NCBI GenBank assembly: GCA_021798875.1
Contig: JAJZBN010000006.1
Location: forward strand, 1-64,000
DNA: 64,000 nucleotides
From: a bacterium
GTDB taxonomy: Bacteria; SZUA-79; Acidulodesulfobacterales; Acidulodesulfobacteraceae
Direction: 5' to 3'
Below are positions 1 to 64,000 of this stretch, piece after piece. Each line of letters begins with the position of its first letter. The first letter of the stretch is position 1. The translations under genes and the position numbers were made by a program. The notes beneath the pieces were generated by a model. The model worked only from the letters and a program-made list of their open reading frames with translations, made no database searches and was not told where the DNA came from.

Positions 1-57
1 CTCCTGGTATAATGTTCACTATAAGTATCGTGAACATATTTGTTAATTTGATTAATT

Positions 58-85
58 TTGTTAAAATATTGTTAATTTGTAATAT
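58..85 (+). promoter_or_regulatory. Candidate promoter of the IS110 left-end RNA
   Basis: TTGTTA at 58-63 and TAATAT at 80-85 are separated by 16 bases, a reasonable sigma70 layout that would start transcription near 92, just ahead of the structured region. The surroundings are very AT-rich, so chance matches are likely. Confidence 0.35.
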
Positions 86-91
86 TAAATT

Positions 92-268
92 AAATCTAAC
101 AAGCTTTATCTAAAAGCAAGAAAGACGGTTTGTTTCCTCCTTATAGTCCGATTATATCGGAACTATTTAAATGAGTTTACCGCTTCTTGCATATATAACT
201 GGGAACATTTATTTAGGGCGCTATGGAGTCTGATTCTTAAGACTACCATTCATTACCCAGGCTATGTT
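92..268 (+). ncRNA. Candidate IS110 bridge RNA
   Basis: By hand the segment folds into a small 5' hairpin followed by two consecutive stem / internal-loop / hairpin modules. The 5' hairpin is 103-107 with 113-117. In module 1 the outer stem is 116-122 with 184-190 plus 126-129 with 179-182; the internal-loop strands are 130-142 and 167-178; the apical hairpin is 143-152 with 156-166 (one bulged A). In module 2 the outer stem is 199-203 (CTGGG) with 256-260 (CCCAG); the loop strands are 204-222 and 250-255; the apical hairpin is 223-231 with 240-249 (one bulged A). This matches the target-binding and donor-binding loop plan and the ~177-nt size of the IS621 bridge RNA, in the same position upstream of the transposase. 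RNA ends are inferred. Confidence 0.6.
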
Positions 269-336
269 TGGTTATGTATCGCACGATGTTTCTTTCTTGG
301 CTTTTTAGACTTAAGCAATTAATCGGAGAAATTCTT

Positions 337-1548
337 ATGTTCTATTTAGGTATCGATGTTTCTAAATCCTCCTCCCGTTATGTTATGTTGGATAATGAAG
401 GAGAGAAACTGACTCAACCATTTTCGTTATTAAACGACAAAGACTCTTTTGCAAAGCTATTGTTAAAGATTGAAAAACTTAACATTAACGCAAAAAACAT
501 TTTAGCCGGTATAGAAGCCACCGGCATCTGGTGGGAAAATCTTTATTCTTTCCTAACCGATAACGGTTTTAAGGTTATTGTATTAAATCCCTACCAGACC
601 AACAAATTCAGAGAAGCTCTCCGTTTTAAAGCCAAGACCGACGATATCGATGCATACGTAATTGCAGGTCTTCTTAGATCCAACGAGTATGCCGAAAACT
701 TTGTTCCAGAGGACAATATCCAGTCGCTAAGAGAATTTACCAAGCTTAGATACGAGTTCATCAAAAACAAAGCCGGCTATGAACGTCAGGCTATATCGCT
801 ACTTAGCCTCATTTTTCCGGAATATGCCAAAACGGCTATCAAAAATCCGTTTGCCGTTGCATCAATGGCTATTTTAAAACAATATCCCACGGCTAAACAC
901 CTATCTTTAGCTAAGCCTAAAGATATTGAAAAAATAGTGAGATCCATAAAGGGCAACAATTTTAATATTAATGAAATAAACCATCTTATAGAGACTGCCA
1001 AAAACTCTATCTATTCCGGCAGAGCTAAGACCGCCAGGGGTTTAAATCTATCCATGATTCTTGCCCAGATTAAATCTCTTAACGATTCTATTTCTACATT
1101 AGACGATCAGATAAAAGACATACTGGATAACGATAAAAACGATAACTCGTTGAGTTATAATCTGTCCACTATACCCGGCGTCGGTCAAAAAACCATTGCC
1201 GCAGTTTTATCGGCAATAGGTTCTGACGCTAAAACGTTCAGTTCGTCTAAGAAATTTATAGGCTATATCGGTTTTTTCCCTCAAATATACGAATCAGGTG
1301 AAACCAGACGGGATAACCTGATATCAAACCGCGGACCTAAATATTTAAGATGGGCTTTTTATATATCAGCCGTTGCCTGTTTGCGGCACAATAACGAACT
1401 TAGAACCGTTTATTATAAAAAGTTGTCTCAAGGCAAATCTTCTAAACAGGCTTTAATTTGCGTTGCCAAGAAATTAGCCCTTATTATGTTTTCTATAATT
1501 AAGTCAGGCAAACCTTATGATCCTAACAGGGTTTTCGTTTGCTCTTAA
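337..1548 (+). CDS. IS110-family DEDD transposase (bridge-RNA-guided type)
   Basis: This is a 403-aa recombinase of the IS110 family, which recombines a circular donor into target DNA under guidance of a bridge RNA. The N-terminal RuvC-like domain shows LGIDVS (D7), GIEATG (E60) and AKTDDIDA (D102, D105), the same E60/D102/D105 spacing as IS621. The C-terminal Tnp domain shows IPGVGQKT near 279-286 and an ESG at 319-321 whose Ser320 fits the catalytic serine, followed by NRGPKYLRWA. I chose the ATG at 337 because GGAGA at 325-329 is well placed; the frame is open back to 268 but those codons lie in the structured left end. The gene looks intact, so the element could be active. Confidence 0.93.
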   Translation: MFYLGIDVSKSSSRYVMLDNEGEKLTQPFSLLNDKDSFAKLLLKIEKLNINAKNILAGIEATGIWWENLYSFLTDNGFKVIVLNPYQTNKFREALRFKAKTDDIDAYVIAGLLRSNEYAENFVPEDNIQSLREFTKLRYEFIKNKAGYERQAISLLSLIFPEYAKTAIKNPFAVASMAILKQYPTAKHLSLAKPKDIEKIVRSIKGNNFNINEINHLIETAKNSIYSGRAKTARGLNLSMILAQIKSLNDSISTLDDQIKDILDNDKNDNSLSYNLSTIPGVGQKTIAAVLSAIGSDAKTFSSSKKFIGYIGFFPQIYESGETRRDNLISNRGPKYLRWAFYISAVACLRHNNELRTVYYKKLSQGKSSKQALICVAKKLALIMFSIIKSGKPYDPNRVFVCS

Positions 1549-1550
1549 AT

Positions 1551-1911
1551 TTTCAAAGAACGAAGTTTTTATTATCAAAACAAAGTAGAAATGTCCGTTT
1601 TTGTTTAAAATTAATATACTGCCTATGGCGGACGAAAACCCGAAACAATACTCTTTGAGCGTAAGCGAAAAGAGTATTGTGAAGGGGTTTAATTTTCGTC
1701 CGCCATCTGCGAATATTAACTGCGGGCAAATTTTATTATGAAATAGGCATTTTTTATTATTTTAGTTAAAATATTTAAAAAAATGCCGCATAATACGCAA
1801 AATAAGGCGTTGAAATTACGGGCTAAGTAGTTTATCATTACCCATTTACTGACATATTGTCTATGTTAGCGCTCAAAAATATGCGCTAAAGATTTCAATT
1901 TCAAAGAACGA
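1551..1911. repeat. 13-bp direct repeat bracketing a 335-bp segment
   Basis: TTTCAAAGAACGA occurs at 1551-1563, just after the transposase stop, and again at 1899-1911. Between the copies lie the long hairpin (1625-1706) and a 7-bp inverted repeat (1866-1872 with 1883-1889). I see no convincing coding sequence in between. The layout could reflect an inserted unit or the scar of recombination between element ends. Confidence 0.4.
1625..1706. repeat. Long two-tier hairpin, unknown function
   Basis: Perfect 14-bp arms (1625-1638 with 1693-1706) enclose a perfect 12-bp inner stem (1645-1656 with 1669-1680) with a 12-nt loop. CCC 1639-1641 can also pair within GGGG 1684-1687. In total 26 or more base pairs are packed in 82 nt. 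There is no T-run on either side, so it is not a simple intrinsic terminator. It could be a structured RNA, a single-strand-folded recombination site, or a palindromic MITE remnant. Repeat copies elsewhere in the window were not found. Confidence 0.6.
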
Positions 1912-1978
1912 TATTGAACCGATTTTAAATTTTAAACATTTTGCTATTATATTTTTTTTAAATATTTTTCTTGACTCT

Positions 1979-2107
1979 TTATAGGACGACTTTTAAAATT
2001 TTAGACACCGTTTTTGAATGCACGTTAAGCCTTTTTGCTATTGCGCTTAACGAAAGGCCTATATCGAAATAAGCCTTAATTTGATAATACTTGTCTTTCG
2101 TTACCAT
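1979..2107 (-). pseudogene. IstA-like HTH fragment (42 codons)
   Basis: A 42-codon ORF starts with ATG at 2107 behind a strong Shine-Dalgarno (GGAGGG on the minus strand, plus positions 2113-2118) and ends with TAA at 1979-1981. It reads MVTKDKYYQIKAYFDIGLSL then SAIAKRLNVHSKTVSKILK, a helix-turn-helix resembling the N-terminus of IS21-family IstA transposases. IstA proteins are several hundred residues long, so this is most likely a transposase remnant. A stand-alone small DNA-binding protein cannot be excluded because start and ribosome site look intact. Confidence 0.5.
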
Positions 2108-2380
2108 TAAGATACCCTCCGTAAATTAGATTTTTGAGAATCTATTCTACATTAGGCAATTTAAATCTTAAATAGGTATTCTAAAGTCTTATAATCTAAA
2201 TACCAAAATAAGATAAGATAGAATAACTATTTTAATTAAAAGTAACGACCTGACTTTTTGATCGGTGAAAACAGGAATTTTAATTCGGTGTTTTTAGTAT
2301 TATACATTCGGTGACGATATTATCACATAAAAAAAATAAAATGTTAAAATAAATAACTGCAAAGATTAAAATTAATGTGG
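2108..2380. other. AT-rich intergenic stretch
   Basis: I see no supportable gene here. The only local features are the ribosome site of the HTH fragment at its left edge and the start of a dispersed repeat at its right edge. Confidence 0.5.
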
Positions 2381-2476
2381 TTTACATAATGGAAAATTAT
2401 GGGATAAAAAAAATCCCGACTACGTCAAACGCAGTCGGGAGTATGGGAATAAATAAATCTGAGACCTTTATTTTTT
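2381..2476 (+). repeat. Dispersed repeat family A, cassette-boundary copy 1
   Basis: The unit runs from TTTACATAA through a GC-rich hairpin to GGGAATAAATAAATCTGAGACC (CTGACACC in the other copies). Two further near-identical copies in the same orientation start at 3022 and 3769; partial copies occur near 7101-7150 (inverted) and 44629-44676. Each full copy sits just 3' of a minus-strand gene. The composition of a GC hairpin plus a conserved CTGACACC tail resembles REP sequences. Confidence 0.8.
2406..2440 (-). terminator. Intrinsic terminator of hicAB (inside repeat copy 1)
   Basis: Stem 2414-2421 with 2433-2440 (TCCCGACT / AGTCGGGA) and an inner CG pair is followed, in the minus direction, by eight U residues (A-run 2406-2413). 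It lies 67 bases beyond the hicB stop. Confidence 0.75.
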
Positions 2477-2506
2477 ATTTTACACCTTTATTTTGTGACA
2501 CCTTTT

Positions 2507-2716
2507 TTATATGGTTAGATATTCTGCATAAGAAACAGGTTCTGGAATATTTATTCCGTCCTCCATTAGACCGTCAATATGCATTCTAATAGCTTCAACC
2601 ATATTTTTTTTTGTTTCTTCCTTAGTTTTTCCTGTGGAAATAACTCCCGGAAGATCTGGTGAATAACAAGAATAATTATTGCCCGCTTTTTCAATCACTA
2701 TAAGCATTTTTTGCAT
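2507..2716 (-). CDS. hicB: HicB-family antitoxin
   Basis: This is a 69-aa protein with the partial-RNase-H fold signature of HicB antitoxins: an early IEKAGNNYSCYSPDLPGV strand-turn followed by STGKTKEETKKNMVEAIRMH. HicB neutralises the HicA ribonuclease and usually represses the operon. The protein is at the short end for HicB and I see no separate C-terminal DNA-binding domain after the RNase-H-like fold, so autoregulation is uncertain. It follows hicA by 4 bases, and its ribosome site (GAGGA) lies inside the hicA 3' end, implying coupled translation. Confidence 0.88.
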   Translation of the reverse strand: MQKMLIVIEKAGNNYSCYSPDLPGVISTGKTKEETKKNMVEAIRMHIDGLMEDGINIPEPVSYAEYLTI

Positions 2717-2720
2717 ATTT

Positions 2721-2915
2721 TTATCTGTCCTCTTTTAATTTTGCCTGTTTTAAAATACTGTTTAACGTACCAGCCGCTATATCGTCGTTAGGGTGTCCCG
2801 CAATAGTTACTCTGCCTGTTTTATTAGAATGCTTATACTGCCTATGGCTGCCTTTTATTGCAATAAGAACCCAACCGTCTTTTTCTAATATTTTTATTAT
2901 ATCACGAATTTTCAT
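2721..2915 (-). CDS. hicA: HicA-family mRNA interferase toxin
   Basis: This 64-aa protein has the HicA double-stranded-RNA-binding-like fold: MKIRDIIKILEKDGW, then KGSHRQYKH with the active-site His24, then VTIAGHPNDDIAAGTLNSIL. HicA cleaves mRNA and tmRNA and arrests growth until HicB binds it. Length and motif order are typical and the gene looks intact. It is first in the hicA-hicB operon, in an accessory strip where repeat copies separate the modules. Confidence 0.92.
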   Translation of the reverse strand: MKIRDIIKILEKDGWVLIAIKGSHRQYKHSNKTGRVTIAGHPNDDIAAGTLNSILKQAKLKEDR

Positions 2916-3021
2916 TTTTTATATTTTTATTTTAAACCTTAACAGCGAACTTAAAATATATATTATTTTATAATACTTATAAATAAAAATAAAATCTTAA
3001 AAAAATATCTTTAAATTTACA

Positions 3022-3118
3022 TTTACATAATAAAGAATTATGAGACAAAAAATACTCCCGACTACGTCAAACGCAGTCGGGAGTAAGGGAATAAATAAAT
3101 CTGACACCTTTATTTTAC
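3022..3118 (+). repeat. Dispersed repeat family A, copy 2
   Basis: This is the second full copy of the unit at 2381. It differs at only a few positions and is followed by a truncated duplicate of its ACACCTTTATTTT tail. It lies between the start of hicA and the stop of the DUF2442 gene. Confidence 0.8.
3047..3084 (-). terminator. Terminator of the DUF4160/DUF2442 pair (inside repeat copy 2)
   Basis: Stem 3054-3063 with 3075-3084 (ACTCCCGACT / AGTCGGGAGT) is followed on the minus strand by a U-rich tract (A-run 3047-3052, interrupted by one T). Confidence 0.65.
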
Positions 3119-3140
3119 ACCTTTATTTTTTATTCTGTAA

Positions 3141-3377
3141 TCAAAATAATGCCGGTATCGAAATATCCTCATCTATTTCTTCCCAATGGATACCTATTCC
3201 CCTGCCTATTAAACGCCATTTATTCCTCTGTTCCTCATTCGCATTGCGAAGTTTGGGAAACCAATCTATGGGGATGCTTAATTCTCTGCCGTCTAATAAA
3301 CTGATATGCATCATATAGGAATCAAATCTTATGTTAGAAGCCAGAGCTTCATGTGATTTAACTGCTAAAGTATTCAT
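3141..3377 (-). CDS. DUF2442 domain protein (putative antitoxin-like partner)
   Basis: This 78-aa protein matches the DUF2442 pattern: a variable start, then LLDGRELSIPIDWFPKLRNA, WRLIGRGIGIHWEEIDEDISI. DUF2442 genes commonly sit directly behind DUF4160 genes and the pair has been predicted to act like a toxin-antitoxin module; no biochemical role is assumed here. The reading frame overlaps the upstream DUF4160 gene by 20 bases, so translation is probably coupled. A repeat-borne terminator lies just beyond the stop. Confidence 0.85.
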   Translation of the reverse strand: MNTLAVKSHEALASNIRFDSYMMHISLLDGRELSIPIDWFPKLRNANEEQRNKWRLIGRGIGIHWEEIDEDISIPALF

Positions 3378-3594
3378 TCCATTTATCCTTAATAATACTG
3401 ATATTCTCTAAAATAATGGCTCTTATTTCGCTTATTTCTTTTGCGTTATAACCTACGGACTTAGCAAGAGCAAGATCCTTAAGCCAAAACTTAGCGTAAT
3501 TTTCACCGGATTCAATATGAATATGCGGAAATTCATTTCCTTCATTACTAAAAAAGAAAAGCCGATATTTTTTTATTCTCAATATAGTCGGCAT
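3358..3594 (-). CDS. DUF4160 domain protein (putative toxin-like partner)
   Basis: This 78-aa protein is of the DUF4160 family, recognised by MPTILRIKKYRLFFFSNEG, the central PHIHIE histidine motif and a C-terminal RAIILENISIIKDKWNEYF helix. It is the first gene of a two-gene unit with the DUF2442 gene. Small size, overlap, and placement beside hicAB between identical repeats all suit a toxin-antitoxin-like module, but this is inference from context. Confidence 0.85.
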   Translation of the reverse strand: MPTILRIKKYRLFFFSNEGNEFPHIHIESGENYAKFWLKDLALAKSVGYNAKEISEIRAIILENISIIKDKWNEYFSS

Positions 3595-3768
3595 CTAATG
3601 ATATTATTTATGCGTTATACTTTTGTATAATCTTCTATAATAATTAATAATTCGTCAATTTTTTAATATTGATTTTAAAAATTTAATATAAAATTATTAT
3701 GTTTATTTTATTATAACATAAATTTTTTAAATATTAAATATGAAACTAAAATTAATAAATAATTTAAC
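3595..3768. other. AT-rich spacer
   Basis: Extremely AT-rich sequence upstream of the DUF4160 start. It probably holds that gene's promoter, but no box stands out against the background. No gene is seen. Confidence 0.4.
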
Positions 3769-3865
3769 TTTACATAAAAAGAAATTATGGGACGTAAAAA
3801 AACTCCCGACTACGTCAAACGCAGTCGGGAGTAAGAGAATAAATAAATCTGACACCTTTATTTTC
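3769..3865 (+). repeat. Dispersed repeat family A, copy 3
   Basis: This is the third full copy, in the same orientation as copies 1 and 2. It lies 29 bases beyond the porin stop codon, so the porin gene too ends in this unit. Confidence 0.8.
3796..3832 (-). terminator. Intrinsic terminator of the porin gene (inside repeat copy 3)
   Basis: Stem 3803-3811 with 3823-3831 (CTCCCGACT / AGTCGGGAG) is followed on the minus strand by seven U residues (A-run 3796-3802). Confidence 0.75.
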
Positions 3866-3893
3866 TTTATTTTAATTTGCCTTTATTTGATTT

Positions 3894-5741
3894 TTAGAAG
3901 TCCCAAGAGATATCAGTTCCCAAGGCTGCTATATTTTTATGAGTGCTGTTAGCAAAGGTTGAATAACCGTTAGGGTTAAAATAATAGGTGCCTCCAGATA
4001 CTGGATTGTTTGTAAGTGTGCCATTACTTGAAATATAATAATAAGTGGTTGCACTTTCTACACCAGCACCAGTTGCAACATACGAACCCCATGCCTGCCA
4101 AGCTAATGTCTTTGTAAAGTGATGAGTAAAGTTTAAGTCGAATTCAGTTCCTATGTCAGAACCGCCAAATTCTGGAGTACCGTCAATGCTTGTTTTTAAC
4201 CAATTTGCATGAATAATAGACTCTTGCAAAGTATTATTATAAGGCAAATATTCTTTTGCATCAAGCATTAATACCCATTTATTCGCAAGATTAGGACCAA
4301 CTTCTTCTCCTGCTGCACCGCCGTAGATATAATTATTACCAGGTGCATTAAACTGAATCGGCTGCCAAGAAGAACCTATTACATCGCCAAACAATGTTCT
4401 TGTATTTTGAATGGTTGAATAATATGTAAAGTTATAATCGCCCGACGCTATAGGTGCGCCAATACCGAATTTGAATCCTAACTTAACAGGGGTTGATGTC
4501 TGTAATAATTGAGAGCCAGTTAAATAAAGATCATATGAGTTAATTCCATCGTACTGATTGCTACCGCTTGGAGTTACTGGCAAATAGAGAAATCCTAAAC
4601 CAGTTATATTATTATTGCTTACATTTGTATATGGTAAAATTACCGTAGCACCGTTAACTGTTTCTTGACCAAGATTTCCCAACTTATTATATTGATCATA
4701 CAAACTTATCGATTGGTTAGAAGCTATAATTTTACCCCTGAAATAGTCAAATTCGCCTGCGAACTTTGTTCCCTGATTCGAATACTTTACCGATAAACCG
4801 CCGAAAGTAATATTTGCAGTAGGCTGTAAAGAACCGATAGAACTATCTAAATTGTAAGTTGATGTTGCTCCTGTATATGCCGTATTTGCTGAGGATAATC
4901 CTGCTTCAAACTGATTTAAATGGGCTTCAGTAAGCCAAACGCTGTATGAAGCATGATTTATCGGTTTCATGGTCATAACTTCGATGGTCGGTATAGTACC
5001 CATCTGGATATGTGTATATCCTTCCGTAGCTGGCGGATAGTAACCTTCTGTAGTACCTGGCAAAGAACAATAGTTAGAAGGTGTAGTATAGCTGCTTGTA
5101 TAACCAGTATAAGTGTTACATGGTGTAGTATCATACGCGCTGACTTCGCTTCCGAACAGCGTTCCTGCGAAAATTCCGACGTTACCTAACGGAATAAAAT
5201 CGCCGAGACCGTCCGCGTTTGTGTTGACCGCAACGCCGAGACCGAACTTGACGGGCATACGTCCGAACATAATTGCACCTATCGGGGTGATTAACCTGAT
5301 GTAAGCCTGTCTTAAGCCGAAAGTGTTGAAGTCGTTGTTAAAGCCGGTAGGAGCCGGAGTTCCGCCGAGCATGTAATAGCCGTTGGTGCCGTAACCGTTT
5401 GTTATGCCGTTATACGCGTTGGTTAAGTCTGCCTGCACGAATAAAGCGGCAAGAGGCATACCGTGTGCTAATTTGTCGTAGCTGATAGACGTGTTAAGTC
5501 TTAATCTCTGAAGAAATGCCTGGTAGGTGTTCTTGGTAGGAGTTGTGCCGTTATTCATAAACGCCTGAGCCTGATTCTGAGACCATTCTCCTATGCCGAG
5601 ATACTGACCGGACACGGAAAAGCTGACGCCTGCCTTGTTTGCCTGCGATGCGGCAAAAGACTTAGGAGCCATTGTTAAGCTTAAAAAACCGGCTATTGCG
5701 ACTGCTACTGCCAATGCCGGCAAAGAAAATCTTTTTTTCAT
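3894..5741 (-). CDS. Outer-membrane beta-barrel porin-like protein
   Basis: This 615-aa protein has a clear signal peptide (MKKR, hydrophobic LPALAVAVAIAGFLSLTMA, cleavage near SFA-ASQA). Its body is rich in Gly, Tyr, Asn, Ser and Thr with alternating strands such as GVSFSVSGQYLG, IMFGRMPVKFGLG and AWQAWGSYVATG. It ends in Phe (ISWDF), the usual BAM recognition end of outer-membrane barrels. I cannot assign a substrate. A strong ribosome site (AGGGAGG) precedes the ATG and a promoter lies about 160 bases upstream, so a long leader is transcribed. The 3' two-thirds uses more A/T-ending codons than the 5' third by eye, possibly a recombined variable region. Confidence 0.8.
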   Translation of the reverse strand: MKKRFSLPALAVAVAIAGFLSLTMAPKSFAASQANKAGVSFSVSGQYLGIGEWSQNQAQAFMNNGTTPTKNTYQAFLQRLRLNTSISYDKLAHGMPLAALFVQADLTNAYNGITNGYGTNGYYMLGGTPAPTGFNNDFNTFGLRQAYIRLITPIGAIMFGRMPVKFGLGVAVNTNADGLGDFIPLGNVGIFAGTLFGSEVSAYDTTPCNTYTGYTSSYTTPSNYCSLPGTTEGYYPPATEGYTHIQMGTIPTIEVMTMKPINHASYSVWLTEAHLNQFEAGLSSANTAYTGATSTYNLDSSIGSLQPTANITFGGLSVKYSNQGTKFAGEFDYFRGKIIASNQSISLYDQYNKLGNLGQETVNGATVILPYTNVSNNNITGLGFLYLPVTPSGSNQYDGINSYDLYLTGSQLLQTSTPVKLGFKFGIGAPIASGDYNFTYYSTIQNTRTLFGDVIGSSWQPIQFNAPGNNYIYGGAAGEEVGPNLANKWVLMLDAKEYLPYNNTLQESIIHANWLKTSIDGTPEFGGSDIGTEFDLNFTHHFTKTLAWQAWGSYVATGAGVESATTYYYISSNGTLTNNPVSGGTYYFNPNGYSTFANSTHKNIAALGTDISWDF

Positions 5742-5901
5742 CTTTACCTCCCTTAATTTTGGTTTTTTAATTTTTGAAGTCCAAATAAACCTTAGTTGCC
5801 TTAATTTCTATAGTCCCCCTATAGAACTATCTCGTTTGACGCTTAAAAAACCGATAATTTACCGATAATTTAAAATCTCGTTTTTCAAACGTAAATTAAA
5901 A

Positions 5902-5929
5902 GTTATCATATATACTATAGACTTGTCAA
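5902..5929 (-). promoter_or_regulatory. Promoter of the porin gene
   Basis: On the minus strand TTGACA (plus 5924-5929) is followed after 16 bases by GATAAC (plus 5902-5907). The predicted leader of about 155 nt contains CTATAG at 5807-5812 and 5818-5823, a self-complementary pair that could form a small hairpin. Confidence 0.55.
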
Positions 5930-6003
5930 GAAAAATTAATAATTTTTTTAAAAAAATTTATTATAAATAAAACTATTCAAATATTTTAATATATATATAA
6001 TCC

Positions 6004-6981
6004 TTATGCAAAAAGGGCTGCGGCGGTTTTTCCCACATTGATAAAATTAGTCTCTTCTTTTTTTTCATACTGTTCGCTCGATATTACTAAATACTCGCCT
6101 ATTTTTTTAACTATTTTAGAATTCATATCGTGTCCGGTTTTTTTTGCAAGCACCCTGCCTTTGATTCTGCAACCGGCAAGGTATAAATCGCCGATAAGGT
6201 CTAAGACTTTATGCCTTATGAATTCGTCTTTATATCTTAAACCGTCTTTGTTAAGTACGGAGGTTTCATCCAAAACAAGCGCATTGTCGAGACTGCCTCC
6301 GAGCGCAAGACCGCTCTTTTTTAAATATTCGACGTCTTTTAAGAAACCGAAAGTCCTTGCTTTTGAAATTTCGCCGTAAAAATTAAATCCGTCTATTTTC
6401 ATGTCGAACGAGCCGGACTGCACGAGCGGATGATTAAAATCCATATCGTACGATATTTCAAAATCGTCCGACGGATATAAGGCAATTGACGCTCCGGTTT
6501 TGTCGTCGCTTTCTGCGCTTATAGGTTTAAGTATTTCGATATATTTTCTTTTTGCGTTAAGTTCTTTTATGCCGCTTTCGTAAAAAGATTCGTAAAATAC
6601 CCTTGCGCTTCCGTCCATAGCCGGAATTTCGCATCCATAGACTTCTATTAAAGCGTTGTCTATTCCTGCTCCCCACAGAGCCGACATAAGGTGTTCCACG
6701 GTCGAGATACATCCTGCGGCTTCTTTGGCGTCTCCGTCTTTCTTGAACCCTATGCTTGTTCTAAGCATAGTCGAGCATACGTTGTCCGCTTTTGCTTTTA
6801 TTATAACGTTCGGATTTATGTCTTTTCTAACGAACGTAATTCCGGAATCGGCTTTGGCGGGTTTTATTATTATCTGAGACTCTTTGCCGGTATGCAGACC
6901 TATTCCTTTAAAATAAAGGATGTTCGATACCGTTTGCTGTAATTCGTTTCGGTCTTCTTTTAATATCGCATAATTTTCCAT
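6004..6981 (-). CDS. lpxC: UDP-3-O-acyl-N-acetylglucosamine deacetylase
   Basis: This is the 325-aa zinc amidase that commits UDP-3-O-acyl-GlcNAc to lipid A synthesis in the cytoplasm. Visible motifs are GIGLHTGK near 26-33, STVEHLMSAL with zinc ligand His97, the AMDGSA loop at 121-126, RHKVLDLIGDL with ligands His257 and Asp261, and KKTGHDMN with catalytic His284. Length is normal for LpxC (about 300), with a few extra residues at each end. It proves the host makes LPS. It stands alone between the porin and a repeat-filled spacer. Confidence 0.95.
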   Translation of the reverse strand: MENYAILKEDRNELQQTVSNILYFKGIGLHTGKESQIIIKPAKADSGITFVRKDINPNVIIKAKADNVCSTMLRTSIGFKKDGDAKEAAGCISTVEHLMSALWGAGIDNALIEVYGCEIPAMDGSARVFYESFYESGIKELNAKRKYIEILKPISAESDDKTGASIALYPSDDFEISYDMDFNHPLVQSGSFDMKIDGFNFYGEISKARTFGFLKDVEYLKKSGLALGGSLDNALVLDETSVLNKDGLRYKDEFIRHKVLDLIGDLYLAGCRIKGRVLAKKTGHDMNSKIVKKIGEYLVISSEQYEKKEETNFINVGKTAAALFA

Positions 6982-7487
6982 AATGTTATCTATCCTTTTA
7001 CAAATTATAAATTATTAAATTATAAAAACTTAAACTACTTTCATATTTTTTATAATGCAATAATTATGCCATATAGAAACAAAAAACGAAGCGAAAAAGA
7101 AAAAAAGGTGTCAGATTTATTTATTTCTCTACTCCCGACTGCATTAGCTGGGATATAACGAGAAAAAGGTGTCAGATTAATTTTCCGCAAGAACTTTCTT
7201 GACACTTAATAACATTGCGTATGCGGAAAATAAAATCTGACACCTTTTTCTAATCAACACCTTTTTCTGACATTACGTGCGGATCGGACAGCTTTTTCGG
7301 GCATTACACATAAGGAAAATAAGATCTGACACATTGTTATTTCGTGACAGCTTTTTCACAGCATTTTTTCTACGCCTGTATTATTTTTATATGTGTGTGA
7401 ATTATTTTTCGCGTATATTTTGCTATATGGGCATATCTTGTGAGAACTAAAGTTCGCATTTGGACGCACTGCAAATAAATACTTTTC
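6982..7487. other. Repeat-rich intergenic region
   Basis: This holds no gene that I can support. From 7103 it contains a partial inverted copy of repeat A (GGTGTCAGATTTATTTATT..ACTCCCGACTGC, 7107-7142), a complete family-B inverted-repeat element (7161-7251) and degraded right arms around 7254-7275 and 7312-7335 (GGAAAATAAGATCTGACAC). Confidence 0.6.
7161..7251. repeat. Family-B MITE-like inverted-repeat element
   Basis: Arms of about 29 bp, AGAAAAAGGTGTCAGATTAA..TTCCGCA (7161-7189) and TGCGGAAAAT..ATCTGACACC..TTTTTCT (7222-7251), are inverted with one substitution and one indel and enclose 32 bases. Related copies lie at 28857-28945, 30979-31243 and 44535-44627. There is no coding capacity. 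Confidence 0.75.
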
Positions 7488-8576
7488 TCAAAACAGCGAA
7501 TCTTCAGCGTCTTTTGAAAGACCGAAGTGCTTGTATGCAAGTTCGGTGGCTATTCTGCCTTTTTTGGAGCGCTGGATAAAACCGCAGGAGACTAAATACG
7601 GCTCGACGGCATCTTCAAGAGTGTCCTTTTCGTCGTTCATAGCCTGAGCAATGGTTTCTATGCCGACGGGACCGCCGCCGAATTTTTCGATAACGGTTTT
7701 TAAGAAAAGTATATCGTTAGAGTCTAATCCGAGTTCGTCTATTCCAAGGCTTTCAATACCGAATTTTGCGACTTCGAGAGTTATGCGGTCTTTTTTAAGG
7801 TGCGTCATATAGTCCCTTAGACGCCTTAAAAGCCTGTTGGCTATACGCGGGGTTCCTCTCGAACGGCGGGCTATCTCGAAAGCGGCTTCGCTTTCTATTC
7901 CTATGCCGTAAAGTTTTGCGCTTCTTATTACTATAACGGACAGTTCGTCGACGTCGTAATATTCCAAGCGGGCGGTAAAGCCGAATCTGTCCCTTAAAGG
8001 CGACGGTATAAGACCCGCCCTCGTAGTCGCACCGACTAACGTAAACCTCGGCAGACTTATTCTTATAGACTTGGCTGTCGCTCCTTCGCCTATAATAATG
8101 TCGAGCTTAAAATCTTCCATTGCGGGATAAAGCATTTCAGCCGCAGGCTTAGGAAGACGGTGGATTTCATCTATAAAAATTATATCTCCGTTAGAAACGG
8201 CGGACAAAAGAGCCGCAACGTCGCCTGCTTTTTCTATGGACGGTCCTGAAGTAATTTTAATATTTACGCCGAGTTCTTTTGCTATAATGCCGGCAAGAGT
8301 CGTCTTGCCGAGACCAGGAGGCCCGAAAAACAGCAGATGGTCGAGGTCGTAATGCCCGAGTTTTTCCGCTCTTTTTTTTGACGCGTTAATAAAAATCAGA
8401 AGGTTCTCTTTAAGTTTTTTCTGTCCTATGTATTCGTCGAAAGACTGAGGTCTTACGGGATTGTCGAAATCGACCGATTCTTTTTTTTCCGGAGATACGT
8501 AAGAAGACACGGATTCGGGCTTGCCGTCCGAAATACTTTTTGGTTCTTTTTTAAACTCTTTTTTAAAAGAAGTCAT
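7488..8576 (-). CDS. ruvB: Holliday junction branch-migration ATPase RuvB
   Basis: This is the 362-aa AAA+ motor that, on RuvA, drives Holliday-junction branch migration. Walker A is GPPGLGKTT (85-93), Walker B IDEIHR (135-140), and sensor/arginine-finger region GATTRAGLIPSPLRDRFG; the C-terminal winged helix contains GGGPVGIETIA. About 20 extra charged N-terminal residues precede the usual VRPQSFDEYIGQ start of the fold. The gene is last in yebC-ruvC-ruvA-ruvB, 17 bases after ruvA. Confidence 0.97.
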   Translation of the reverse strand: MTSFKKEFKKEPKSISDGKPESVSSYVSPEKKESVDFDNPVRPQSFDEYIGQKKLKENLLIFINASKKRAEKLGHYDLDHLLFFGPPGLGKTTLAGIIAKELGVNIKITSGPSIEKAGDVAALLSAVSNGDIIFIDEIHRLPKPAAEMLYPAMEDFKLDIIIGEGATAKSIRISLPRFTLVGATTRAGLIPSPLRDRFGFTARLEYYDVDELSVIVIRSAKLYGIGIESEAAFEIARRSRGTPRIANRLLRRLRDYMTHLKKDRITLEVAKFGIESLGIDELGLDSNDILFLKTVIEKFGGGPVGIETIAQAMNDEKDTLEDAVEPYLVSCGFIQRSKKGRIATELAYKHFGLSKDAEDSLF

Positions 8577-8593
8577 AATTTACGCTGATATTT

Positions 8594-9424
8594 TTATATT
8601 TTTTTTTGCGAATATATATATTTCAAACATTCGCGCATTAAATCTTCGGTATCGGACGGAATTTTCCCTTCTTCTTTAGAGATGCCGAAAACTTTGCCCG
8701 CCGTATTAAACGAGTCTATTCTTGAATAGCCGAGCGCTTCAAGCACAAGAGCGGACTCCATTATAATATCGGAAGGCTGTTTTTCTTTTGATTCGGCAAT
8801 TTTTCCTTTTGAGGTTTTATCGCCGCCGTTTTTATTTACGTCTCCGCTTTTTTCGGTTTCATTTCCGGTTTCGCTCAGGTTTTTGCTTTGGATTTTGCTT
8901 TCATTTTCGCTAATAACTGCGGCTGGAGCATAATTTGCGTTTTCCGGTGCGTTAATATGCAGTTCATTTGCGTTTATATCGTTATAAATAGATGTTTTCT
9001 TAAGGATTTTATTTTTTAGCTCCATTATAATCCTTTCGGCTTTGGACTGCCCTATGCCTTTTATGGAACAGAGAGCGGATATATCCTGCGTCGTAAGAAT
9101 ATTAATAAGGCTGGATGCATTAATATTTGAAAGTATGGTAACGGCAAGTTTCGGTCCGACGTCTTTAACGTCCAAGAGAAGAGAAAACACATCTCTTTCT
9201 AACGTTCCGTTAAAACCGTATAGGGTTATCCTGTCTTCCCTGACGTACGTGTAAATAAACAGGCTGAGCCGTTTTCCGCCGCCTTCATTTGCGCCGTAAA
9301 AATATGCTCCGCTGAAATTAAGCATAGGAACGTAAACTTCGTAGCCTACGCCGTTTACTTCCAGTATAATCAGCGACTTTTCAGGATCCCTGTATATGAC
9401 GTTTCCGTGAAGATAAGCTATCAT
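8594..9424 (-). CDS. ruvA: Holliday junction binding protein RuvA, with long linker
   Basis: RuvA forms the tetramer that holds the junction for RuvB and RuvC. Domain I begins MIAYLHGNVIYRD; domain II has the two HhH motifs around LLDVKDVGPKLAVTILS and LCSIKGIGQSKAERIIMELK; domain III starts near DIIMESALVLEALGYS. At 276 aa it is about 70 longer than common RuvA. The excess is a hydrophilic low-complexity stretch (residues about 150-220, rich in N, E, K, S) between domains II and III, exactly the flexible linker region. Confidence 0.95.
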   Translation of the reverse strand: MIAYLHGNVIYRDPEKSLIILEVNGVGYEVYVPMLNFSGAYFYGANEGGGKRLSLFIYTYVREDRITLYGFNGTLERDVFSLLLDVKDVGPKLAVTILSNINASSLINILTTQDISALCSIKGIGQSKAERIIMELKNKILKKTSIYNDINANELHINAPENANYAPAAVISENESKIQSKNLSETGNETEKSGDVNKNGGDKTSKGKIAESKEKQPSDIIMESALVLEALGYSRIDSFNTAGKVFGISKEEGKIPSDTEDLMRECLKYIYSQKKI

Positions 9425-9534
9425 ATTGTATTTATATTATATTGTATAGCATAGCATATAGTATAGCAGTTATTATTTTATCGTTCATGTATTATTTATT
9501 ATATATAAATATATAATATAATTAATAATTAATT

Positions 9535-10056
9535 TTATGCGTTTATAAAATTTTTCATATCAGTCGCGCAGCATATCGCAATAGCCAGCGCATCCGATAT
9601 ATTGTCGTTAATTTTGCCGCTCAAGTATTCCGATACGCCGTAAGCGTCGGAAGAAGAACATATTATTTTAAGAGCTTCTTTCATCCTGTTTTTATCCGCG
9701 CTTCCGCTGCCTGCGATACTTTTTTTAACAAACCTCGGCGGATATTCCCTGAGCTTTATATCCAAATCCGAAGAAAGCATGCATATGACGCCGCGAGCCT
9801 GAGCAAGCTTGATTAAAGAAGATGGATTTATGCCGGAAAATACGGATTCTAAAGACATTATGTCGGGAGAATATCCGACGGCTATTTCTTTAAGTTCCGA
9901 ATACAGTTTAGATAAATTGTATGGAAATGTTTTATTTCTTACATCTATTAAGCCGCATGACGATAATTCAAAAGGTCTTCCGAATGACGGAAGGTCTAAG
10001 ACTGCCCAACCTGTAAATCTTGACCCTGGGTCAACCCCTAAAATTCGATAGCCCAT
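9535..10056 (-). CDS. ruvC: Holliday junction resolvase RuvC
   Basis: This 173-aa RNase-H-fold endonuclease resolves Holliday junctions. The first acidic residue is Asp9 in GVDPGSRFTG, the second Glu70 in SLESVFSG, and the C-terminal acidic pair sits in NDNISDALAIA (151-155). Length is typical. It lies between yebC and ruvA; the 110-base gap to ruvA is AT-rich and could carry a secondary promoter for ruvAB. Confidence 0.96.
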   Translation of the reverse strand: MGYRILGVDPGSRFTGWAVLDLPSFGRPFELSSCGLIDVRNKTFPYNLSKLYSELKEIAVGYSPDIMSLESVFSGINPSSLIKLAQARGVICMLSSDLDIKLREYPPRFVKKSIAGSGSADKNRMKEALKIICSSSDAYGVSEYLSGKINDNISDALAIAICCATDMKNFINA

Positions 10057-10088
10057 AAAACTTAAAAAAATTAAAATTTAACTTAATT

Positions 10089-10823
10089 TCAATCTTGCTG
10101 TTCCTGCAATTCAAAATTTGCGTAAACATTTTGAATGCCTTCTATTTCATCGAGCGCATCCATAAGTTTAATCATCTGGTCGGCTTCCTTGCCTTTAAGT
10201 TCGATATTGGTCTGGGGAATATACGAAATTTCGGAAAATTTTTCTTTTACGCCTTTTGCTTCAAAGGCGGATTTGACGTTCTCGAAATCTTTTACCTCGC
10301 TGTAAACCAAAATTTCGTCTTCTTCGGTTTTTACGTCTTCCGCTCCCGCTTCCAAAGCTATTTCCATAATAGCGTCCTCGGTATTAGCCGCCGCATCGAA
10401 CCCCGTCACGCCTTTTTTATTGAACATCCACATAACGCAACCGGATTCGCCTAAACTTCCGCCGTGCCTCGAAAGGGCGTGCCTGACTTCCGAAACGGTT
10501 CTGTTTCTGTTGTCGGTAAGAGTTTCTATAAGAAGGGCGACGCCTGCGGGTCCGTATCCTTCGTATATTATCTCTTCGTATGTTTCCCCTTCAAGCTCTC
10601 CGGCGCCTTTTTTAATTGCCCTTTCGATGTTTTCTTTAGGCATATTGTTAGCTTTTGCTTCATCTACGGCAAGCCTTAAGCGCGGATTGGACGAAATATC
10701 TTTTCCGCCTATTCTCGTGCTGGTAATTATTTCCCTGATTATATTAGTAAAAATCCTGCCTCTTTTTGCGTCTAACGCTCCTTTTTTTCTTTTAATGGTA
10801 CTCCATTTGCTGTGACCCGACAT
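10089..10823 (-). CDS. yebC: YebC/TACO1-family translation or transcription factor
   Basis: This 244-aa protein has the full YebC signature: MSGHSKWSTIKRKKGALDAKRG at the N-terminus, PKENIERAIKKGAGELEG, EGYGPAGVALLIE and LTDNRNRTVSEVRHALSRHGG. Members act as transcription factors or as ribosome-associated factors easing polyproline translation. It is first in the yebC-ruvC-ruvA-ruvB unit, a common bacterial order. Confidence 0.95.
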   Translation of the reverse strand: MSGHSKWSTIKRKKGALDAKRGRIFTNIIREIITSTRIGGKDISSNPRLRLAVDEAKANNMPKENIERAIKKGAGELEGETYEEIIYEGYGPAGVALLIETLTDNRNRTVSEVRHALSRHGGSLGESGCVMWMFNKKGVTGFDAAANTEDAIMEIALEAGAEDVKTEEDEILVYSEVKDFENVKSAFEAKGVKEKFSEISYIPQTNIELKGKEADQMIKLMDALDEIEGIQNVYANFELQEQQD

Positions 10824-10906
10824 ACCGCTAACCTCCTAAAAAGTATAATAAAAATAAAATAGCTTATATATTATAATATATTATGATTATTTATATATGA
10901 TATATA

Positions 10907-10991
10907 TGGTGCGAAAGGGGGGACTCGAACCCCCAAGGATTGCTCCGCTGGATTCTAAGTCCAGTGCGTTTACCAGTTTCGCCACTCTCGC
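10907..10991 (-). tRNA. tRNA-Leu (anticodon UAG)
   Basis: This 85-nt class II tRNA has acceptor GCGAGAG/CTTTCGC, anticodon stem CTGGA/TCCAG with loop CTTAGAA (anticodon TAG), a variable arm, T-loop GGTTCGAGTCC, and an encoded CCA end at 10907-10909. Confidence 0.95.
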
Positions 10992-11105
10992 AAATAAAAC
11001 AAATATAAAATAACGATAATTAATTATCGGAAATTTTATAATTATATCAAAAATTAAATAAAAGTGGAAATTTTTTGAGGTGTTTTTATAAGGCGACTTA
11101 AAAAG

Positions 11106-11182
11106 TGGCGGGGCCGACGGGGATCGAACCCGCGACCTCCGGCGTGACAGGCCGGCGTTCTAACCGTCTGAACTACAGCCCC
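11106..11182 (-). tRNA. tRNA-Asp (anticodon GUC)
   Basis: This is a 77-nt cloverleaf with acceptor GGGGCTG/CGGCCCC, anticodon stem CCGGC/GCCGG with loop CTGTCAC, T-arm GGGTTCGATCCC, and an encoded CCA end at 11106-11108. Confidence 0.95.
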
Positions 11183-11234
11183 GTAATGTAAAAATAGGAA
11201 TACTGCAATAATAACTAAAGTAAACTATTTTAAT

Positions 11235-11522
11235 TTAATGCAAAAATTTTATTACCGTCAGAACAATGCCGACCGTAACGCCGATCTGCACGATGAATAA
11301 TCCGGCAAACCATTTAATCAGCCTGATTTCCAGTTGATTCATCTTAGCGTCTATTCTTGTTTCCAGTTCTTTTAAATCTGCTTTTGCAGCTACGGAACCC
11401 AATAAACTTTTCGACAAAATATCGGCCTGAGCTTCAGCCATAACCTTTGCCTGTTTTTCGGGCATGCCGGCATTTGTTAATTTTTCAGCATACGATAAAG
11501 TATCGAAAAAAAAAGTTTCCAT
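11235..11522 (-). CDS. DUF1640-like coiled-coil membrane protein
   Basis: This is a 95-aa protein. The N-terminal half (FDTLSYAEKLTNAGMPEKQAKVMAEAQADIL) followed by a coiled coil (AAKADLKELETRIDAKMNQLEIRL) and a C-terminal hydrophobic helix (WFAGLFIVQIGVTVGIVLTVI) matches the DUF1640/CCDC90 layout: soluble helical head, coil, single membrane anchor. Function is unknown. Such genes are frequent on phages and islands, and this one sits between two tRNA genes, a typical landing zone, but I see no integrase. Confidence 0.75.
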   Translation of the reverse strand: METFFFDTLSYAEKLTNAGMPEKQAKVMAEAQADILSKSLLGSVAAKADLKELETRIDAKMNQLEIRLIKWFAGLFIVQIGVTVGIVLTVIKFLH

Positions 11523-11588
11523 GATTGTTTAATGATAAACGAATAAATGGAAAAAGTCAAGAAAATTACGTATGCTTATTATAAGCAA

Positions 11589-11665
11589 TGGTAGGCGGAA
11601 CAGGGTTCGAACCTGTGACCCCCGGCTTGTAAAGCCGATGCTCTAACCAGCTGAGCTATCCGCCC
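11589..11665 (-). tRNA. tRNA-Val (anticodon UAC)
   Basis: This is a 77-nt cloverleaf with acceptor GGGCGGA/TCCGCCT (first pair G-U), anticodon loop TTTACAA (anticodon TAC), T-arm CAGGTTCGAACCCTG, and an encoded CCA end at 11589-11591. Confidence 0.95.
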
Positions 11666-11755
11666 AAAAAAGTACCCCCATTTTTAAAAATTTTATAAGA
11701 ACGACAAAGGCGCATTTAATAATAAAATGGAGGTATTTAAATTTAATGGGATAAA

Positions 11756-12037
11756 TTATTTTCCGCTGTTGACAGCTTCTTTGAAAGATTTACCCGCTTT
11801 AAATTTAGGAGACTTAGATGCTTTAATCTGAATTTCTTTTCCTGTTTGAGGATTTCTGCCTTTTCTTGCTGCCCTTTTAGTTACCTCAAAAGTTCCAAAA
11901 CCGACAAGTCTTACCGCATCGCCCTTTTTTAAAGCCGTGATTACCGCATTGATTGCCGCTGTAAGAGCTTTTTCGCTGTCTGCTTTAGTAAGCTTTGACG
12001 ATTTTGCGATTGCATCTACTAATTCTGCTTTTGTCAT
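11756..12037 (-). CDS. hup: HU-family nucleoid protein
   Basis: This 93-aa bacterial histone-like protein binds and bends DNA as a dimer. It shows MTKAELVDAIAKSSKLTKAD, the core LVGFGTFEVTKRAARKGRNPQTG with the GRNPQTG arm, and KSPKFKAGKSFKEAVN at the end. It is a single gene with a good ribosome site and its own promoter. HU is favoured over IHF because the sequence is closer to HU and there is no IHF-type partner nearby. Confidence 0.93.
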   Translation of the reverse strand: MTKAELVDAIAKSSKLTKADSEKALTAAINAVITALKKGDAVRLVGFGTFEVTKRAARKGRNPQTGKEIQIKASKSPKFKAGKSFKEAVNSGK

Positions 12038-12136
12038 ACCAACTTCCTCCTTTCGTTTTAAGGGTTTAGATTTTCTAATTTAGTTAAGCGCCTTTTAAAA
12101 TATATGTTTTTAGACGCTTCATTAAAGCATATATAA

Positions 12137-12165
12137 TATATATATGTTTTTTAACCGTATGTCAA
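12137..12165 (-). promoter_or_regulatory. Promoter of the HU gene
   Basis: On the minus strand TTGACA (plus 12160-12165), a 17-base spacer and TATATA (plus 12137-12142) form a near-consensus sigma70 promoter, giving a leader of about 95 nt. Confidence 0.7.
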
Positions 12166-12207
12166 CAAAAAAATGCATAATTTAATAAGATTTTTTTGTA
12201 TTTAAAT

Positions 12208-13593
12208 CTATTCTCCCCTTGAACTGCCCGTACCGGCGGCATATTCCGTCTCGTACAGAAGGATAGGCTGACCGCCGTTAATTATTACATCGTCGTTTAT
12301 AACGCATTCTTTAATAGTCGGATCTGTCGGTATTTCATACATCACGTCCAGCATTATGGATTCCAGTATAGTCCTAAGGCCTCTTGCGCCGGAACCGTGT
12401 TTTATAGCTTTTTTTGTAATTTCCTTAATTGCGGAATCGGTAAACCTTAAGTTTACGTTTTCGAGCTCGAAAAGTTTTTGATACTGCTTTATTAATGCAT
12501 TTTTAGGTTTGGTTAAAATTTCGACTAAGGCTTTTTCGTCTAATTCCTCAAGCGTCGCAACAACCGGCAGTCTTCCTATGAATTCTGGAATTAAACCGAA
12601 TTTTAACAGGTCTTTTGTTTCCGTCTGTTTCATTATTTCGTATGGATTTGGCGCTTTATCCGAACCTATCGCGGCGTTAAAGCCGATAGGCTGTTTATGT
12701 ATTCTTTTTTCTATAATTTTTTCTAATCCGTTAAATGCGCCCCCGCAAATAAAAAGAATATTGCTTGTATCTAATCTTATAAATTCTTGATGAGGGTGCT
12801 TCCTGCCGCCTTTTGGCGGAACGTTTGCGACTGTTCCTTCTATAATTTTTAAAAGAGCCTGCTGAACGCCTTCTCCTGAAACGTCTCTCGTTATAGAAAC
12901 GTTATCGGTTTTTTTTGCTATTTTATCAATTTCGTCTATATAAATTATGCCTTTCTGCGCTTTTTCAACGTCATATTCCGCATTCTGCAAAAGCGAAAGC
13001 AAAATACTTTCTACGTCTTCTCCGACGTAACCGGCTTCGGTAAGCGTAGTAGCGTCTGCAATAGCGAAGGGAAGGTCCAGCATGCGCGCCAGAGTCTGGG
13101 CAAGCAGAGTCTTTCCGCTTCCGGTAGGGCCGATTATAAGAATGTTGCTCTTCTGCATTTCGACGTCCCCGATAAAGTTTTTATCGTTAACGCCGCGCAA
13201 AACATCTTCGTTCTTTGCGCTTTTGATGAATTTGCCATAATTAGGTTTATTGTTTTTTTTGAACGATAGATTATGCTCTAATCGTTTATAGTGGTTATAA
13301 ACGGCAACCGAAAGAACTTTTTTAGCTCTTTCCTGTCCTATAACGTATTGATCCAGAAAAGCTTTTATTTCCGCAGGTTTATAGAGATAATTTTCTACTT
13401 TTACCTCTGCGGGAACAGGCTGAACTTCATCGGATATTATATCGTTGCAGAGGCTTATACATTCGTCGCATATATATACTGAAGGTCCGGCAACGAGTTT
13501 TCTTACCTCGTCCTGCGATTTTCCGCAAAAAGAACAGTAAAGTTCTCTTTCATAACCTTCATCGTTGTTATTTCCGTTATTTCTTTTAGCCAT
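12208..13593 (-). CDS. clpX: ClpX, ATP-dependent unfoldase of ClpXP
   Basis: This 461-aa AAA+ unfoldase feeds substrates to ClpP. The N-terminal zinc domain has CSFCG and CDECI pairs; the ATPase module has [11 protein letters not shown], Walker A GPTGSGKT, Walker [12 protein letters not shown], and [10 protein letters not shown] as sensor 2. An insert of about 30 residues ([19 protein letters not shown]) lies before Walker A. The gene is third in tig-clpP-clpX with a 36-base gap after clpP. Confidence 0.97.
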
Positions 13594-13629
13594 TTTATAT
13601 CTCCGGTATTATTCAGTATTGCATTAAAT

Positions 13630-14229
13630 CTATTTTACTTCTTTTATCTCTTTTTTTTCTACTACTTTATCTATAATGCCGTATTCTACCGATTGAGCTC
13701 CGCTCATAAAAAAGTCTCTTTCGGTATCTTCCCTAATTTTATCGATATTTTGACCAGTATGTCCGGCAAGTATCTGATTTAATTCTTCGCGCATCCTCAA
13801 AATCTCTCTTGCCTGAATATCGATATCAGTAGCCTGACCCTGAAAACCGCCGAGCGGCTGATGTATCATAATTCTGGAATGAGGCAGGGCAAATCTTTTT
13901 CCTTTAGCTCCCGCCGCAAGAAGAACGGCTCCCATACTTGCCGCCTGTCCCATACACAAAGTAGATACATCCGGTTTAATATACTGTATGGTATCGTAAA
14001 TAGCAAGTCCGGCTGTTATTACGCCTCCCGGGGAATTTATGTATATGTTTATATCTTTTTCGGGGTCTTCGGATTCTAAAAACAACAGCTGAGCAATTAC
14101 AAGATTTGCAAAGGTGTCGTCGATAGCCTCTCCTATAAATATAATTCTGTCTTTCAAAAGGCGCGAATATATATCATAAGACCTTTCGCCCCTGTGGGTC
14201 TGTTCTACTACTATAGGTACAAGCGACAT
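13630..14229 (-). CDS. clpP: ClpP protease subunit
   Basis: This 199-aa serine protease forms the double heptameric chamber of ClpXP. The catalytic triad is Ser98 in [12 protein letters not shown], His123 in SRIMIHQP and Asp172 in [15 protein letters not shown] forms the oxyanion region. Length and position between tig and clpX are canonical. Confidence 0.97.
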
Positions 14230-14245
14230 TTTATTTTTATTCTCC

Positions 14246-15481
14246 TTAAATATATTCTACTTTATTTTGAGCAAGAAAATCGAAGGTTTTATCTTCCAAA
14301 AGAGCTTGTTTCAGATTCTCCTGAGCTTCCGGCGACGAATAAAAACCTTTAACTTCGTCTTCTTTCATATTCGATATTAATGCGGTATTTTTATAGAAAT
14401 CTTCTAAGTCCGCATCCTCTACAGTAATATTTTCCTGCTTTTCGACGGCAGAAAGCAGAAGATACAGCGCTATATCGCGTTTTGCCATTATTTTTAAAAT
14501 TCCCATATATTCTTCGGACTTGCCGTCTATATTTTTATATTTACCCTGTTTCTTCATATCTTCCAATCTTGATTTTGCATCTTCTTCTACTATGCTTTCA
14601 GGAAGTTCGATGGGGTTAAGTTTGATTAATTCTTCGGAAATAGAAGCTCTAAGCGCATCTTTATATCTTTTTTCTTCGTATTCGTTAAGGCTCTTTTCGA
14701 CGTATTTCTTAAATTCTTCGATGTCTTTAAAGTCTCCGAAATTTTTTATAGTTTCTTCATTCAGCTCAGGCAGTATTTTCCTGTCGATTTCCCTTACGAA
14801 ACCTTTCACCTTAACTTTTCTTTCTTTATCGTCGTATTCGAATGCGTCTCCTTTTTTCTTGCCTATGAATGCAGATTCAAAAGATTTGTCTATTATGCTT
14901 GAGTTTAAACTTATGGTATAATCCTTTGCGCTGTCTATTTCTTTGCCGTTTTCGTCTATAGTGATATAATCTATCTTTGCGAAATATTTACCGTCCGCGT
15001 CTATAACTGCAGAATCGTCAAGCTTTTCTTGGTCGGCAAGCCTTTCTAAAAGAAAGTTTATCTCTTCTTCAATAATTTTATCGGTAATTTCTCTTTTTTC
15101 TATTTTTTTTATTTTTAAACCTAGATTTAAATCTTTAACTTCAGGCATTACGTCAAACGATATGGAATACTCATTATCGCTCTTTTTTTCCAGCACGGGC
15201 GTTCCTATAGGGTATATTCCTTTTTCGGAAATAATTTTTCTAAAATCCTGATTTAAAATTTCCGCAGCCGCTTCTTCTAAAAGTTCCGCTTCGTAATATT
15301 TTTTTATTATAGACATAGGTGCCTTGCCGGGTCTAAAACCTTTTATATTGGCTTTCTTAGCCGCTTCGGATAATTTTTTTTGCAAAAGTTCCTGCGTCCT
15401 GTTTTCGTCCAATTTTAAAGTAATGCTTTTTTTCACCGATGTTTCGTCTATTATTGCAATTTCGTTCGACGCATTATCCAT
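14246..15481 (-). CDS. tig: Trigger factor chaperone
   Basis: This 411-aa ribosome-bound chaperone and peptidyl-prolyl isomerase has the ribosome-docking signature GFRPGKAP at 48-55 in the N-terminal domain, a PPIase-like middle domain ([14 protein letters not shown] region) and a helical C-terminal arm domain. It is slightly shorter than the E. coli protein (432). It is first in tig-clpP-clpX, 16 bases before clpP. Confidence 0.95.
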
Positions 15482-15567
15482 AACCTACAATGTTCTCCTG
15501 TTTTAATATTTATATTTTTATTTTTTATATATTATATTATATTTATATAAATTTATCCTTATTATAT

Positions 15568-17505
15568 TTATCCGACGAATATCGGGCGTTTTGAAAGCAT
15601 ATCCGGCAATATAAGTTTTCTGTAAGGCATTCCCTTTGTTTCGTCTTTAATTTCTTTAATAAAATCGGCTTTGTCTATGTTGAAATTTTTTCTATCTTTA
15701 TATCTGTTTCTAATCGACAAAACGCCGCTTTCGGCCTCTTTCCGTCCGACGACAGCAATGTACGGAACCCATTCTTCTTCGGCAAACATTATCTTTTTAC
15801 CAAGGCTGAAATCCCTGTCGTCGATGTCTGTTCTAATATCCGAACCGCCGATTTCTTCTTTTAATTTAACTGCAACATCGTTAAACTTTTCGGATACGGG
15901 TATAATTCTGACCTGAGTAGGACTTAACCATAATGGAAAAACCGGAATATCTTTTTTAAGTGCTTCTTCTATTATCAGATACATCCATCTTTCGATAGCC
16001 CCGACCGAAGAATGGCATATTATGCACCCTGCTTTTTCTCCCGTTTCGGTAGTAAAATTCAAGCCGTATCTTTTGGCGTCTTCCACGTCGAGCTGAACCG
16101 TCGATAACTGACAGGAACCGTTTACCGAGTCCACGCCTTGAAATTCGTGTTTAAGCGCCCAGTAATGCTTCATTTTGGACAAAACTTCGATGAGCGCAGG
16201 TTTTTTAGAATATTTTAACAGTTCTACTATTTTATCTTTATATTTTTCGTAATATTCTTTGACTATTCTAAAAACTACGGCGTATTCAATTCCGGTGCCT
16301 TCGGCAAGGTCGGCGTAAGTTCTGTAAAGAGCCTGATATTCGTTAAAGCCTTCTTCGAGATTAAGGCAAAAACTGTGTATATCCGGCATAGTGAAGCCTC
16401 TCAGTCTTCTTAAACCCGCTAATTCGCCGCTTTTTTCATACCTGAAACTTTTGGAAATTTCGTAAAATCTTAAAGGAAGATGTTTATAGCTCATTTTAGT
16501 ATCTTTAAGCATAGAAAAAAGACCGAAGTCTCCTGCAAATCTCAGTACAAATTCTTTGGAAGGAGCAAATCTGCCGGTTTCAGATTTTTCGTCCGGTACT
16601 AAAATAGAGTAGTGCCTTTCGTGAAACGATTCGCCCTGCCCCTTTATCTCCGGTTTATTCCAGTTATATATAAGCGGAGTTTCTATTTCCATGCAGTTTA
16701 AGCGGTTCAGAGCTATATCTTCCGCCCAATCTGATAAAAGTTTGAATAACAAAGTGCCTTTTGGGTAAAAGCGAAGATGACCTGAATCGGAATTTTCTTC
16801 GTGGTCGGCAATCTCGAGACGCCTCATGGCTGAAACCGAAGGCGGCGTTTCTCCTTCTTTTATTTTAAATTCTTCGTATGCGATTACTTTTCTTAAAGAA
16901 GGAAAACCTTGAAGAGATTTATCTTCTAAAATGCTTTCGTTTTTTAAATCTATTTTAGTTTCTTTGCCGTCGAAATTTAATATAAAAAATTCGCTTTCTA
17001 CGTCTTTAACTATGTCTTCCCTTGTTTTTCTGTTAACGGAAGTCTTAACCGGCATATTTGCCTGCTCTTCTTCCGATAAATAAGTAATGTGCCTCGACGA
17101 TTCGCTTAACGGATGACCCTTACATGATATTTTAAAACTCTTATACCAGCCGAATGGCGCTCTGTATACCGGATAAAAGGCGGCTATTTCGTTTTTTAAA
17201 GATTCGAGTGTAGAAACTGCAAGCCTTGGGTCGGCAAGGCTGTTAGAAAGATGCGCATAAGGATATACAATAATTATACGCGGTTTTAATTTATCTGCTA
17301 TATCTTTAATTTCGGTAAAAGCTTGTTTAACTATATCTTCGTTGTTTTTCGCGTCTCCTTTTTCTACGGTGCAAAAAACTACTAAAGGCTCTTCAAAAAA
17401 GCTGACGGTATCCGTAACGGCAGATTTGTCTATTTCTTCGGCAACTGGAGTTTTTCCGGTTAAAGAATAGCTAAAATCGTCGGCATGAATGATTAATAGC
17501 TGCAT
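15568..17505 (-). CDS. thrS: Threonyl-tRNA synthetase, archaeal type
   Basis: This 645-aa class II synthetase attaches Thr to tRNA-Thr. The N-terminal ~145 residues (MQLLIIHADDF, IIVYPYAHLSNSLADP, RAPFGWYKSFKISCKGHPLSE) match the DTD-like editing domain of archaeal ThrRS, not the TGS plus SAD domains of ordinary bacterial ThrRS. Motif 2 is RFYEISKSFRYEKSGELAGL and motif 3 lies in VGAIERWMYLIIEE; an anticodon domain (PVFPLWLSPTQVRIIPVS) follows. Where bacterial enzymes have NCPGH, this one reads FAGDFGLFS. It starts only 2 bases after flxA, so it appears to be the last gene of the Hdr operon. Confidence 0.93.
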   Translation of the reverse strand: MQLLIIHADDFSYSLTGKTPVAEEIDKSAVTDTVSFFEEPLVVFCTVEKGDAKNNEDIVKQAFTEIKDIADKLKPRIIIVYPYAHLSNSLADPRLAVSTLESLKNEIAAFYPVYRAPFGWYKSFKISCKGHPLSESSRHITYLSEEEQANMPVKTSVNRKTREDIVKDVESEFFILNFDGKETKIDLKNESILEDKSLQGFPSLRKVIAYEEFKIKEGETPPSVSAMRRLEIADHEENSDSGHLRFYPKGTLLFKLLSDWAEDIALNRLNCMEIETPLIYNWNKPEIKGQGESFHERHYSILVPDEKSETGRFAPSKEFVLRFAGDFGLFSMLKDTKMSYKHLPLRFYEISKSFRYEKSGELAGLRRLRGFTMPDIHSFCLNLEEGFNEYQALYRTYADLAEGTGIEYAVVFRIVKEYYEKYKDKIVELLKYSKKPALIEVLSKMKHYWALKHEFQGVDSVNGSCQLSTVQLDVEDAKRYGLNFTTETGEKAGCIICHSSVGAIERWMYLIIEEALKKDIPVFPLWLSPTQVRIIPVSEKFNDVAVKLKEEIGGSDIRTDIDDRDFSLGKKIMFAEEEWVPYIAVVGRKEAESGVLSIRNRYKDRKNFNIDKADFIKEIKDETKGMPYRKLILPDMLSKRPIFVG

Positions 17506-17507
17506 AA

Positions 17508-18332
17508 TTAAAAATCGTTCGGCAGACTTTCAAGCTCTTTTGCGGTAAAAACAGGACCGTCTTTGCATACGTAAACGCTTCCGACGTTGCATCTTCCGCA
17601 TTTTCCGAGTCCGCATTTCATTCTGTTTTCAAGAGTAGTTATTATATTTTCTTTACCGAAACCCATTTTTTCTTCAAGAGTTTTTAAAGCAAACTTAATC
17701 ATTATAGGAGGTCCGCAGACAACGGCTATGCTGTTTTCGCCTTTAAGCGGCAGCTGTTCCAAAATAGTGGGAACGAAACCTACTTTGCCTTTCCAGTCTG
17801 GAGTTTCTCCGCCCGGATCTACGGTTACGACAAATTCCGTATCTTTATGATTTTTCCATTCGTCGAAAATGCTTTTATATAAAAGATCGCCTACGGTTCT
17901 AGCTCCGTATAGTATAGTAATTTTGCCGTATTTATCGCGCTCGTCGAGACAATATTCCATAATAGACTTAACCGGAGCCATACCTATGCCTCCGCCGACG
18001 AATACTATATCTTTGCCGTGCATTTTCGACGTATCGAAATAGTTTCCGTAAGGACCCCTGAAAGCGATTTTATCTCCTTCGTTTAATCCGTTAATGCCGG
18101 TCGTGGCGCGTCCGGAAGTCCTAAAACTGAATTCAAAATATTCTTTTCTTAAGGGAGAAGATGAAAAACCGAATGTCGACTCGCCCTCTCCTATCAGCGA
18201 AAATTCGCCGAACTGACCGGGAAGAAAATCTATGCTTTTTCCGTCAATAGTAAGACGTATCGTTTTAGTGTCCGCAGTCTCCTGAATAATTTCTTTTATT
18301 TCCGCCAGTTTAGGCAAATAGATATTTTCCAT
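17508..18332 (-). CDS. flxA: FAD/NAD(P)-binding oxidoreductase subunit (FlxA/AsrB type)
   Basis: This 274-aa ferredoxin-reductase-fold protein has a FAD domain (LPGQFGEFSL, FGFSSSPL), an NAD domain (IVFVGGGIGMAPVKSIMEY, CGPPIMIKFAL) and a C-terminal 2Fe-2S motif CGLGKCGRCNVGSVYVC. It would oxidise NADH for a flavin-based bifurcating complex with HdrABC, as in Flox-Hdr of sulfate reducers. It is the last redox gene of the operon. An anaerobic sulfite reductase B subunit is the main alternative by fold, but the hdr context argues for FlxA. Confidence 0.82.
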   Translation of the reverse strand: MENIYLPKLAEIKEIIQETADTKTIRLTIDGKSIDFLPGQFGEFSLIGEGESTFGFSSSPLRKEYFEFSFRTSGRATTGINGLNEGDKIAFRGPYGNYFDTSKMHGKDIVFVGGGIGMAPVKSIMEYCLDERDKYGKITILYGARTVGDLLYKSIFDEWKNHKDTEFVVTVDPGGETPDWKGKVGFVPTILEQLPLKGENSIAVVCGPPIMIKFALKTLEEKMGFGKENIITTLENRMKCGLGKCGRCNVGSVYVCKDGPVFTAKELESLPNDF

Positions 18333-18391
18333 TAACTATATGCTCCTGCTCTATAATATTAATATTAATTTATATTATTTTAAATAATTGG

Positions 18392-19414
18392 TTACGCCAT
18401 TTCTGCTAAATTTTTTGCAACTTCTTTTATATCTATGTCTTCGGGACAGTTTCTCGAACATCTGCCGCATCCTACGCATAAATATTTATCGAATTTTTCG
18501 CTGTAAATTTTGAATTTATGCATTAATCTCTGCCTATATCTATCGCCCTGTGTAACCCTCGGATTGTGGCCCGAAGTATGAAGTGTGAATATCCCGAACT
18601 GGCATGAATCCCAGTTGCGTATCCTTCTGCCTTCTTTAAGGTTTCCTTCGTCCTGAATATCGAAACAGTGGCATGTCGGACACGTGTAGGTACAGACTCC
18701 GCAGCCTATACACGATAAAAATCTTTCCTGAAAATAGTTATGTTCAAAATTTTTATCTAAAAAACTTTTAGTCTTTTCTACTTCAAAAATCTTTTTCCAA
18801 TCCTTATCTGCCGGAACTTTGTCTTTTGCGGTTTCGGTAAATAAATTAGAATAAGCTTTTACAAGGTTTAGACCTTTTTCTCCGGTAACGATAGCAAAAT
18901 ATTTATCGCCCGATTTTTTAAGAAGAATATCCGAACCGTAAGAACTTTCGGGTGAAAGCTGCATTTCCGTGCAGAAGCAATAGTTATCGGGTTTTTCGCA
19001 GGCTATTGAAATTATCGTTAAATTTTTAAATCTTTCGTTAAAAAATTCGTCTTTATAATCCCAATTAAAAACTTTTTCCATTATAGGACCTGCTCCGGCA
19101 TCGCAAGGCCTTCCTCCGAAAATAACCCGTTTTTCGTTTGCGCCTGCAATATTCTGAAGACCGTCTTTAACTTCGGTATCTACTCCGGAAATTGAATACT
19201 CGAATAGAGTTTCGGTTTTAGGAAGAAGATATTCCTTATATGACATCTTAGGTAATAAAATATCTAAGTTCGTTTCTTCAAACTTATTTATTTTTCCGTA
19301 AAAAGTATCGCCGTCTTTATCGGTCGGCGCTATAACTTCGTAATTGTCCGTTATAATCCCGTCAATAAATTTTTTAAGATTTTCCGTGGAAATTTCAAAA
19401 TATTTTTCTTCCAT
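18392..19414 (-). CDS. flxB: 4Fe-4S electron-transfer subunit (FlxB/AsrA type)
   Basis: This 340-aa protein has two C-terminal ferredoxin motifs: CIGCGVCTYTCPTCHC and CVGCGRCSRNCPEDID. The N-terminal ~200 residues resemble the AsrA/hydrogenase-beta family, with RPCDAGA and a CFC pair (PDNYCFCTEMQ). It would relay electrons between the NADH-oxidising FlxA and FlxC/HdrA. It lies 60 bases before flxA and 27 after the next subunit. The letter assignment follows gene order. Confidence 0.75.
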   Translation of the reverse strand: MEEKYFEISTENLKKFIDGIITDNYEVIAPTDKDGDTFYGKINKFEETNLDILLPKMSYKEYLLPKTETLFEYSISGVDTEVKDGLQNIAGANEKRVIFGGRPCDAGAGPIMEKVFNWDYKDEFFNERFKNLTIISIACEKPDNYCFCTEMQLSPESSYGSDILLKKSGDKYFAIVTGEKGLNLVKAYSNLFTETAKDKVPADKDWKKIFEVEKTKSFLDKNFEHNYFQERFLSCIGCGVCTYTCPTCHCFDIQDEGNLKEGRRIRNWDSCQFGIFTLHTSGHNPRVTQGDRYRQRLMHKFKIYSEKFDKYLCVGCGRCSRNCPEDIDIKEVAKNLAEMA

Positions 19415-19441
19415 TATAAGCCGTCTCCAATATCTTATTTC

Positions 19442-20347
19442 TTATTTTATAAAGTCGTTGAAATCGTTTTCGCTGAATACGCCGAAAACGGGTTTGGCGT
19501 TTATATCCAATCCGGACTTGTAACCAAAAAGATTATATACGTCTCTTGCCATTTTTTCGTTTATAAGCATTAAAGGAATATTAACCGGACATGCTCTTTC
19601 GCATTCGCCGCAGCCTATGCACCTGCCGGACAGGTGATATGCCCTTATAAGATTCCACTGGGCATTTCCCGGTTCTTCGGAATTGGTATCTATCCACTGG
19701 GGCATATTTTTTTCTACTATACATCTTGAGCAGAAGCAAAGCGGACAAGCCTGCCTGCATGCATAACATTTAATGCATTTATCGAATTCTTTTGCCCAGT
19801 AAGCATTTTTTTCTTCGGCACTCATCGCCTCTAATTTTTCTATCTCCGCATAAGGCTTTACGTTTCCCGAAATGCTTAATTCCGGTTCTTCGGTTTCAAC
19901 GAGAAAATCGTAAAGAACGGGAGTATGTTCCTGACATATGAGGCATTTATCGTACACCGTAGTTTCCGAAACTTTTGTTTCGCCTTTGTCTGCAAGACTT
20001 TGTTTTATTACGCCGTTACACTGCATGCCGATTATTTTTATGTTGTCTCTCGATAACTGATATTCTTGGATTAAGGCGTTGACTGCTTTTTCGTCGCATC
20101 CTTTAACGGTTATTCCTATTTTCCCGTATTTCTTTACTTCCTGTTTCTTTAAAAATACTGCAAGATCTTGAACTGCATTGCTGCTGAAAGTAAGCTTTAC
20201 AACCTCCTCCGGTTTCGTTATAAAAACAGGTCTCATTCTTTGCGGATTAGAACCTTTCGTATATCCTATTATAAGGTTCACTTCCCCGCTTTCGAGAAGA
20301 TCTTTTGCAATTTTTTGCAGCTTTTCGTCGGTTTTTGTGTTTGCCAT
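19442..20347 (-). CDS. flxC: 4Fe-4S subunit with F420-hydrogenase-beta-like N-terminus (FlxC type)
   Basis: In this 301-aa protein residues ~1-160 resemble the coenzyme F420 hydrogenase beta family (VNLIIGYTKGSNPQRMRPVF, GIQMCNG-like GMQCNG, CLICQE). The C-terminal half carries Cys-rich clusters KCIKCYACRQACPLCFCSRC and CIGCGECERACPVN. It is an iron-sulfur relay in the Flox-Hdr assembly, encoded 11 bases after flxD. Naming as FlxC is by position. Confidence 0.72.
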   Translation of the reverse strand: MANTKTDEKLQKIAKDLLESGEVNLIIGYTKGSNPQRMRPVFITKPEEVVKLTFSSNAVQDLAVFLKKQEVKKYGKIGITVKGCDEKAVNALIQEYQLSRDNIKIIGMQCNGVIKQSLADKGETKVSETTVYDKCLICQEHTPVLYDFLVETEEPELSISGNVKPYAEIEKLEAMSAEEKNAYWAKEFDKCIKCYACRQACPLCFCSRCIVEKNMPQWIDTNSEEPGNAQWNLIRAYHLSGRCIGCGECERACPVNIPLMLINEKMARDVYNLFGYKSGLDINAKPVFGVFSENDFNDFIK

Positions 20348-20358
20348 AAATATATCCT

Positions 20359-20841
20359 TTATTTTTTTGTAAATATATCCGTCGTTTTATCCGGCAGAGA
20401 TTTAATTTTATCCGTAAATTCGTTAATTACGGCAACCCATTTGTTTCCTTCCGATGCACTTATCCAAGAAAATTCTACCCTATTTAAATCTACTCCGAGA
20501 TACCCAAGTAAGTCTCTAAACGTAGCATATTTTCTTCTAGAATGATAATTTCCGCTGGTATAATGGCAGTCGCCCGGGTGACATCCGGAAACTAAAACTC
20601 CTTTTGCGCCTTTTTTAAAAGCTTCTACTATAAAAAGCGGGTCTATTCTTCCCGTACATGGCAGTTTAATAACCCTTACGTTGTCGGAATATTTCATTCT
20701 GCTCGTTCCGGCAAGATCAGCGCCGTTGTATGTACACCAGTTGCAGACGAAAGCTATTAACCTCGGGTCGCTTTGACTGCCGGTATTAGCCGATGCCGTT
20801 CCTTCTTTTTGTTTTTCTTTTTCTACATTCATATCTTCCAT
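20359..20841 (-). CDS. flxD: MvhD/FlxD-like 2Fe-2S linker subunit
   Basis: This 160-aa protein has the MvhD-family Cys pattern: FVCNWCTYNGADLAG, LPCTGRIDP, SGCHPGDCHY. MvhD proteins dock the electron-input module (hydrogenase or Flx) to HdrA. A hydrophilic ~25-residue N-terminal tail precedes the fold. It sits immediately behind hdrA, as expected for a docking subunit. Confidence 0.85.
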   Translation of the reverse strand: MEDMNVEKEKQKEGTASANTGSQSDPRLIAFVCNWCTYNGADLAGTSRMKYSDNVRVIKLPCTGRIDPLFIVEAFKKGAKGVLVSGCHPGDCHYTSGNYHSRRKYATFRDLLGYLGVDLNRVEFSWISASEGNKWVAVINEFTDKIKSLPDKTTDIFTKK

Positions 20842-20870
20842 GTCTGAAAGACTCCTTTTTTTCCGTTTTG

Positions 20871-22853
20871 TTAGACCGCTAATGATTTTATTTCTGCATA
20901 TATCTGGTCGTCCATAAAGCCTTTGACGTCGATGGATTTAGAGAAGCAGGCGTTCACGCATGCTCCGCATCCGGTGCATAGTCCGGGATTAACGCTGGCT
21001 ACGACTTTTACGACGTTGCCGCTTCTGTCTTTAATTTCTTTTCTGGTTATGGCATTATATGCACAGACTCTCTGACAGTAGAAACAGGCAACGCAAGTCG
21101 CTTCGTTAACGCTTGATATAGTTCCTTCGACTTCATACTCGCTTTTTGAAAACAAGCCGAGTATCTTGGAAGCCGCGGCCGAACCTGAAACGACCGATTC
21201 AGGGATATCCCTTGGACCTTGCGCCATACCTGCAAGATATATACCTGCCGTAGAAGATTCCGCAGGTCTCAGTTTTGGATGAGATTCCGTTAAGAAACCG
21301 TATTTATCGTATGATATTCCAAGCATTTGTGCAAGTTTATCCGAACCTTTTTTAGGTATTACGCCGGTTGCAAGAACTACCATGTCGGCTGCTATTTCAA
21401 CCTGGTTGCCGGAAAGAGTATCGGCTCCTTTTACAATAAGTTTTCCGTTATCTTCATATATTTTAGACACCCTGCCTCTTAAATAAACTGCACCGTCCTG
21501 CTCCATAGTTCCCCTGACGAACTCTTCGTATCCCTTGCTGGTAGATCTTATATCTATGTAGAAAACATAGCTTTGCGAGCCGTGAACCTTGTGCGCAAAT
21601 AGTTTTGCGTGTTTAGCCGTGTACATGCAGCATACTTTGGAACAATATGGAACTCCTTTTTCAGGGTCCCTGGAGCCGACGCACTGAACGAAAACTATAG
21701 TCTGAGGAGTTTTTCCGTCGGACGGTCTTTTTATAACACCTTCGGTAGGACCGGAAGCCGAAAGAAGTCTTTCGAACTGCAATCCGGAAACTACATCTTT
21801 ATATTTTCCGTAACCGTATTCCCCGTACATTGAAGTTTCCATAAGGTCGTATCCCGTTGCGGCAACTATTGCGCCGACGGTTTCTTCTATTATTTCGTCC
21901 TGCATACTGAAATCTATACACTTGGGACCGCAGGCATCAAAACATTTCTGGCATTTTCCGCCTTTTTTAAAATGAAGGCAGACAGAGCGGTCTAACACGG
22001 GCACTAACGGCACCGCCTGAGGAAAAGGAACATATATTGCGGTTCTTTCGGATAAGTTTAAATTAAATTCGCTTTTTACGTTTTTGTGCATAGGACAGGC
22101 ATTCCAGCATTCTCCGCATCCGGTGCAGTCTTTTTCGACGACGCTTCTTGCCTTTTTCTTTATTTTTACTTTGAAATTTCCTATATAACCGGAAACGTCT
22201 TCTATTTCGGAATATGTATATAATTTGATATTAGGGTGCTGGTTTGCTTCGACCATTTTTGGGGTCATTATACAACTGGAACAGTCTAATGTGGGAAACG
22301 TTTCGTCGAGCTGTATCATTCTGCCGCCTATAGACGGTTCTTTCTCGACCAGTATAACTTCTACTCCGCCGTTTGCTATATCTAAAGCGGCCTGTATTCC
22401 GGAAATTCCTCCGCCTATAACAAGCGCTTTTTTGTTCAAAGGAACCCTGACATCTTCTATGGGTTTATCCCTTTTTACCTTTTCTACCATCATTTTCATT
22501 AAATCGACGGCTTTTGCCGTTGCTCTTTCTTTATCTTCGTGAACCCATGAAACCTGCTCCCTGATATTCGCAATTTCTACGAAATACGGGTTTAATCCCT
22601 CTTTTACCGCCGCTTTCCTGAAAGTATTTTCATGCATATGAGGCGAGCATGCAGCAAGAACGACGCCGGTCAAATTTTTCTCTTTGATTACGTTTCTTAA
22701 ACTATTTTGTCCCGGATCGGAACACATATATTTGTAATCGACGGCGCTGACTACGCCGGGTATTTTTGCAGCTTCCTCTCTTACTTTCTCAACGTCGACT
22801 GTGCTAGCTATATTGGAGCCGCACCAGCAGACAAACACGCCTATTCTTGACAT
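20871..22853 (-). CDS. hdrA: Heterodisulfide reductase subunit A (bifurcating flavoprotein)
   Basis: HdrA carries the FAD thought to split electrons between ferredoxin and a disulfide. This 660-aa form has VCWCG near residue 9, a Rossmann fold GGGISGIQAALDIANGG, CSSCIMTPKM, an inserted ferredoxin CTGCGECWNACP, and two C-terminal ferredoxin motifs CVACFYCQRVCAYN and CTGCGACVNACFS. It is the core of hdrC-hdrB-hdrA-flxD-flxC-flxB-flxA. QmoA/B-type proteins are relatives, but the complete hdrBC plus flx set supports a soluble bifurcating complex. Confidence 0.92.
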   Translation of the reverse strand: MSRIGVFVCWCGSNIASTVDVEKVREEAAKIPGVVSAVDYKYMCSDPGQNSLRNVIKEKNLTGVVLAACSPHMHENTFRKAAVKEGLNPYFVEIANIREQVSWVHEDKERATAKAVDLMKMMVEKVKRDKPIEDVRVPLNKKALVIGGGISGIQAALDIANGGVEVILVEKEPSIGGRMIQLDETFPTLDCSSCIMTPKMVEANQHPNIKLYTYSEIEDVSGYIGNFKVKIKKKARSVVEKDCTGCGECWNACPMHKNVKSEFNLNLSERTAIYVPFPQAVPLVPVLDRSVCLHFKKGGKCQKCFDACGPKCIDFSMQDEIIEETVGAIVAATGYDLMETSMYGEYGYGKYKDVVSGLQFERLLSASGPTEGVIKRPSDGKTPQTIVFVQCVGSRDPEKGVPYCSKVCCMYTAKHAKLFAHKVHGSQSYVFYIDIRSTSKGYEEFVRGTMEQDGAVYLRGRVSKIYEDNGKLIVKGADTLSGNQVEIAADMVVLATGVIPKKGSDKLAQMLGISYDKYGFLTESHPKLRPAESSTAGIYLAGMAQGPRDIPESVVSGSAAASKILGLFSKSEYEVEGTISSVNEATCVACFYCQRVCAYNAITRKEIKDRSGNVVKVVASVNPGLCTGCGACVNACFSKSIDVKGFMDDQIYAEIKSLAV

Positions 22854-22960
22854 AATATTTTACCTCTCGTATGTAACTTAAATAAATAATCTAAATTTTC
22901 CGCTTTTAAGCAAGAACGAAATTATGCCGTAAAAGTTGAAATTTATATAATATATACTGC

Positions 22961-23839
22961 TTATTTCGATAATTCTTCTATTTTTTTCAAAACCCTGTCT
23001 GCCGCAACCATATGTCCGTCTATTGCAAGATCTTTAGGAGTAATTCCGAACGAAAGTCCCAGAAGTTCCGTAATAAACAAAACCGGCAGACCTATTTTTT
23101 CTTCGTATTTTCTTTCTATTTCCTTCTGCCTGACGTCTAAATTTGAATGACACAAAGGGCACGCCACTACTACTACGTCTGCTCCGTGATTTTTGGCATC
23201 GTACAAAACTTTTCCTGTTAAAGCCATAACTACGTCCGGTTTGGAAAGAGAATTAATCGCTCCGCAGCATTCTGTTTTATAAGAATAGTCAACCGGCTCA
23301 GCTCCGGTAAGAGAAACCAGCTCGTCCATTGTAACCGGATTTTCGGGGTCGTCGAACTGCATAACTTTAGGCGGTCTTACTAATAAACAGCCGTAATACG
23401 ATGCAGCCTTAAGTCCCGTAAGCGGTTTTTTAACCATCGATTTTATCTTGTCTTTGCCGACCACTCCGATAAGAAATTCGAGCATGTTGTTGATGCTCAT
23501 TTGGGAATCGTAAGGCATTTCCAAAGAATTGGTTATTTTCTTTTTCAGTATATCGTCTCTTTTTAGTTCGTAATCGGCGTTTTTAAGCCTGTTGGAACAT
23601 GCGGCGCATGGAGCGAGGACGGATTCAAAACCGTCTTTTTCGGCTATAGCAAGATTCCTTGCCGGAAGAGCTATGGAAAGATTATGGTTTATGCTGTGGG
23701 CAGCCGAAGCGCCGCAGCAGTTCCAGTCAGGAATCTCCTTGACCTCTATATCCATAGCTTCAAGAATTTTTAACAAAGATACTTCATATTCGAAAGACGT
23801 TCCTTTTAACGAACATCCGGGGTAATATGCTAATTTCAT
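22961..23839 (-). CDS. hdrB: Heterodisulfide reductase subunit B
   Basis: This 292-aa protein has two complete CCG domains: PGCSL, NCCGAS, CAAC in the first and YGCLL, ECCGAI, CPLC in the second. These ligate the noncubane [4Fe-4S] clusters that cleave a disulfide in HdrB. Methanogen HdrB reduces CoM-S-S-CoB; in bacteria the substrate is likely another thiol/disulfide such as DsrC (inference). It is encoded between hdrC and hdrA. Confidence 0.92.
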   Translation of the reverse strand: MKLAYYPGCSLKGTSFEYEVSLLKILEAMDIEVKEIPDWNCCGASAAHSINHNLSIALPARNLAIAEKDGFESVLAPCAACSNRLKNADYELKRDDILKKKITNSLEMPYDSQMSINNMLEFLIGVVGKDKIKSMVKKPLTGLKAASYYGCLLVRPPKVMQFDDPENPVTMDELVSLTGAEPVDYSYKTECCGAINSLSKPDVVMALTGKVLYDAKNHGADVVVVACPLCHSNLDVRQKEIERKYEEKIGLPVLFITELLGLSFGITPKDLAIDGHMVAADRVLKKIEELSK

Positions 23840-23864
23840 ATTTTTTAATTTCTCCTTTAACTAT

Positions 23865-24413
23865 TTACTCGAAATCCTTAAAAATTTTAGCTATTTGATT
23901 TAAATTGGAAATTGTTTCTCCGTGCATTTTAAGTTTTCCTTTTTCGAGCATTTTTGGAGCCAAAAACATATCTCTGAAAAGATGTTTTGTTTTTAATTTA
24001 TATTTGCCGACTAATTCAAGTTCGAATATTCTGCCGTGAGATTTGACGTTTTCAAGAAATACTTCGTGAAACATCTGCACTTCTTTTTCCGTTTTTGAAG
24101 TTATTCCTTTTCTTTCGGCTATTTCCCTGAGAACATCCATAATGCCGGTAACTTCAAATCCTTTCGGGCATCTGGTAGAACAGGTATTGCACGAAACGCA
24201 CAGCCAAATCGTTTTAGAATTTAAAACGGTATCTTCCATTCCAAGTTCGGTCATTTTTATAATCTGGTTTGGAGTATAATCCATTTCAAAATTAACGGGG
24301 CATCCCGCCGAACATTTGCCGCACTGATAACACTTGGACAGCTTGTCGTGCAGCATAGACTCTACTTGAGCGACAAAATTACGCCTGCTTTGTTCGTTTA
24401 AAACCGTCTTCAT
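23865..24413 (-). CDS. hdrC: Heterodisulfide reductase subunit C
   Basis: This is a 182-aa soluble protein with two 4Fe-4S motifs, CYQCGKCSAGCPVN and CVSCNTCSTRCPKG, passing electrons from HdrA to HdrB. Length and motif spacing are typical of bacterial HdrC. It is first in the operon, behind a strong promoter and a structured leader of about 110 nt. Confidence 0.92.
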   Translation of the reverse strand: MKTVLNEQSRRNFVAQVESMLHDKLSKCYQCGKCSAGCPVNFEMDYTPNQIIKMTELGMEDTVLNSKTIWLCVSCNTCSTRCPKGFEVTGIMDVLREIAERKGITSKTEKEVQMFHEVFLENVKSHGRIFELELVGKYKLKTKHLFRDMFLAPKMLEKGKLKMHGETISNLNQIAKIFKDFE

Positions 24414-24470
24414 AGCTATTGTCCTTGAATTGAAAATTGAATTTATTTTTCTTTTTTTGATTTTGGTTTC

Positions 24471-24516
24471 AGGTTTCGGATAGAAACCTTATAAAATCGT
24501 TTTTTTATTCGATTTT
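24471..24516 (-). promoter_or_regulatory. Two stem-loops in the hdr leader
   Basis: In the transcribed leader of hdrC there is first an inverted repeat AAAATCG / CGATTTT (plus 24493-24499 and 24510-24516), then a perfect 7-bp hairpin AGGTTTC-5nt-GAAACCT (24471-24489). No U-run follows, so neither is an obvious attenuator. They could affect mRNA stability or bind a regulator. Confidence 0.4.
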
Positions 24517-24532
24517 AAAATGCCGTTTTTAT

Positions 24533-24561
24533 ATTATAACTCAAAATTAATTTTTAGTCAA
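24533..24561 (-). promoter_or_regulatory. Promoter of the hdr-flx-thrS operon
   Basis: On the minus strand TTGACT (plus 24556-24561), a 17-base spacer and a perfect TATAAT (plus 24533-24538). Strong sigma70 match; start predicted near 24526. Confidence 0.72.
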
Positions 24562-24578
24562 GGGATTTTAACTTCTAA

Positions 24579-25922
24579 TTATGTAGCCGAAGGCGTGCAT
24601 AACAGGTCATAACCCTTAATTTTATTGATATTGACGTTGATAATTTTTTTTTTCGCAATATAATCCGGTATATTTTTTAAATCTTCCAAATACATATAAG
24701 TATAACCGTCTATATCCGGCGACTGAAAGTAGGTTCTCAGCTTTACCGTTTTATTGTTTATTTCGTCGATAACCGCTTCGTAAGAGCGCCCTAAGTGCTT
24801 AGACATTATCGAACCTATTAGGAATTTTTGGGTTTCCATTAAAATTTTATATCTTTCGGATTTAATTTTTGCGCTTACTTTTTGCCCTAATCTGTATGAA
24901 CCGGCAGATCTTTCGTCCGAATATTTAAAAACTCCGAGGCTGTCGAATTTTACGTCCTTAACGAACGCAGTTAATTCTTCGAAATCTTTATCGGTTTCTC
25001 CAGGGAAACCGGCAATAAGAGAGGTTCTCAATGCGGCACAGGGAATTTCTTTTTTTATTTTTTCTATAATTTTTAGAACGTCTTTTTTAGATTCTCCTCG
25101 CTTCATAAGTTTAAGAATAGAGTCGCTTATATGCTGAACCGGCATATCTATATATTTCAAAATTTTTTCTTCATTATTAAATAGGCTTATTAAATCACCG
25201 TTAAAAAAAGTTGCCGAGGGATAAAGGTACATGAGTCTTATCCACTTGACGCCTTTTATTTTTATAAGCTCTTTTAACAGAGCGTATAAACCGTTTTTAG
25301 CTCCTTTGTCCATTCCGTAACAGGATGTATCCTGGGAAACGATTATCAGTTCTTCGACGCCGGTCGAAGCTAAATAGGCGGCTTCTTTTTTAATCTCTTC
25401 TATAGATTTCGAGCGGTATGCACCTCTGATTGAAGGTATAGTGCAGAAAGAACATGACCTGCTGCATCCTTCCGATATTTTAAGATATGCCGTACTTTTT
25501 AAGTTAAAATGCTCCCTTTCGAATTCTTTATATTTTTTTGAGGATGCCTGCCCACCGTTTATTTTTTTTCCCGCCGCAGTTTCAATTTCTTCTACTATTT
25601 TTTCTTCGTCGAAAGTAGTCAGGAAAATATCGACTTCTGGCAGTTCTTTTTTAAGTATTTCTATGTTGTTGTTTACCATGCATCCCGTCACCGCAATATA
25701 TTTTATCGCGCCGGACTTTTTTTTCTCGACGGCTTCCATTATTACGCCTATAGATTCTTTTCTTGCCGCTTCTATAAATCCGCAGGTGTTTACGACGCAA
25801 ATATCGCAGCCGTCAAGGTCGGAAGTAAATCTTATATCCGACTTTTCGAGACGGGTAAACATTGTTTCGGAATCTACCTGATTTTTAGGGCATCCAAGGC
25901 TTATAAGGTTAAAAGTTAACAT
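24579..25922 (-). CDS. rimO: Ribosomal protein S12 methylthiotransferase
   Basis: This 447-aa radical-SAM methylthiotransferase modifies an Asp of ribosomal protein S12. N-terminal UPF0004 domain: ISLGCPKNQVDSE, VVNTCGFIEAARKES, VTGCM (three cluster cysteines); radical SAM motif SEGCSRSCSFCTIPSIRG; C-terminal TRAM domain. The CPKNQVDSE and GFIEAA wording is diagnostic of RimO rather than MiaB. It lies upstream of, and apparently separate from, the hdr operon. Confidence 0.94.
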   Translation of the reverse strand: MLTFNLISLGCPKNQVDSETMFTRLEKSDIRFTSDLDGCDICVVNTCGFIEAARKESIGVIMEAVEKKKSGAIKYIAVTGCMVNNNIEILKKELPEVDIFLTTFDEEKIVEEIETAAGKKINGGQASSKKYKEFEREHFNLKSTAYLKISEGCSRSCSFCTIPSIRGAYRSKSIEEIKKEAAYLASTGVEELIIVSQDTSCYGMDKGAKNGLYALLKELIKIKGVKWIRLMYLYPSATFFNGDLISLFNNEEKILKYIDMPVQHISDSILKLMKRGESKKDVLKIIEKIKKEIPCAALRTSLIAGFPGETDKDFEELTAFVKDVKFDSLGVFKYSDERSAGSYRLGQKVSAKIKSERYKILMETQKFLIGSIMSKHLGRSYEAVIDEINNKTVKLRTYFQSPDIDGYTYMYLEDLKNIPDYIAKKKIINVNINKIKGYDLLCTPSAT

Positions 25923-25923
25923 T

Positions 25924-26010
25924 CGGTTCGATTAGCGACGGGGACAGTTCGATTAGCGACGGGGACAGAATTGAATTCTGTCCCCGTATCTAAATTATTG
26001 TCCCCGTATA
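25924..26010. repeat. Family-C REP palindrome with nested duplications
   Basis: A perfect 14-bp inverted repeat with a single central base (ACGGGGACAGAATT / AATTCTGTCCCCGT, 25959-25987). A 21-bp segment starting TTCGATTAGCGAC is tandemly repeated at 25927-25947 and 25948-25968, and TGTCCCCGTAT.TAAATTAT is repeated on the right. The same palindrome occurs at 50939-50966 and twice at 53324-53394. Confidence 0.8.
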
Positions 26011-26020
26011 TAAATTATTA

Positions 26021-26049
26021 TTGACAAATGACTTTAAAGTCATTATGAT
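26021..26049 (+). promoter_or_regulatory. Promoter of tolC-macAB
   Basis: Consensus TTGACA (26021-26026), 17-base spacer, TATGAT (26044-26049). The leader to the first start codon is about 150 nt and very AT-rich. Confidence 0.75.
26027..26044. promoter_or_regulatory. 18-bp perfect palindrome in the promoter spacer (operator candidate)
   Basis: AATGACTTTAAAGTCATT is a perfect 18-bp palindrome filling the spacer between the -35 and -10 boxes of the efflux operon. A dimeric repressor bound here would block polymerase, or a MerR-type activator could distort the spacer. No regulator gene adjoins the operon. Confidence 0.65.
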
Positions 26050-26205
26050 TATTATTGATTATTATATTTTTGTTTATGATTTATTAATTATTTATTAACA
26101 ATACGATGTTATAATAAAATTGATAATTAAATAATTTACGATACAGGTATATTTTAAAAAATTTAATATCAATATATAATAATCTATATAATATAATAAT
26201 ATAAA

Positions 26206-27555
26206 ATGAACATTAAAACCATAAAAAAAATAATACTGCCTTTGTTTTTTTTAATTATCGCTATAATATTTACCAACGCCGGAAATTCTTACGGCGCAAC
26301 AAAAAAAATTATAACCTTAAAAGATGCGTTAAGACTTGCCGTAAAACTTTATCCCGGAATATTAACTTCAAAATATTCATATCTTTCGTCCGTCTATACG
26401 AAAAACGAAACTCTCTCCCAGTATTACCCTCAGGTTTCGGCGGAGGCGGGATATTCTAAAAATTCGGTTATGGACGTAGATAATAATACAGTAATTTCCG
26501 GAGGACAGGTAATTACGGAGCCTGGTATAAACTACTCCTTAAACGACTATTCGGCTTCTTTGAATGCGACTTATATGCTCTACTCTTTCGGCTCTCGCTA
26601 TTACAACTATCTTAACGCAAAGTATCGGATGAAGGAAGCAAACGCAGGTTATAGTTATGCAATAAACAGCGATTTATATAACGTTATTTTAAATTTTGCG
26701 CAATATTTTGCCGACAAAGAATTGATGAAAGCAGATAAAGAAAATCTTAAAAACGACGAAATACAGTATAAAGCCGCCCAGGCTTTCTACAAAGTAGGAA
26801 CGGGCGACCTTTTAGATGCGGAAACTGCAAAAGCGACGATGGAAACTGCAAAAGCTGCATATATAAATTCTATATTCGGCGTCCGCATAGCAAGGCTGGC
26901 TCTGTTAAATTCTATAGGACTTCCCCCTTCAAAAAACTACGTTTTCGTAAATACCTTAAAATTTAAACCTTTTAAAAGCAAACTAAAAAGACTTATTAAG
27001 TCGGCGGTCAAAAATAATCCACAGTTGAAACAGGCGCTTTATGCCGTTAAAGCGGCAAAGGCTTCCGTCAAACAGTCCGTCAGCGGTTATTATCCTTCTT
27101 TTAACGCGGATTTTTCATATACCGGAGAAAATTCGGCTTTTCCGCTTAACAGAAATTATTCGGCGGGACTGTCGGTTTCCATACCTATTTTTAACGGATT
27201 TTTAACCCAAAATAAAATAGATTATTCAAAGGCGGAATTAAACGGTTCCGTTTGGAATAAAAAACTTACGGAAAGCAACTTGATCTACGGCGTTTCAAGC
27301 GATTATTACGCTTTAAACAATCAGTATTTAACCGTTAAAGCGCTTAAATCTTCCGAAAAAGCTTCAAAACTCGCTTATACGCTTGCTCTTAAAAGCTACG
27401 AAGTAGGAGTAGGATCCATGGTTCAGCTCGTAACGGCAAACGCCCAGTATATTTCGGCATTGACAAGCTATATAAACGGCAGATACACGTACTTTTATCT
27501 AAAAGCCAAACTGTATTCTGATCTCGGGTTAATACCGAAGCATTATTTAAAATAA
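26206..27555 (+). CDS. tolC: TolC-family outer-membrane efflux channel
   Basis: This 449-aa protein has a signal peptide (MNIKTIKKIILPLFFLIIAII) and two outer-membrane-efflux repeats. LKDALRLAVKLYPGIL opens the first; helical LLDAETAKATMETAKAAY and the second-half SYEVGVGSMVQLVTANAQYISAL are typical of TolC hairpins. It forms the exit duct for the MacAB-type pump encoded directly downstream (13-base gap). No good Shine-Dalgarno is visible before the ATG. Confidence 0.9.
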   Translation: MNIKTIKKIILPLFFLIIAIIFTNAGNSYGATKKIITLKDALRLAVKLYPGILTSKYSYLSSVYTKNETLSQYYPQVSAEAGYSKNSVMDVDNNTVISGGQVITEPGINYSLNDYSASLNATYMLYSFGSRYYNYLNAKYRMKEANAGYSYAINSDLYNVILNFAQYFADKELMKADKENLKNDEIQYKAAQAFYKVGTGDLLDAETAKATMETAKAAYINSIFGVRIARLALLNSIGLPPSKNYVFVNTLKFKPFKSKLKRLIKSAVKNNPQLKQALYAVKAAKASVKQSVSGYYPSFNADFSYTGENSAFPLNRNYSAGLSVSIPIFNGFLTQNKIDYSKAELNGSVWNKKLTESNLIYGVSSDYYALNNQYLTVKALKSSEKASKLAYTLALKSYEVGVGSMVQLVTANAQYISALTSYINGRYTYFYLKAKLYSDLGLIPKHYLK

Positions 27556-27568
27556 TAAAGGTGAAACA

Positions 27569-28759
27569 ATGAAAAAAAATAAAAAAATCGTTATTATCGC
27601 TGTTATAGTTTTATTTGCAATATCTATCGCTTCTTATTTTATTATAAAATCTAGAACGCATAAAGTTTCTTACGACCTTTATTCCGTAAAACCGATTACC
27701 ATACAAAAATACGTTACTACTACCGGAACGGCTAATCCGATAAATACCATAAACGTCGGAGCACAGGTATCCGGAATATTTTCAAAACTTTACGTCTGGT
27801 ATAATTCTAAAGTCAAAAAAGGACAACTTTTGGCGCAGATAGATCCTACTCCTTTTATCCAAAAAGTTGACCAGGATAAGGCAAATCTTGCTTCCGCCGA
27901 AGCAAACGTACTTAAGCAAAAGGCGGCATTATCGTACGACAGGCTGACTTATATCAGGGACGAAAAATTATGGAAAGAAAACTTAATAGCGCATCAAACG
28001 GAACAAAACGCCTATAGCGTTTATATTCAAGACGTAGCCCAGCTTAAATATTTAGAGGATGCGGTAAATGCCGCTAAGGCGCAACTGGGGCAGGACGAAA
28101 CGAACCTTTCTTACACAAATATATATTCGCCGGTTAACGGCATTATAATAAACGTTGGCGTCGTAGTCGGACAGACGGTAGCTTCGAGTTTCCAGACGCC
28201 TAACCTTTTCGTAATAGGCGAAAACATAAAAAGAATGGAAATAGACACGACTACCAACGAAGCAGACCTCGGCGGCATTAAAAAAGGCGACAAAGCGTCA
28301 TTTACAGTATATGCATATCCGGATAAAACTATATGGGGACGCGTTCATAACATAAGAATTAATCCTACGACCGTTTCAGGAGTCGTCAGCTATAACGTCA
28401 CGATATTTTTTAATAACGACGACGAGAAAGTGCTTCCCGGAATGACGGCTATAGTTAAAATTTACGTTTCAGAAAAAAAAGACGTCCTCGGCGTGCCTAA
28501 TTCGGCTTTAAGATTTATTCCTACAGAAGAAAACAAACAAGTTTTAAATAATATCACTAAAAAATTAAAAGTCGGCGAAGGCGTCGTATGGGTTTTAAAA
28601 AATGGCGCACCCAAACCTGTTATAGCAAAACTCGGCATTAATAACGACGAATATACCGAAGTTATCTCTAAAGATATTAAGAGCGGCACCGAAGTAATAA
28701 CTGGCATGCAGTCTTCCTCTAAAGGCGCTGCTGCTCCGGGAAGAAGGATGTTCTTCTAA
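27569..28759 (+). CDS. macA: MacA-like periplasmic adaptor subunit
   Basis: This 396-aa membrane-fusion protein has an N-terminal membrane anchor (IVIIAVIVLFAISIASYFII), a lipoyl-like segment (INVGAQVSGIFSKLYVWYNSKVKKGQLLAQID), a coiled-coil hairpin (~90-160), and beta-barrel region ending GMTAIVKIYV. It links the MacB ABC transporter to TolC. Substrates of such pumps include macrolides, heme precursors, peptides and lipids, and cannot be told from sequence. Confidence 0.9.
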   Translation: MKKNKKIVIIAVIVLFAISIASYFIIKSRTHKVSYDLYSVKPITIQKYVTTTGTANPINTINVGAQVSGIFSKLYVWYNSKVKKGQLLAQIDPTPFIQKVDQDKANLASAEANVLKQKAALSYDRLTYIRDEKLWKENLIAHQTEQNAYSVYIQDVAQLKYLEDAVNAAKAQLGQDETNLSYTNIYSPVNGIIINVGVVVGQTVASSFQTPNLFVIGENIKRMEIDTTTNEADLGGIKKGDKASFTVYAYPDKTIWGRVHNIRINPTTVSGVVSYNVTIFFNNDDEKVLPGMTAIVKIYVSEKKDVLGVPNSALRFIPTEENKQVLNNITKKLKVGEGVVWVLKNGAPKPVIAKLGINNDEYTEVISKDIKSGTEVITGMQSSSKGAAAPGRRMFF

Positions 28760-28987
28760 AAACATTTGACGACGAAAGATATTGCGTAAAATTAATCTAA
28801 CTTTTTAGAAATAAATATAATTTAGGGAATATAAAAATAGAGAAAAAGGTGTCAGGGAAAAGGTGTCAGATTTTATTTTACGCATACGAAAAGAAACAAT
28901 TGACGACGAAAGATATTGCGTAAAATTAATCTGACACCTTTTCCCGAAATATGAAATATAATTTAGGAAAAATTTAGGAAATATAAT
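28760..28987. repeat. Family-B element inside a duplicated segment
   Basis: TTGACGACGAAAGATATTGC..TAAAATTAATCT occurs at 28765-28798 and again at 28900-28932, followed in both cases by a ..ATAATTTAGG tract. Between and overlapping the copies is a family-B inverted-repeat element (28857-28945: GGTGTCAGATTTTATTTTACGCA against TGCGTAAAATTAATCTGACACC). No gene is present. The insertion splits macA from the ATPase gene by 228 bases within an otherwise tight operon. Confidence 0.7.
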
Positions 28988-29701
28988 ATGGCAAACAGCT
29001 ATGATATTACCGGCAAAGATCCTCTGATAAGACTCGAAAATATCGGCATGATTTATAAAATAGGCGATATTTCCTATGAAGTTCTTAAAGGAATAAACCT
29101 TACCGTAGAAAACGGGGAATTCGTTTCGATAATGGGCGCATCCGGTTCGGGAAAATCTACTCTTATGAATATACTTGGATGCTTGGATAAACCTACGTCG
29201 GGAAACTATTTTCTCGAAGGAAGAGACGTCTCAAAACTGACGCCGGACGAGCTTGCAGAAATTAGAAACAAAAAAATAGGCTTCGTATTTCAGGGTTTTA
29301 ACCTTATTCAGAGGCTTTCTATTCTTGAAAACGTTATGCTGCCGCTTTATTATGCAGGGCTTCATTCAAAAGATTCGGAGGAAATGGCATTAAATGCCTT
29401 AAAACTCGTCGACCTTTCGGAAAAAGTAAATAAATTTCCGAATCAGATATCCGGCGGAGAACAGCAAAGAGTGGCTATAGCAAGAGCCGTAGTAAACGAC
29501 GCCCCTATAATAATGGCCGACGAACCTACGGGCAATCTCGACTCCGTAAGAGGAGCCGACGTTATGAATTTTTTTGAAAAAATTAATGCGGAAAGAGGCG
29601 CTACAATAATTTTAGTAACGCACGACAAGCACGTTGCAGATTATGCAAAAAGGCTTATAACCGTAAAAGACGGGATAATTCTATCTTCGGAAACTATATA
29701 A
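28988..29701 (+). CDS. macB: MacB-type ABC transporter ATPase
   Basis: This 237-aa ATPase of the LolD/MacB class has Walker A GASGSGKST, Q-loop FVFQGFN, signature ISGGEQQRVAIARA, Walker B PIIMADEPTGNLDS, and switch VTHDKH. Here the ATPase and permease, which are fused in E. coli MacB, are separate genes. The gene starts 228 bases after macA because of a repeat insertion and precedes the permease by 13 bases. Confidence 0.92.
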   Translation: MANSYDITGKDPLIRLENIGMIYKIGDISYEVLKGINLTVENGEFVSIMGASGSGKSTLMNILGCLDKPTSGNYFLEGRDVSKLTPDELAEIRNKKIGFVFQGFNLIQRLSILENVMLPLYYAGLHSKDSEEMALNALKLVDLSEKVNKFPNQISGGEQQRVAIARAVVNDAPIIMADEPTGNLDSVRGADVMNFFEKINAERGATIILVTHDKHVADYAKRLITVKDGIILSSETI

Positions 29702-29714
29702 TAAAAAGAAAAAT

Positions 29715-30950
29715 ATGAAACCTAAACGCGTAAAATTTGCTTTTTTTCTGGACTTGGAATCGGCATATAAAACCCTGTTAAGAAACAAAATAAGATCGTT
29801 TTTGACGATACTGGGAATTATTATAGGCGTAGGTTCCGTTATCGCAACGATAGGCATTGGACAGGGCGCTTCTAAAGCCATTCAGAATTCCATTAACTCG
29901 ATGGGTTCAAATATGCTGATTATACTTCCTGGTTCGTCGTCGCTCGGCGGTATCAACAGCGGTTTCGGAGTACTGCCAACGCTGACCTTAAACGACGTTT
30001 ACGCCATAAGAAAACTTTCTTCGGTTAGAACCGACACCGCAATACTCGGCATGTCCCAGCAGGTAATATGGAGGGGAAACAACTGGTCCACTTTGATTAT
30101 GGGAGCGGACTCCACGTTTCCGATAGTCAGAAAATGGCCGGTAGCAAAAGGAGTTTTTTTTACTCCTCAGCAGGTTGCTTCCGCCGCAAACGTAGCCGTG
30201 ATAGGAAACACGGCGGCTACCGAACTTTTCGGACTTATAAATCCTATCGGTCATATAATAATTATTCATAGCGTCCCGTTTACGGTTATAGGTCTTTTAT
30301 CTATTAAAGGATTTAACGCATTCGGTCAGGACCAGGACGACACGGTTATCATACCCATAACGACTATGATGGAAAAGATTGCAGGCACGACTTGGGTACA
30401 CGCCATAGCGGTTTCGGCAAAAACCCAAAAAGACACGGTTACGGCTCAGTCTCAAATTACGCAGTTATTAAGGCAAAGACATCATATACCAATAAATAAA
30501 CCTAACGACTTTTTCGTCAGAAACCTTACGGAAATAGCTCAAGCGGCAAATTCCAGCGCGGCGACCTTTACCATTCTTCTCGCAAGCATTGCGGCGGTTT
30601 CCCTGCTGGTCGGCGGTATAGGAATAATGAACATAATGCTCGTTTCCGTTACCGAAAGAACTAAAGAAATAGGCATAAGAATGGCGATAGGCGCTAAAAA
30701 ATCCGATATTTTAAAGCAGTTCCTTATAGAATCCGCCGTTTTAAGCCTTTTCGGCGGACTGCTCGGCATCACTCTCGGCTTCGGAATTTCAAGCGCGATT
30801 TCCGCTTTTTCGCCCCTTAAAACCGTAGTTACGGCTGAACCTATAATAATATCCGTCGTTTTTTCCCTGTGCGTAGGAATATTTTTCGGCTTTTATCCCG
30901 CATATAAAGCCTCGAGGATGAACCCCGTCGAAGCATTAAGGTATGAATAA
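29715..30950 (+). CDS. MacB-type ABC transporter permease (FtsX fold)
   Basis: This 411-aa permease has MacB_PCD and FtsX domains: the N-terminal segment LLRNKIRSFLTILGIIIGVGSVI, a large periplasmic domain (~50-280), then three membrane helices including LLVGGIGIMNIMLVSVTERTKEIGIRMAIGA, and the end RMNPVEALRYE. It works with the preceding ATPase, MacA-like adaptor and TolC-like channel as a mechanotransmission exporter. Its 3' end has a degenerate second copy 331 bases downstream. Confidence 0.92.
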   Translation: MKPKRVKFAFFLDLESAYKTLLRNKIRSFLTILGIIIGVGSVIATIGIGQGASKAIQNSINSMGSNMLIILPGSSSLGGINSGFGVLPTLTLNDVYAIRKLSSVRTDTAILGMSQQVIWRGNNWSTLIMGADSTFPIVRKWPVAKGVFFTPQQVASAANVAVIGNTAATELFGLINPIGHIIIIHSVPFTVIGLLSIKGFNAFGQDQDDTVIIPITTMMEKIAGTTWVHAIAVSAKTQKDTVTAQSQITQLLRQRHHIPINKPNDFFVRNLTEIAQAANSSAATFTILLASIAAVSLLVGGIGIMNIMLVSVTERTKEIGIRMAIGAKKSDILKQFLIESAVLSLFGGLLGITLGFGISSAISAFSPLKTVVTAEPIIISVVFSLCVGIFFGFYPAYKASRMNPVEALRYE

Positions 30951-31251
30951 GATAATATTCGCAAGATAACTGAGGAAAAGGTGTAAGTCAGGAAAAGGTG
31001 TCAGATAAATTTTCCGCAAATAACTTTCATAAATAATATAACTGTATTCAATCATACTTTAGCTACGAATTAAAAAACTTTGCGCATGCGGAAAATAAAA
31101 TCTGACACCTTTTCCTTGACACTTAGCTACGAATTAAAAGTTTGTGTATGCGGAAAATTAATCGACTTTTCCTTGACACTTAGTTACTAAATTAAAAAAC
31201 TTTACGTATGCGGGAAAATTTATCTGACACCTTTTCTTGACACCTTTTCCT
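30951..31251. repeat. Family-B array with three tandem right arms
   Basis: One left arm (about 30979-31020, GGAAAAGGTGTCAGATAAATTT..CCGCA) is followed by three tandem ~60-bp units, each with ACTTAGCTACGAATTAAAAA-like sequence, TATGCGGAAAAT and CTGACACCTTTTCCTTGACAC (about 31069-31127, 31128-31186, 31187-31243); the middle unit has lost part of CTGACACC. No gene is seen. Confidence 0.7.
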
Positions 31252-31281
31252 AACTCCGCCAAAACATTAAGGTATGAATAG
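31252..31281 (+). pseudogene. 3' remnant of a second MacB-type permease gene
   Basis: This matches the last 29 bases of the permease gene (30921-30949) at 25 of 29 positions and reads N-S-A-K-T-L-R-Y-E-stop against N-P-V-E-A-L-R-Y-E-stop. The four differences change the protein but stay within the usual FtsX-family C-terminus. It looks like the tail of a lost paralogue rather than a simple duplication. Confidence 0.45.
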
Positions 31282-31367
31282 CCCTGTAGCCCGCTTTCAT
31301 ATTTTTTATATTTCTGTTATATTAATAAGATAAATATAAAAAATATTTTGAATATTATTTTGCAAAG

Positions 31368-32018
31368 ATGTTTAAAACTTTAAGAGAAAATATAAATTCG
31401 GTTTACGAAAGAGACCCCGCCGCCAGAAACGCTTTGGAGGTTTTGCTGTGCTACCCTGGGCTTCATGCCGTATATTTTCATAAGGTGTCGCATTTTTTAT
31501 GGAAACATAAATTCAGGCTTTTGGCAAGGCTTGTTTCGCAGACGGGAAGATTTTTTACGGGGATCGAAATTCATCCAGGCGCAAAAATAGGTAAAAGATT
31601 TTTTATAGATCACGGCATGGGTGTCGTTATAGGCGAAACCGCCGAAATAGGGGACGACGTTACTATTTATCACGGAGTTACGCTTGGAGGAACAAGCTGG
31701 AAAAAAGAAAAAAGGCATCCTACCGTAGGGGACAGGGTTATAATAGGCACGGGAGCAAAAATATTAGGTCCTTTAACTATCGGACACGACTCTAAGGTAG
31801 GGGCTAATTCGGTGGTCGTCAACGAAGTTCCTGCCCATTCTACTGTAGTCGGAATACCGGCTAAATCGACAAAGCGGGATGAATCGGAAGTACACGACAA
31901 TATAGACCTTGAACATAACAGGCTTTTCGACCCTGCTTTTTACGAGATATCGCTTTTAAAATCAAAAATATCGGAGCTTGAAAACAGGATAAAAGAGATC
32001 GAGGCATCAAAAAAATAA
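31368..32018 (+). CDS. cysE: Serine O-acetyltransferase
   Basis: This 216-aa hexapeptide-repeat enzyme makes O-acetylserine for cysteine synthesis. It shows the N-terminal helical part ([26 protein letters not shown]), [20 protein letters not shown], and left-handed beta-helix repeats [20 protein letters not shown] and [18 protein letters not shown]. It opens the operon cysE-rrf2-iscS-mnmA-mtaB-rnc-der, linking cysteine supply to sulfur transfer. Confidence 0.93.
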
Positions 32019-32021
32019 AAA

Positions 32022-32513
32022 ATGAAACTTTCTTCTAAGGGTCAATACGCCGTCAGGGCGCTGATATATCTGTCGTATAATTCAAAGGACAACTCGGTTC
32101 CGGTAAGTTTGAAAGATATTGCCGCCGGAGAATCTATTTCCCTGCACTATTTAGAACAGATATTTTTTACTTTAAAAAAAGCGGGTATAGTAAGAAGTTT
32201 AAGAGGTCCAAACGGCGGTTATATACTTAATAAAAAACCTTCCGAGCTGTTTATAGGAGATATAATAGAATCGGTAGAACCGATAGAAATTACAAGCTGC
32301 ATAAGCAAAGCTAAAGCAAAAAAAGAATGCGGAAGAAAATCGGTCTGTTTAGCTTTCGATATGTGGAATTCAGTATCGAAAAAAATCACCGAATTACTTA
32401 ATTCTATAACCATACAAGACGTAATAAACGAATACAAACAAAAACTGTCGTCAACTAAAAGAGAAGCGGTATCGGAATTCAATTCCGGTACTATAATAAA
32501 TAAAATGAAATAG
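32022..32513 (+). CDS. Rrf2/IscR-family regulator
   Basis: This 163-aa regulator has an N-terminal winged helix (MKLSSKGQYAVRALIYLS, SLHYLEQIFFTLKKAGIVRSLRGPNGGY) and three cysteines in TSCISKAKAKKECGRKSVC that fit the [2Fe-2S]-binding spacing of IscR/CymR-type proteins. It probably senses Fe-S or cysteine status and controls its own cysE-iscS operon (3 bases after cysE, 9 before iscS). Confidence 0.88.
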   Translation: MKLSSKGQYAVRALIYLSYNSKDNSVPVSLKDIAAGESISLHYLEQIFFTLKKAGIVRSLRGPNGGYILNKKPSELFIGDIIESVEPIEITSCISKAKAKKECGRKSVCLAFDMWNSVSKKITELLNSITIQDVINEYKQKLSSTKREAVSEFNSGTIINKMK

Positions 32514-32522
32514 AGTAAATAT

Positions 32523-33689
32523 ATGCCGAGAATTTATTTAGACTATAATGCGACTACTCCGGTGGATCCGGCGGTTCTGGAAGAAGTAGTCAATACCCTT
32601 AAAAATTATCAGGGCAATCCGTCTTCGGTTTATGAAGAAGGGCGCGCCGCAAGAATACTGATAGAAGACTCCCGCGATTTAGTCAAATCTTTTCTGGATG
32701 CGGGAAATTCCGGAGAAATTATTTTTACGTCTTCCGGCTCGGAATCGATTAATCTTGCGATAACGGGTTCCGTTTACGCTTATATGAAAAACAACAAAAA
32801 AAAGGTTCCTCATATTATAACTTCGACTGTTGAACACCATGCGGTTCTTAACACCTTTAAATTCTTGGAATCTATAGGCGCAGAGACTACTTATATTGGA
32901 GTAAATGAATTCGGCATGATCGATATAGAAGAAATAACCGGAGCAATAAGGGAGAATACCTCGTTGGTTTCTATTATGGGAGCAAATAACGAAACCGGCA
33001 CGCTTTTCCCTATTAAGCAAATTTTTGAAGAAGTTAAAAAAGTTAAAGAAGATGTTATCTGTCACAGCGACTTAGTTCAAGTTATAGGCAAAGCGCATTT
33101 CAGCCTAAAAGACGTTCCTTTGGATATGTGCAGTTTTTCTGGACATAAATTTTACGCTTTAAAAGGATGCGGCGCTCTTTACGTAAAAAAAGGGGTAAAT
33201 ATAGAGCCTATTATTCACGGCGGACATCAGGAACGTGGATTAAGAGCGGGTACCGAAAACATAGCAGGTATAGTTTCCATAGCTAAAGCTTTAAGTTTAT
33301 TAAAAAATATTATGAACGATGAATTGACGAGAATTAATTCGCTTGGAAGCATTTTTCACGACAAACTTTTTTACGGAATAGAAGGCATAAAACTTAACGG
33401 AAATCCCGTAAACAGGCTGAAAAATACCTTAAACGTTTCTTTCGACGGCGTCAAATCGGAAACTCTTCTGTTTAATCTTGACCTATACGGAATAAGCGCT
33501 TCAGCCGGTTCCGCCTGCAATGCTGGAACCGTTTCGCTGTCTCACGTATTAAAAGCTCACGGATACGACGCTAAAAGAATAGAATCGGCTATAAGATTCA
33601 GCATAGGAAGATATACTACCGAAGACGATATAGATTATGCCGTAAGCGCTATTAAAAAGGGCGTGCTAAAATTACGGACGGGCAGTTGA
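32523..33689 (+). CDS. iscS: Cysteine desulfurase (IscS/NifS family)
   Basis: This 388-aa PLP enzyme releases persulfide sulfur from cysteine. It starts IYLDYNATTPVDPAVLEE; PLP lysine in SFSGHKFYALKGCGALY; the catalytic Cys loop is SAGSACNAGTVSLSHVLKA. It probably supplies the following mnmA and Fe-S assembly; no iscU is adjacent in this window. Confidence 0.93.
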   Translation: MPRIYLDYNATTPVDPAVLEEVVNTLKNYQGNPSSVYEEGRAARILIEDSRDLVKSFLDAGNSGEIIFTSSGSESINLAITGSVYAYMKNNKKKVPHIITSTVEHHAVLNTFKFLESIGAETTYIGVNEFGMIDIEEITGAIRENTSLVSIMGANNETGTLFPIKQIFEEVKKVKEDVICHSDLVQVIGKAHFSLKDVPLDMCSFSGHKFYALKGCGALYVKKGVNIEPIIHGGHQERGLRAGTENIAGIVSIAKALSLLKNIMNDELTRINSLGSIFHDKLFYGIEGIKLNGNPVNRLKNTLNVSFDGVKSETLLFNLDLYGISASAGSACNAGTVSLSHVLKAHGYDAKRIESAIRFSIGRYTTEDDIDYAVSAIKKGVLKLRTGS

Positions 33690-33696
33690 TATTATT

Positions 33697-34785
33697 ATGC
33701 TTATTAAATCCAATAAAACCGTCGCCGTAGCAATGTCCGGCGGCGTCGACAGTTCGGTATGCGCTATAATTCTTAAAAAAAAGGGGTACTCCGTAATCGG
33801 CGTTTCTATGCATCTCGTTTCGGAAGATACATCCTCCGGCAGTTTAAAAACCTGCTGCAGCACGGACGATATAATTTCGGCAAAAAGGGTTTGCGTAAAA
33901 CTCGGCATTCCCCATTTCGTCGTAAATCTTGAACAAGAATTTAAAACCGAAGTAATAGACCGGTTCGTTATGGAATATTTAGACGGAAAAACGCCTAATC
34001 CTTGTATTGTATGCAACTGCGTTATGAAATTCGACCTCCTGATTAAAAGAACAAAAGAACTCGGCGCGGATTTTCTTGCTACGGGACATTATGCAAGAAT
34101 AACGCAGGATACGGCAGGACGCTATTTTCTTCTTAAATCTAAAGATTTATCCAAGGACCAGTCTTACGTTCTTTACGGCCTTTCGCAGGAAAACCTTAAA
34201 AATATAATGTTTCCGGTAGGCAATATGAATAAAATGCAGACGCGCCGTATAGCTTCAGATGCAGGATTTACCGATATTTCCGGTAAAAAAGACAGCGTAG
34301 AAATATGCTTCGTTCCGGATAAAGACTATGCGGGATTTATAAAAAAACAATCGGCGGTATGCTTAAAAAAGGGATTTATTAAAAATTTAAAAGGCGAAAT
34401 AATAGGAGAACACGGCGGTATTTTTAACTACACGGTAGGACAGAGGAAAAAACTCGGCGTTTCATCTAAAAATCCTCTTTACGTAGTTAAAATTTCGGCG
34501 GAAAACAATGAAATTTTCGTAGGCGGTATAGAAGACTGTATGTCTGATTCATTAACGGTTAAAAATTTTAATTTTATCAATCCCGAATATAAAAACTTGC
34601 TTGAAAAGATAAAAACTTCCGCAAAGATAAGATATTCATCGCCGGACTATACATGTAAAGCCCGTGTTTTTGAAGACGGGTCGGTAAAAATAAAATTCGG
34701 CGAAAAAGTTAAATTTATAACACCGGGACAGTCCGCCGTACTGTATTCCGGAATTAAAGTTATAGGCGGCGGAATTATAGAATAA
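33697..34785 (+). CDS. mnmA: tRNA-specific 2-thiouridylase
   Basis: This 362-aa PP-loop enzyme makes s2U34 in tRNA. It has PP-loop AMSGGVDSSV, the catalytic Cys in NPCIVCNCVMKFD, second Cys in VEICFVPDKDY, and the GQRKKLGVSSKNPLYV signature. It receives sulfur from the desulfurase encoded 7 bases upstream. Confidence 0.94.
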   Translation: MLIKSNKTVAVAMSGGVDSSVCAIILKKKGYSVIGVSMHLVSEDTSSGSLKTCCSTDDIISAKRVCVKLGIPHFVVNLEQEFKTEVIDRFVMEYLDGKTPNPCIVCNCVMKFDLLIKRTKELGADFLATGHYARITQDTAGRYFLLKSKDLSKDQSYVLYGLSQENLKNIMFPVGNMNKMQTRRIASDAGFTDISGKKDSVEICFVPDKDYAGFIKKQSAVCLKKGFIKNLKGEIIGEHGGIFNYTVGQRKKLGVSSKNPLYVVKISAENNEIFVGGIEDCMSDSLTVKNFNFINPEYKNLLEKIKTSAKIRYSSPDYTCKARVFEDGSVKIKFGEKVKFITPGQSAVLYSGIKVIGGGIIE

Positions 34786-34801
34786 TAAAATAAATTAATT
34801 T

Positions 34802-36130
34802 ATGGAAAGCGCTAATATAACGAAAAATATAATAACGGAACTGTTTGAAGAATACCGTCATTTAAGCAAAAAGGAATCCGTAAAATGCGCGGTCGTTTCC
34901 TCGGGATGCAAGCTTAATCAGTTTGAATCGAGACAACTTTCGGAAATTTTTAAAAGGTTTAATATTTCTGCCGCAGAATACGGTGAACCGGAAATAGACT
35001 TTTTTTTAATAAATACCTGCACCGTTACGGACAAAGCCGATACGGAAACCGAAAGAACTGTAAGAAAAATTAAAAAACGCTATCCGGAAAGCCGTTTGAT
35101 TATTACCGGATGTTCGGCTCAGGTTAATAAAGAGAGATTTGCCGGCGTTAAAGGCTTAAAACTTATGGATAACGTAAAAAAAGCCGAGCTTATAAAAAAT
35201 TCGGCGGACGAATTTCCAAATTCTGTTTTTAATCAAAAACGAACCAGACCTTATTTGAAAATTCAGGAAGGCTGCGAGCTTGAATGTTCTTACTGCATAA
35301 TACCCAAAGCAAGACCCGTCAAATGGTCGCTCGGCATAAAAAACGTTTTGCGCTATATCGAAGAATTCGGCAGTCAAGGTTTTCGCGAAATAATATTGAC
35401 TGGAGTAAATATAGGCTCCTATAAAGACAAAAAATCAGGCGCCGGACTCAAAGAACTTCTTACAGCCGCCGAAGAATTAAAAAGCGGCGTAAAAATAAGA
35501 ATTAGTTCCATAGACCCGATATACATCGACGACGAAATAATTAAAATTTTTGCAGGTTCTAAAAAAATCAGAAATCATTTTCACATACCTCTTCAAAGCG
35601 CTTCCGACCGAATACTTAAGCTGATGAAAAGAAATTATTCTTTTAAGGACTATTTAGAAATTACCGAAAAAATTTGCGGTTCCGTGTCTGACGCCGCAAT
35701 AGGAACCGACATAATAAGCGGCTTCCCTGGCGAAACCGAAGACGATTTTTACGAAACGGCGGAAAATATCGAAAAACTGCCTATTTATTATATACATGCT
35801 TTTTCATATTCGGACAGAAAAGGAACGGAATCTTATTTTTTAAAACCGAAAATTAAGGAATCCGAAATTAAAAGAAGAACCGGCATAATAAGAGAAATTT
35901 CTTTCCAAAAAAAAATAAAATTCCATAATAAATTTCTCGGTAAAACTTTAGAATTTATCAGCCTTACGGATGATAAAGCGATAAGTTCGAATTATATTAA
36001 AGCAAAAATATCAGGAAATCCTCAATTAACTCAAGGAACGGAATTTAAAGGAAAAATTATAAATATAGGCGGACGCGTCAGGAAAGACGAGGTTTCTGAA
36101 GTTACGGCGGAAATTCAAGATTTTATATAA
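34802..36130 (+). CDS. mtaB: MtaB-like tRNA methylthiotransferase
   Basis: This 442-aa MiaB-family radical-SAM enzyme has N-terminal SSGCKLNQFESRQL, NTCTVTDKAD and TGCSAQ cysteines, radical SAM motif EGCELECSYCIIPKARP, ISSIDPIYID, HIPLQSASDRILKLMKRNY and a TRAM end. The CKLNQFES and NTCTVT wording fits MtaB, which converts t6A37 to ms2t6A37. About 25 extra N-terminal residues precede the domain. Confidence 0.86.
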   Translation: MESANITKNIITELFEEYRHLSKKESVKCAVVSSGCKLNQFESRQLSEIFKRFNISAAEYGEPEIDFFLINTCTVTDKADTETERTVRKIKKRYPESRLIITGCSAQVNKERFAGVKGLKLMDNVKKAELIKNSADEFPNSVFNQKRTRPYLKIQEGCELECSYCIIPKARPVKWSLGIKNVLRYIEEFGSQGFREIILTGVNIGSYKDKKSGAGLKELLTAAEELKSGVKIRISSIDPIYIDDEIIKIFAGSKKIRNHFHIPLQSASDRILKLMKRNYSFKDYLEITEKICGSVSDAAIGTDIISGFPGETEDDFYETAENIEKLPIYYIHAFSYSDRKGTESYFLKPKIKESEIKRRTGIIREISFQKKIKFHNKFLGKTLEFISLTDDKAISSNYIKAKISGNPQLTQGTEFKGKIINIGGRVRKDEVSEVTAEIQDFI

Positions 36131-36133
36131 TAA

Positions 36134-36826
36134 ATGGATTATAATATTATTGAGAAAAGAATAGGATATTCGTTTAAGGACAAGTCGTTAATAGACCTTG
36201 CGTTTACGCATAAATCCGTAAACGCAGAAAAGAACTACGAGAGGCTGGAGTTTCTCGGAGATGCCGTTATAGGCGCTATAGTAACGGAATATCTTTATAA
36301 AAATTATAAAAATTTAAACGAAGGAGAACTTTCCAAATATAGGGCATCGCTCGTAAGATTGGATGCTCTTTATAATATCGCTCAAAATATTAAGATTTCC
36401 GAGTTTATAATTAAAGAGCGCGATAACGGCGCCGCAGAATTAAGGGCTAAAAATAAAAGAATAATCGGCAATGTTTACGAAGCCGTTATCGGAGCTGTAT
36501 TTCTCGACTCCTCCTTTGAAACAGCAAAAGAAATACTTCTAAAACATATTTTAAAAGTCACTCCGGATATCGATAAAGAAATCTTAAAAAATTCAGATTT
36601 TAAAACAGAACTTCAGGAGATGGTTCAAAAAGAAACGGGCAGAACGCCCAAATATTCTACTATTAACAAAGAAGGACCAGACCACAATGCAGTTTTTACG
36701 ATATGCGTTAAAATAGACGACGAGATTTTTGCTATAGGGAGCGGCAGCACAAAAAAAGATGCGGAACAAAACGGAGCTAAAATTGCGATTAAGAAATTTA
36801 TGGAGAAACTAAATGATAAAAAGTAA
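36134..36826 (+). CDS. rnc: Ribonuclease III
   Basis: This 230-aa double-strand-specific endoribonuclease has the catalytic motif ERLEFLGDAVIGA near 37-49, a second acidic motif GNVYEAVIGAVFLD, and a C-terminal dsRBD (FKTELQEMVQKETGRTPKY .. GSGSTKKDAEQNGAKIA). It overlaps der by 14 bases, so expression is coupled. Confidence 0.96.
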   Translation: MDYNIIEKRIGYSFKDKSLIDLAFTHKSVNAEKNYERLEFLGDAVIGAIVTEYLYKNYKNLNEGELSKYRASLVRLDALYNIAQNIKISEFIIKERDNGAAELRAKNKRIIGNVYEAVIGAVFLDSSFETAKEILLKHILKVTPDIDKEILKNSDFKTELQEMVQKETGRTPKYSTINKEGPDHNAVFTICVKIDDEIFAIGSGSTKKDAEQNGAKIAIKKFMEKLNDKK

Positions 36827-38159
36827 AGATTTTTTCGTCCTTATAATAGGCAGACCTAACGTTGGAAAATCGACGATATTTAATAAAATAACGGGAAAAA
36901 CTTCTGCTTTGTCGTCTAAAATAGCCGGTACTACTTTAGATTTAAATATAAAAAAAATATCCTTTAACGGAACTGATTTTTTTATTTCAGACAGCGGGGG
37001 ATTTAACGTTTCTCCTGCAAACGAAACCGAAAAAAAAATCAGGGACAAAGTCTTTGAATATTCAAAAAAAGCTGGCTTAATTTTATTCACGGTCGATTAT
37101 AAAAGCGGCTTTTTGCCTGAAGACAGGGAGATATTTAAACGCCTTAAAAAAAATGCCTCTAATATAATCCTGGTAATAAATAAAGTAGATTCTCCCAAGG
37201 ATACAATCGGAGCGGAAAGCGAATTTATAGGTCTCGGCATAAAAACTGTTTTAACCGCAAGCGCCGAAAAAGGAACGGGCATATATGAAATACTCGAAAA
37301 AATAGCCGAAGAAATAAATATTAAAAAACCGGTAAAACCCCAAAAAAACGGCGAAGAAAACGAAAATTCTTTTAAGATAGCCATAATAGGAAGACCTAAC
37401 AGCGGAAAATCTACTTATATAAACACATTGTTAAAAGAAGACCTGCTTTTTACCGACGACAAACCCGGTACCACCCGCGATTCCATAGATACGTATATTA
37501 GATATAAAGGGCGTTCAATAACTTTAGTAGATACAGCCGGCATAAGAAAAAAAAATAAACTGGATTTAAATTCCGAAGCATTTCAAAAACAGAGCTTTAA
37601 TCAGATAAAAAGAGCGGATGTCATAGTCCTTTTTATGGACGTAAATTCGGATATTACGCATGAAGATCTTTCTTTATTGAGGAGAATAACGCTTGAAAAA
37701 AAACCAGTCATAATAGCATTTACCAAGTGGGATTTAAAAGAAAAACTGCCTGAAAACGCAGTGCATTTAAAAAGCGAAATTAAGTATAAGCTGAAAGAGT
37801 TTTCAGGAATACCTTTCGTATATATTTCATCGAAGACGAATAAAAATTTAAATAAAATATTAGATATGTCTATAGAAATATTCGATTCAAAAAACGTAAA
37901 AATAAAAAAGAAAGATTTAAACAAATTCATCGAAGTTGCTAAAACGGAGCCGCGCAGCGGCAGGATTTATAAATACATAAGCTACGGCGTACAGAAAGAA
38001 GGGGAAGAAATTCCTACTTTTATATTTTTTACGGGCAATAAAGGAAAAATATTTACTATGACGGATATAAAATTTTTAAGAAACAGCATAAAAGAAGCAT
38101 TCGGCATAAAATCGAACGTAGAAGTTATAATAGAGTATAAAAAATACGATGCCGATTAA
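36813..38159 (+). CDS. der: Ribosome-assembly GTPase Der (EngA)
   Basis: This 448-aa tandem GTPase has two G domains: G1 motifs GRPNVGKST and GRPNSGKST, switch regions GTTLDLN and GTTRDSIDT, NKVD and TKWD, followed by a KH-like C-terminal domain. It is needed for 50S maturation. It is the last gene of the plus-strand operon, converging on a minus-strand gene with only 19 bases between stops and no visible terminator hairpin. Confidence 0.96.
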   Translation: MIKSKDFFVLIIGRPNVGKSTIFNKITGKTSALSSKIAGTTLDLNIKKISFNGTDFFISDSGGFNVSPANETEKKIRDKVFEYSKKAGLILFTVDYKSGFLPEDREIFKRLKKNASNIILVINKVDSPKDTIGAESEFIGLGIKTVLTASAEKGTGIYEILEKIAEEINIKKPVKPQKNGEENENSFKIAIIGRPNSGKSTYINTLLKEDLLFTDDKPGTTRDSIDTYIRYKGRSITLVDTAGIRKKNKLDLNSEAFQKQSFNQIKRADVIVLFMDVNSDITHEDLSLLRRITLEKKPVIIAFTKWDLKEKLPENAVHLKSEIKYKLKEFSGIPFVYISSKTNKNLNKILDMSIEIFDSKNVKIKKKDLNKFIEVAKTEPRSGRIYKYISYGVQKEGEEIPTFIFFTGNKGKIFTMTDIKFLRNSIKEAFGIKSNVEVIIEYKKYDAD

Positions 38160-38178
38160 GACTATAGAAATATTGCCG

Positions 38179-38472
38179 CTATTTTTTACCGGTTAATTCT
38201 TCTATTTTTGCTTCTAATTTTTGAATTTTTTTGGTCAGTTCTTCTATGTCGTAAGTAGAAGCAAAATTCATTTCGTCAAGCAGAATATCTGCGGCTTTTT
38301 CTTTTATAGCTTTAAAAATAACTCCAGATTCATATTTAACGGTTTCGATAATCTGGTCTGCCGCTTCCCTGCTTTCTTCATCCGATATATCGACATAATC
38401 GTCTAATTTTTCCTGTGCGATAATCGAAAGACCTTTAAGAGCTTTAAGAACTACGTTTATAGTATCGGACAT
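38179..38472 (-). CDS. Small helical protein after the sdh genes
   Basis: This 97-aa acidic, all-helical protein has no membrane segment; its C-terminus (YDIEELTKKIQKLEAKIEELTGKK) is a coiled coil. It follows the HdrB-like SdhE gene by 27 bases and is probably co-transcribed. It has the size of SdhF subunits of class E succinate dehydrogenases, but the coiled-coil tail also recalls phasin/PhaF-like helical proteins. I cannot decide between these. Confidence 0.6.
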   Translation of the reverse strand: MSDTINVVLKALKGLSIIAQEKLDDYVDISDEESREAADQIIETVKYESGVIFKAIKEKAADILLDEMNFASTYDIEELTKKIQKLEAKIEELTGKK

Positions 38473-38499
38473 TTTAACCTTCCTCTTTTTATTTTTTTA

Positions 38500-39387
38500 T
38501 TATATATCGTTCTGCCTGACTTTGGCCATTAAACCTCTGAGCGAAACGTTATGCCTGGAAAAACCCATTTCGGCATAATCCGCGCCTAAAGCAATGCCTA
38601 TAAGCTGAGGCAAATGGAGTATGGGCAGAGATAATTTTTTGTTTATATTTTTTGCCGCAACCGTTTGATAAGTATCTAAACTTAAGTGACATAAAGGACA
38701 AGGGGTAACCATGACGTCGGCATTTTTCTCCTGAGCCTCGTAAATGGCGTTGCCGGCAAGCGAAGTAGAAGTCGATTCGTTTACGAGTATCGTTTGAAAT
38801 CCGCAGCATTTGGTCCTTCTGGCATAAGATACCGGTTCGCCGCCCAGCGCCTTAATCAGCTCTTCAAATCCTTGAGGATTTTCCACGTCGTCGAACTTAA
38901 CTGCGCTTGACGGTCTGAGTATATGGCATCCGTAAAACGGGGCTATTTTTATTCCTTTCAGACTTTTAACCGCTTTCTCTTTTAATTTATCGAATCCTAT
39001 ATCGTCTCTTACGGCATATAAAATATGCTTTACTTTAACTTTTCCGGTATATCTCAAACCTATTTTTGCAAGATATTCGTTTGTTTTTTCTAATGATTCG
39101 GGATTATTTATAAGTTCTTCGTTTACCTCGCTAAGAGTCAGCGTGCAGGTGTTACATATAGTCATTATATCGAGTCCTTCTTTTTCCGCCAAAGCAAGGG
39201 TTCTTCCGTTTATAAAAAGTTTTAAATTTTTATCGAAACCGTCTATAACTCCGCCTCCGCAGCATGAAGCCTCGGGCATAGGAATTAAATTTATACCCAA
39301 TTTGCCTGCAATAAATTTTGTGGCGTTATCGAGTTCTTTGCCGCTTTCCTGGGCTACGCACCCCGGATAATAAGCATATGTAATCAT
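38500..39387 (-). CDS. sdhE: CCG-domain (HdrB-like) subunit of succinate:quinone reductase, SdhE
   Basis: This 295-aa protein has two complete CCG domains: PGCVA, SCCGGG, CNTC and YGCHI, KCCGFQ, CPLC. Directly behind sdhA and sdhB it is best read as SdhE of class E (non-classical) succinate:quinone or fumarate reductases, which replace the heme-b anchor. Its start overlaps the sdhB stop by 4 bases. It is the second of three HdrB-type proteins in the window. Confidence 0.85.
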   Translation of the reverse strand: MITYAYYPGCVAQESGKELDNATKFIAGKLGINLIPMPEASCCGGGVIDGFDKNLKLFINGRTLALAEKEGLDIMTICNTCTLTLSEVNEELINNPESLEKTNEYLAKIGLRYTGKVKVKHILYAVRDDIGFDKLKEKAVKSLKGIKIAPFYGCHILRPSSAVKFDDVENPQGFEELIKALGGEPVSYARRTKCCGFQTILVNESTSTSLAGNAIYEAQEKNADVMVTPCPLCHLSLDTYQTVAAKNINKKLSLPILHLPQLIGIALGADYAEMGFSRHNVSLRGLMAKVRQNDI

Positions 39388-40382
39388 AATTTATCCTCCA
39401 AGTCCAGTTCTTTATATGCAAGCCTAATATCTTCCATATCCTTTATTAATTTCAACCTGAGAGGCGGTATCTTTCCTTTAAGTCCGGCGCCGAACGCAAC
39501 GGGCAGATCGTTTAAAAGTCCGGTAACCCCTCCGGATTCAAATGCAACTTTTATTTCGTCTAACCTTCCCGTTTCGCCTATAGACCTTGCTATAGAAACT
39601 ACATGCTTTGAACCGGATGAAAAAGTAATGGAATTTTTAATCGATTTTTCATGCAGCTTGACTATCGATTTTACAGGTGAAATGCCTTTCGGGCAGAACT
39701 GTTCGCATGACTGACAGTGAACGCAGTCCCAAAAACCGTTAGGCATAGAACCGTTTACTAAACGCGAACCGTTTTTATCGATATCCCTAGGATCTTCGAC
39801 ATACCTGTAAAGTTTAGCGAGAGCAGCAGGCCCCAGATAGTCTTTATTGCCGACTACTCCGCCGCATTCGGAATAACAGCATTCGCACAAAATACAGTTT
39901 GGCGTATCTTCGTTTCCGGTCAAATTTTTAAACTCAGATTTATCGTAAACCGGCTGACTGATTTTTTCGCCTTCTTTTAATGTTTTAAAAATGTTATGCG
40001 CAGCGTCTTCCCTCTGTCCAAGCAGATAAGGTTTTATGGCTTTTATCTTATCGAAAAAAACCTCCTGATCGACTATTAAATCGCGAATTACCGGCATGTT
40101 TGCAAGAGGTTCGACGTTTATTATTCCAAACTTATCTATTTCCAAGCTGACCTGCGTTTTACATGCAAGCTTTGTTATGCCGTTTATTTTCATCGCGCAG
40201 GAACCGCAGATAGCGCTTCTGCATGACCTTCTAAAACTTAGCGTTCCGTCAAGCTCCGATTTTATTTTTATTAAGGCGTTTAAAACCGTCATACCAGGAT
40301 AGTCTTCTACGGTATATTCTTTATAGTACGGTTTTTCGTCGGTTTCAGGATTAAATCTGTAAGCCCTTACCTTAAATTCCAT
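39384..40382 (-). CDS. sdhB: Succinate dehydrogenase / fumarate reductase iron-sulfur subunit
   Basis: This 332-aa protein has the N-terminal plant-type [2Fe-2S] motif CRSAICGSCAMKINGITKLAC followed by CILCECCYSECGG and CVHCQSCEQFCPKG for the other two clusters. About 80 additional C-terminal residues exceed common SdhB (~240). It passes electrons from SdhA to the CCG subunit. Confidence 0.93.
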   Translation of the reverse strand: MEFKVRAYRFNPETDEKPYYKEYTVEDYPGMTVLNALIKIKSELDGTLSFRRSCRSAICGSCAMKINGITKLACKTQVSLEIDKFGIINVEPLANMPVIRDLIVDQEVFFDKIKAIKPYLLGQREDAAHNIFKTLKEGEKISQPVYDKSEFKNLTGNEDTPNCILCECCYSECGGVVGNKDYLGPAALAKLYRYVEDPRDIDKNGSRLVNGSMPNGFWDCVHCQSCEQFCPKGISPVKSIVKLHEKSIKNSITFSSGSKHVVSIARSIGETGRLDEIKVAFESGGVTGLLNDLPVAFGAGLKGKIPPLRLKLIKDMEDIRLAYKELDLEDKL

Positions 40383-40404
40383 TATATGTTTTCCTCGCTA
40401 TTAA

Positions 40405-42081
40405 TTAATACGTTCTCGGTTGAGGTTTAAATTTTGTTATCGCAACTTCGGAAAAATCGAATTTTATGTTTCCTTTTCCGTCTAAGGTCGCGAGAGTATG
40501 TTTGAGCCAGTTGGAATCGTCTCTTTCCGGAAAATCCGTTCTGTAATGTGCGCCTCTCGATTCCTTCCTTAGTATAGCTCCTCTCGTTATTACTTCGGCT
40601 ATAAGCAGTATATTACTAAACTCGAACGCTTCTACTATGTCGGTATTAAATGTTTTCGATTTGTCGTCTATTCCTATATTTTTTGCGCGTTCTTTTAGTT
40701 CGCCGATTTTATCCAATGCTTTTTTCATGGCGTTTTCTTCTCTGAATACTCCGACGTTTGCTCTCATCTCTTCCTGAAGTTCCGATTTTAAAAGTCCGTG
40801 TCTTTCTTTTCCGGCCGATTTTTTTAATTGTTCGAATTTTTCTTCGTCTCTTTTTATTGCCGATTCGTCGAATTTTCTATCTTCGGCGGCAGATTTGAGA
40901 TACTCGGCTATGTCTATTCCCGCTCTTCTGCCGAAAACAACGGTATCGAGAAGAGAATTTCCGCCGAGCCTGTTTGCTCCGTGCACGCTGACGCAGGCGG
41001 ACTCGCCTGCCGAATAATAGCCTTCTATTGCCGTTCTCCCGTTATAATCCGTTTTAATTCCGCCCATGGAGTAATGAGCGCCCGGTCTTATCGGTATAGG
41101 TTCATGAATAGGATTAACGCCTTCAAAATCGATAGACAGTTGCATAATCTGCGGAAGCCTTTCCATTATCCTTTCTTTGCCGAGATGCCTTATATCTAAA
41201 AGAATGGCTCCATCGACGCCCCTGCCTTCGTTGATTTCCGTCTGTTCGGCTCTTGCGACTACGTCTCTTGGAGCAAGTTCCATAGCTTTAGGAGCATATT
41301 TAGACATAAACCTGACACCGAGAGAATTGAGCAGATATGCGCCTTCTCCTCTAGCTCCCTCCGTCACCAATATTCCCGTGCTTTTAAGCGTTGTCGGATG
41401 AAACTGAACGAATTCCATGTCCATTAGCGGAACTCCGGCATTTATGGATATCGCCATACCGTCTCCGGTATTTATTAATGCATTGGTATTGGAAGAATAA
41501 ACCTGCCCGTATCCTCCTGTAGCGAATAAAACTGCTTTTGCGGCAATACCCTCGAATTTCCCGTTTTTAATATCGTATGCCACTACGCCGCTGACTTTTC
41601 CGTTATCGGTCAGCAGGCTGGTAACGAAATATTCGTAAAGAATTTTCGTTTTATATTTAAGTACGTTATCGAACAATCCGTGCAGCATCATATGTCCCAC
41701 GGCATCCGCATAGTAGCAGGAACGTGGAAAACTTTGTCCGCCGAAAGGTCTTTGCGCTATTCCGCCTTTATCGTTCCTGTTAAAAACGACGCCCATACTC
41801 TGAAGTTCAAGTATGTTTCCTGGGGCTTCGCTCGTCAGTATTTCAATGGCATCCTGGTCGCCGAGATAATCGCTGCCTTTTACGGTATCGAAAAAATGTG
41901 ATTCCCAGGAATCGTTTTCGTCGAATGCGGCGTTGACCCCGCCTTGAGCCGCTCCGGAATGGGAACGCGTCGGATAAACCTTACTGACTATTACGACATC
42001 TATACCTTTTTTCCTGAGTTCTACGGCTGCCCTTAACCCTGCAAGTCCGGCGCCGACAATAACAACGTCATGTTTTAGCAT
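40405..42081 (-). CDS. sdhA: Succinate dehydrogenase / fumarate reductase flavoprotein
   Basis: This 558-aa flavoprotein has a FAD dinucleotide fold VVIVGAGLAGLRAAVELR, flavin-linking His in RSHSGAAQGGVNAA, active-site region MEFVQFHPTTL, TEGARGEGAYL and RPGAHYSMGGIKTDYNGRT, ending in the His-Arg-rich C-terminal domain. It interconverts succinate and fumarate; direction cannot be read from sequence. It is first in sdhA-sdhB-sdhE, preceded by a good promoter. Confidence 0.95.
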   Translation of the reverse strand: MLKHDVVIVGAGLAGLRAAVELRKKGIDVVIVSKVYPTRSHSGAAQGGVNAAFDENDSWESHFFDTVKGSDYLGDQDAIEILTSEAPGNILELQSMGVVFNRNDKGGIAQRPFGGQSFPRSCYYADAVGHMMLHGLFDNVLKYKTKILYEYFVTSLLTDNGKVSGVVAYDIKNGKFEGIAAKAVLFATGGYGQVYSSNTNALINTGDGMAISINAGVPLMDMEFVQFHPTTLKSTGILVTEGARGEGAYLLNSLGVRFMSKYAPKAMELAPRDVVARAEQTEINEGRGVDGAILLDIRHLGKERIMERLPQIMQLSIDFEGVNPIHEPIPIRPGAHYSMGGIKTDYNGRTAIEGYYSAGESACVSVHGANRLGGNSLLDTVVFGRRAGIDIAEYLKSAAEDRKFDESAIKRDEEKFEQLKKSAGKERHGLLKSELQEEMRANVGVFREENAMKKALDKIGELKERAKNIGIDDKSKTFNTDIVEAFEFSNILLIAEVITRGAILRKESRGAHYRTDFPERDDSNWLKHTLATLDGKGNIKFDFSEVAITKFKPQPRTY

Positions 42082-42163
42082 TTATAACCTCTATTATTTT
42101 AACAATTTGCTTGACGGAGACAGACTTAATTCCGCCGTTTAATATAAGAATACGGTTTTTGAT

Positions 42164-42192
42164 ATTATAGGATAAACGTTTAAAATTTGCAA
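42164..42192 (-). promoter_or_regulatory. Promoter of the sdh operon
   Basis: On the minus strand TTGCAA (plus 42187-42192), 17-base spacer, perfect TATAAT (plus 42164-42169); leader of about 75 nt. Confidence 0.65.
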
Positions 42193-42222
42193 TAAATTTT
42201 TTTTAATTTTTTAATTAATTTT

Positions 42223-42714
42223 TTATTTTCTTTTATACGTTCCGCTTTTTCCGCCTTCTTTGCTTATAAGGTAAATATCCGATATTTCTATGGATTTATC
42301 CGCAGCTTTTAACATATCGTAAACTGTAAGAGCCGCTGCCGTCACGGAGGTAAGACTTTCCATCTCAACTCCGGTTTTTCCCGATATTTTAACCGTGGAA
42401 ATTATTTCTACGGAATTTTCCTTTTCTTCAGGTTTAAAAACGATATCGCATCCTTCTATATTTAAAGGATGACATAGAGGTATTAATTCCGATGTTTTTT
42501 TTGCCGCCATAATGCCAGCAATCTTTGCAGTCCCAAAAACGTCTCCCTTTTTCCCCCCGCCGCCGACCGCAAGTTTAAACGCTTCTTCCGACATAGTCAC
42601 TTTTGCGTGGGCGGAAGCCGTTCTTACGGTATCTTTTTTTTCGGAAACATCTACCATTTTCGGCATTCCGTTTTCGTCCAAATGGGACAGCTTAATTTTT
42701 TTTTCCTTAATCAA
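42223..42714 (-). CDS. moaC: Cyclic pyranopterin monophosphate synthase
   Basis: This 163-aa enzyme converts 3',8-cyclo-GTP to cPMP in molybdenum cofactor synthesis. It shows MVDVSEKKDTVRTASA, LIPLCHPLNIEGCDI with the active-site His, and TGVEMESLTSVTAAALTVYDMLKA. It stands apart from the main molybdenum gene cluster at 50-63 kb. A short repeat tail (AATAAATAAATCTGACACC, 42751-42769) lies upstream. Confidence 0.94.
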   Translation of the reverse strand: MIKEKKIKLSHLDENGMPKMVDVSEKKDTVRTASAHAKVTMSEEAFKLAVGGGGKKGDVFGTAKIAGIMAAKKTSELIPLCHPLNIEGCDIVFKPEEKENSVEIISTVKISGKTGVEMESLTSVTAAALTVYDMLKAADKSIEISDIYLISKEGGKSGTYKRK

Positions 42715-42750
42715 TTATAATTTCCTCCAAATTTAATTTAAATATTTAAA

Positions 42751-42777
42751 AATAAATAAATCTGACACCTTTTTCAA
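42751..42777 (+). repeat. Truncated repeat tail (family A/B)
   Basis: Only the AATAAATAAATCTGACACCTTTTT tail of the dispersed repeat remains; it runs into the stop codon of the binding-protein gene. Confidence 0.6.
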
Positions 42778-44432
42778 AACGTAAATCCTTTTTTATAATA
42801 CCATTTTCTTATATCGTACCCGATTCCCGCCGGAGCGGGCTTTATTCCTTTTACGGTTCTGACGACTACGGGCATTGCGTAAGGAACGTATAAAAAAGTA
42901 TAAGGGGCTTCTTTTGCAAGAATACGCTGAATTTTGAAATAATATTTTTTCTGCTTTTTTAAATCGAACGTGGACCTTGCTTTTCTGAATAAAACGTCAA
43001 TTTCCGGATTATTAAAAGATGTAAAGTTTAAGCCTTTAGGAACGATATTTGAACCGGTAAATATCGAAGCGTTGTCGTAAGGGTCGGGCGTTATCGTAAA
43101 TCCCAGCAAAACTGTCTGAAACTTTTTTTTCATAATAAATTCGGATATCAGCGACGTCCATTCCATAACCCTTATTCCCGCTTTTATGCCTATTTTTTTT
43201 AAATTTTGCTGTATAATTTCGGCGGCGGAAAGCCTTTCCTGATTGCCCTGCGGAGTAAGTATCGTAAACCTGAACGGAATGCCGTTTTTTTCCAAAATTC
43301 CGTTTTTTAAGCGCCATCCAGCCTGTTTTAAAAGCAGCAGAGCTTTATTTGGATTATAGCTGTATTTTTTTACGTCCTTATCGTAAAAATAAGTTCCCGG
43401 CATAAAAGGGCCGTAACAGTGAATTCCCAATCCGAACAGAGATCCTTTTATTATCTCTTTCTTATTTATAGCATAGCTCAAAGCCTGCCTTACTTTTACG
43501 TTTTTGAAAAGCGGGTCTAAAAGATTATATCCCAGAAAAGTAAAACTTAAAGAAGGATGAATATATTTTTTAAACTTTGCATTAAATCCTTTTCCGTTAG
43601 ATTCGTATTTATACTGAATGGGGCTTAATCCCATATAGCTTATGCCGTTGGATTTAAGCATCAAAAACATAGACGAAATATCGGGAACTATTTTATAAAC
43701 GATACGTTTTATTCTTGGAGCGCCCATAAAATAATGGGGATTGGCTTTTAAAACTATTTCGTAGCCGTGAATCCACTTGTCAAATTCGTACGGACCGGTA
43801 CCTACCGGATGGCTTCTTAACTTGGTAGTTAATAAATTTTTTCCTTTTAAAAGTTTTTCCGGCAAAATGCTTAATCCCCAAGACGACAGTGCTGGTGCGT
43901 AAGGCTTTTTGTAAGTAACCCGAAAAATATATTTTCCTATAGTTTGGGCTTTATAAACTTTAAGGTATTCCGCTGCATAAGGTGTAGGCGTTTTAGGGTT
44001 TACCATTAAACGATAGGTAAACATAACGTCTTTTGCGGTAAATTTTTGGCCGTTCTGCCAGTAAACGCCGCGTCTTAGATAAAAAGTTATAGTTTTACCG
44101 CCGTTACTTATTTTCCAAGATTTAGCGAGATCGGGAACTATTTTAAAATTGCGGTTATATCTGACCAAACCGTCGTAAATTTGAGAGGTAACTTCTGCGG
44201 TAGGCGCGTCCGCCGCCATATTGCCTATAAGATTCGTAGCGTCGGCCGGCAAACCTATAATCAAAGAAGAATTTTTAATGTTTTTAAAAGGTTTTATTAT
44301 TTTATTGCGGTTATTTTTATCGCCAGATTTTGATTTTGAATAAAAAAATACGGCGGATGCGACGGTTAGCGCTAAAACCGCAACAATAAGAAATAAATAC
44401 GCAATTCGTTTTTTATATCCGGATAATTTCAT
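42774..44432 (-). CDS. Family 5 extracellular solute-binding protein (peptide/nickel type), orphan
   Basis: This 552-aa DppA/OppA-like protein is anchored by one N-terminal membrane helix (AYLFLIVAVLALTVASAVFFY); no lipobox Cys is evident. The SBP_bac_5 fold shows in EVTSQIYDGLVRYN, LAKSWKISNGGKTITFYLRRGVYWQNGQKFTAKDVMFTYRLM and VRQALSYAINKKEII (quoted in part). No permease or ATPase gene is nearby, so it either serves a transporter encoded elsewhere or acts as a sensor. It is flanked by repeats on both sides, suggesting it moved as a unit. Confidence 0.85.
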   Translation of the reverse strand: MKLSGYKKRIAYLFLIVAVLALTVASAVFFYSKSKSGDKNNRNKIIKPFKNIKNSSLIIGLPADATNLIGNMAADAPTAEVTSQIYDGLVRYNRNFKIVPDLAKSWKISNGGKTITFYLRRGVYWQNGQKFTAKDVMFTYRLMVNPKTPTPYAAEYLKVYKAQTIGKYIFRVTYKKPYAPALSSWGLSILPEKLLKGKNLLTTKLRSHPVGTGPYEFDKWIHGYEIVLKANPHYFMGAPRIKRIVYKIVPDISSMFLMLKSNGISYMGLSPIQYKYESNGKGFNAKFKKYIHPSLSFTFLGYNLLDPLFKNVKVRQALSYAINKKEIIKGSLFGLGIHCYGPFMPGTYFYDKDVKKYSYNPNKALLLLKQAGWRLKNGILEKNGIPFRFTILTPQGNQERLSAAEIIQQNLKKIGIKAGIRVMEWTSLISEFIMKKKFQTVLLGFTITPDPYDNASIFTGSNIVPKGLNFTSFNNPEIDVLFRKARSTFDLKKQKKYYFKIQRILAKEAPYTFLYVPYAMPVVVRTVKGIKPAPAGIGYDIRKWYYKKGFTF

Positions 44433-44729
44433 ATTTATTTATTATCTCAGATTAAGCGGTAATGTTTCAAGGAAAAACAACATTCTTAATTCTGTAAATA
44501 TTCTTAGAAAAAGCCGGATTTTATTTTCCGCAGACGAGAAAAAGGTGTCAGATTTTATTTTCCGCAGACGAAACACTCAATTTATATGAAAAGCTATTCG
44601 CGGAAAATTAATCTGACACCTTTTTCTAGCAAACGCAGTCGGGAGTAAGGGAATAAATAAATCCGACACCTTTTTCCCGACACCTTTTTCCCTTTTTCTT
44701 TTTTTTTGACACCTTTTTTTTAAGGTCGA
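44433..44729. repeat. Repeat cluster between the binding-protein gene and argC
   Basis: Holds a family-B inverted-repeat element (44535-44627: GAAAAAGGTGTCAGATTTTATTTTCCGC against GCGGAAAATTAATCTGACACC..TTTTTC), a truncated family-A unit (44629-44676: AACGCAGTCGGGAGTAAGGG..TCCGACACC) and two stray GACACCTTTTT tails. No gene is seen. Confidence 0.7.
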
Positions 44730-45821
44730 TTACGGATAAGGCGAATATTGAGGTATTCCGAAGTCCGGCTTTAAGCCGAACATAAGATTCATATTCTGAA
44801 TTGCCTGGAGAGAAGCTCCTTTGCCGAGGTTGTCGATCGCGCTTACTATTTTAATCATAGAGCCGCCGGCGCAGGTGACGGCACCGTTTTCTTCGCGTAT
44901 TTCAAAAGCGATATGACAGTTGTTCGTATAAACGACGTTTTTGATATTGCAGTCTTCGATATTATTAATTATCGAAACGAAAGAACTTCCGCAGTAAAAA
45001 TTTTCATATATGCCGGTTATGTTTTCTTTGGATAAACTTTTGTTTAATTTCATATATACCGTGGTCAGTATGCCCCTTGCAACGGGAATAACATGAGGGG
45101 TAAATATAACGTCGGGCGTAAGTTTGCATGCTTTTTCTATTTTTTCTTTAATTTCCGGCAGATGTCTGTGCGTCCAAACATTATAGGCTTTTGCCGAATT
45201 ATCGGCCTCGCAAAAAAGGTTCTGTAATTTTAAGCCTCTTCCGGCGCCTGAAATTCCGGATAGAGAGTCTATTACGACCGGAAACGAAAAATCTACGCAC
45301 TCATTAAAAACAAGAGGCAGAACCGGAAGCAAAGCGCCGGTCGGATAACATCCCGGATTGGCGATGAATTGCGAATTTTTGATTTTATCGTAAAAAACGT
45401 CAGAAAGACCGTAAACGAAACCGCCGTTTAATTCAGGAGCGTTATGTTTGCCGTAATGCCGCTCATAGACCGATACGTCGTCGAATCTGAAATCAGCGCC
45501 GATATCGATTATCTTGACGTCTTTATTTTTATTTAAAAGAGCAGGTATAAGTTTAGAACTTTCATTGTGCGGTAGGCAGAAAAATACGGCATCCGAAGAA
45601 CCGCCGATTAAATCTGCATCGAAAAGCGAAAATTTAATTTCGGATAACAAAGGATTTTTAGGATTCTTTTTTGCAAACAGAGGAAAAAAATCGGAAAGTT
45701 TTTTACCGGCATTACTGTTTGAAGTAATTACCGATATAGAAACATCCGGTCTTGACGACAGCGCCTGTATAAGATATACACCGCTGTAACCGGATGCCCC
45801 TACAATCGAAACTCTTATCAT
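44730..45821 (-). CDS. argC: N-acetyl-gamma-glutamyl-phosphate reductase
   Basis: This 363-aa enzyme of arginine synthesis has an NAD-binding start VSIVGASGYSGVYLIQAL, active-site Cys in NPGCYPTGALLPVLP, and HRHLPEIKEKIE with the conserved His. Slightly longer than the usual ~345. It follows rpsI by 20 bases; rplM-rpsI-argC is a recurrent order in deltaproteobacteria. Confidence 0.95.
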   Translation of the reverse strand: MIRVSIVGASGYSGVYLIQALSSRPDVSISVITSNSNAGKKLSDFFPLFAKKNPKNPLLSEIKFSLFDADLIGGSSDAVFFCLPHNESSKLIPALLNKNKDVKIIDIGADFRFDDVSVYERHYGKHNAPELNGGFVYGLSDVFYDKIKNSQFIANPGCYPTGALLPVLPLVFNECVDFSFPVVIDSLSGISGAGRGLKLQNLFCEADNSAKAYNVWTHRHLPEIKEKIEKACKLTPDVIFTPHVIPVARGILTTVYMKLNKSLSKENITGIYENFYCGSSFVSIINNIEDCNIKNVVYTNNCHIAFEIREENGAVTCAGGSMIKIVSAIDNLGKGASLQAIQNMNLMFGLKPDFGIPQYSPYP

Positions 45822-45841
45822 TTATGAATATAACGATTATA

Positions 45842-46237
45842 TTATCTCTTAGAGAACTGGAATCTTGCTCTTGCCCCTTTCTGTCCGTATTTCTTTCTTT
45901 CTTTGACTCTCGGGTCTCTTGTAAGCATTGATGCTTTTGCAAGAGTTTCTTTTAATTCCGGATTTACAAGAAGAATAGCTTTTGCGAGCGCCAGTCTTAT
46001 CGCTCCCGCTTGACCGCTTAATCCGCCGCCGGATACGTTTATATATACGTCGAACTTATTTTCTATCGGATAAAACGCTAAAGGCCTAACGGCAGAAACC
46101 CTGTTGCTTTCAAGAGGAAAATACTGCTCGAAATCTCTTCCGTTAATAATTATTTTGCCCGTACCTTCTTTGAAATAAGCCCTCGCAATACCTGTTTTTC
46201 TTTTGCCTACCGCATGTATAATGCTTTTTTTAGCCAT
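45842..46237 (-). CDS. rpsI: 30S ribosomal protein S9
   Basis: This 131-aa protein starts HAVGKRKTGIARAYF, includes VSGGGLSGQAGAIRLALAKAIL and ends KKYGQKGARARFQFSKR, the conserved tail reaching the P-site tRNA. Confidence 0.98.
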   Translation of the reverse strand: MAKKSIIHAVGKRKTGIARAYFKEGTGKIIINGRDFEQYFPLESNRVSAVRPLAFYPIENKFDVYINVSGGGLSGQAGAIRLALAKAILLVNPELKETLAKASMLTRDPRVKERKKYGQKGARARFQFSKR

Positions 46238-46317
46238 CAGCTTTTACCTTACTTAATTATAACTTAATTTAATTTCTATTTTTTAAATTTTTTTACTTTA
46301 TTTTACCTTGCCTTGCT

Positions 46318-46734
46318 TTACTTTACCTTATCGGCTATTTCTACCCTAACCGGCTTTTGCGCGGCATGAGGATGCTCTTCGCCTTCGTATATTTTTACTT
46401 TTTTTATTACCGCATCAGACAGTTTATTCTTGGGAAGCATTCCTTTTATAGCCGAAATCAGAGGATAAGAATGGTCTTTTTTAACCATATCTCTGTATTT
46501 GAACGTTTTAAGTCCTCCCGGATAACCGCTGTGAAAATGATACTCTTTGTCTTCGGTTTTTTTTCCGGTTAATTTAGCTTTGGCGCTGTTTATAATTATA
46601 ACGAAATCTCCGTTGTCGGCATACGGCGTCCAGTCCGCTTTATCTTTGCCCATAAGTCTGTTGGCCGCAAAACTTGCTACTCTTCCAAGACTTATGTCTT
46701 TTGCGTCAACCAATATCCACTTGCTTTCAGTCAT
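46318..46734 (-). CDS. rplM: 50S ribosomal protein L13
   Basis: This 138-aa protein has the signatures WILVDAKDISLGRVASFAANRLMG, DNGDFVIIINSAK, YHFHSGYPGGLK, and KGMLPKNKLS. It precedes rpsI by 80 bases; the intergenic strip contains imprecise repeats of a TTTACCTT-like pentamer but no extra gene. Confidence 0.98.
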   Translation of the reverse strand: MTESKWILVDAKDISLGRVASFAANRLMGKDKADWTPYADNGDFVIIINSAKAKLTGKKTEDKEYHFHSGYPGGLKTFKYRDMVKKDHSYPLISAIKGMLPKNKLSDAVIKKVKIYEGEEHPHAAQKPVRVEIADKVK

Positions 46735-46791
46735 TCAAAATCTCCCGAGATAAAATATAAAATAATATTTAAAATTTAAGCGTAGTTTTAT

Positions 46792-46820
46792 ATTATTAAA
46801 TAATTATGCTTTTTTGTCAA
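46792..46820 (-). promoter_or_regulatory. Promoter of rplM-rpsI-argC
   Basis: On the minus strand TTGACA (plus 46815-46820), 17-base spacer, AATAAT (plus 46792-46797). The position between the HPP gene stop and rplM fits. Confidence 0.65.
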
Positions 46821-46842
46821 GAATTTTTTTATACTTTATATT

Positions 46843-47391
46843 TTACCACCAATATTCAGGATATTTTCTGTATTTAGAAAGATTATTTACTACTAAAGCG
46901 ACTATAAGCATTACAAACGCTCCCAAACCTGCAGGAATAAACGGATATAAAAAACCGAGATTATATATTCCTTTACCCCCTATAACAGCTATTAAAGCAG
47001 TAGCACCTCCTGGAGGATGAAGGGTTTTAGTTGAATACATAAGCATAATTGCAAACGAAACCGCAACAGCTCCAGCTAAAGGCATATTTATATGACCAAG
47101 TAATTTATAACTTGCGACACCGACAAAACCAGAAAGTATATGTCCGCCCAAAAGATTCCTCGGCTGTGCGAGAGGGCTTTTAATAGCGGCGTATATAAGA
47201 ACCGCAGACGCTCCGAATGAGCCGATTAATAAAGTTAAATCGTAAGGATTGAAAAATTTTGCGGATATGTAAGCTACCACCCCTATGCCGATTATAGAAC
47301 CCAGACCAGACCAAAAGATTTCACTCAGAATTACGGTAGTTGCGTTCTCTCCTCCGCCTTTCATTTTGTTAAAATATTCTTTAATCCACAT
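46843..47391 (-). CDS. HPP-family integral membrane protein
   Basis: This 182-aa protein has about four hydrophobic helices and the family motif TLHPPGGATALIAVIGG. HPP proteins are thought to transport nitrite or other small anions in some organisms, but roles are poorly established. Many HPP proteins carry a C-terminal CBS pair; here the CBS protein is a separate gene 43 bases upstream, implying an interaction. Confidence 0.85.
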   Translation of the reverse strand: MWIKEYFNKMKGGGENATTVILSEIFWSGLGSIIGIGVVAYISAKFFNPYDLTLLIGSFGASAVLIYAAIKSPLAQPRNLLGGHILSGFVGVASYKLLGHINMPLAGAVAVSFAIMLMYSTKTLHPPGGATALIAVIGGKGIYNLGFLYPFIPAGLGAFVMLIVALVVNNLSKYRKYPEYWW

Positions 47392-47434
47392 TTCAGTTTC
47401 CCCGCTGTTATTTATGGTTAATTTTATTTAATTT

Positions 47435-48040
47435 TTAATTTTTATCGATATGTTTTATTATATCCGTCATAGATATTACGCCGGCAAGTTTTCCGTTAAT
47501 ATCCACTACGGGCATAACTTTTATTCGTTTTTCGTTAAATACGGACGCAGCTTTTTTAATGCACGTATCGGTCGATACGGTAATTGCCGGCGAAGTCATA
47601 ATATCCTTAACGTTTTTGGCATCGATAGTTCTTTGAGAACGAGGGGTTGGTTCGCCTATCAAATGCCTTACCAAATCTTTAAACGTGTGTTTTTTTATTA
47701 CTCCCGCGCTGGTTAATATATCAGAATCGGACAGGAATCCGACGACTGTGTTTTCGTCGTTGACTACGGGAGCGCATGTCAGCCCTTTTTCCGCAAGCAG
47801 ATTCATTGCATCGTGTATGCCTGAATTTTCATGTACGTAAACCGGATTTTTCGACATCACTTTATCGACGGTAATGCCGTGAACTTTGTCTTTTGCCAGC
47901 GCAAACGCATCCCTGTATATTTTAATAAAATCGCCTAAAGAAATATCGATGTAGGTTTTGTGTTTCTCAAAAGCTTCCCTGATATCTTTTTCGGTCACTT
48001 CTACGCAGCTTTTTTCTTTTTCTTCGCTTAAGTTTTCCAT
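47435..48040 (-). CDS. Tandem CBS-domain protein
   Basis: This 201-aa protein has a helical ~55-residue N-terminus followed by two CBS domains (DKVMSKNPVYVHENSGIHDAMNLL .. VVGFLSDSDIL and VKDIMTSPAITVSTDTCI .. LAGVISMTDIIKHI; quoted in parts). CBS pairs bind adenine nucleotides and gate transporters or enzymes. Immediately upstream of the HPP membrane gene, it probably regulates that protein. Confidence 0.88.
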   Translation of the reverse strand: MENLSEEKEKSCVEVTEKDIREAFEKHKTYIDISLGDFIKIYRDAFALAKDKVHGITVDKVMSKNPVYVHENSGIHDAMNLLAEKGLTCAPVVNDENTVVGFLSDSDILTSAGVIKKHTFKDLVRHLIGEPTPRSQRTIDAKNVKDIMTSPAITVSTDTCIKKAASVFNEKRIKVMPVVDINGKLAGVISMTDIIKHIDKN

Positions 48041-48131
48041 AATTTTTTCCTCAATTTTTAAAATTAAATTAGGGGATTTTTCTTATATAGTAGCAAACGG
48101 TATATTTTAAATATGTGACTTTTATCACAAA

Positions 48132-49280
48132 TTAAAAATTATTTTTATTTATAATGAGAGTTTTTTCTCCGGAAATATCTTTTATGCCGGACGCCTTATA
48201 CATTCTTAACGCTCCGAAACTGCATATATCTTTACACAGACCGCAGGAAGTGCAAAAAAAAGGTTCGAGCGATATTTTGTTTTCCTTAAAAATTAATGCG
48301 CCGGTAGGGCACATTTCCCAGCAATTGGAACAAAAGACGCAATTTTCGTTTATTTTAGGCAGTCTTATATTAAAAAGCGGCAGCAACTCTTTGTTTTCTT
48401 TCAAAAACTTATAAATCTTTTTCTGTCTTTTTAATAAGGAATAATTTACGCTTTTCTCGTTTTTGCCGGTATTAATATATTGAGAATATAGCTGAGATAA
48501 AGGAAGGTCTTCTACGGAAACATTTTCTGCAAGTTTTTTTGCGTTATCTTTTAAACTTTTAAACGAATTTTTAAAAAACTCTCTTCGGTCTAACGTTTCA
48601 GCGGTTTTAACGCCGTCTTCGCTTTCAATGTATTCTTTATCCGTTTTTTTATTACCCGCTTTATCGTCTGCCGTTTTAAAATTATATGCATCTTTCTTTT
48701 TTTTGCTATTCTCTTCGGCAAACTCTTTAAAATTAAAATCCTCGGCGTTAATTTCCTTAAAAACGTTTTCTTTGTTTAAAAACTTTGATATCTCGTTTAT
48801 TCTTTTTATTTTTTTGTTGTGGAAATATTTAAGTCTGCATGATTTGCAGTCGGACGAAACAAATGTTATCCCAAATCCATTTTTTAAGGAATAAATTAAA
48901 TCTACGTCTTCCAATTCGTAAATACATTGTATAAACCGATTATCGCCGACTGCTGGAATTTTCGAATTTTTAAAATATTCTTCGGTTTTACCGCAAAAAT
49001 AAAAATTTTCTAAATTTTTATCGGTTTTGTCTTTCTTATCTTTGACGTAAAAAACGGAATTTGGACACATGTGAAGGCAGGCATTGCAGTTTGAACAGTT
49101 TTCCAGAATATTTATTTCGGTATCGCTTATTTTTATAGATAAATCGGGACATCTTTCGATGCATTCATAGCAGCCGGACATAGGGGTTTTAAGCCTGACG
49201 CAAAAATCGGGATTTATTAAAATCCGTCCGTCGTTTTCGTTTGCGTTTAAAAGTTTATCCAGCAGGTTCAGAATATTCAT
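48132..49280 (-). CDS. Multi-cluster ferredoxin-like protein, unassigned
   Basis: This 382-aa protein has paired iron-sulfur motifs at both ends: C27 with CYECIERC (37-44) and CSNCNACLHMC (62-72) at the N-terminus, CVFCSNCWEMCPTG and CTSCGLCKDICSFG near the C-terminus, plus a lone CKSC in the middle. A charged Lys/Glu/Asp-rich linker joins the halves. It overlaps the dusB 3' end by 26 bases. A link to the nearby molybdenum genes as electron carrier or assembly factor is possible but unproven. Confidence 0.7.
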   Translation of the reverse strand: MNILNLLDKLLNANENDGRILINPDFCVRLKTPMSGCYECIERCPDLSIKISDTEINILENCSNCNACLHMCPNSVFYVKDKKDKTDKNLENFYFCGKTEEYFKNSKIPAVGDNRFIQCIYELEDVDLIYSLKNGFGITFVSSDCKSCRLKYFHNKKIKRINEISKFLNKENVFKEINAEDFNFKEFAEENSKKKKDAYNFKTADDKAGNKKTDKEYIESEDGVKTAETLDRREFFKNSFKSLKDNAKKLAENVSVEDLPLSQLYSQYINTGKNEKSVNYSLLKRQKKIYKFLKENKELLPLFNIRLPKINENCVFCSNCWEMCPTGALIFKENKISLEPFFCTSCGLCKDICSFGALRMYKASGIKDISGEKTLIINKNNF

Positions 49281-50247
49281 TCGTCGCTATTTTTGTTTTA
49301 AGTATTTGTAAAATACCGGCGGTCTCCTTACCGCTTTTAGCGTTATTGACTGCCGCCCTAAGTTCTTTGGATCCCTTAAAACCCTTGAGGAAATTATAAA
49401 GATGCGGTTTTATAATGTTAAATCCTCTTGTTTCCCCGTAGTATGAAGATATTTCTTCGTTTAATTCAAGCATAATATCTATTTTATCGGTCATATACGG
49501 CTCTTTTTCTTCAGCCCGTCCGCCGGTATCCGATATATGCATATAATCGTTAAATATCCATGGTTTTCCTACGGCTCCCCTTGCGAACATAATTCCATCG
49601 GCGCCGGTATAATTCATTACATTCAAGGCATCGTCCGCCGTGAATAGGTCGCCGCTTGCATAAACGGGAATTTTGAGCGATTCTTTAAGTTTTTTGGTTT
49701 GAGAATGGTCGGCAGTTCCTCCGAACATCTGAGAGCGCGTCCTCGGATGAAAAAAAAGAGCATTTATACCGGAATCTTCGGCAATTTTTCCTATCTCGAC
49801 GAAATTTACCGAATTAAAATCGAAACCGCTTCTAAATTTTACGGTGAAAAAGGCGTCTTTGACCGATTTTCTTACGGAAGCGGCTATATCCGCAAAAAGC
49901 GCCGGATCTTTTAATAACGCGCTTCCCGCGCCGGTTTTAACCACCTTTTTAACGGGACAACCCGCGTTTATGTCTATAACCTTAAACCCGCGGTCAAATG
50001 ATTTTTTAGCGGCTTCCGACAATACGGCGGCGGAATTGCCGAATAATTGAATGCCCGTTTTTGAAATACCGCTCCCCGTTTCAAGAAGTTCAAGCGTTTT
50101 CTTATCGTTACGCAAAAAGCCTTCGGCGCTTATCATCTCGGTAAAACAGAATTCCGCCCCGTATTTTAAACATATTTTTCTGAAAGGATATCCCGTAATC
50201 CCCGCCATGGGCGCCAAAATACTTCTGCCGAGGCTGATTTCGCTCAT
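49255..50247 (-). CDS. dusB: tRNA-dihydrouridine synthase (DusB type)
   Basis: This 330-aa FMN enzyme reduces uridine in tRNA. It shows LAPMAGITGYPFR, FTEMISAEG, NAGCPVKKVVKTGAGSALL with catalytic Cys, and TVKFRSGFD, HPRTRSQMFGG, ADGIMFARGAVGKPW. The frame is open to a GTG at 50259, but the ATG at 50247 is preferred because it lies 4 bases past the mobB stop and begins MSEISLG. Confidence 0.93.
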   Translation of the reverse strand: MSEISLGRSILAPMAGITGYPFRKICLKYGAEFCFTEMISAEGFLRNDKKTLELLETGSGISKTGIQLFGNSAAVLSEAAKKSFDRGFKVIDINAGCPVKKVVKTGAGSALLKDPALFADIAASVRKSVKDAFFTVKFRSGFDFNSVNFVEIGKIAEDSGINALFFHPRTRSQMFGGTADHSQTKKLKESLKIPVYASGDLFTADDALNVMNYTGADGIMFARGAVGKPWIFNDYMHISDTGGRAEEKEPYMTDKIDIMLELNEEISSYYGETRGFNIIKPHLYNFLKGFKGSKELRAAVNNAKSGKETAGILQILKTKIATNEYSEPAG

Positions 50248-50251
50248 ATAC

Positions 50252-50812
50252 TTATACACTCATTATATTAGAATTAGGCAGAATAATTTCTTTTTCTATA
50301 AAAGCAGATATTTTTTCTGCGTCGTTAATATTTATCTGCGGAACGCTCAAACCGCTTATATGCTCGTCGGCGCAGACTAGGATAAGGCCGGGATCGCTTT
50401 TAAATCTTAATTCCAAACCGCCCGCATCCTTTCTCGCAAGTTCAATTTTTTTTACGCCTATTTCTCTAAAACCTTCTATTATAACAATATCGGAGCCTGT
50501 AAAAAAATGTGATATTAAGCGGTCTATTGAAATATCGGCCGACGGTTCTATATCGCTGAAAAATGAAATTTTTTCTTTAGATATAAGCATCGTTGAAAAT
50601 GCGCCGGCATTCTTATGCCTCCATGAATCTTTCCCTTCCGTATCTGCAAATACGTTATGGTCTGTGTGTTTTATCGAAGAAACTTTATATCCCTTTTGAG
50701 ACAGTATCTTTATTATTTTTTCTATTAATGTCGTTTTACCGGTTCCCGACCTCGCAAGAAAAGAAATTGCGGCGGGGATTTTGCCGTTTTTCGTTTTAAC
50801 CATCTTTTTCAC
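50252..50812 (-). CDS. mobB: MobB, GTP-binding molybdopterin-guanine dinucleotide protein
   Basis: This 186-aa P-loop protein has SFLARSGTGKTTLIEKIIK as Walker A, VSSIKHTDHNVFADTEGKDSWRH and IVIIEGFREIGVKKIEL, matching MobB, which aids guanylylation of molybdopterin. It is first in mobB-dusB-ferredoxin and transcribed away from the P-type ATPase. Confidence 0.92.
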   Translation of the reverse strand: MKKMVKTKNGKIPAAISFLARSGTGKTTLIEKIIKILSQKGYKVSSIKHTDHNVFADTEGKDSWRHKNAGAFSTMLISKEKISFFSDIEPSADISIDRLISHFFTGSDIVIIEGFREIGVKKIELARKDAGGLELRFKSDPGLILVCADEHISGLSVPQININDAEKISAFIEKEIILPNSNIMSV

Positions 50813-50828
50813 CGTTTTTCGTTAGTAT

Positions 50829-50857
50829 TTGTATATATTTAGCATATTATGTATAAT
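50829..50857 (+). promoter_or_regulatory. Promoter of the P-type ATPase gene
   Basis: TTGTAT (50829-50834), 17-base spacer, perfect TATAAT (50852-50857). The ~125-nt leader includes the family-C palindrome at 50939-50966. Confidence 0.6.
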
Positions 50858-50938
50858 ATAAATCGTGAAAATACAATATCCGGCCGAATTAATCAGTTAT
50901 TTATTATAACAAAATTTTAAAAATTATTTAATTAAATT

Positions 50939-50980
50939 ACAGGGCAGAATTCAATTCTGTCCCTGTCACAAATTGAAAAG
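50939..50980 (+). repeat. Family-C REP palindrome, upstream flank of the P-ATPase gene
   Basis: ACAGGGCAGAATT-C-AATTCTGTCCCTGT (50939-50966, one mismatched pair) followed by CACAAATTGAAAAGGA. The same palindrome plus tail recurs in the same orientation right after the gene. Confidence 0.8.
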
Positions 50981-50987
50981 GATAAAA

Positions 50988-53321
50988 ATGGATACGGACA
51001 AAGAAATTAAAGGATTATCGTCTTCGGAAGCAGAAGAACTGATTAAACGTTATGGATTAAACGAAATAAAAGAGAAAAAAAAGCATCCTATAGAAATTTT
51101 TCTCTTAAAATTTTGGAATCCTGTTGCATGGATGTTGGAATTTACCTTTATTATAGAATTAATCCTCGGAAAAGACATAGAAGCATATATTATTGTCGGT
51201 TTAATTTTATTTAACGCTATAATATCTTTTCGACAGGAAAGTAAAGCCGAAAAAGCTCTCGAGCTTTTAAAAAAGCAGTTAAAAATTATGTCCAGGGTTT
51301 TAAGGGACGGAAAGTGGGTCAAATTAAGCGCCGAAAAATTGGTTCCTGGAGACGTAATTCATGTAAGAATGGGTGATTTGGTTCCGGCGGATACGGAAAT
51401 TATTTCAGGTAACATACTGGTTGACCAGTCGGCTTTAACCGGAGAATCTCAGCCCGTAGATAGAAACGAAGGCGGACAAGTATATTCCGGTTCCGTAATT
51501 AAAAGAGGGGAAGCAACCTGCAAGGTTACGGCGACGGGAGAAAAAAGTTATTTCGGCAAAACGGCTGAACTTATAAAATCGGCAAAAACTAAGGGCCACA
51601 TAGAGGAATTAATTTTAAAAATAGTTCGCTATTTTATTATGATTGACGGTATTCTCGTAGTTTTAATTCTTGCGTACGCCTTTATATACAAATTGAATTT
51701 TGCCGAAATGCTGCCCTTTGCTTTAATTCTCTTAGTGGCGTCAATACCCGTCGCTCTTCCTGTTACTTTTACTTTGGCTACGGCGCTTGCTTCTATGGAA
51801 CTTGCTAACAGGGGAATATTGGTAACTCATCTTTCCGCAATTGAAGATATTGCTTCCATGGAAGAATTATGTTCCGATAAAACCGGCACTTTAACCGAAA
51901 ATGCGCTTTTTCTCACGAATTTTAAACCGATTGAACCTTTCGGCGAAAATGAACTTTTTGCTTATGCTGCGGCGGCATCGGATGAATCTACTCAGGACCC
52001 GATAGATTTGTCTATATTGTCTTATATTAAAAATAATAAATTGAGTCTGCCGGAAATTGGAAAAACGGTTAAATTTACGCCGTTCGACCCGCAGACGAAA
52101 AGAGCGGAAGCATTGCTTGAAGTATATGAAAAAGGCGAAAAAAAATTAGTCATTTCTATTAAAGGTTCCCCTATAATAGTCGAAAAAAATCTTGACGAAA
52201 ACGAAGCAAAAAAACTTAGGGAAGAATCCGAAAAATTTGAAGCTTTGGGTTACAGAGTAATAGCGGTAACCATTAAAAACGAAAAAGAAAACAAATATTT
52301 TCCCGTCGGAATTTTAGGACTTTCCGACCCTCCAAGGAAAGATTCTAAAAAATTATTACATGAACTTAAAGATTTAGGAATTAGAGTTCGTATGGTTACG
52401 GGAGATACCGAACTTACCGCTAAAACGACTGCAGGCTTAATCGGGCTTGGAGACAACGTCTGCACTAAAGAAAAATTTAAAAATCCATCAGGATGCGACG
52501 TATTTGCGGGAGTTTTCCCAGAAGACAAGTTTCATCTTGTACAGGGTTTGCAGAAGCTAAAAAAGATTACCGGAATGACGGGCGACGGAGTAAACGACGC
52601 ACCAGCGCTTAAACAGGCTGAGGTCGGAATTGCAGTTGCAAACGCAACGGACGTCGCAAAAGCATCGGCAAGTTTAATATTAACGGAACCCGGTCTTGCA
52701 AATATCGTGGATGCAGTAAAATACGGCAGAATGGTTTACAGGAGAATGCTGACTTATACGTTAAATAAAATATCAAAAACTTTTCAGGTTGCTCTTTTTT
52801 TGAGTTTAGGACTTATATTTTTCGGGAAGTTCGTTACTACCCCAAAACTTATTCTTATATTAATTTTTGCGAACGATTTTGTAACTATGTCTATTGCTAA
52901 AGACAATGCGGTATATTCCAATAAACCGGATAAATGGAAAATCAAACTTATAGTATCGGCATCTCTTATAATAGCAGGAGCATGGCTGATTTATTCTTTT
53001 ATTACATATTATATCGGGTATTACTCTATAGGAATGAGTTTACCGGAGGTTCAAACATTTACGTTTTTATCTTTGGTATTCAGCGCTCAGGCAACCGTTT
53101 ATTTGGTGAGGGAAGAACGCCATTTCTGGAGTTCAAAGCCGGGCAATTATTTAATGCTTGCAAGCGCATTAGATTTGATAATTATAACTTTAATGGCGGG
53201 ATACGGAATACTTATGGCTAAAATTCCTTTTATATATATATTTATACTGCTTGGCGCTACTTTTATTTATATGGTTGTATTAGACTACATCAAGAAACCC
53301 CTGATGGAAAAACTCAGATAA
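50988..53321 (+). CDS. P-type ATPase, plasma-membrane proton pump (P3A) type
   Basis: This 777-aa protein is numbered from ATG 50988, chosen over TTG 50973 because AGGA lies correctly before the ATG. It has TGES (151-154), M4 ASIPVALPV, phosphorylation site CSDKTGTLTE (Asp297), KGSP, DPPRKDS, MVTGD and MTGDGVNDAPALK, the P3A order. Such pumps expel protons and suit acid habitats. By eye, M6 lacks the acidic residue corresponding to Asp684 of plant AHA2 (the stretch before ANDFVTMSIAKDN has none), so the transported ion is uncertain. It is the only plus-strand gene between 38.2 and 64 kb and is bracketed by REP copies. Confidence 0.9.
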   Translation: MDTDKEIKGLSSSEAEELIKRYGLNEIKEKKKHPIEIFLLKFWNPVAWMLEFTFIIELILGKDIEAYIIVGLILFNAIISFRQESKAEKALELLKKQLKIMSRVLRDGKWVKLSAEKLVPGDVIHVRMGDLVPADTEIISGNILVDQSALTGESQPVDRNEGGQVYSGSVIKRGEATCKVTATGEKSYFGKTAELIKSAKTKGHIEELILKIVRYFIMIDGILVVLILAYAFIYKLNFAEMLPFALILLVASIPVALPVTFTLATALASMELANRGILVTHLSAIEDIASMEELCSDKTGTLTENALFLTNFKPIEPFGENELFAYAAAASDESTQDPIDLSILSYIKNNKLSLPEIGKTVKFTPFDPQTKRAEALLEVYEKGEKKLVISIKGSPIIVEKNLDENEAKKLREESEKFEALGYRVIAVTIKNEKENKYFPVGILGLSDPPRKDSKKLLHELKDLGIRVRMVTGDTELTAKTTAGLIGLGDNVCTKEKFKNPSGCDVFAGVFPEDKFHLVQGLQKLKKITGMTGDGVNDAPALKQAEVGIAVANATDVAKASASLILTEPGLANIVDAVKYGRMVYRRMLTYTLNKISKTFQVALFLSLGLIFFGKFVTTPKLILILIFANDFVTMSIAKDNAVYSNKPDKWKIKLIVSASLIIAGAWLIYSFITYYIGYYSIGMSLPEVQTFTFLSLVFSAQATVYLVREERHFWSSKPGNYLMLASALDLIIITLMAGYGILMAKIPFIYIFILLGATFIYMVVLDYIKKPLMEKLR

Positions 53322-53323
53322 AT

Positions 53324-53405
53324 ACGGGGATAGAATTCAATTCTGTCCCCGTCACAAATTGGAAAATAGGGACAGAATTCAATTCTGTCCCTGTCACAAA
53401 TTGGA
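53324..53405 (+). repeat. Two tandem family-C REP units, downstream flank of the P-ATPase gene
   Basis: ACGGGGATAGAATT-C-AATTCTGTCCCCGT and AGGGACAGAATT-C-AATTCTGTCCCT, each followed by GTCACAAATTGGAA. The second unit and tail match the upstream flank (50946-50980) in the same orientation. Confidence 0.8.
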
Positions 53406-53412
53406 AGGGATA

Positions 53413-53607
53413 TTAATGCCCGATGCTTAATGCGTAGTTTACGTATTTTATGAATTCTTCTTTCGTGGGATAATTTTTAACGCCGATGTTAAAAACCTTC
53501 CTTTTCTTTTCATACCACTTATCGAAATTTTCGGTAGATACGGAATGCACTTCTATCAATAACTCTTCCAGTAAAACGGTAAGAGGCTTTTCGTTTTGGC
53601 TATTCAT
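53413..53607 (-). CDS. Small hypothetical protein
   Basis: This 64-aa protein is rich in charged residues with a probable helical N-terminus (LTVLLEELLIEVHSVS) and a WYEKKRK patch. I recognise no family. It sits 105 bases after the FAD oxidoreductase gene and may end that operon. Confidence 0.5.
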   Translation of the reverse strand: MNSQNEKPLTVLLEELLIEVHSVSTENFDKWYEKKRKVFNIGVKNYPTKEEFIKYVNYALSIGH

Positions 53608-53712
53608 AATTTATCACCGCTTTGTATGCGCAATATGTCTCAATTATATGTTTCGTTAAATTATTGTTAAATTAAAAGTTCGACGTTAATAGCATATTTT
53701 GTTAATTGCCGG

Positions 53713-55038
53713 CTACCGCCAGTTAGTTCTTGAAAATTCGGGAAGGTCTTCGAAGTCTCCCCTTATGGCGTAGCCTTCATTTATATTGTATATTTCAAAT
53801 TCGTTATCTATAACGAATGAATATATGTTGCCGTTTAAAAATTCGTCTTTATATTTGAGGCATTTTAATCCCTGTCTTATAATTGCGGACAATATTCCGC
53901 TGCCGGAAATATCGCCGAGGAGTATGGCTCCTACAAGGACTTCTCCGTCATATACCAATTTTCTGTAAATATTATCGTCCTGAAATACGTAAACATTTTG
54001 CGTTTCGTTGGAAGGATTGGTTAAACCTATAGTAACTATAGGAAGTCCGTAAATTTCAACGGAATTTAAACCCATGCCGCCAGGGTATTCCCTATAAACG
54101 CCAGCCATATTAGTACCTGCAACCCTGCCTTCTTCGCATGCAAGGGGAACTATGGCTATTATGTTTGGACGCTTGTTTATAACGTCATATATTACCGCAG
54201 CATCGCCGCCTGCATAAACGTCTTTCACGCTCGTCATCATTGTTTTATCTACTATTATGCCTCTGTCTATTTTTATCCCGCTTCCTTCGAGGAACCCGAC
54301 GTTGGGTCTTACTCCTACGCCGACTACTACGATATCAGCAGGCAATTCTTTACCACTCTTCAATAAAACGCTAACCGGATTGCCGGATTCGTCTAAATTA
54401 ATCTTGGTAACCGTTTCGCCGGTAGCCGTATCTATGCCGTTTTCGTTAAGTTTTTTAGACGTAATGTTTCCGGATACTTCGTCAAGAGCAAGTCCCAGGA
54501 CTCTAGGCAATAATTCTACTATCGTCGTATGAAGTCCCAAAGCCCTTAGCCCTTCGGACGCCTTAAGCCCTATAAGTCCGCCTCCGACGACTATCGCCTC
54601 TTTTCTTTTAGACATTTTTGCCGCTCTTTCCATCTTTTTTGCATCGTCGAACTTTGTAAAAGTCCCCATCATAGGAGAATCCGGATTAAATCCTTCCGTC
54701 GGCGGTATAAAAGGCGTTCCGCCGGGTCCTATAAAAAGTTTATCGTAATTTACGGCAGATCCGTCGTCCAAAACTAATCTTTTAGCCGAGGTATCTACCG
54801 AAACTACTTTTTTTCCAAGCATTAAATCGAAATTATTTTTTTCGTAATAGTCGTCTTCTTTGTACCATATAGTTTCTTCGGTAGTTTTGCCTTCCAGATA
54901 ATATGAAATCAAAGGTCTTGCATAAGCCCTGTAATTTTCGTCGGATATTATTACGACTTCTCCGGACTTGTCGAAACGCCTGATTGCATCGGCGCAGGAT
55001 AATCCCGCGTATGAATTTCCTATAATAACGTATTTCAT
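53713..55038 (-). CDS. NAD(P)H/FAD-dependent oxidoreductase (NirB/NADH-oxidase-like)
   Basis: This 441-aa pyridine-nucleotide-disulfide oxidoreductase has FAD site VIIGNSYAGLSCADAIRR, ARPLISYYLEGK, NAD site AIVVGGGLIGLKASEGLRALG, second FAD motif VKDVYAGGDAA, and a C-terminal NirB-like domain (GSGILSAIIRQGLKCL). It lies 21 bases after a four-cluster ferredoxin gene, so the two probably form an NAD(P)H:ferredoxin-type module feeding or draining the molybdoenzyme. Confidence 0.87.
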   Translation of the reverse strand: MKYVIIGNSYAGLSCADAIRRFDKSGEVVIISDENYRAYARPLISYYLEGKTTEETIWYKEDDYYEKNNFDLMLGKKVVSVDTSAKRLVLDDGSAVNYDKLFIGPGGTPFIPPTEGFNPDSPMMGTFTKFDDAKKMERAAKMSKRKEAIVVGGGLIGLKASEGLRALGLHTTIVELLPRVLGLALDEVSGNITSKKLNENGIDTATGETVTKINLDESGNPVSVLLKSGKELPADIVVVGVGVRPNVGFLEGSGIKIDRGIIVDKTMMTSVKDVYAGGDAAVIYDVINKRPNIIAIVPLACEEGRVAGTNMAGVYREYPGGMGLNSVEIYGLPIVTIGLTNPSNETQNVYVFQDDNIYRKLVYDGEVLVGAILLGDISGSGILSAIIRQGLKCLKYKDEFLNGNIYSFVIDNEFEIYNINEGYAIRGDFEDLPEFSRTNWR

Positions 55039-55059
55039 AATCTTATCCCCTTTTTAATA

Positions 55060-55608
55060 TTACTTAGCTATTGATTTTATGTACGGTCCGTATATTTTTT
55101 TTGCGACTGAAAGCCTTCTTTCGTATGAATAATTTTTAATGCCTATTCTTTTTAATGCCCCTTTTTTACAGGCATCTACGCATTTAGGAGTATCCTCGTC
55201 GGAGCATCCGTCGCATTTTGAGGCAAAATGGTCTTTTCCTATTCTTTCTATTGCTCCGAACGGACACGACATTACGCACATCCAGCATCCGACGCATTTT
55301 TTATAATTTGTTACCGTCCATCCGGATTCCAAGTCCTTATATCTTGCGCCAGGCATACATGCATCGACACACGGTGCTTCGTCGCAGTTGTGGCATATAA
55401 GAGGGAAAAATTTGTTTCCTTTCTTTTTTATATTTATTCTGGCTCCAGCATATTTTGAGCCGTATTTTTCAGCCATATGCGATTCGCATGCTTTTACGCA
55501 AGCGGCAAAACCTTCGCTTTCGCATCCGTCGCATTTTGAAGGATACAGCATTATTTCTATTTGATTTTTCTTTAAATCTTCCTCTAAATTGGTAAGTTTT
55601 TTACTCAT
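55060..55608 (-). CDS. Four-cluster 4Fe-4S electron-transfer protein
   Basis: This 182-aa ferredoxin is of the HycB/CooF/AOR-small-subunit type. Cys groups: CDGCESEGFAACVKAC, CHNCDEAPCVDAC, CVGCWMCVMSCPFG, CDGCSDEDTPKCVDAC, giving four clusters. There is no signal peptide, so it is cytoplasmic. It sits between mobA and the FAD oxidoreductase gene in the molybdenum operon. Confidence 0.87.
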   Translation of the reverse strand: MSKKLTNLEEDLKKNQIEIMLYPSKCDGCESEGFAACVKACESHMAEKYGSKYAGARINIKKKGNKFFPLICHNCDEAPCVDACMPGARYKDLESGWTVTNYKKCVGCWMCVMSCPFGAIERIGKDHFASKCDGCSDEDTPKCVDACKKGALKRIGIKNYSYERRLSVAKKIYGPYIKSIAK

Positions 55609-55637
55609 AACAGCCTCTTTTTATTTATTATTTTTGT

Positions 55638-56591
55638 TTACTTGCATATTTCCTTGCTTAATGCACCTGCATGGCAACGCACCGTTTTAATTAATTTTCC
55701 TCCCATAAAATCTAACCCGTATGTGTAATATTTATCGGCATCTTTTTTAAAATAACCGTAAGACTTTTTCAGATATATGTAATTTCCTGTTTTAGAATAT
55801 ATCCACCAGTAATAAAGCGCATTTGCAAGTACACCCGAAGGTTTCCCCGACGGATTTTTTACGTCGAAAAATCTGTTTGACTTCCTTATTTTAACACTTT
55901 TTGCATATTTTTTTTTAGGGGTGTTAATTTTACCCGCCAAGTAATTTTCAATATCTTCCTTAGAATTAATATTCATAAAAAATTCAATTTTTAAATCCGA
56001 ATTTTTTCTTATTATATCTAATATATTGCAATAATACACGGAAGGCAAAAATCTTGAAATATTTACGGAATCCATAAACGGAAAATTTTTTTTAAGATTC
56101 AATGCGTAATCGTTAAGTATTTCTAAAATTTCAGCCGTTTTTTTTATATTATAAATACCGAGGAGAGGTTCGACGGTGGAATCAGGCCATAAAGGAACCA
56201 CCGCTTTTACTTTCTCCTTCTCCATTTTTTTTATAAGTTCGTTTGCCGCCGAAAAATTAAATAAAGGAGCATCGCACTCCATAATAAGTACGTATTTGCC
56301 TTTAACGTGCTTAATGCAACTGTAAATCCCTCTAAGAGGCCCTATAAAGCCGCAGTTTTTATCGTCTACAATTACCGGCGGACAAATATTTAATTTTTCT
56401 TTTAATATATTGCCATAACGTTCTGCGCTTTCTTTTTCTCTTGCCGAAATTATTATATCTCCGTTTAATTTTAACGCTGTTTCGACAGCTCTTTCTATAA
56501 ACGATTTTCCGTTAAAATTAAAAAAAGCTTTATTTTCTCCGAATCTTTTAGATTCGCCGCCTGCAAGTATTATACAGCTTAATTTTTCCAT
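55638..56591 (-). CDS. mobA: MobA-like molybdenum cofactor guanylyltransferase with extra C-terminal domain
   Basis: This is a 317-aa protein. Residues ~1-205 are MobA: LSCIILAGGESKRFGENKAFF, MECDAPLF and VPLWPDSTVEPLLGIYN. MobA joins GMP to molybdopterin. The remaining ~105 residues (from KKYAKSVKIRKSNRFFDV) are not part of standard MobA (about 200 aa) and contain aromatic-rich ANALYYWWIYSKTG and a VRCHAGALSKEIC end. Function of the extension is unknown; it may act on the same enzyme's maturation. Confidence 0.85.
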   Translation of the reverse strand: MEKLSCIILAGGESKRFGENKAFFNFNGKSFIERAVETALKLNGDIIISAREKESAERYGNILKEKLNICPPVIVDDKNCGFIGPLRGIYSCIKHVKGKYVLIMECDAPLFNFSAANELIKKMEKEKVKAVVPLWPDSTVEPLLGIYNIKKTAEILEILNDYALNLKKNFPFMDSVNISRFLPSVYYCNILDIIRKNSDLKIEFFMNINSKEDIENYLAGKINTPKKKYAKSVKIRKSNRFFDVKNPSGKPSGVLANALYYWWIYSKTGNYIYLKKSYGYFKKDADKYYTYGLDFMGGKLIKTVRCHAGALSKEICK

Positions 56592-56614
56592 TTAATTAAA
56601 TAAAACGGCGGCAA

Positions 56615-57100
56615 TCATAATTCTATTTTTATTCTGCCTCTTTGTCCGTGGCCTTCGCTTAACGTGACTTCAAAATAGTTTATGGGGTTAAACATTTCCC
56701 TGTTTTTTAAATCCGAGGCAAGTTCGCCGGCGAAATAAACCGTCAAATCTTCTATATTTAACGACGGACACTTTATTTTAAAAATATCTGCTTTCGGTAT
56801 AAGATACATTTTGTCGTTAATTTCTATCCTATAATGCTGTTCTTCCACGACAATACGCTGAACGCTTTCAGGATAATCGGCTATTAATATTTTATCTTCA
56901 AAAGTAGAACATATTCTTTTTATAACCGCTTTTAAGTTATACAAATGAACTATTCTTCTTTTATTGTCGAATTCTCCGTCTATTAAAACATCCACGTAAT
57001 GGAAATGAGGATGTATTCTCGAGCAGTCCCCTCTTCCAGGCACTATATGCATGCATTCAAACGTTAATCCTGCTTCTTTTCCTTTTAGTTCGACTATCAT
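56615..57100 (-). CDS. 6-pyruvoyl-tetrahydropterin synthase / QueD-like protein
   Basis: This 161-aa protein is of the PTPS fold. Zinc ligands appear as His18 (FECMHIV) and HPH (30-32), with Cys26 in the catalytic position four residues before the HPH. The usual Asp-His dyad (LDHKLL) reads FEDKILI, so the His is missing. The C-terminal Glu motif may be LSEGHGQRG. It lies between the MoaA-like and MobA genes, which points to a pterin role in this operon rather than queuosine synthesis, but no reaction can be assigned. Confidence 0.75.
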   Translation of the reverse strand: MIVELKGKEAGLTFECMHIVPGRGDCSRIHPHFHYVDVLIDGEFDNKRRIVHLYNLKAVIKRICSTFEDKILIADYPESVQRIVVEEQHYRIEINDKMYLIPKADIFKIKCPSLNIEDLTVYFAGELASDLKNREMFNPINYFEVTLSEGHGQRGRIKIEL

Positions 57101-57122
57101 TAATTTTATTTACCTCTAATAT

Positions 57123-57965
57123 TTAATAATAAAAATTTTTAAGAATGCCGTTAGGGAGAAGCCTCATGCCGCTACATCTGTCGCCGGTAGACTTGCAGAC
57201 GTCTTTTACCTTTGTGCATAACGTAATTTTAGAATTTTTAATTTTAAAAAACTGCCTGTCGTTGGTATCGTCGTTTAAAAAATCTAATCCCGCCTTCTTT
57301 AACGTTAAGTATGGGTCGGCATAAAACTTAGAATACAAAGCATAGTCGGTTTCGTCCGATAATTCTATAAACTGCAAATCGAAATCGTTATTTACGCAAT
57401 AATCTATTAATTCGTTTAAAGACGATTTTGCAGAATTTATTTTTTTTAGCAAAATTGCATCTATTTCTACGTTGTATCCGTAATCTTTCAACATTTTCAA
57501 ACCTGAAAGAACTTCGTACAAATAATCTTTTCCGGTAATATATTTATAAAACTTCGGATCTAACGTATCTAAACTTACCGATATTTTGTCTATAATATTA
57601 GGGCTAAGGTCTTTTATTCTTTTTCTTATGAGAGTGCCGTTCGTCGTAATATATAGTTTTAAGTCATTGATATGTTTGACCTTATATAAAAGATTTTTTA
57701 AATCTTTATAGAGCAGAGGTTCGCCGCCGGTAAATTTAATTTTTTTAAGTCCGAAATTTTTAAGCGAATATATGACGTTTATTATATCACCTGTCTGGAT
57801 AGTCGAAGAAATTTTTTTGGGAACGCCTTCGTTATGGCAGTAAAAACAGTTTTCATTGCATCTGCCCAAAAGAGAAACTCTTAAGGACGGGATTTTAAAT
57901 TTAAATCTTTCAAAATTTGAATCGTATTCTTTATTTTCAAATAATTCAAATAGATATTGTTTCAT
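57123..57965 (-). CDS. MoaA-like radical SAM protein, short C-terminus
   Basis: This 280-aa protein has the radical SAM motif CNENCFYCHNEG and the MoaA-like KIKFTGGEPLLYKDL, ITTNGTLI and KISVSLDTLD. MoaA (~330 aa) makes 3',8-cyclo-GTP using a second C-terminal 4Fe-4S cluster and a terminal GG. Here cysteines lie at CTKVKDVCKSTGDRC, but the protein stops at NGILKNFYY, where MoaA normally has the third cluster Cys, and the last ~60 residues including GG are absent. It is either a divergent enzyme or a truncated MoaA. Confidence 0.8.
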   Translation of the reverse strand: MKQYLFELFENKEYDSNFERFKFKIPSLRVSLLGRCNENCFYCHNEGVPKKISSTIQTGDIINVIYSLKNFGLKKIKFTGGEPLLYKDLKNLLYKVKHINDLKLYITTNGTLIRKRIKDLSPNIIDKISVSLDTLDPKFYKYITGKDYLYEVLSGLKMLKDYGYNVEIDAILLKKINSAKSSLNELIDYCVNNDFDLQFIELSDETDYALYSKFYADPYLTLKKAGLDFLNDDTNDRQFFKIKNSKITLCTKVKDVCKSTGDRCSGMRLLPNGILKNFYY

Positions 57966-57973
57966 AATTATTT

Positions 57974-59266
57974 TTATTGATATTCTATTTCGTAATCGTT
58001 TAAAGTAACGTCTATAATACTTCCGGCTTTTAAATTCGTAATATGCTCTTCCATAACAAAACTGCCGTCGGCTTTTATCATCGGACTTAATGATCTTGCG
58101 GCGGACGGAGGCTTCGGAGCCGATATTACTTCTGCATATAAAGAATCGCCGATTTTAGTCAGCTTGACTTGAAAATATTTTCTTACGCCTTCTTCTTTTA
58201 TTATATCATTTTTTAAAGCAGCTTTAATGGAAGGAAACCTTTTATACAGGTCTTGATAGTTAGACATTCTTTGAATAGCAGGCCTTACGAACAGGTCGAA
58301 CGTAATTAGAACGGAATAAGGCCAGCCTGCAAGCGCAAAAATAGGCGTGCCCTTATTAAGCATACCGAACGACGTCGGCTTGCCTGGAACTAATTTTACT
58401 CCATGGAACAATAATTTTCCCGTCTTTTCTATTGCGGAAGGAACAAGGTCGTAAAAGTTTTTTATCTCTTTATTTTCCAAAACCAAAAAACTGGCACCCG
58501 TTCCGCCTGTAGATATAATCAGATCGTATTTTAAAGACTCGTCTGCTTCTTTTAATGTTTGAGTTATATTTTCAAAATCATCTTCGACGGCGCCTATTAC
58601 TTCAGGAACGCCTCCTGCATCTTTAACTAAAGATTTAAGAACGGTAGTATTTATATCGTATATCCTATTTGTTTTTAATTTTTCGCCGGGCGCAGTAAGT
58701 TCATTTCCACCTGATAATATTCCTACTAAAGGTTTTTTATAAACGGAAACCGAACTCATTCCAATTCCGGATAAGGCGGCAATATCGCAGAATCTTATTC
58801 TATGGCCTTTTTCAAAAAGGAGTTCCCCCGCCTTAATGTCGTCTCCTATGGGAGATATATACGAACCTTTTTCGACTTTCTTTTTATAAACCATATACCC
58901 GCCTGCATATTCTTCGGCATCTTCTATTAACAGCACGCTGTCGGCATTCGGAGGGATAGGAGCGCCTGTAGTTACGAAAGCGGCTTCTCCAGAATTAAGC
59001 GGTTTTATCTCCTTTGAGTACCCTGCCGTAATTTGATTTTCAACCCTAAATTTATTAATGTTTCTTTCTAAATAATCGCTTGATATAACGGCAAAACCGT
59101 CAACTGCCGATCTTACGAAAGGCGGAACCTCGTTTTTCGGAATTATATCTTCGGATATTATTCTGCCGAGCGAATCTTCTACTAAAATAATTTCGCTTTC
59201 CTTTATTTTTTTAATATTTTCTGCTGTAATATCAAGTAATGTTTTAGCGGTTTTTTTATCTTGCAT
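57974..59266 (-). CDS. moeA: Molybdopterin molybdenumtransferase MoeA
   Basis: This 430-aa MoeA inserts molybdenum into adenylated molybdopterin. It shows VPPFVRSAVDGFAV, FVTTGAPIPPNADSVLLIEDAE, KPLVGILSGGNELTAPGEKL, LIISTGGTGAS and FGMLNKGTPIFALAGWPYS. Domain order and size are typical. It is encoded 69 bases after the 81-aa protein gene and 9 before the MoaA-like gene. Confidence 0.93.
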   Translation of the reverse strand: MQDKKTAKTLLDITAENIKKIKESEIILVEDSLGRIISEDIIPKNEVPPFVRSAVDGFAVISSDYLERNINKFRVENQITAGYSKEIKPLNSGEAAFVTTGAPIPPNADSVLLIEDAEEYAGGYMVYKKKVEKGSYISPIGDDIKAGELLFEKGHRIRFCDIAALSGIGMSSVSVYKKPLVGILSGGNELTAPGEKLKTNRIYDINTTVLKSLVKDAGGVPEVIGAVEDDFENITQTLKEADESLKYDLIISTGGTGASFLVLENKEIKNFYDLVPSAIEKTGKLLFHGVKLVPGKPTSFGMLNKGTPIFALAGWPYSVLITFDLFVRPAIQRMSNYQDLYKRFPSIKAALKNDIIKEEGVRKYFQVKLTKIGDSLYAEVISAPKPPSAARSLSPMIKADGSFVMEEHITNLKAGSIIDVTLNDYEIEYQ

Positions 59267-59334
59267 GGAGTTTTTATTTTTTCAAAACAATAATAGCCGC
59301 CAAACTATCGACGGCTATTATTGTTTAAAGTTAA

Positions 59335-59580
59335 TTAAAAATATGGTTCTATGGGATAAGTTTTTATTCCCGCTTTTTTAATAGTCTTTATAGCTTTTTC
59401 TTCTTCTTCTAAACTTACGAATATAGTTGCATGATACGGCGTAACGCTTGCAACGTTTCTTCCAAGTATATGAATGTTTTCTTTTTTCAATGCTTCTTCA
59501 GCCTTATCGAAATCTCCGTTTATATAATCGACTCTTATAGGCGCATTATAAACGGTACCCGACTTTAGTGCCTCTGCCAT
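59335..59580 (-). CDS. Conserved-looking 81-aa protein of the molybdoenzyme operon
   Basis: This is a small protein with no recognised family. The predicted beta-alpha-beta-beta-alpha-beta order (APIRVDYI, FDKAEEALKKENI, NVASVTP, HATIFVSL, EEKAIKTIKKAGI, KTYPIEPYF) resembles an ACT-like fold. It follows the Fe-S subunit by 55 bases with a good ribosome site (GGAGG-type) and so is probably translated with the enzyme; it may be a chaperone, sensor or small subunit. Confidence 0.6.
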   Translation of the reverse strand: MAEALKSGTVYNAPIRVDYINGDFDKAEEALKKENIHILGRNVASVTPYHATIFVSLEEEEKAIKTIKKAGIKTYPIEPYF

Positions 59581-59635
59581 AAACAGCCTCCTTATTTTAT
59601 ATTTAATATTTTTACAAATATGATCAAATATTTAA

Positions 59636-60292
59636 TTATCCGACTTTAACCTCATTATCGGTATCGTTTACGTTTGACGTTCCCATTTGGCTTGGATTGG
59701 GAGCAACAAAACCGAATAAATGTTCCGTTAATTTTCTTGCGGTCTTTTCTCTGTCTATCGTCGATATCCTGTTTATATTGCCGAACCATAATGCGTCGGT
59801 CGAACACAGAGTTACGCATGCGGGTAGAAGTCCGACGTCGACTCTGTGTTTACAGTAATCGCATTTCGTTACTTTTCCCGTTGCTTCGTTAAACTGAGGA
59901 GAACCGAAAGGACAAGCGTGTATGCATGATTTACAGCCGATACAGGTATTTGGATCGTTAAATACGATACCGTCCGCTCTTTTCTGCATAGAACCCGTAG
60001 GACAGGCTTTTACGCATGCGGCATCGTCGCAATGAAAACAGTTCATTGGAAGATAAACCGTTTTTAGCTGACCTTTTTTGATAAAATAAGGTCCAACCTG
60101 TATAACCCTCATTCTGCGGGGCCCGACTGGAAGATTGTGTTCTTTCTTACAAGATACTTCGCAAGACATGCAGCCTATGCATCTTTCTATATTTACTTTC
60201 ATAGAATATTTTGGAGTGGAAGACTTCAGGGTAATCCTGGAAGCTCTTTCTTCTCCAAGGTGAAATCTGTCAAATCCGTATTCCGAAGACAT
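59636..60292 (-). CDS. Molybdoenzyme iron-sulfur subunit (DmsB/PhsB type)
   Basis: This 218-aa protein has four cluster groups: CIGCMSCEVSCKKEH, CFHCDDAACVKACPTG, CIGCKSCIHACPFG, and CDYCKHRVDVGLLPACVTLC. No Tat or Sec signal. It transfers electrons to or from the catalytic subunit encoded 110 bases upstream. There is no membrane anchor gene in the operon, so the pair appears soluble. Confidence 0.9.
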   Translation of the reverse strand: MSSEYGFDRFHLGEERASRITLKSSTPKYSMKVNIERCIGCMSCEVSCKKEHNLPVGPRRMRVIQVGPYFIKKGQLKTVYLPMNCFHCDDAACVKACPTGSMQKRADGIVFNDPNTCIGCKSCIHACPFGSPQFNEATGKVTKCDYCKHRVDVGLLPACVTLCSTDALWFGNINRISTIDREKTARKLTEHLFGFVAPNPSQMGTSNVNDTDNEVKVG

Positions 60293-60402
60293 ATTTATAC
60301 TCCTATTTTTTATTTAAGTTAAATTTCTTTTAACGTCCGGAAACTTGCGTATTATCATTTTTTCAATGAATTATCTATGCAAATTTCCGGATAAATTTAA
60401 TT

Positions 60403-62946
60403 TTAGTATTTGCGAATATCGCAGGAAACAGGCGTACATTCTACAGGCTCTTTAAAATTAACAAGTTTTTTCCAGCCTATGCTAAGTTCATGATATTCTT
60501 TCCAATGATTTTTCCATTTACCTACGATAACGTTTTTGTCCTGATGTTTAGGATCCCAAACTTCAGGAAATCTTTTTTGCAAAAATTCCAACGTCTTTTT
60601 CGCGGTAGCATCAGGATTGGTATCGCCTTTTCTATAAACCCTGCAAAGGACGGCTTTAAACTGTATCTGTCCGTAAACAGGATCTTTTATAATATCGTCT
60701 ATAACTGTATTAATAGATTCATATGGATGAAACGGCTGATATCTGTCAAACCCGAAATTTGCCCATATTCCGTCTTCAGGTACCATTTCGGTTACCCATG
60801 CCGGACCTTCAACCCATCCTCTGTCGTTTTCTACTATAACCATGTCTCCGTCTTCGATGCCCATAACCGCTGCCGTAGCAGGATTTATTTCTATATTTCT
60901 ATCAGGTTCGAGTTCGTCGTTCCACGGCCACCAATGGCCTCCTTCGTGGAAGGACTGCGCTATTCTGGTAGTATTCAGTACTAACGGATACTTCTTGGCT
61001 CTTTCAAAATTTCCGAGAGGCGATTCGGAACCTTCAACCTGCGTAGGAACTTTGTACCAGCCAATTTTTTCCAAAGCTTCCGAGGCTAATTCTATTTTGC
61101 CGGAAGGCGTCGGAAATCTCTTGTCGGATTCGGGATAATTCTCTCCTTCTTTATACATTATCCATTTACCTCTTAAAACGGCTTCATCGTCTTGGAAGAC
61201 CGCTTCTTCTTTTGACATTACCGGCCACATTAAGCCGCCTTTCGGATTTTTTTCAGGATTAAGAAGTTCATACGTAATACCTCTTGTGAACGACTCCTGT
61301 GCATTAAAGAAATCGGTCATTTTAATTTCGTCAACTCTTCCTTTGTCTGGACCTTCTTTATAATATCCCCACGGATTAAATTCAACTTTGTCGAAATGTC
61401 CGGCTTTGCCTTTAAGCCTTTTTGCAAGACCGTCAAAAACATCGATGTCGGCTCTGTGTTCATGCTGATAAGGTATTATTTTGTTGTGCCACTGAAGAAG
61501 CCTGTTGTTTCCGTGATGGCAAACGCTGTCGGTTTCTACGGAGATTGCAATAGGAAACGCAACGTGACTAAACATATATGTATGATTTGGATATATGGAA
61601 AGATGAATATTGATTATATTTTTTTTCATTGCTTCTTCCATTTTCCAGGAATTAGGAAACTGCGGCAGATGGTCGCCGTTCCATATAATACCTTTAACGG
61701 GATAAGGTTTTTCATACATCATGGCATTTATTATGCACGGTACCGAACTGTCTCCCCACGATATTAATTTATCGGTTATCTGAGGTCTTTTAAAGCCTGG
61801 CAGATCATTCAAATCATGTCCATAATTCAGAGGAGGACGGCAGTTATGCAGCCAGTTCCATCCGCCGCCTTTAACGCCTATTGATCCGGTAAGAGCTAAC
61901 AATGCCGCTATCGATCTGTTGACGTTGTTCGAGTTATATATCTGCGCCGTACCGAGGTTGCCGGTTACGGATGCCGGTCTTGCCGAACCAAATCTTCTTG
62001 CGGCTTCTATAATCATTTCTTTTGGAACGTATGTAAGCTTTTCGGCTCTTTCGGGCGACCACTGGGCGCACTCTTTTGCATACTCTTCAAAACCCTCAAC
62101 CCATTTATCGACAAATTCTTTGTTGTAAAGTTTTTCTTTTATTATGATATTGCCCATAGCTAAAAACAATATGGCGTCCGAACCTGAACGGATTCTCATG
62201 CCTATATCGCATTTTGAAAGCGTTGCGTTAAAACGCGGATCGACGCCTATTAAAAATGCTCCGTTATCTCTTGCATCGAGAAGATGGGTCATCGTGATAG
62301 TTTCCTGCGCCGCCATATTTGTGCCGACTACGAGAATACACTTGGAGTTTTTCCAATCCTGCGAAGGATTCATAAGCCTGCCGAGTCCTTTTGCGCCGAA
62401 AACGTAGTTCATTGAAACGCCTGGACTTTCACAGCATATAGGCCCTTGTCCGTAAACGTTAGGCGTACCGAATATCCTGGCAAATCTTGCTCCGCCTTCT
62501 TTATTGCCGAACGAAGACCTTCCTGTCCTAAAAACGGTCAAAGCCTCGGGTCCAAATTCGTCATGAAGTTTTATTAATCTTTCGGCCGCAAAATCAAGCG
62601 CATCATCCCATGAAACCCTTTTAAAATCGTCTGCTAAAGATTTCCTTATCATCGGATGATGTACTCTTAAAGGGTCGTACCACCATTGAATCTGACCGAC
62701 TCCCTTGGAACAAAGACCGCCTCTGTTCTGGGGGTGTTCCGGATCTCCCATAACATCGACAATTTTGCCGTCTTTCAAGAATATTTTAAGACCGCATCCG
62801 CTTTCGCACATATTGGTGCAGGTGGAATAGCGTACAGTGTCGTATTCTTTCGTTGATTCCTGCGGACGATGATCAGGCTTTATTTTTATAAGCCTGTTAT
62901 CTTTTACGCGCATGAACTTTTCGTTTTTTAACTCCTCAAAATCCAT
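60403..62946 (-). CDS. Molybdopterin (bis-MGD) oxidoreductase catalytic subunit, cytoplasmic
   Basis: This 847-aa protein is of the DMSO-reductase superfamily. It has the N-terminal 4Fe-4S motif CTNMCESGCGLKIF..CSKG; Mo-ligand region GPICCESPGV with a Cys-Cys pair; MGD-binding segments VVGTNMAAQ, IGVDPRFNAT, TGSIGVKGGGW; and the C-terminal cap domain (LVLNTTR..HEGG). It begins MDFEELKN with no twin-arginine signal, so it should be cytoplasmic. Polysulfide/thiosulfate/arsenate-type reductases are the closest by general look, but those are exported; the substrate is unknown. Partners: an upstream HdrB-like protein and a downstream Fe-S subunit. Confidence 0.9.
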   Translation of the reverse strand: MDFEELKNEKFMRVKDNRLIKIKPDHRPQESTKEYDTVRYSTCTNMCESGCGLKIFLKDGKIVDVMGDPEHPQNRGGLCSKGVGQIQWWYDPLRVHHPMIRKSLADDFKRVSWDDALDFAAERLIKLHDEFGPEALTVFRTGRSSFGNKEGGARFARIFGTPNVYGQGPICCESPGVSMNYVFGAKGLGRLMNPSQDWKNSKCILVVGTNMAAQETITMTHLLDARDNGAFLIGVDPRFNATLSKCDIGMRIRSGSDAILFLAMGNIIIKEKLYNKEFVDKWVEGFEEYAKECAQWSPERAEKLTYVPKEMIIEAARRFGSARPASVTGNLGTAQIYNSNNVNRSIAALLALTGSIGVKGGGWNWLHNCRPPLNYGHDLNDLPGFKRPQITDKLISWGDSSVPCIINAMMYEKPYPVKGIIWNGDHLPQFPNSWKMEEAMKKNIINIHLSIYPNHTYMFSHVAFPIAISVETDSVCHHGNNRLLQWHNKIIPYQHEHRADIDVFDGLAKRLKGKAGHFDKVEFNPWGYYKEGPDKGRVDEIKMTDFFNAQESFTRGITYELLNPEKNPKGGLMWPVMSKEEAVFQDDEAVLRGKWIMYKEGENYPESDKRFPTPSGKIELASEALEKIGWYKVPTQVEGSESPLGNFERAKKYPLVLNTTRIAQSFHEGGHWWPWNDELEPDRNIEINPATAAVMGIEDGDMVIVENDRGWVEGPAWVTEMVPEDGIWANFGFDRYQPFHPYESINTVIDDIIKDPVYGQIQFKAVLCRVYRKGDTNPDATAKKTLEFLQKRFPEVWDPKHQDKNVIVGKWKNHWKEYHELSIGWKKLVNFKEPVECTPVSCDIRKY

Positions 62947-62985
62947 TTTTTTACCTCCGTTTTAATTAAAGTATTTTATTTTATT

Positions 62986-63867
62986 TTATATCCGGTACTC
63001 TTCTAACTTTGCGTTTTCAGGTTTAACTCCGCAAGGCAATATACTGTTTAATATTTCTCCGCAGCCTTCAATATTAAGTATAAAACCGATAAATTCTACT
63101 AAGCCTATTACCGGCGCAAATATATCTAAATCCGATAATTTCATGCCGTCGTCTATATTTTTTTCGCACATGGAACAAACCGCGACTATATAGTCTGAAT
63201 TCGTTTTGTCGGCTTTTTTGTTTATTAGTTTGAAAAAATTATCGGCTATATTTGCGTTTTCAATTCTTTTAGAATGTACCGGGGTCATATTTTGCAATTT
63301 TTCGCCTCCACAGCAATCATTAAAAATATTAACTTCGGCGCCCATCATATTGAATATTTTTTTTAATGATTTTATTTTAGCTTCATCGCTGTAGCATCCG
63401 GTATATAAAAGTATAGAATTCCCTTTTATTTTCGACGGATCAGCCTTTAGCAGTTTATCTTGGACGCAGACATCGGTAATAATATCAACGATATGAATCG
63501 CTCCGGTTTTTGAAGGATCCGATTCTTTAAGTTTAGCATTAAACGGGTTCAGGCTGTAATCCGCCTGTTTTTTAAACATTGAATCGGAATTTATAAGTTT
63601 TACGGATTCATTTATCTGATTTACGCATACCGAACAGTCGGAATATATAAAATTTTCGCCTTCATTCTGGCATAAACCTAAATTTCTCAGGGGCATTACC
63701 GCTTTATTAAAAAAATCCGGCTTATAGTGAGAGGGCGGAGCACCGCAGCAGTTCCATTCCGAAACCGGCTTAATATCTACGTCTAATGCACTAAAAATAT
63801 TTTCTATTTTTATTTTGCGCTCGAATAAATTTGCGCAGCCTGGAAAATAAACAATATGATTTTTCAA
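62986..63867 (-). CDS. HdrB-like CCG-domain protein of the molybdoenzyme operon
   Basis: This 293-aa protein has two complete CCG motifs: PGCAN, NCCGAP, CSVC and TGCYS, DCCGGE, CSMC, as in heterodisulfide reductase B. It lacks a nearby HdrC. It precedes the molybdoenzyme gene by 39 bases, so it is probably first in the operon. A TTG start at 63867 is used, with AGG seven bases upstream; no ATG is available near it. Likely a disulfide- or thiol-active partner of the enzyme (inference). It is the third HdrB-type protein here. Confidence 0.85.
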   Translation of the reverse strand: MKNHIVYFPGCANLFERKIKIENIFSALDVDIKPVSEWNCCGAPPSHYKPDFFNKAVMPLRNLGLCQNEGENFIYSDCSVCVNQINESVKLINSDSMFKKQADYSLNPFNAKLKESDPSKTGAIHIVDIITDVCVQDKLLKADPSKIKGNSILLYTGCYSDEAKIKSLKKIFNMMGAEVNIFNDCCGGEKLQNMTPVHSKRIENANIADNFFKLINKKADKTNSDYIVAVCSMCEKNIDDGMKLSDLDIFAPVIGLVEFIGFILNIEGCGEILNSILPCGVKPENAKLEEYRI

Positions 63868-64000
63868 TATTAAACCTATATTTTATTTTCAAAAGATTAA
63901 TTTAAAAAGTAGATTTGAGAATTGCCGTATTTTTTTTTACATCCTTTTTAGTTTATTACAAAAAAAAAATTAAATCAATATTTTTTTTAAAAAAATATAA
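63868..64000. other. AT-rich upstream region at the window edge
   Basis: Contains long A and T runs and presumably the molybdoenzyme operon promoter, but no pair of boxes stands out from the background. No gene is seen. Confidence 0.4.

What the first reader, a model, noticed from the sequence alone, without database searches (positions are those of the whole stretch)
92..268. Bridge-RNA-like fold in the left end of an intact IS110 element
Two successive stem / internal-loop / hairpin modules (outer stems 116-129 with 179-190, and 199-203 with 256-260; apical hairpins 143-166 and 223-249) lie between a plausible promoter and the transposase start. This is the target-loop plus donor-loop plan of IS621-type bridge RNAs, at the right size and place, and the transposase has E60/D102/D105 and a Ser320 candidate intact. 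The loop strands 130-142/167-178 would be the target guide and 204-222/250-255 the donor guide. One weak hint: GAACAT..ATTT in the donor-loop strand (203-214) resembles the element's left end (32-41).
Basis: partly seen in the sequence, partly recalled or inferred. Interest (0 to 1): 0.82.

Follow-up and report, generated by a model that had tools for sequence, protein, structure and literature searches.

The report
Jumping gene guided to gene starts
This stretch encodes the guide RNA of an IS110-type jumping gene, and in the element's relatives the target guide is tuned to the ribosome-binding site in front of genes, so almost every relative (24 of 25 sites checked) has landed just before a gene's start codon.

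Summary
Window 109-289 folds into two stem/loop/hairpin modules (z = -3.5). Across nine related elements, 27 of 49 pairs show compensatory changes (12.6 +/- 2.2 in shuffles, at most 12 when slid). Relatives and multi-copy elements fix the ends: element 6-1989, core CT at 4-5 and 1990-1991. The donor guides match both ends in the pattern solved for IS621 (LDG 212-220 with the RE; RDG 252-260 with CTGGTAT, six Watson-Crick pairs). Handshake guides co-vary with donor DNA. The RE-LE junction makes a TTGACT-17-TATAAT promoter. New: the target guide reads UUUCCUCCU, an anti-Shine-Dalgarno sequence, and 24 of 25 insertions of the wider clade lie in a Shine-Dalgarno site, with ATG 8-11 nt beyond the core (6% for random CT, 20% for CTCCT). 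IS900, also IS110 family, was already known to hit translation starts. So this is a new member of a known kind, with an RNA explanation for a known targeting habit.

The parts
1..3 (+). last bases (CTC) of the left target flank; the contig starts here
   Evidence: The window is the start of contig C4. Relatives show the boundary just after CT.
4..5 (+). left core dinucleotide CT
   Evidence: Shared boundary in relatives CT|GGTATAAT.
4..10 (+). right donor (RD) CTGGTAT of the RE-LE junction
   Evidence: Six Watson-Crick pairs with RDG 252-260 in the IS621 spacing.
8..13 (+). -10 box TATAAT of the junction promoter
   Evidence: 17 nt from TTGACT across the RE-LE junction.
6..1989 (+). complete IS110-group element (1984 bp)
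   Evidence: Ends from homologues and multi-copy alignment.
109..289 (+). bridge RNA, both binding loops (true 5' and 3' ends unknown)
   Evidence: Fold z -3.48; covariation.
116..190 (+). target-binding module: outer stem 116-122/184-190 and 126-129/180-183
   Evidence: Paired cells 60/63 and 35/36.
133..141 (+). left target guide UUUCCUCCU (anti-Shine-Dalgarno)
   Evidence: Matches the L002 insertion site 8 of 9; position by IS621 analogy, 9 nt plus 1 linker before the hairpin.
143..166 (+). target-module apical hairpin
   Evidence: 7 of 8 pairs with double changes.
168..175 (+). right target guide, ends in core guide AG
   Evidence: Inferred by alignment; 3 of 4 proximal positions (172-175) pair with the right flank CTTT, G-T counted.
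176..177 (+). handshake guide UU, pairs with donor positions 6-7 (GA) after exchange
   Evidence: Covariation of HSG with donor over 8 distinct pairs.
191..279 (+). donor-binding module: outer stem 191-200/270-279 and 203-208/264-269
212..220 (+). left donor guide UUUAGGGCG
   Evidence: Pairs 6 of 6 (G-U counted) with RE 1983-1988; permutation 18/20000 over elements.
223..249 (+). donor-module apical hairpin
   Evidence: 7 of 12 pairs with double changes.
252..260 (+). right donor guide AUUACCCAG
   Evidence: Pairs with CTGGTAT (4-10), two nucleotides skipped as in IS621.
337..1548 (+). IS110 transposase/recombinase, 403 aa, D7 E60 D102 D105 S320
   Evidence: Pfam DEDD_Tnp_IS110 5e-34 and Transposase_20 7e-21; NCBIfam IS110 RNA-guided transposase 2.5e-68; IS621 structure 8wt6 1.8e-27.
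1551..1898 (+). about 348 extra bases in the right end between 13-bp direct repeats, with a hairpin at 1625-1706
   Evidence: absent from close relatives, which have roughly 55-100 bases here.
1971..1976 (+). -35 box TTGACT of the junction promoter
1980..1989 (+). left donor (LD) TATAGGACGA, right end of the element
1990..1991 (+). right core dinucleotide CT
1992..2107 (-). right flank: a cut helix-turn-helix reading frame into which the element inserted
   Evidence: HTH_38 2.8e-6; no intact copy in the genus.

Best explanation
Window 6-1989 is an IS110-group insertion sequence whose left end encodes a bridge RNA. Excision makes a circle in which the right end abuts the left end. The junction forms a sigma-70-like promoter that transcribes the left end. 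The RNA's second loop reads the junction (donor) and its first loop reads the target; the DEDD/Ser recombinase then exchanges strands at a CT core. The target loop carries CCUCCU(U), the same letters as the 3' tail of 16S rRNA, so the element is aimed at Shine-Dalgarno sequences and lands, left end first, just upstream of start codons. Shown here by sequence: structure, covariation, ends, guide matches, insertion-site bias of the clade. Inferred: transcription, binding and recombination activity, which are known for IS621 but not tested for this element.
For: Structural covariation across nine elements. Element ends from homologues and from four multi-copy elements in Campylobacterota genomes. 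Donor guides match their own ends better than swapped ones: LDG 45/48 against 37.9, 18 of 20000 permutations; RDG 46/56 against 40.9, 117 of 20000. Handshake guides 15/16 against 7.8, 5 of 20000. RE-LE junction promoter 11/12 at 17-nt spacing. IS621 geometry from PMC11208158. Catalytic residues conserved. 24 of 25 insertions have an ATG with an open frame 8-11 nt past the core, against 6% of all CT and 20% of CTCCT. A second, truncated copy in the same genome (C79) sits in the Shine-Dalgarno of a hydrolase-like gene.
Against: No transcript or activity data. The window's own left flank is only three bases, and its right flank lies in a cut reading frame, so this copy is probably not at a true Shine-Dalgarno site; L035 also sits inside a coding sequence. 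The right target guide of the window copy fits its right flank only in part (3 of 4). Donor position 7 does not pair with the left donor guide. Guide positions were assigned by eye before testing, so the permutation values are somewhat flattering. The extra ~348 bp in the right end might affect mobility.
Confidence: 0.93

Rival explanations
1. The region is a structured leader or cis-regulator of the transposase (attenuator or translation control), not a guide RNA.
For: It lies directly upstream of the transposase and is strongly folded.
Against: Loop letters co-vary with DNA at both element ends and at the handshake positions, which a leader would not need. The structure matches the IS621 plan.
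Confidence: 0.03
2. The element is a bridge-RNA element, but the Shine-Dalgarno bias is only a by-product: any CT-rich target, or survival of insertions in intergenic DNA, would put copies upstream of genes.
For: Insertions outside coding sequence are tolerated better. In these loci CTCCT is followed by a start codon 20% of the time and CCTCCT 36%. Two copies (window, L035) lie within reading frames.
Against: 24 of 25 sites are at the usual Shine-Dalgarno to ATG spacing, p about 2e-16 against CTCCT sites. Orientation is always the same, and the guide itself spells CCUCCU in elements from several phyla.
Confidence: 0.1
3. The window copy is a decayed, immobile remnant, and its RNA is no longer used.
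For: About 348 extra bases between direct repeats in the right end; a target-site mismatch at its own right flank; only one full copy assembled in the genome.
Against: Transposase intact, both ends intact, guides match its own diverged right end (GGGCG/GGACG) and its handshake letters (UU/GA) co-vary. The contig break exactly at the left end suggests further copies collapsed in assembly (inference).
Confidence: 0.25

Closest known systems
IS621 bridge RNA (Durrant 2024 PMC11208160; Hiraizumi 2024 PMC11208158)
   Same: Left-end RNA of about 180 nt with target then donor loop; CT core; ATA/TAT subterminal repeats; 9-nt left target guide; right donor guide with two skipped nucleotides; handshake guides; junction promoter; DEDD plus Ser recombinase.
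   Different: Transposase distant in sequence and longer (403 aa; IS621 chain 328). The left donor guide does not pair at position 7. Target is Shine-Dalgarno rather than REP. No Rfam model detects it.
IS900 of Mycobacterium avium subsp. paratuberculosis (IS110 family)
   Same: Inserts at CATGNNNNNNTCTCCTT, i.e. translation-initiation signals (PMC8141618; Doran 1997 cited there).
   Different: No guide RNA was invoked in the paper read; the IS900 RNA and transposase were not compared here.
seekRNA of ISEc21 and other IS110/IS1111 elements (PMC11187229)
   Same: Same principle: a noncoding-region RNA with two target-matching stretches.
   Different: Described as a shorter RNA with a different target (a conserved stretch of IS3-family transposase genes for ISEc21).

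Membership tests
IS110-group insertion sequence with bridge RNA | DEDD (RuvC-like) plus Transposase_20 recombinase with catalytic Ser | tested here: met
   Pfam and NCBIfam; alignment to IS621, residues D7 E60 D102 D105 S320.
IS110-group insertion sequence with bridge RNA | Long noncoding left end, CT-type core at both ends, short subterminal ATA/TAT repeat | tested here: met
   LE CTGGTATAAT, RE TATAGGACGACT; repeat definition from PMC11208160.
IS110-group insertion sequence with bridge RNA | Conserved RNA fold with two internal loops in the left end | tested here: met
   Covariation.
IS110-group insertion sequence with bridge RNA | Donor loop complementary to the RE-LE junction | tested here: met
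   LDG and RDG permutation tests.
IS110-group insertion sequence with bridge RNA | Target loop complementary to the insertion site (clade-wide) | tested here: met
   Left target guides match their sites at 3-8 of 9 positions, mean about 6.
IS110-group insertion sequence with bridge RNA | Target loop complementary to the window copy's own site | tested here: inconclusive
   Only three bases of left flank are in the contig; the right flank fits 3 of 4.
IS110-group insertion sequence with bridge RNA | Junction promoter in the circular form | tested here: met
   TTGACT-17-TATAAT by sequence; activity not tested.
IS110-group insertion sequence with bridge RNA | RNA binds the recombinase and directs recombination | not testable with these tools
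   Needs an in vitro or in-cell assay.
IS1111 group | Long right end carrying the RNA, 7-17 bp subterminal repeats | tested here: not met
   RNA is in the left end; subterminal repeat only 3 bp.

The most novel reading that the evidence does not exclude
A clade of IS110 elements in several phyla uses a bridge RNA that copies the 16S rRNA anti-Shine-Dalgarno sequence, giving an RNA-guided element a universal address (gene starts), so that it can cross phyla without changing its guide. At least one other clade (L097-L104) reaches the same address with the opposite guide strand (AAGGAG in the right target guide). The left end may also supply an outward promoter that keeps the invaded gene expressed.
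Probability: 0.6. Interest if true: 0.68.

Novelty: new member of a known kind. Interest (0 to 1): 0.52.

Why it matters
It gives an RNA-level reason for an old observation, that some IS110 elements such as IS900 insert at translation-initiation signals, and shows a guide whose target is the same in nearly all bacteria. It adds independent evolutionary support, from distant relatives of IS621, for the donor-guide geometry and the handshake-guide idea. It also offers natural recombinases from unusual lineages whose insertion site is predictable at gene starts.

Tried and rejected
Rfam at gathering score and at E <= 5: no family matches. Viral-contig scans with the protein and with the alignment: no relative. 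Looking for an intact copy of the cut HTH gene to see the window's empty site: none in the genus. Short left-end-like hits in G002, G004, G008 and a 30-bp hit in C107 were AT-rich and uninformative. L012 first seemed to lack a proper left end; the real one lies further out and is also at a Shine-Dalgarno site. An alternative pairing of 184-190 with a 3' strand (GCAGGAA) is nearly as good in relatives but weaker in the window; which partner is used, or whether they switch, is open. L065 was left out of the site count because its left end is ambiguous, L014 because its left end is off the contig. L069 (core TT) was left out of the handshake permutation; by eye one of its two positions fits.

Full report
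The window is the first 64 kb of contig C4 of a 2.5-Mb draft genome, and the IS110 element sits at the very start of that contig. The transposase starts at 337 (Pfam DEDD_Tnp_IS110 and Transposase_20; NCBIfam 'IS110 family RNA-guided transposase'). Its closest solved relatives are IS621 and ISCro4. D7, E60, D102, D105 and S320 align with the five catalytic residues of IS621 and are invariant among the relatives aligned.

Relatives came from bacterial genome collections. There were five from genome contigs, including two Omnitrophota and one Latescibacterota at 60-70% identity, further Omnitrophota-phylum genomes, and Campylobacterota-phylum genomes, some complete and with two to four copies of one element. 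A left-end fragment of the same element, 95% identical over window 1-185, is on contig C79 of the window's own genome.

Structure. The window RNA 109-289 folds at -50 kcal/mol, z -3.48. Aligned with eight relatives, RNAalifold gives 49 pairs, 27 with compensatory changes on both sides. Shuffles never reach this (mean 12.6) and sliding the partner by one to three columns gives at most 12. For the donor module, the stem 204-208/264-268 has compensatory changes in three lineages, whereas 199-203/256-260 is almost invariant, as expected if 256-260 is a guide rather than a stem.

Ends. Copies of one element at different sites in one genome (G523 four, G741 three, G491 two, G470 two) and the clade alignment fix the boundaries. 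In the window the core is CT at 4-5 and 1990-1991, with ATA/TAT short repeats next to the donor as reported for IS110 (PMC11208160). The RNA therefore lies inside the mobile unit. The joined ends create TTGACT-17-TATAAT, matching the junction promoter described for the family.

Donor guides. In IS621 the right donor guide spans nine nucleotides and pairs with seven donor bases, with two flipped out (PMC11208158). Window 252-260 AUUACCCAG pairs with CTGGTAT in that pattern. The relatives change together: GG/CC, CG/CG and CC/GG at the two bases after the core. The left donor guide (UUUAGGGCG here; UUUAGGAUG, UUUAGGAUC, UAUUAAAAG, UAUGAAACG elsewhere) tracks the right end of its own element (18 of 20000 permutations). 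The two bases after the right target guide track donor positions 6-7 (UU/GA, AC/GT, AG/CT, CA/TG, CC/GG, UC/GA; 15 of 16, 5 of 20000 permutations), as the handshake model predicts. Guide registers were set by eye with IS621 as a template before these tests, so the values are indicative.

Target. The left target guide is UUUCCUCCU in the window, and CC(U/C)CC(U/C) is kept in all nine aligned sequences. These are the letters of the anti-Shine-Dalgarno tail of 16S rRNA (established knowledge). Of 25 insertion sites with a readable left flank, 24 have an ATG with an open frame 8-11 nt beyond the core, always on the left-end side and reading away from the transposase. The same test succeeds at 6% of all CT, 20% of CTCCT and 36% of CCTCCT in the same DNA. 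The exception, L035, is within a reading frame. The window copy itself has only CTC on its left, and its right flank is a cut helix-turn-helix frame, so it probably used a Shine-Dalgarno-like AAAAGGAG inside a gene (inference). In a more distant clade (L097-L104) the right target guide reads AAGGAG and the right flank CTCCTT, which looks like a second way to the same address; the core position there is ambiguous within CTCCT.

Consequence. Since the core CT stays at both ends, the invaded gene keeps an AGGAG-type sequence in front of its ATG. The left end of the window, and of L037 with the same hexamers, carries an outward promoter-like TTAACA-17-TATAGT about 20 nt from the core; weaker versions are in L002, L036 and L015 (about 2-3% of shuffles do as well for the best two). 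That these insertions leave the gene expressed is a hypothesis.

Literature. The two 2024 founding papers give no hit for Shine-Dalgarno/ribosome-binding (PMC11208160) or IS900 (both) in the term searches made. IS900 has long been reported to target translation-initiation signals, with motif CATGNNNNNNTCTCCTT (PMC8141618). A search for IS110 with Shine-Dalgarno gave nothing relevant in the open library; most subscription papers and all bioRxiv preprints are not covered.

Verdict: a genuine bridge RNA of an IS110-group element by every sequence test available, a new member of a known kind. The notable part is the anti-Shine-Dalgarno guide shared by relatives in several phyla.

Noticed in passing
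window 2507-2716 and 2721-2915 (-): A HicB-like antitoxin and HicA toxin gene pair lies just right of the element.
   Followed up: partly
window 3141-3377 (-): A DUF2442 protein gene next to the HicAB pair.
   Followed up: no
window 1551-1911: About 348 bp of extra DNA in the element's right end between perfect 13-bp direct repeats, with a 14-bp perfect inverted repeat (1625-1638/1693-1706) inside; no direct copy elsewhere in the genome.
   Followed up: partly
window 12-37: The left end holds an inverted repeat ATGTTCAC-10-GTGAACAT overlapping the outward promoter-like site; could be a regulator-binding site.
   Followed up: no
L017 (G015:C78:2890-2966): A solo left-end remnant in another species of the genus, also placed in a Shine-Dalgarno sequence.
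   Followed up: partly
L015 2501-3706: A relative whose transposase has two in-frame stops and whose ends and guides have drifted: a decaying copy.
   Followed up: no
window 184-190: TTCTTGC (TTCCTGC in relatives) can pair with a 5' strand (116-122) or with a 3' strand just after the donor stem (GCAGGAA in relatives); a possible switch between the target and donor modules.
   Followed up: partly
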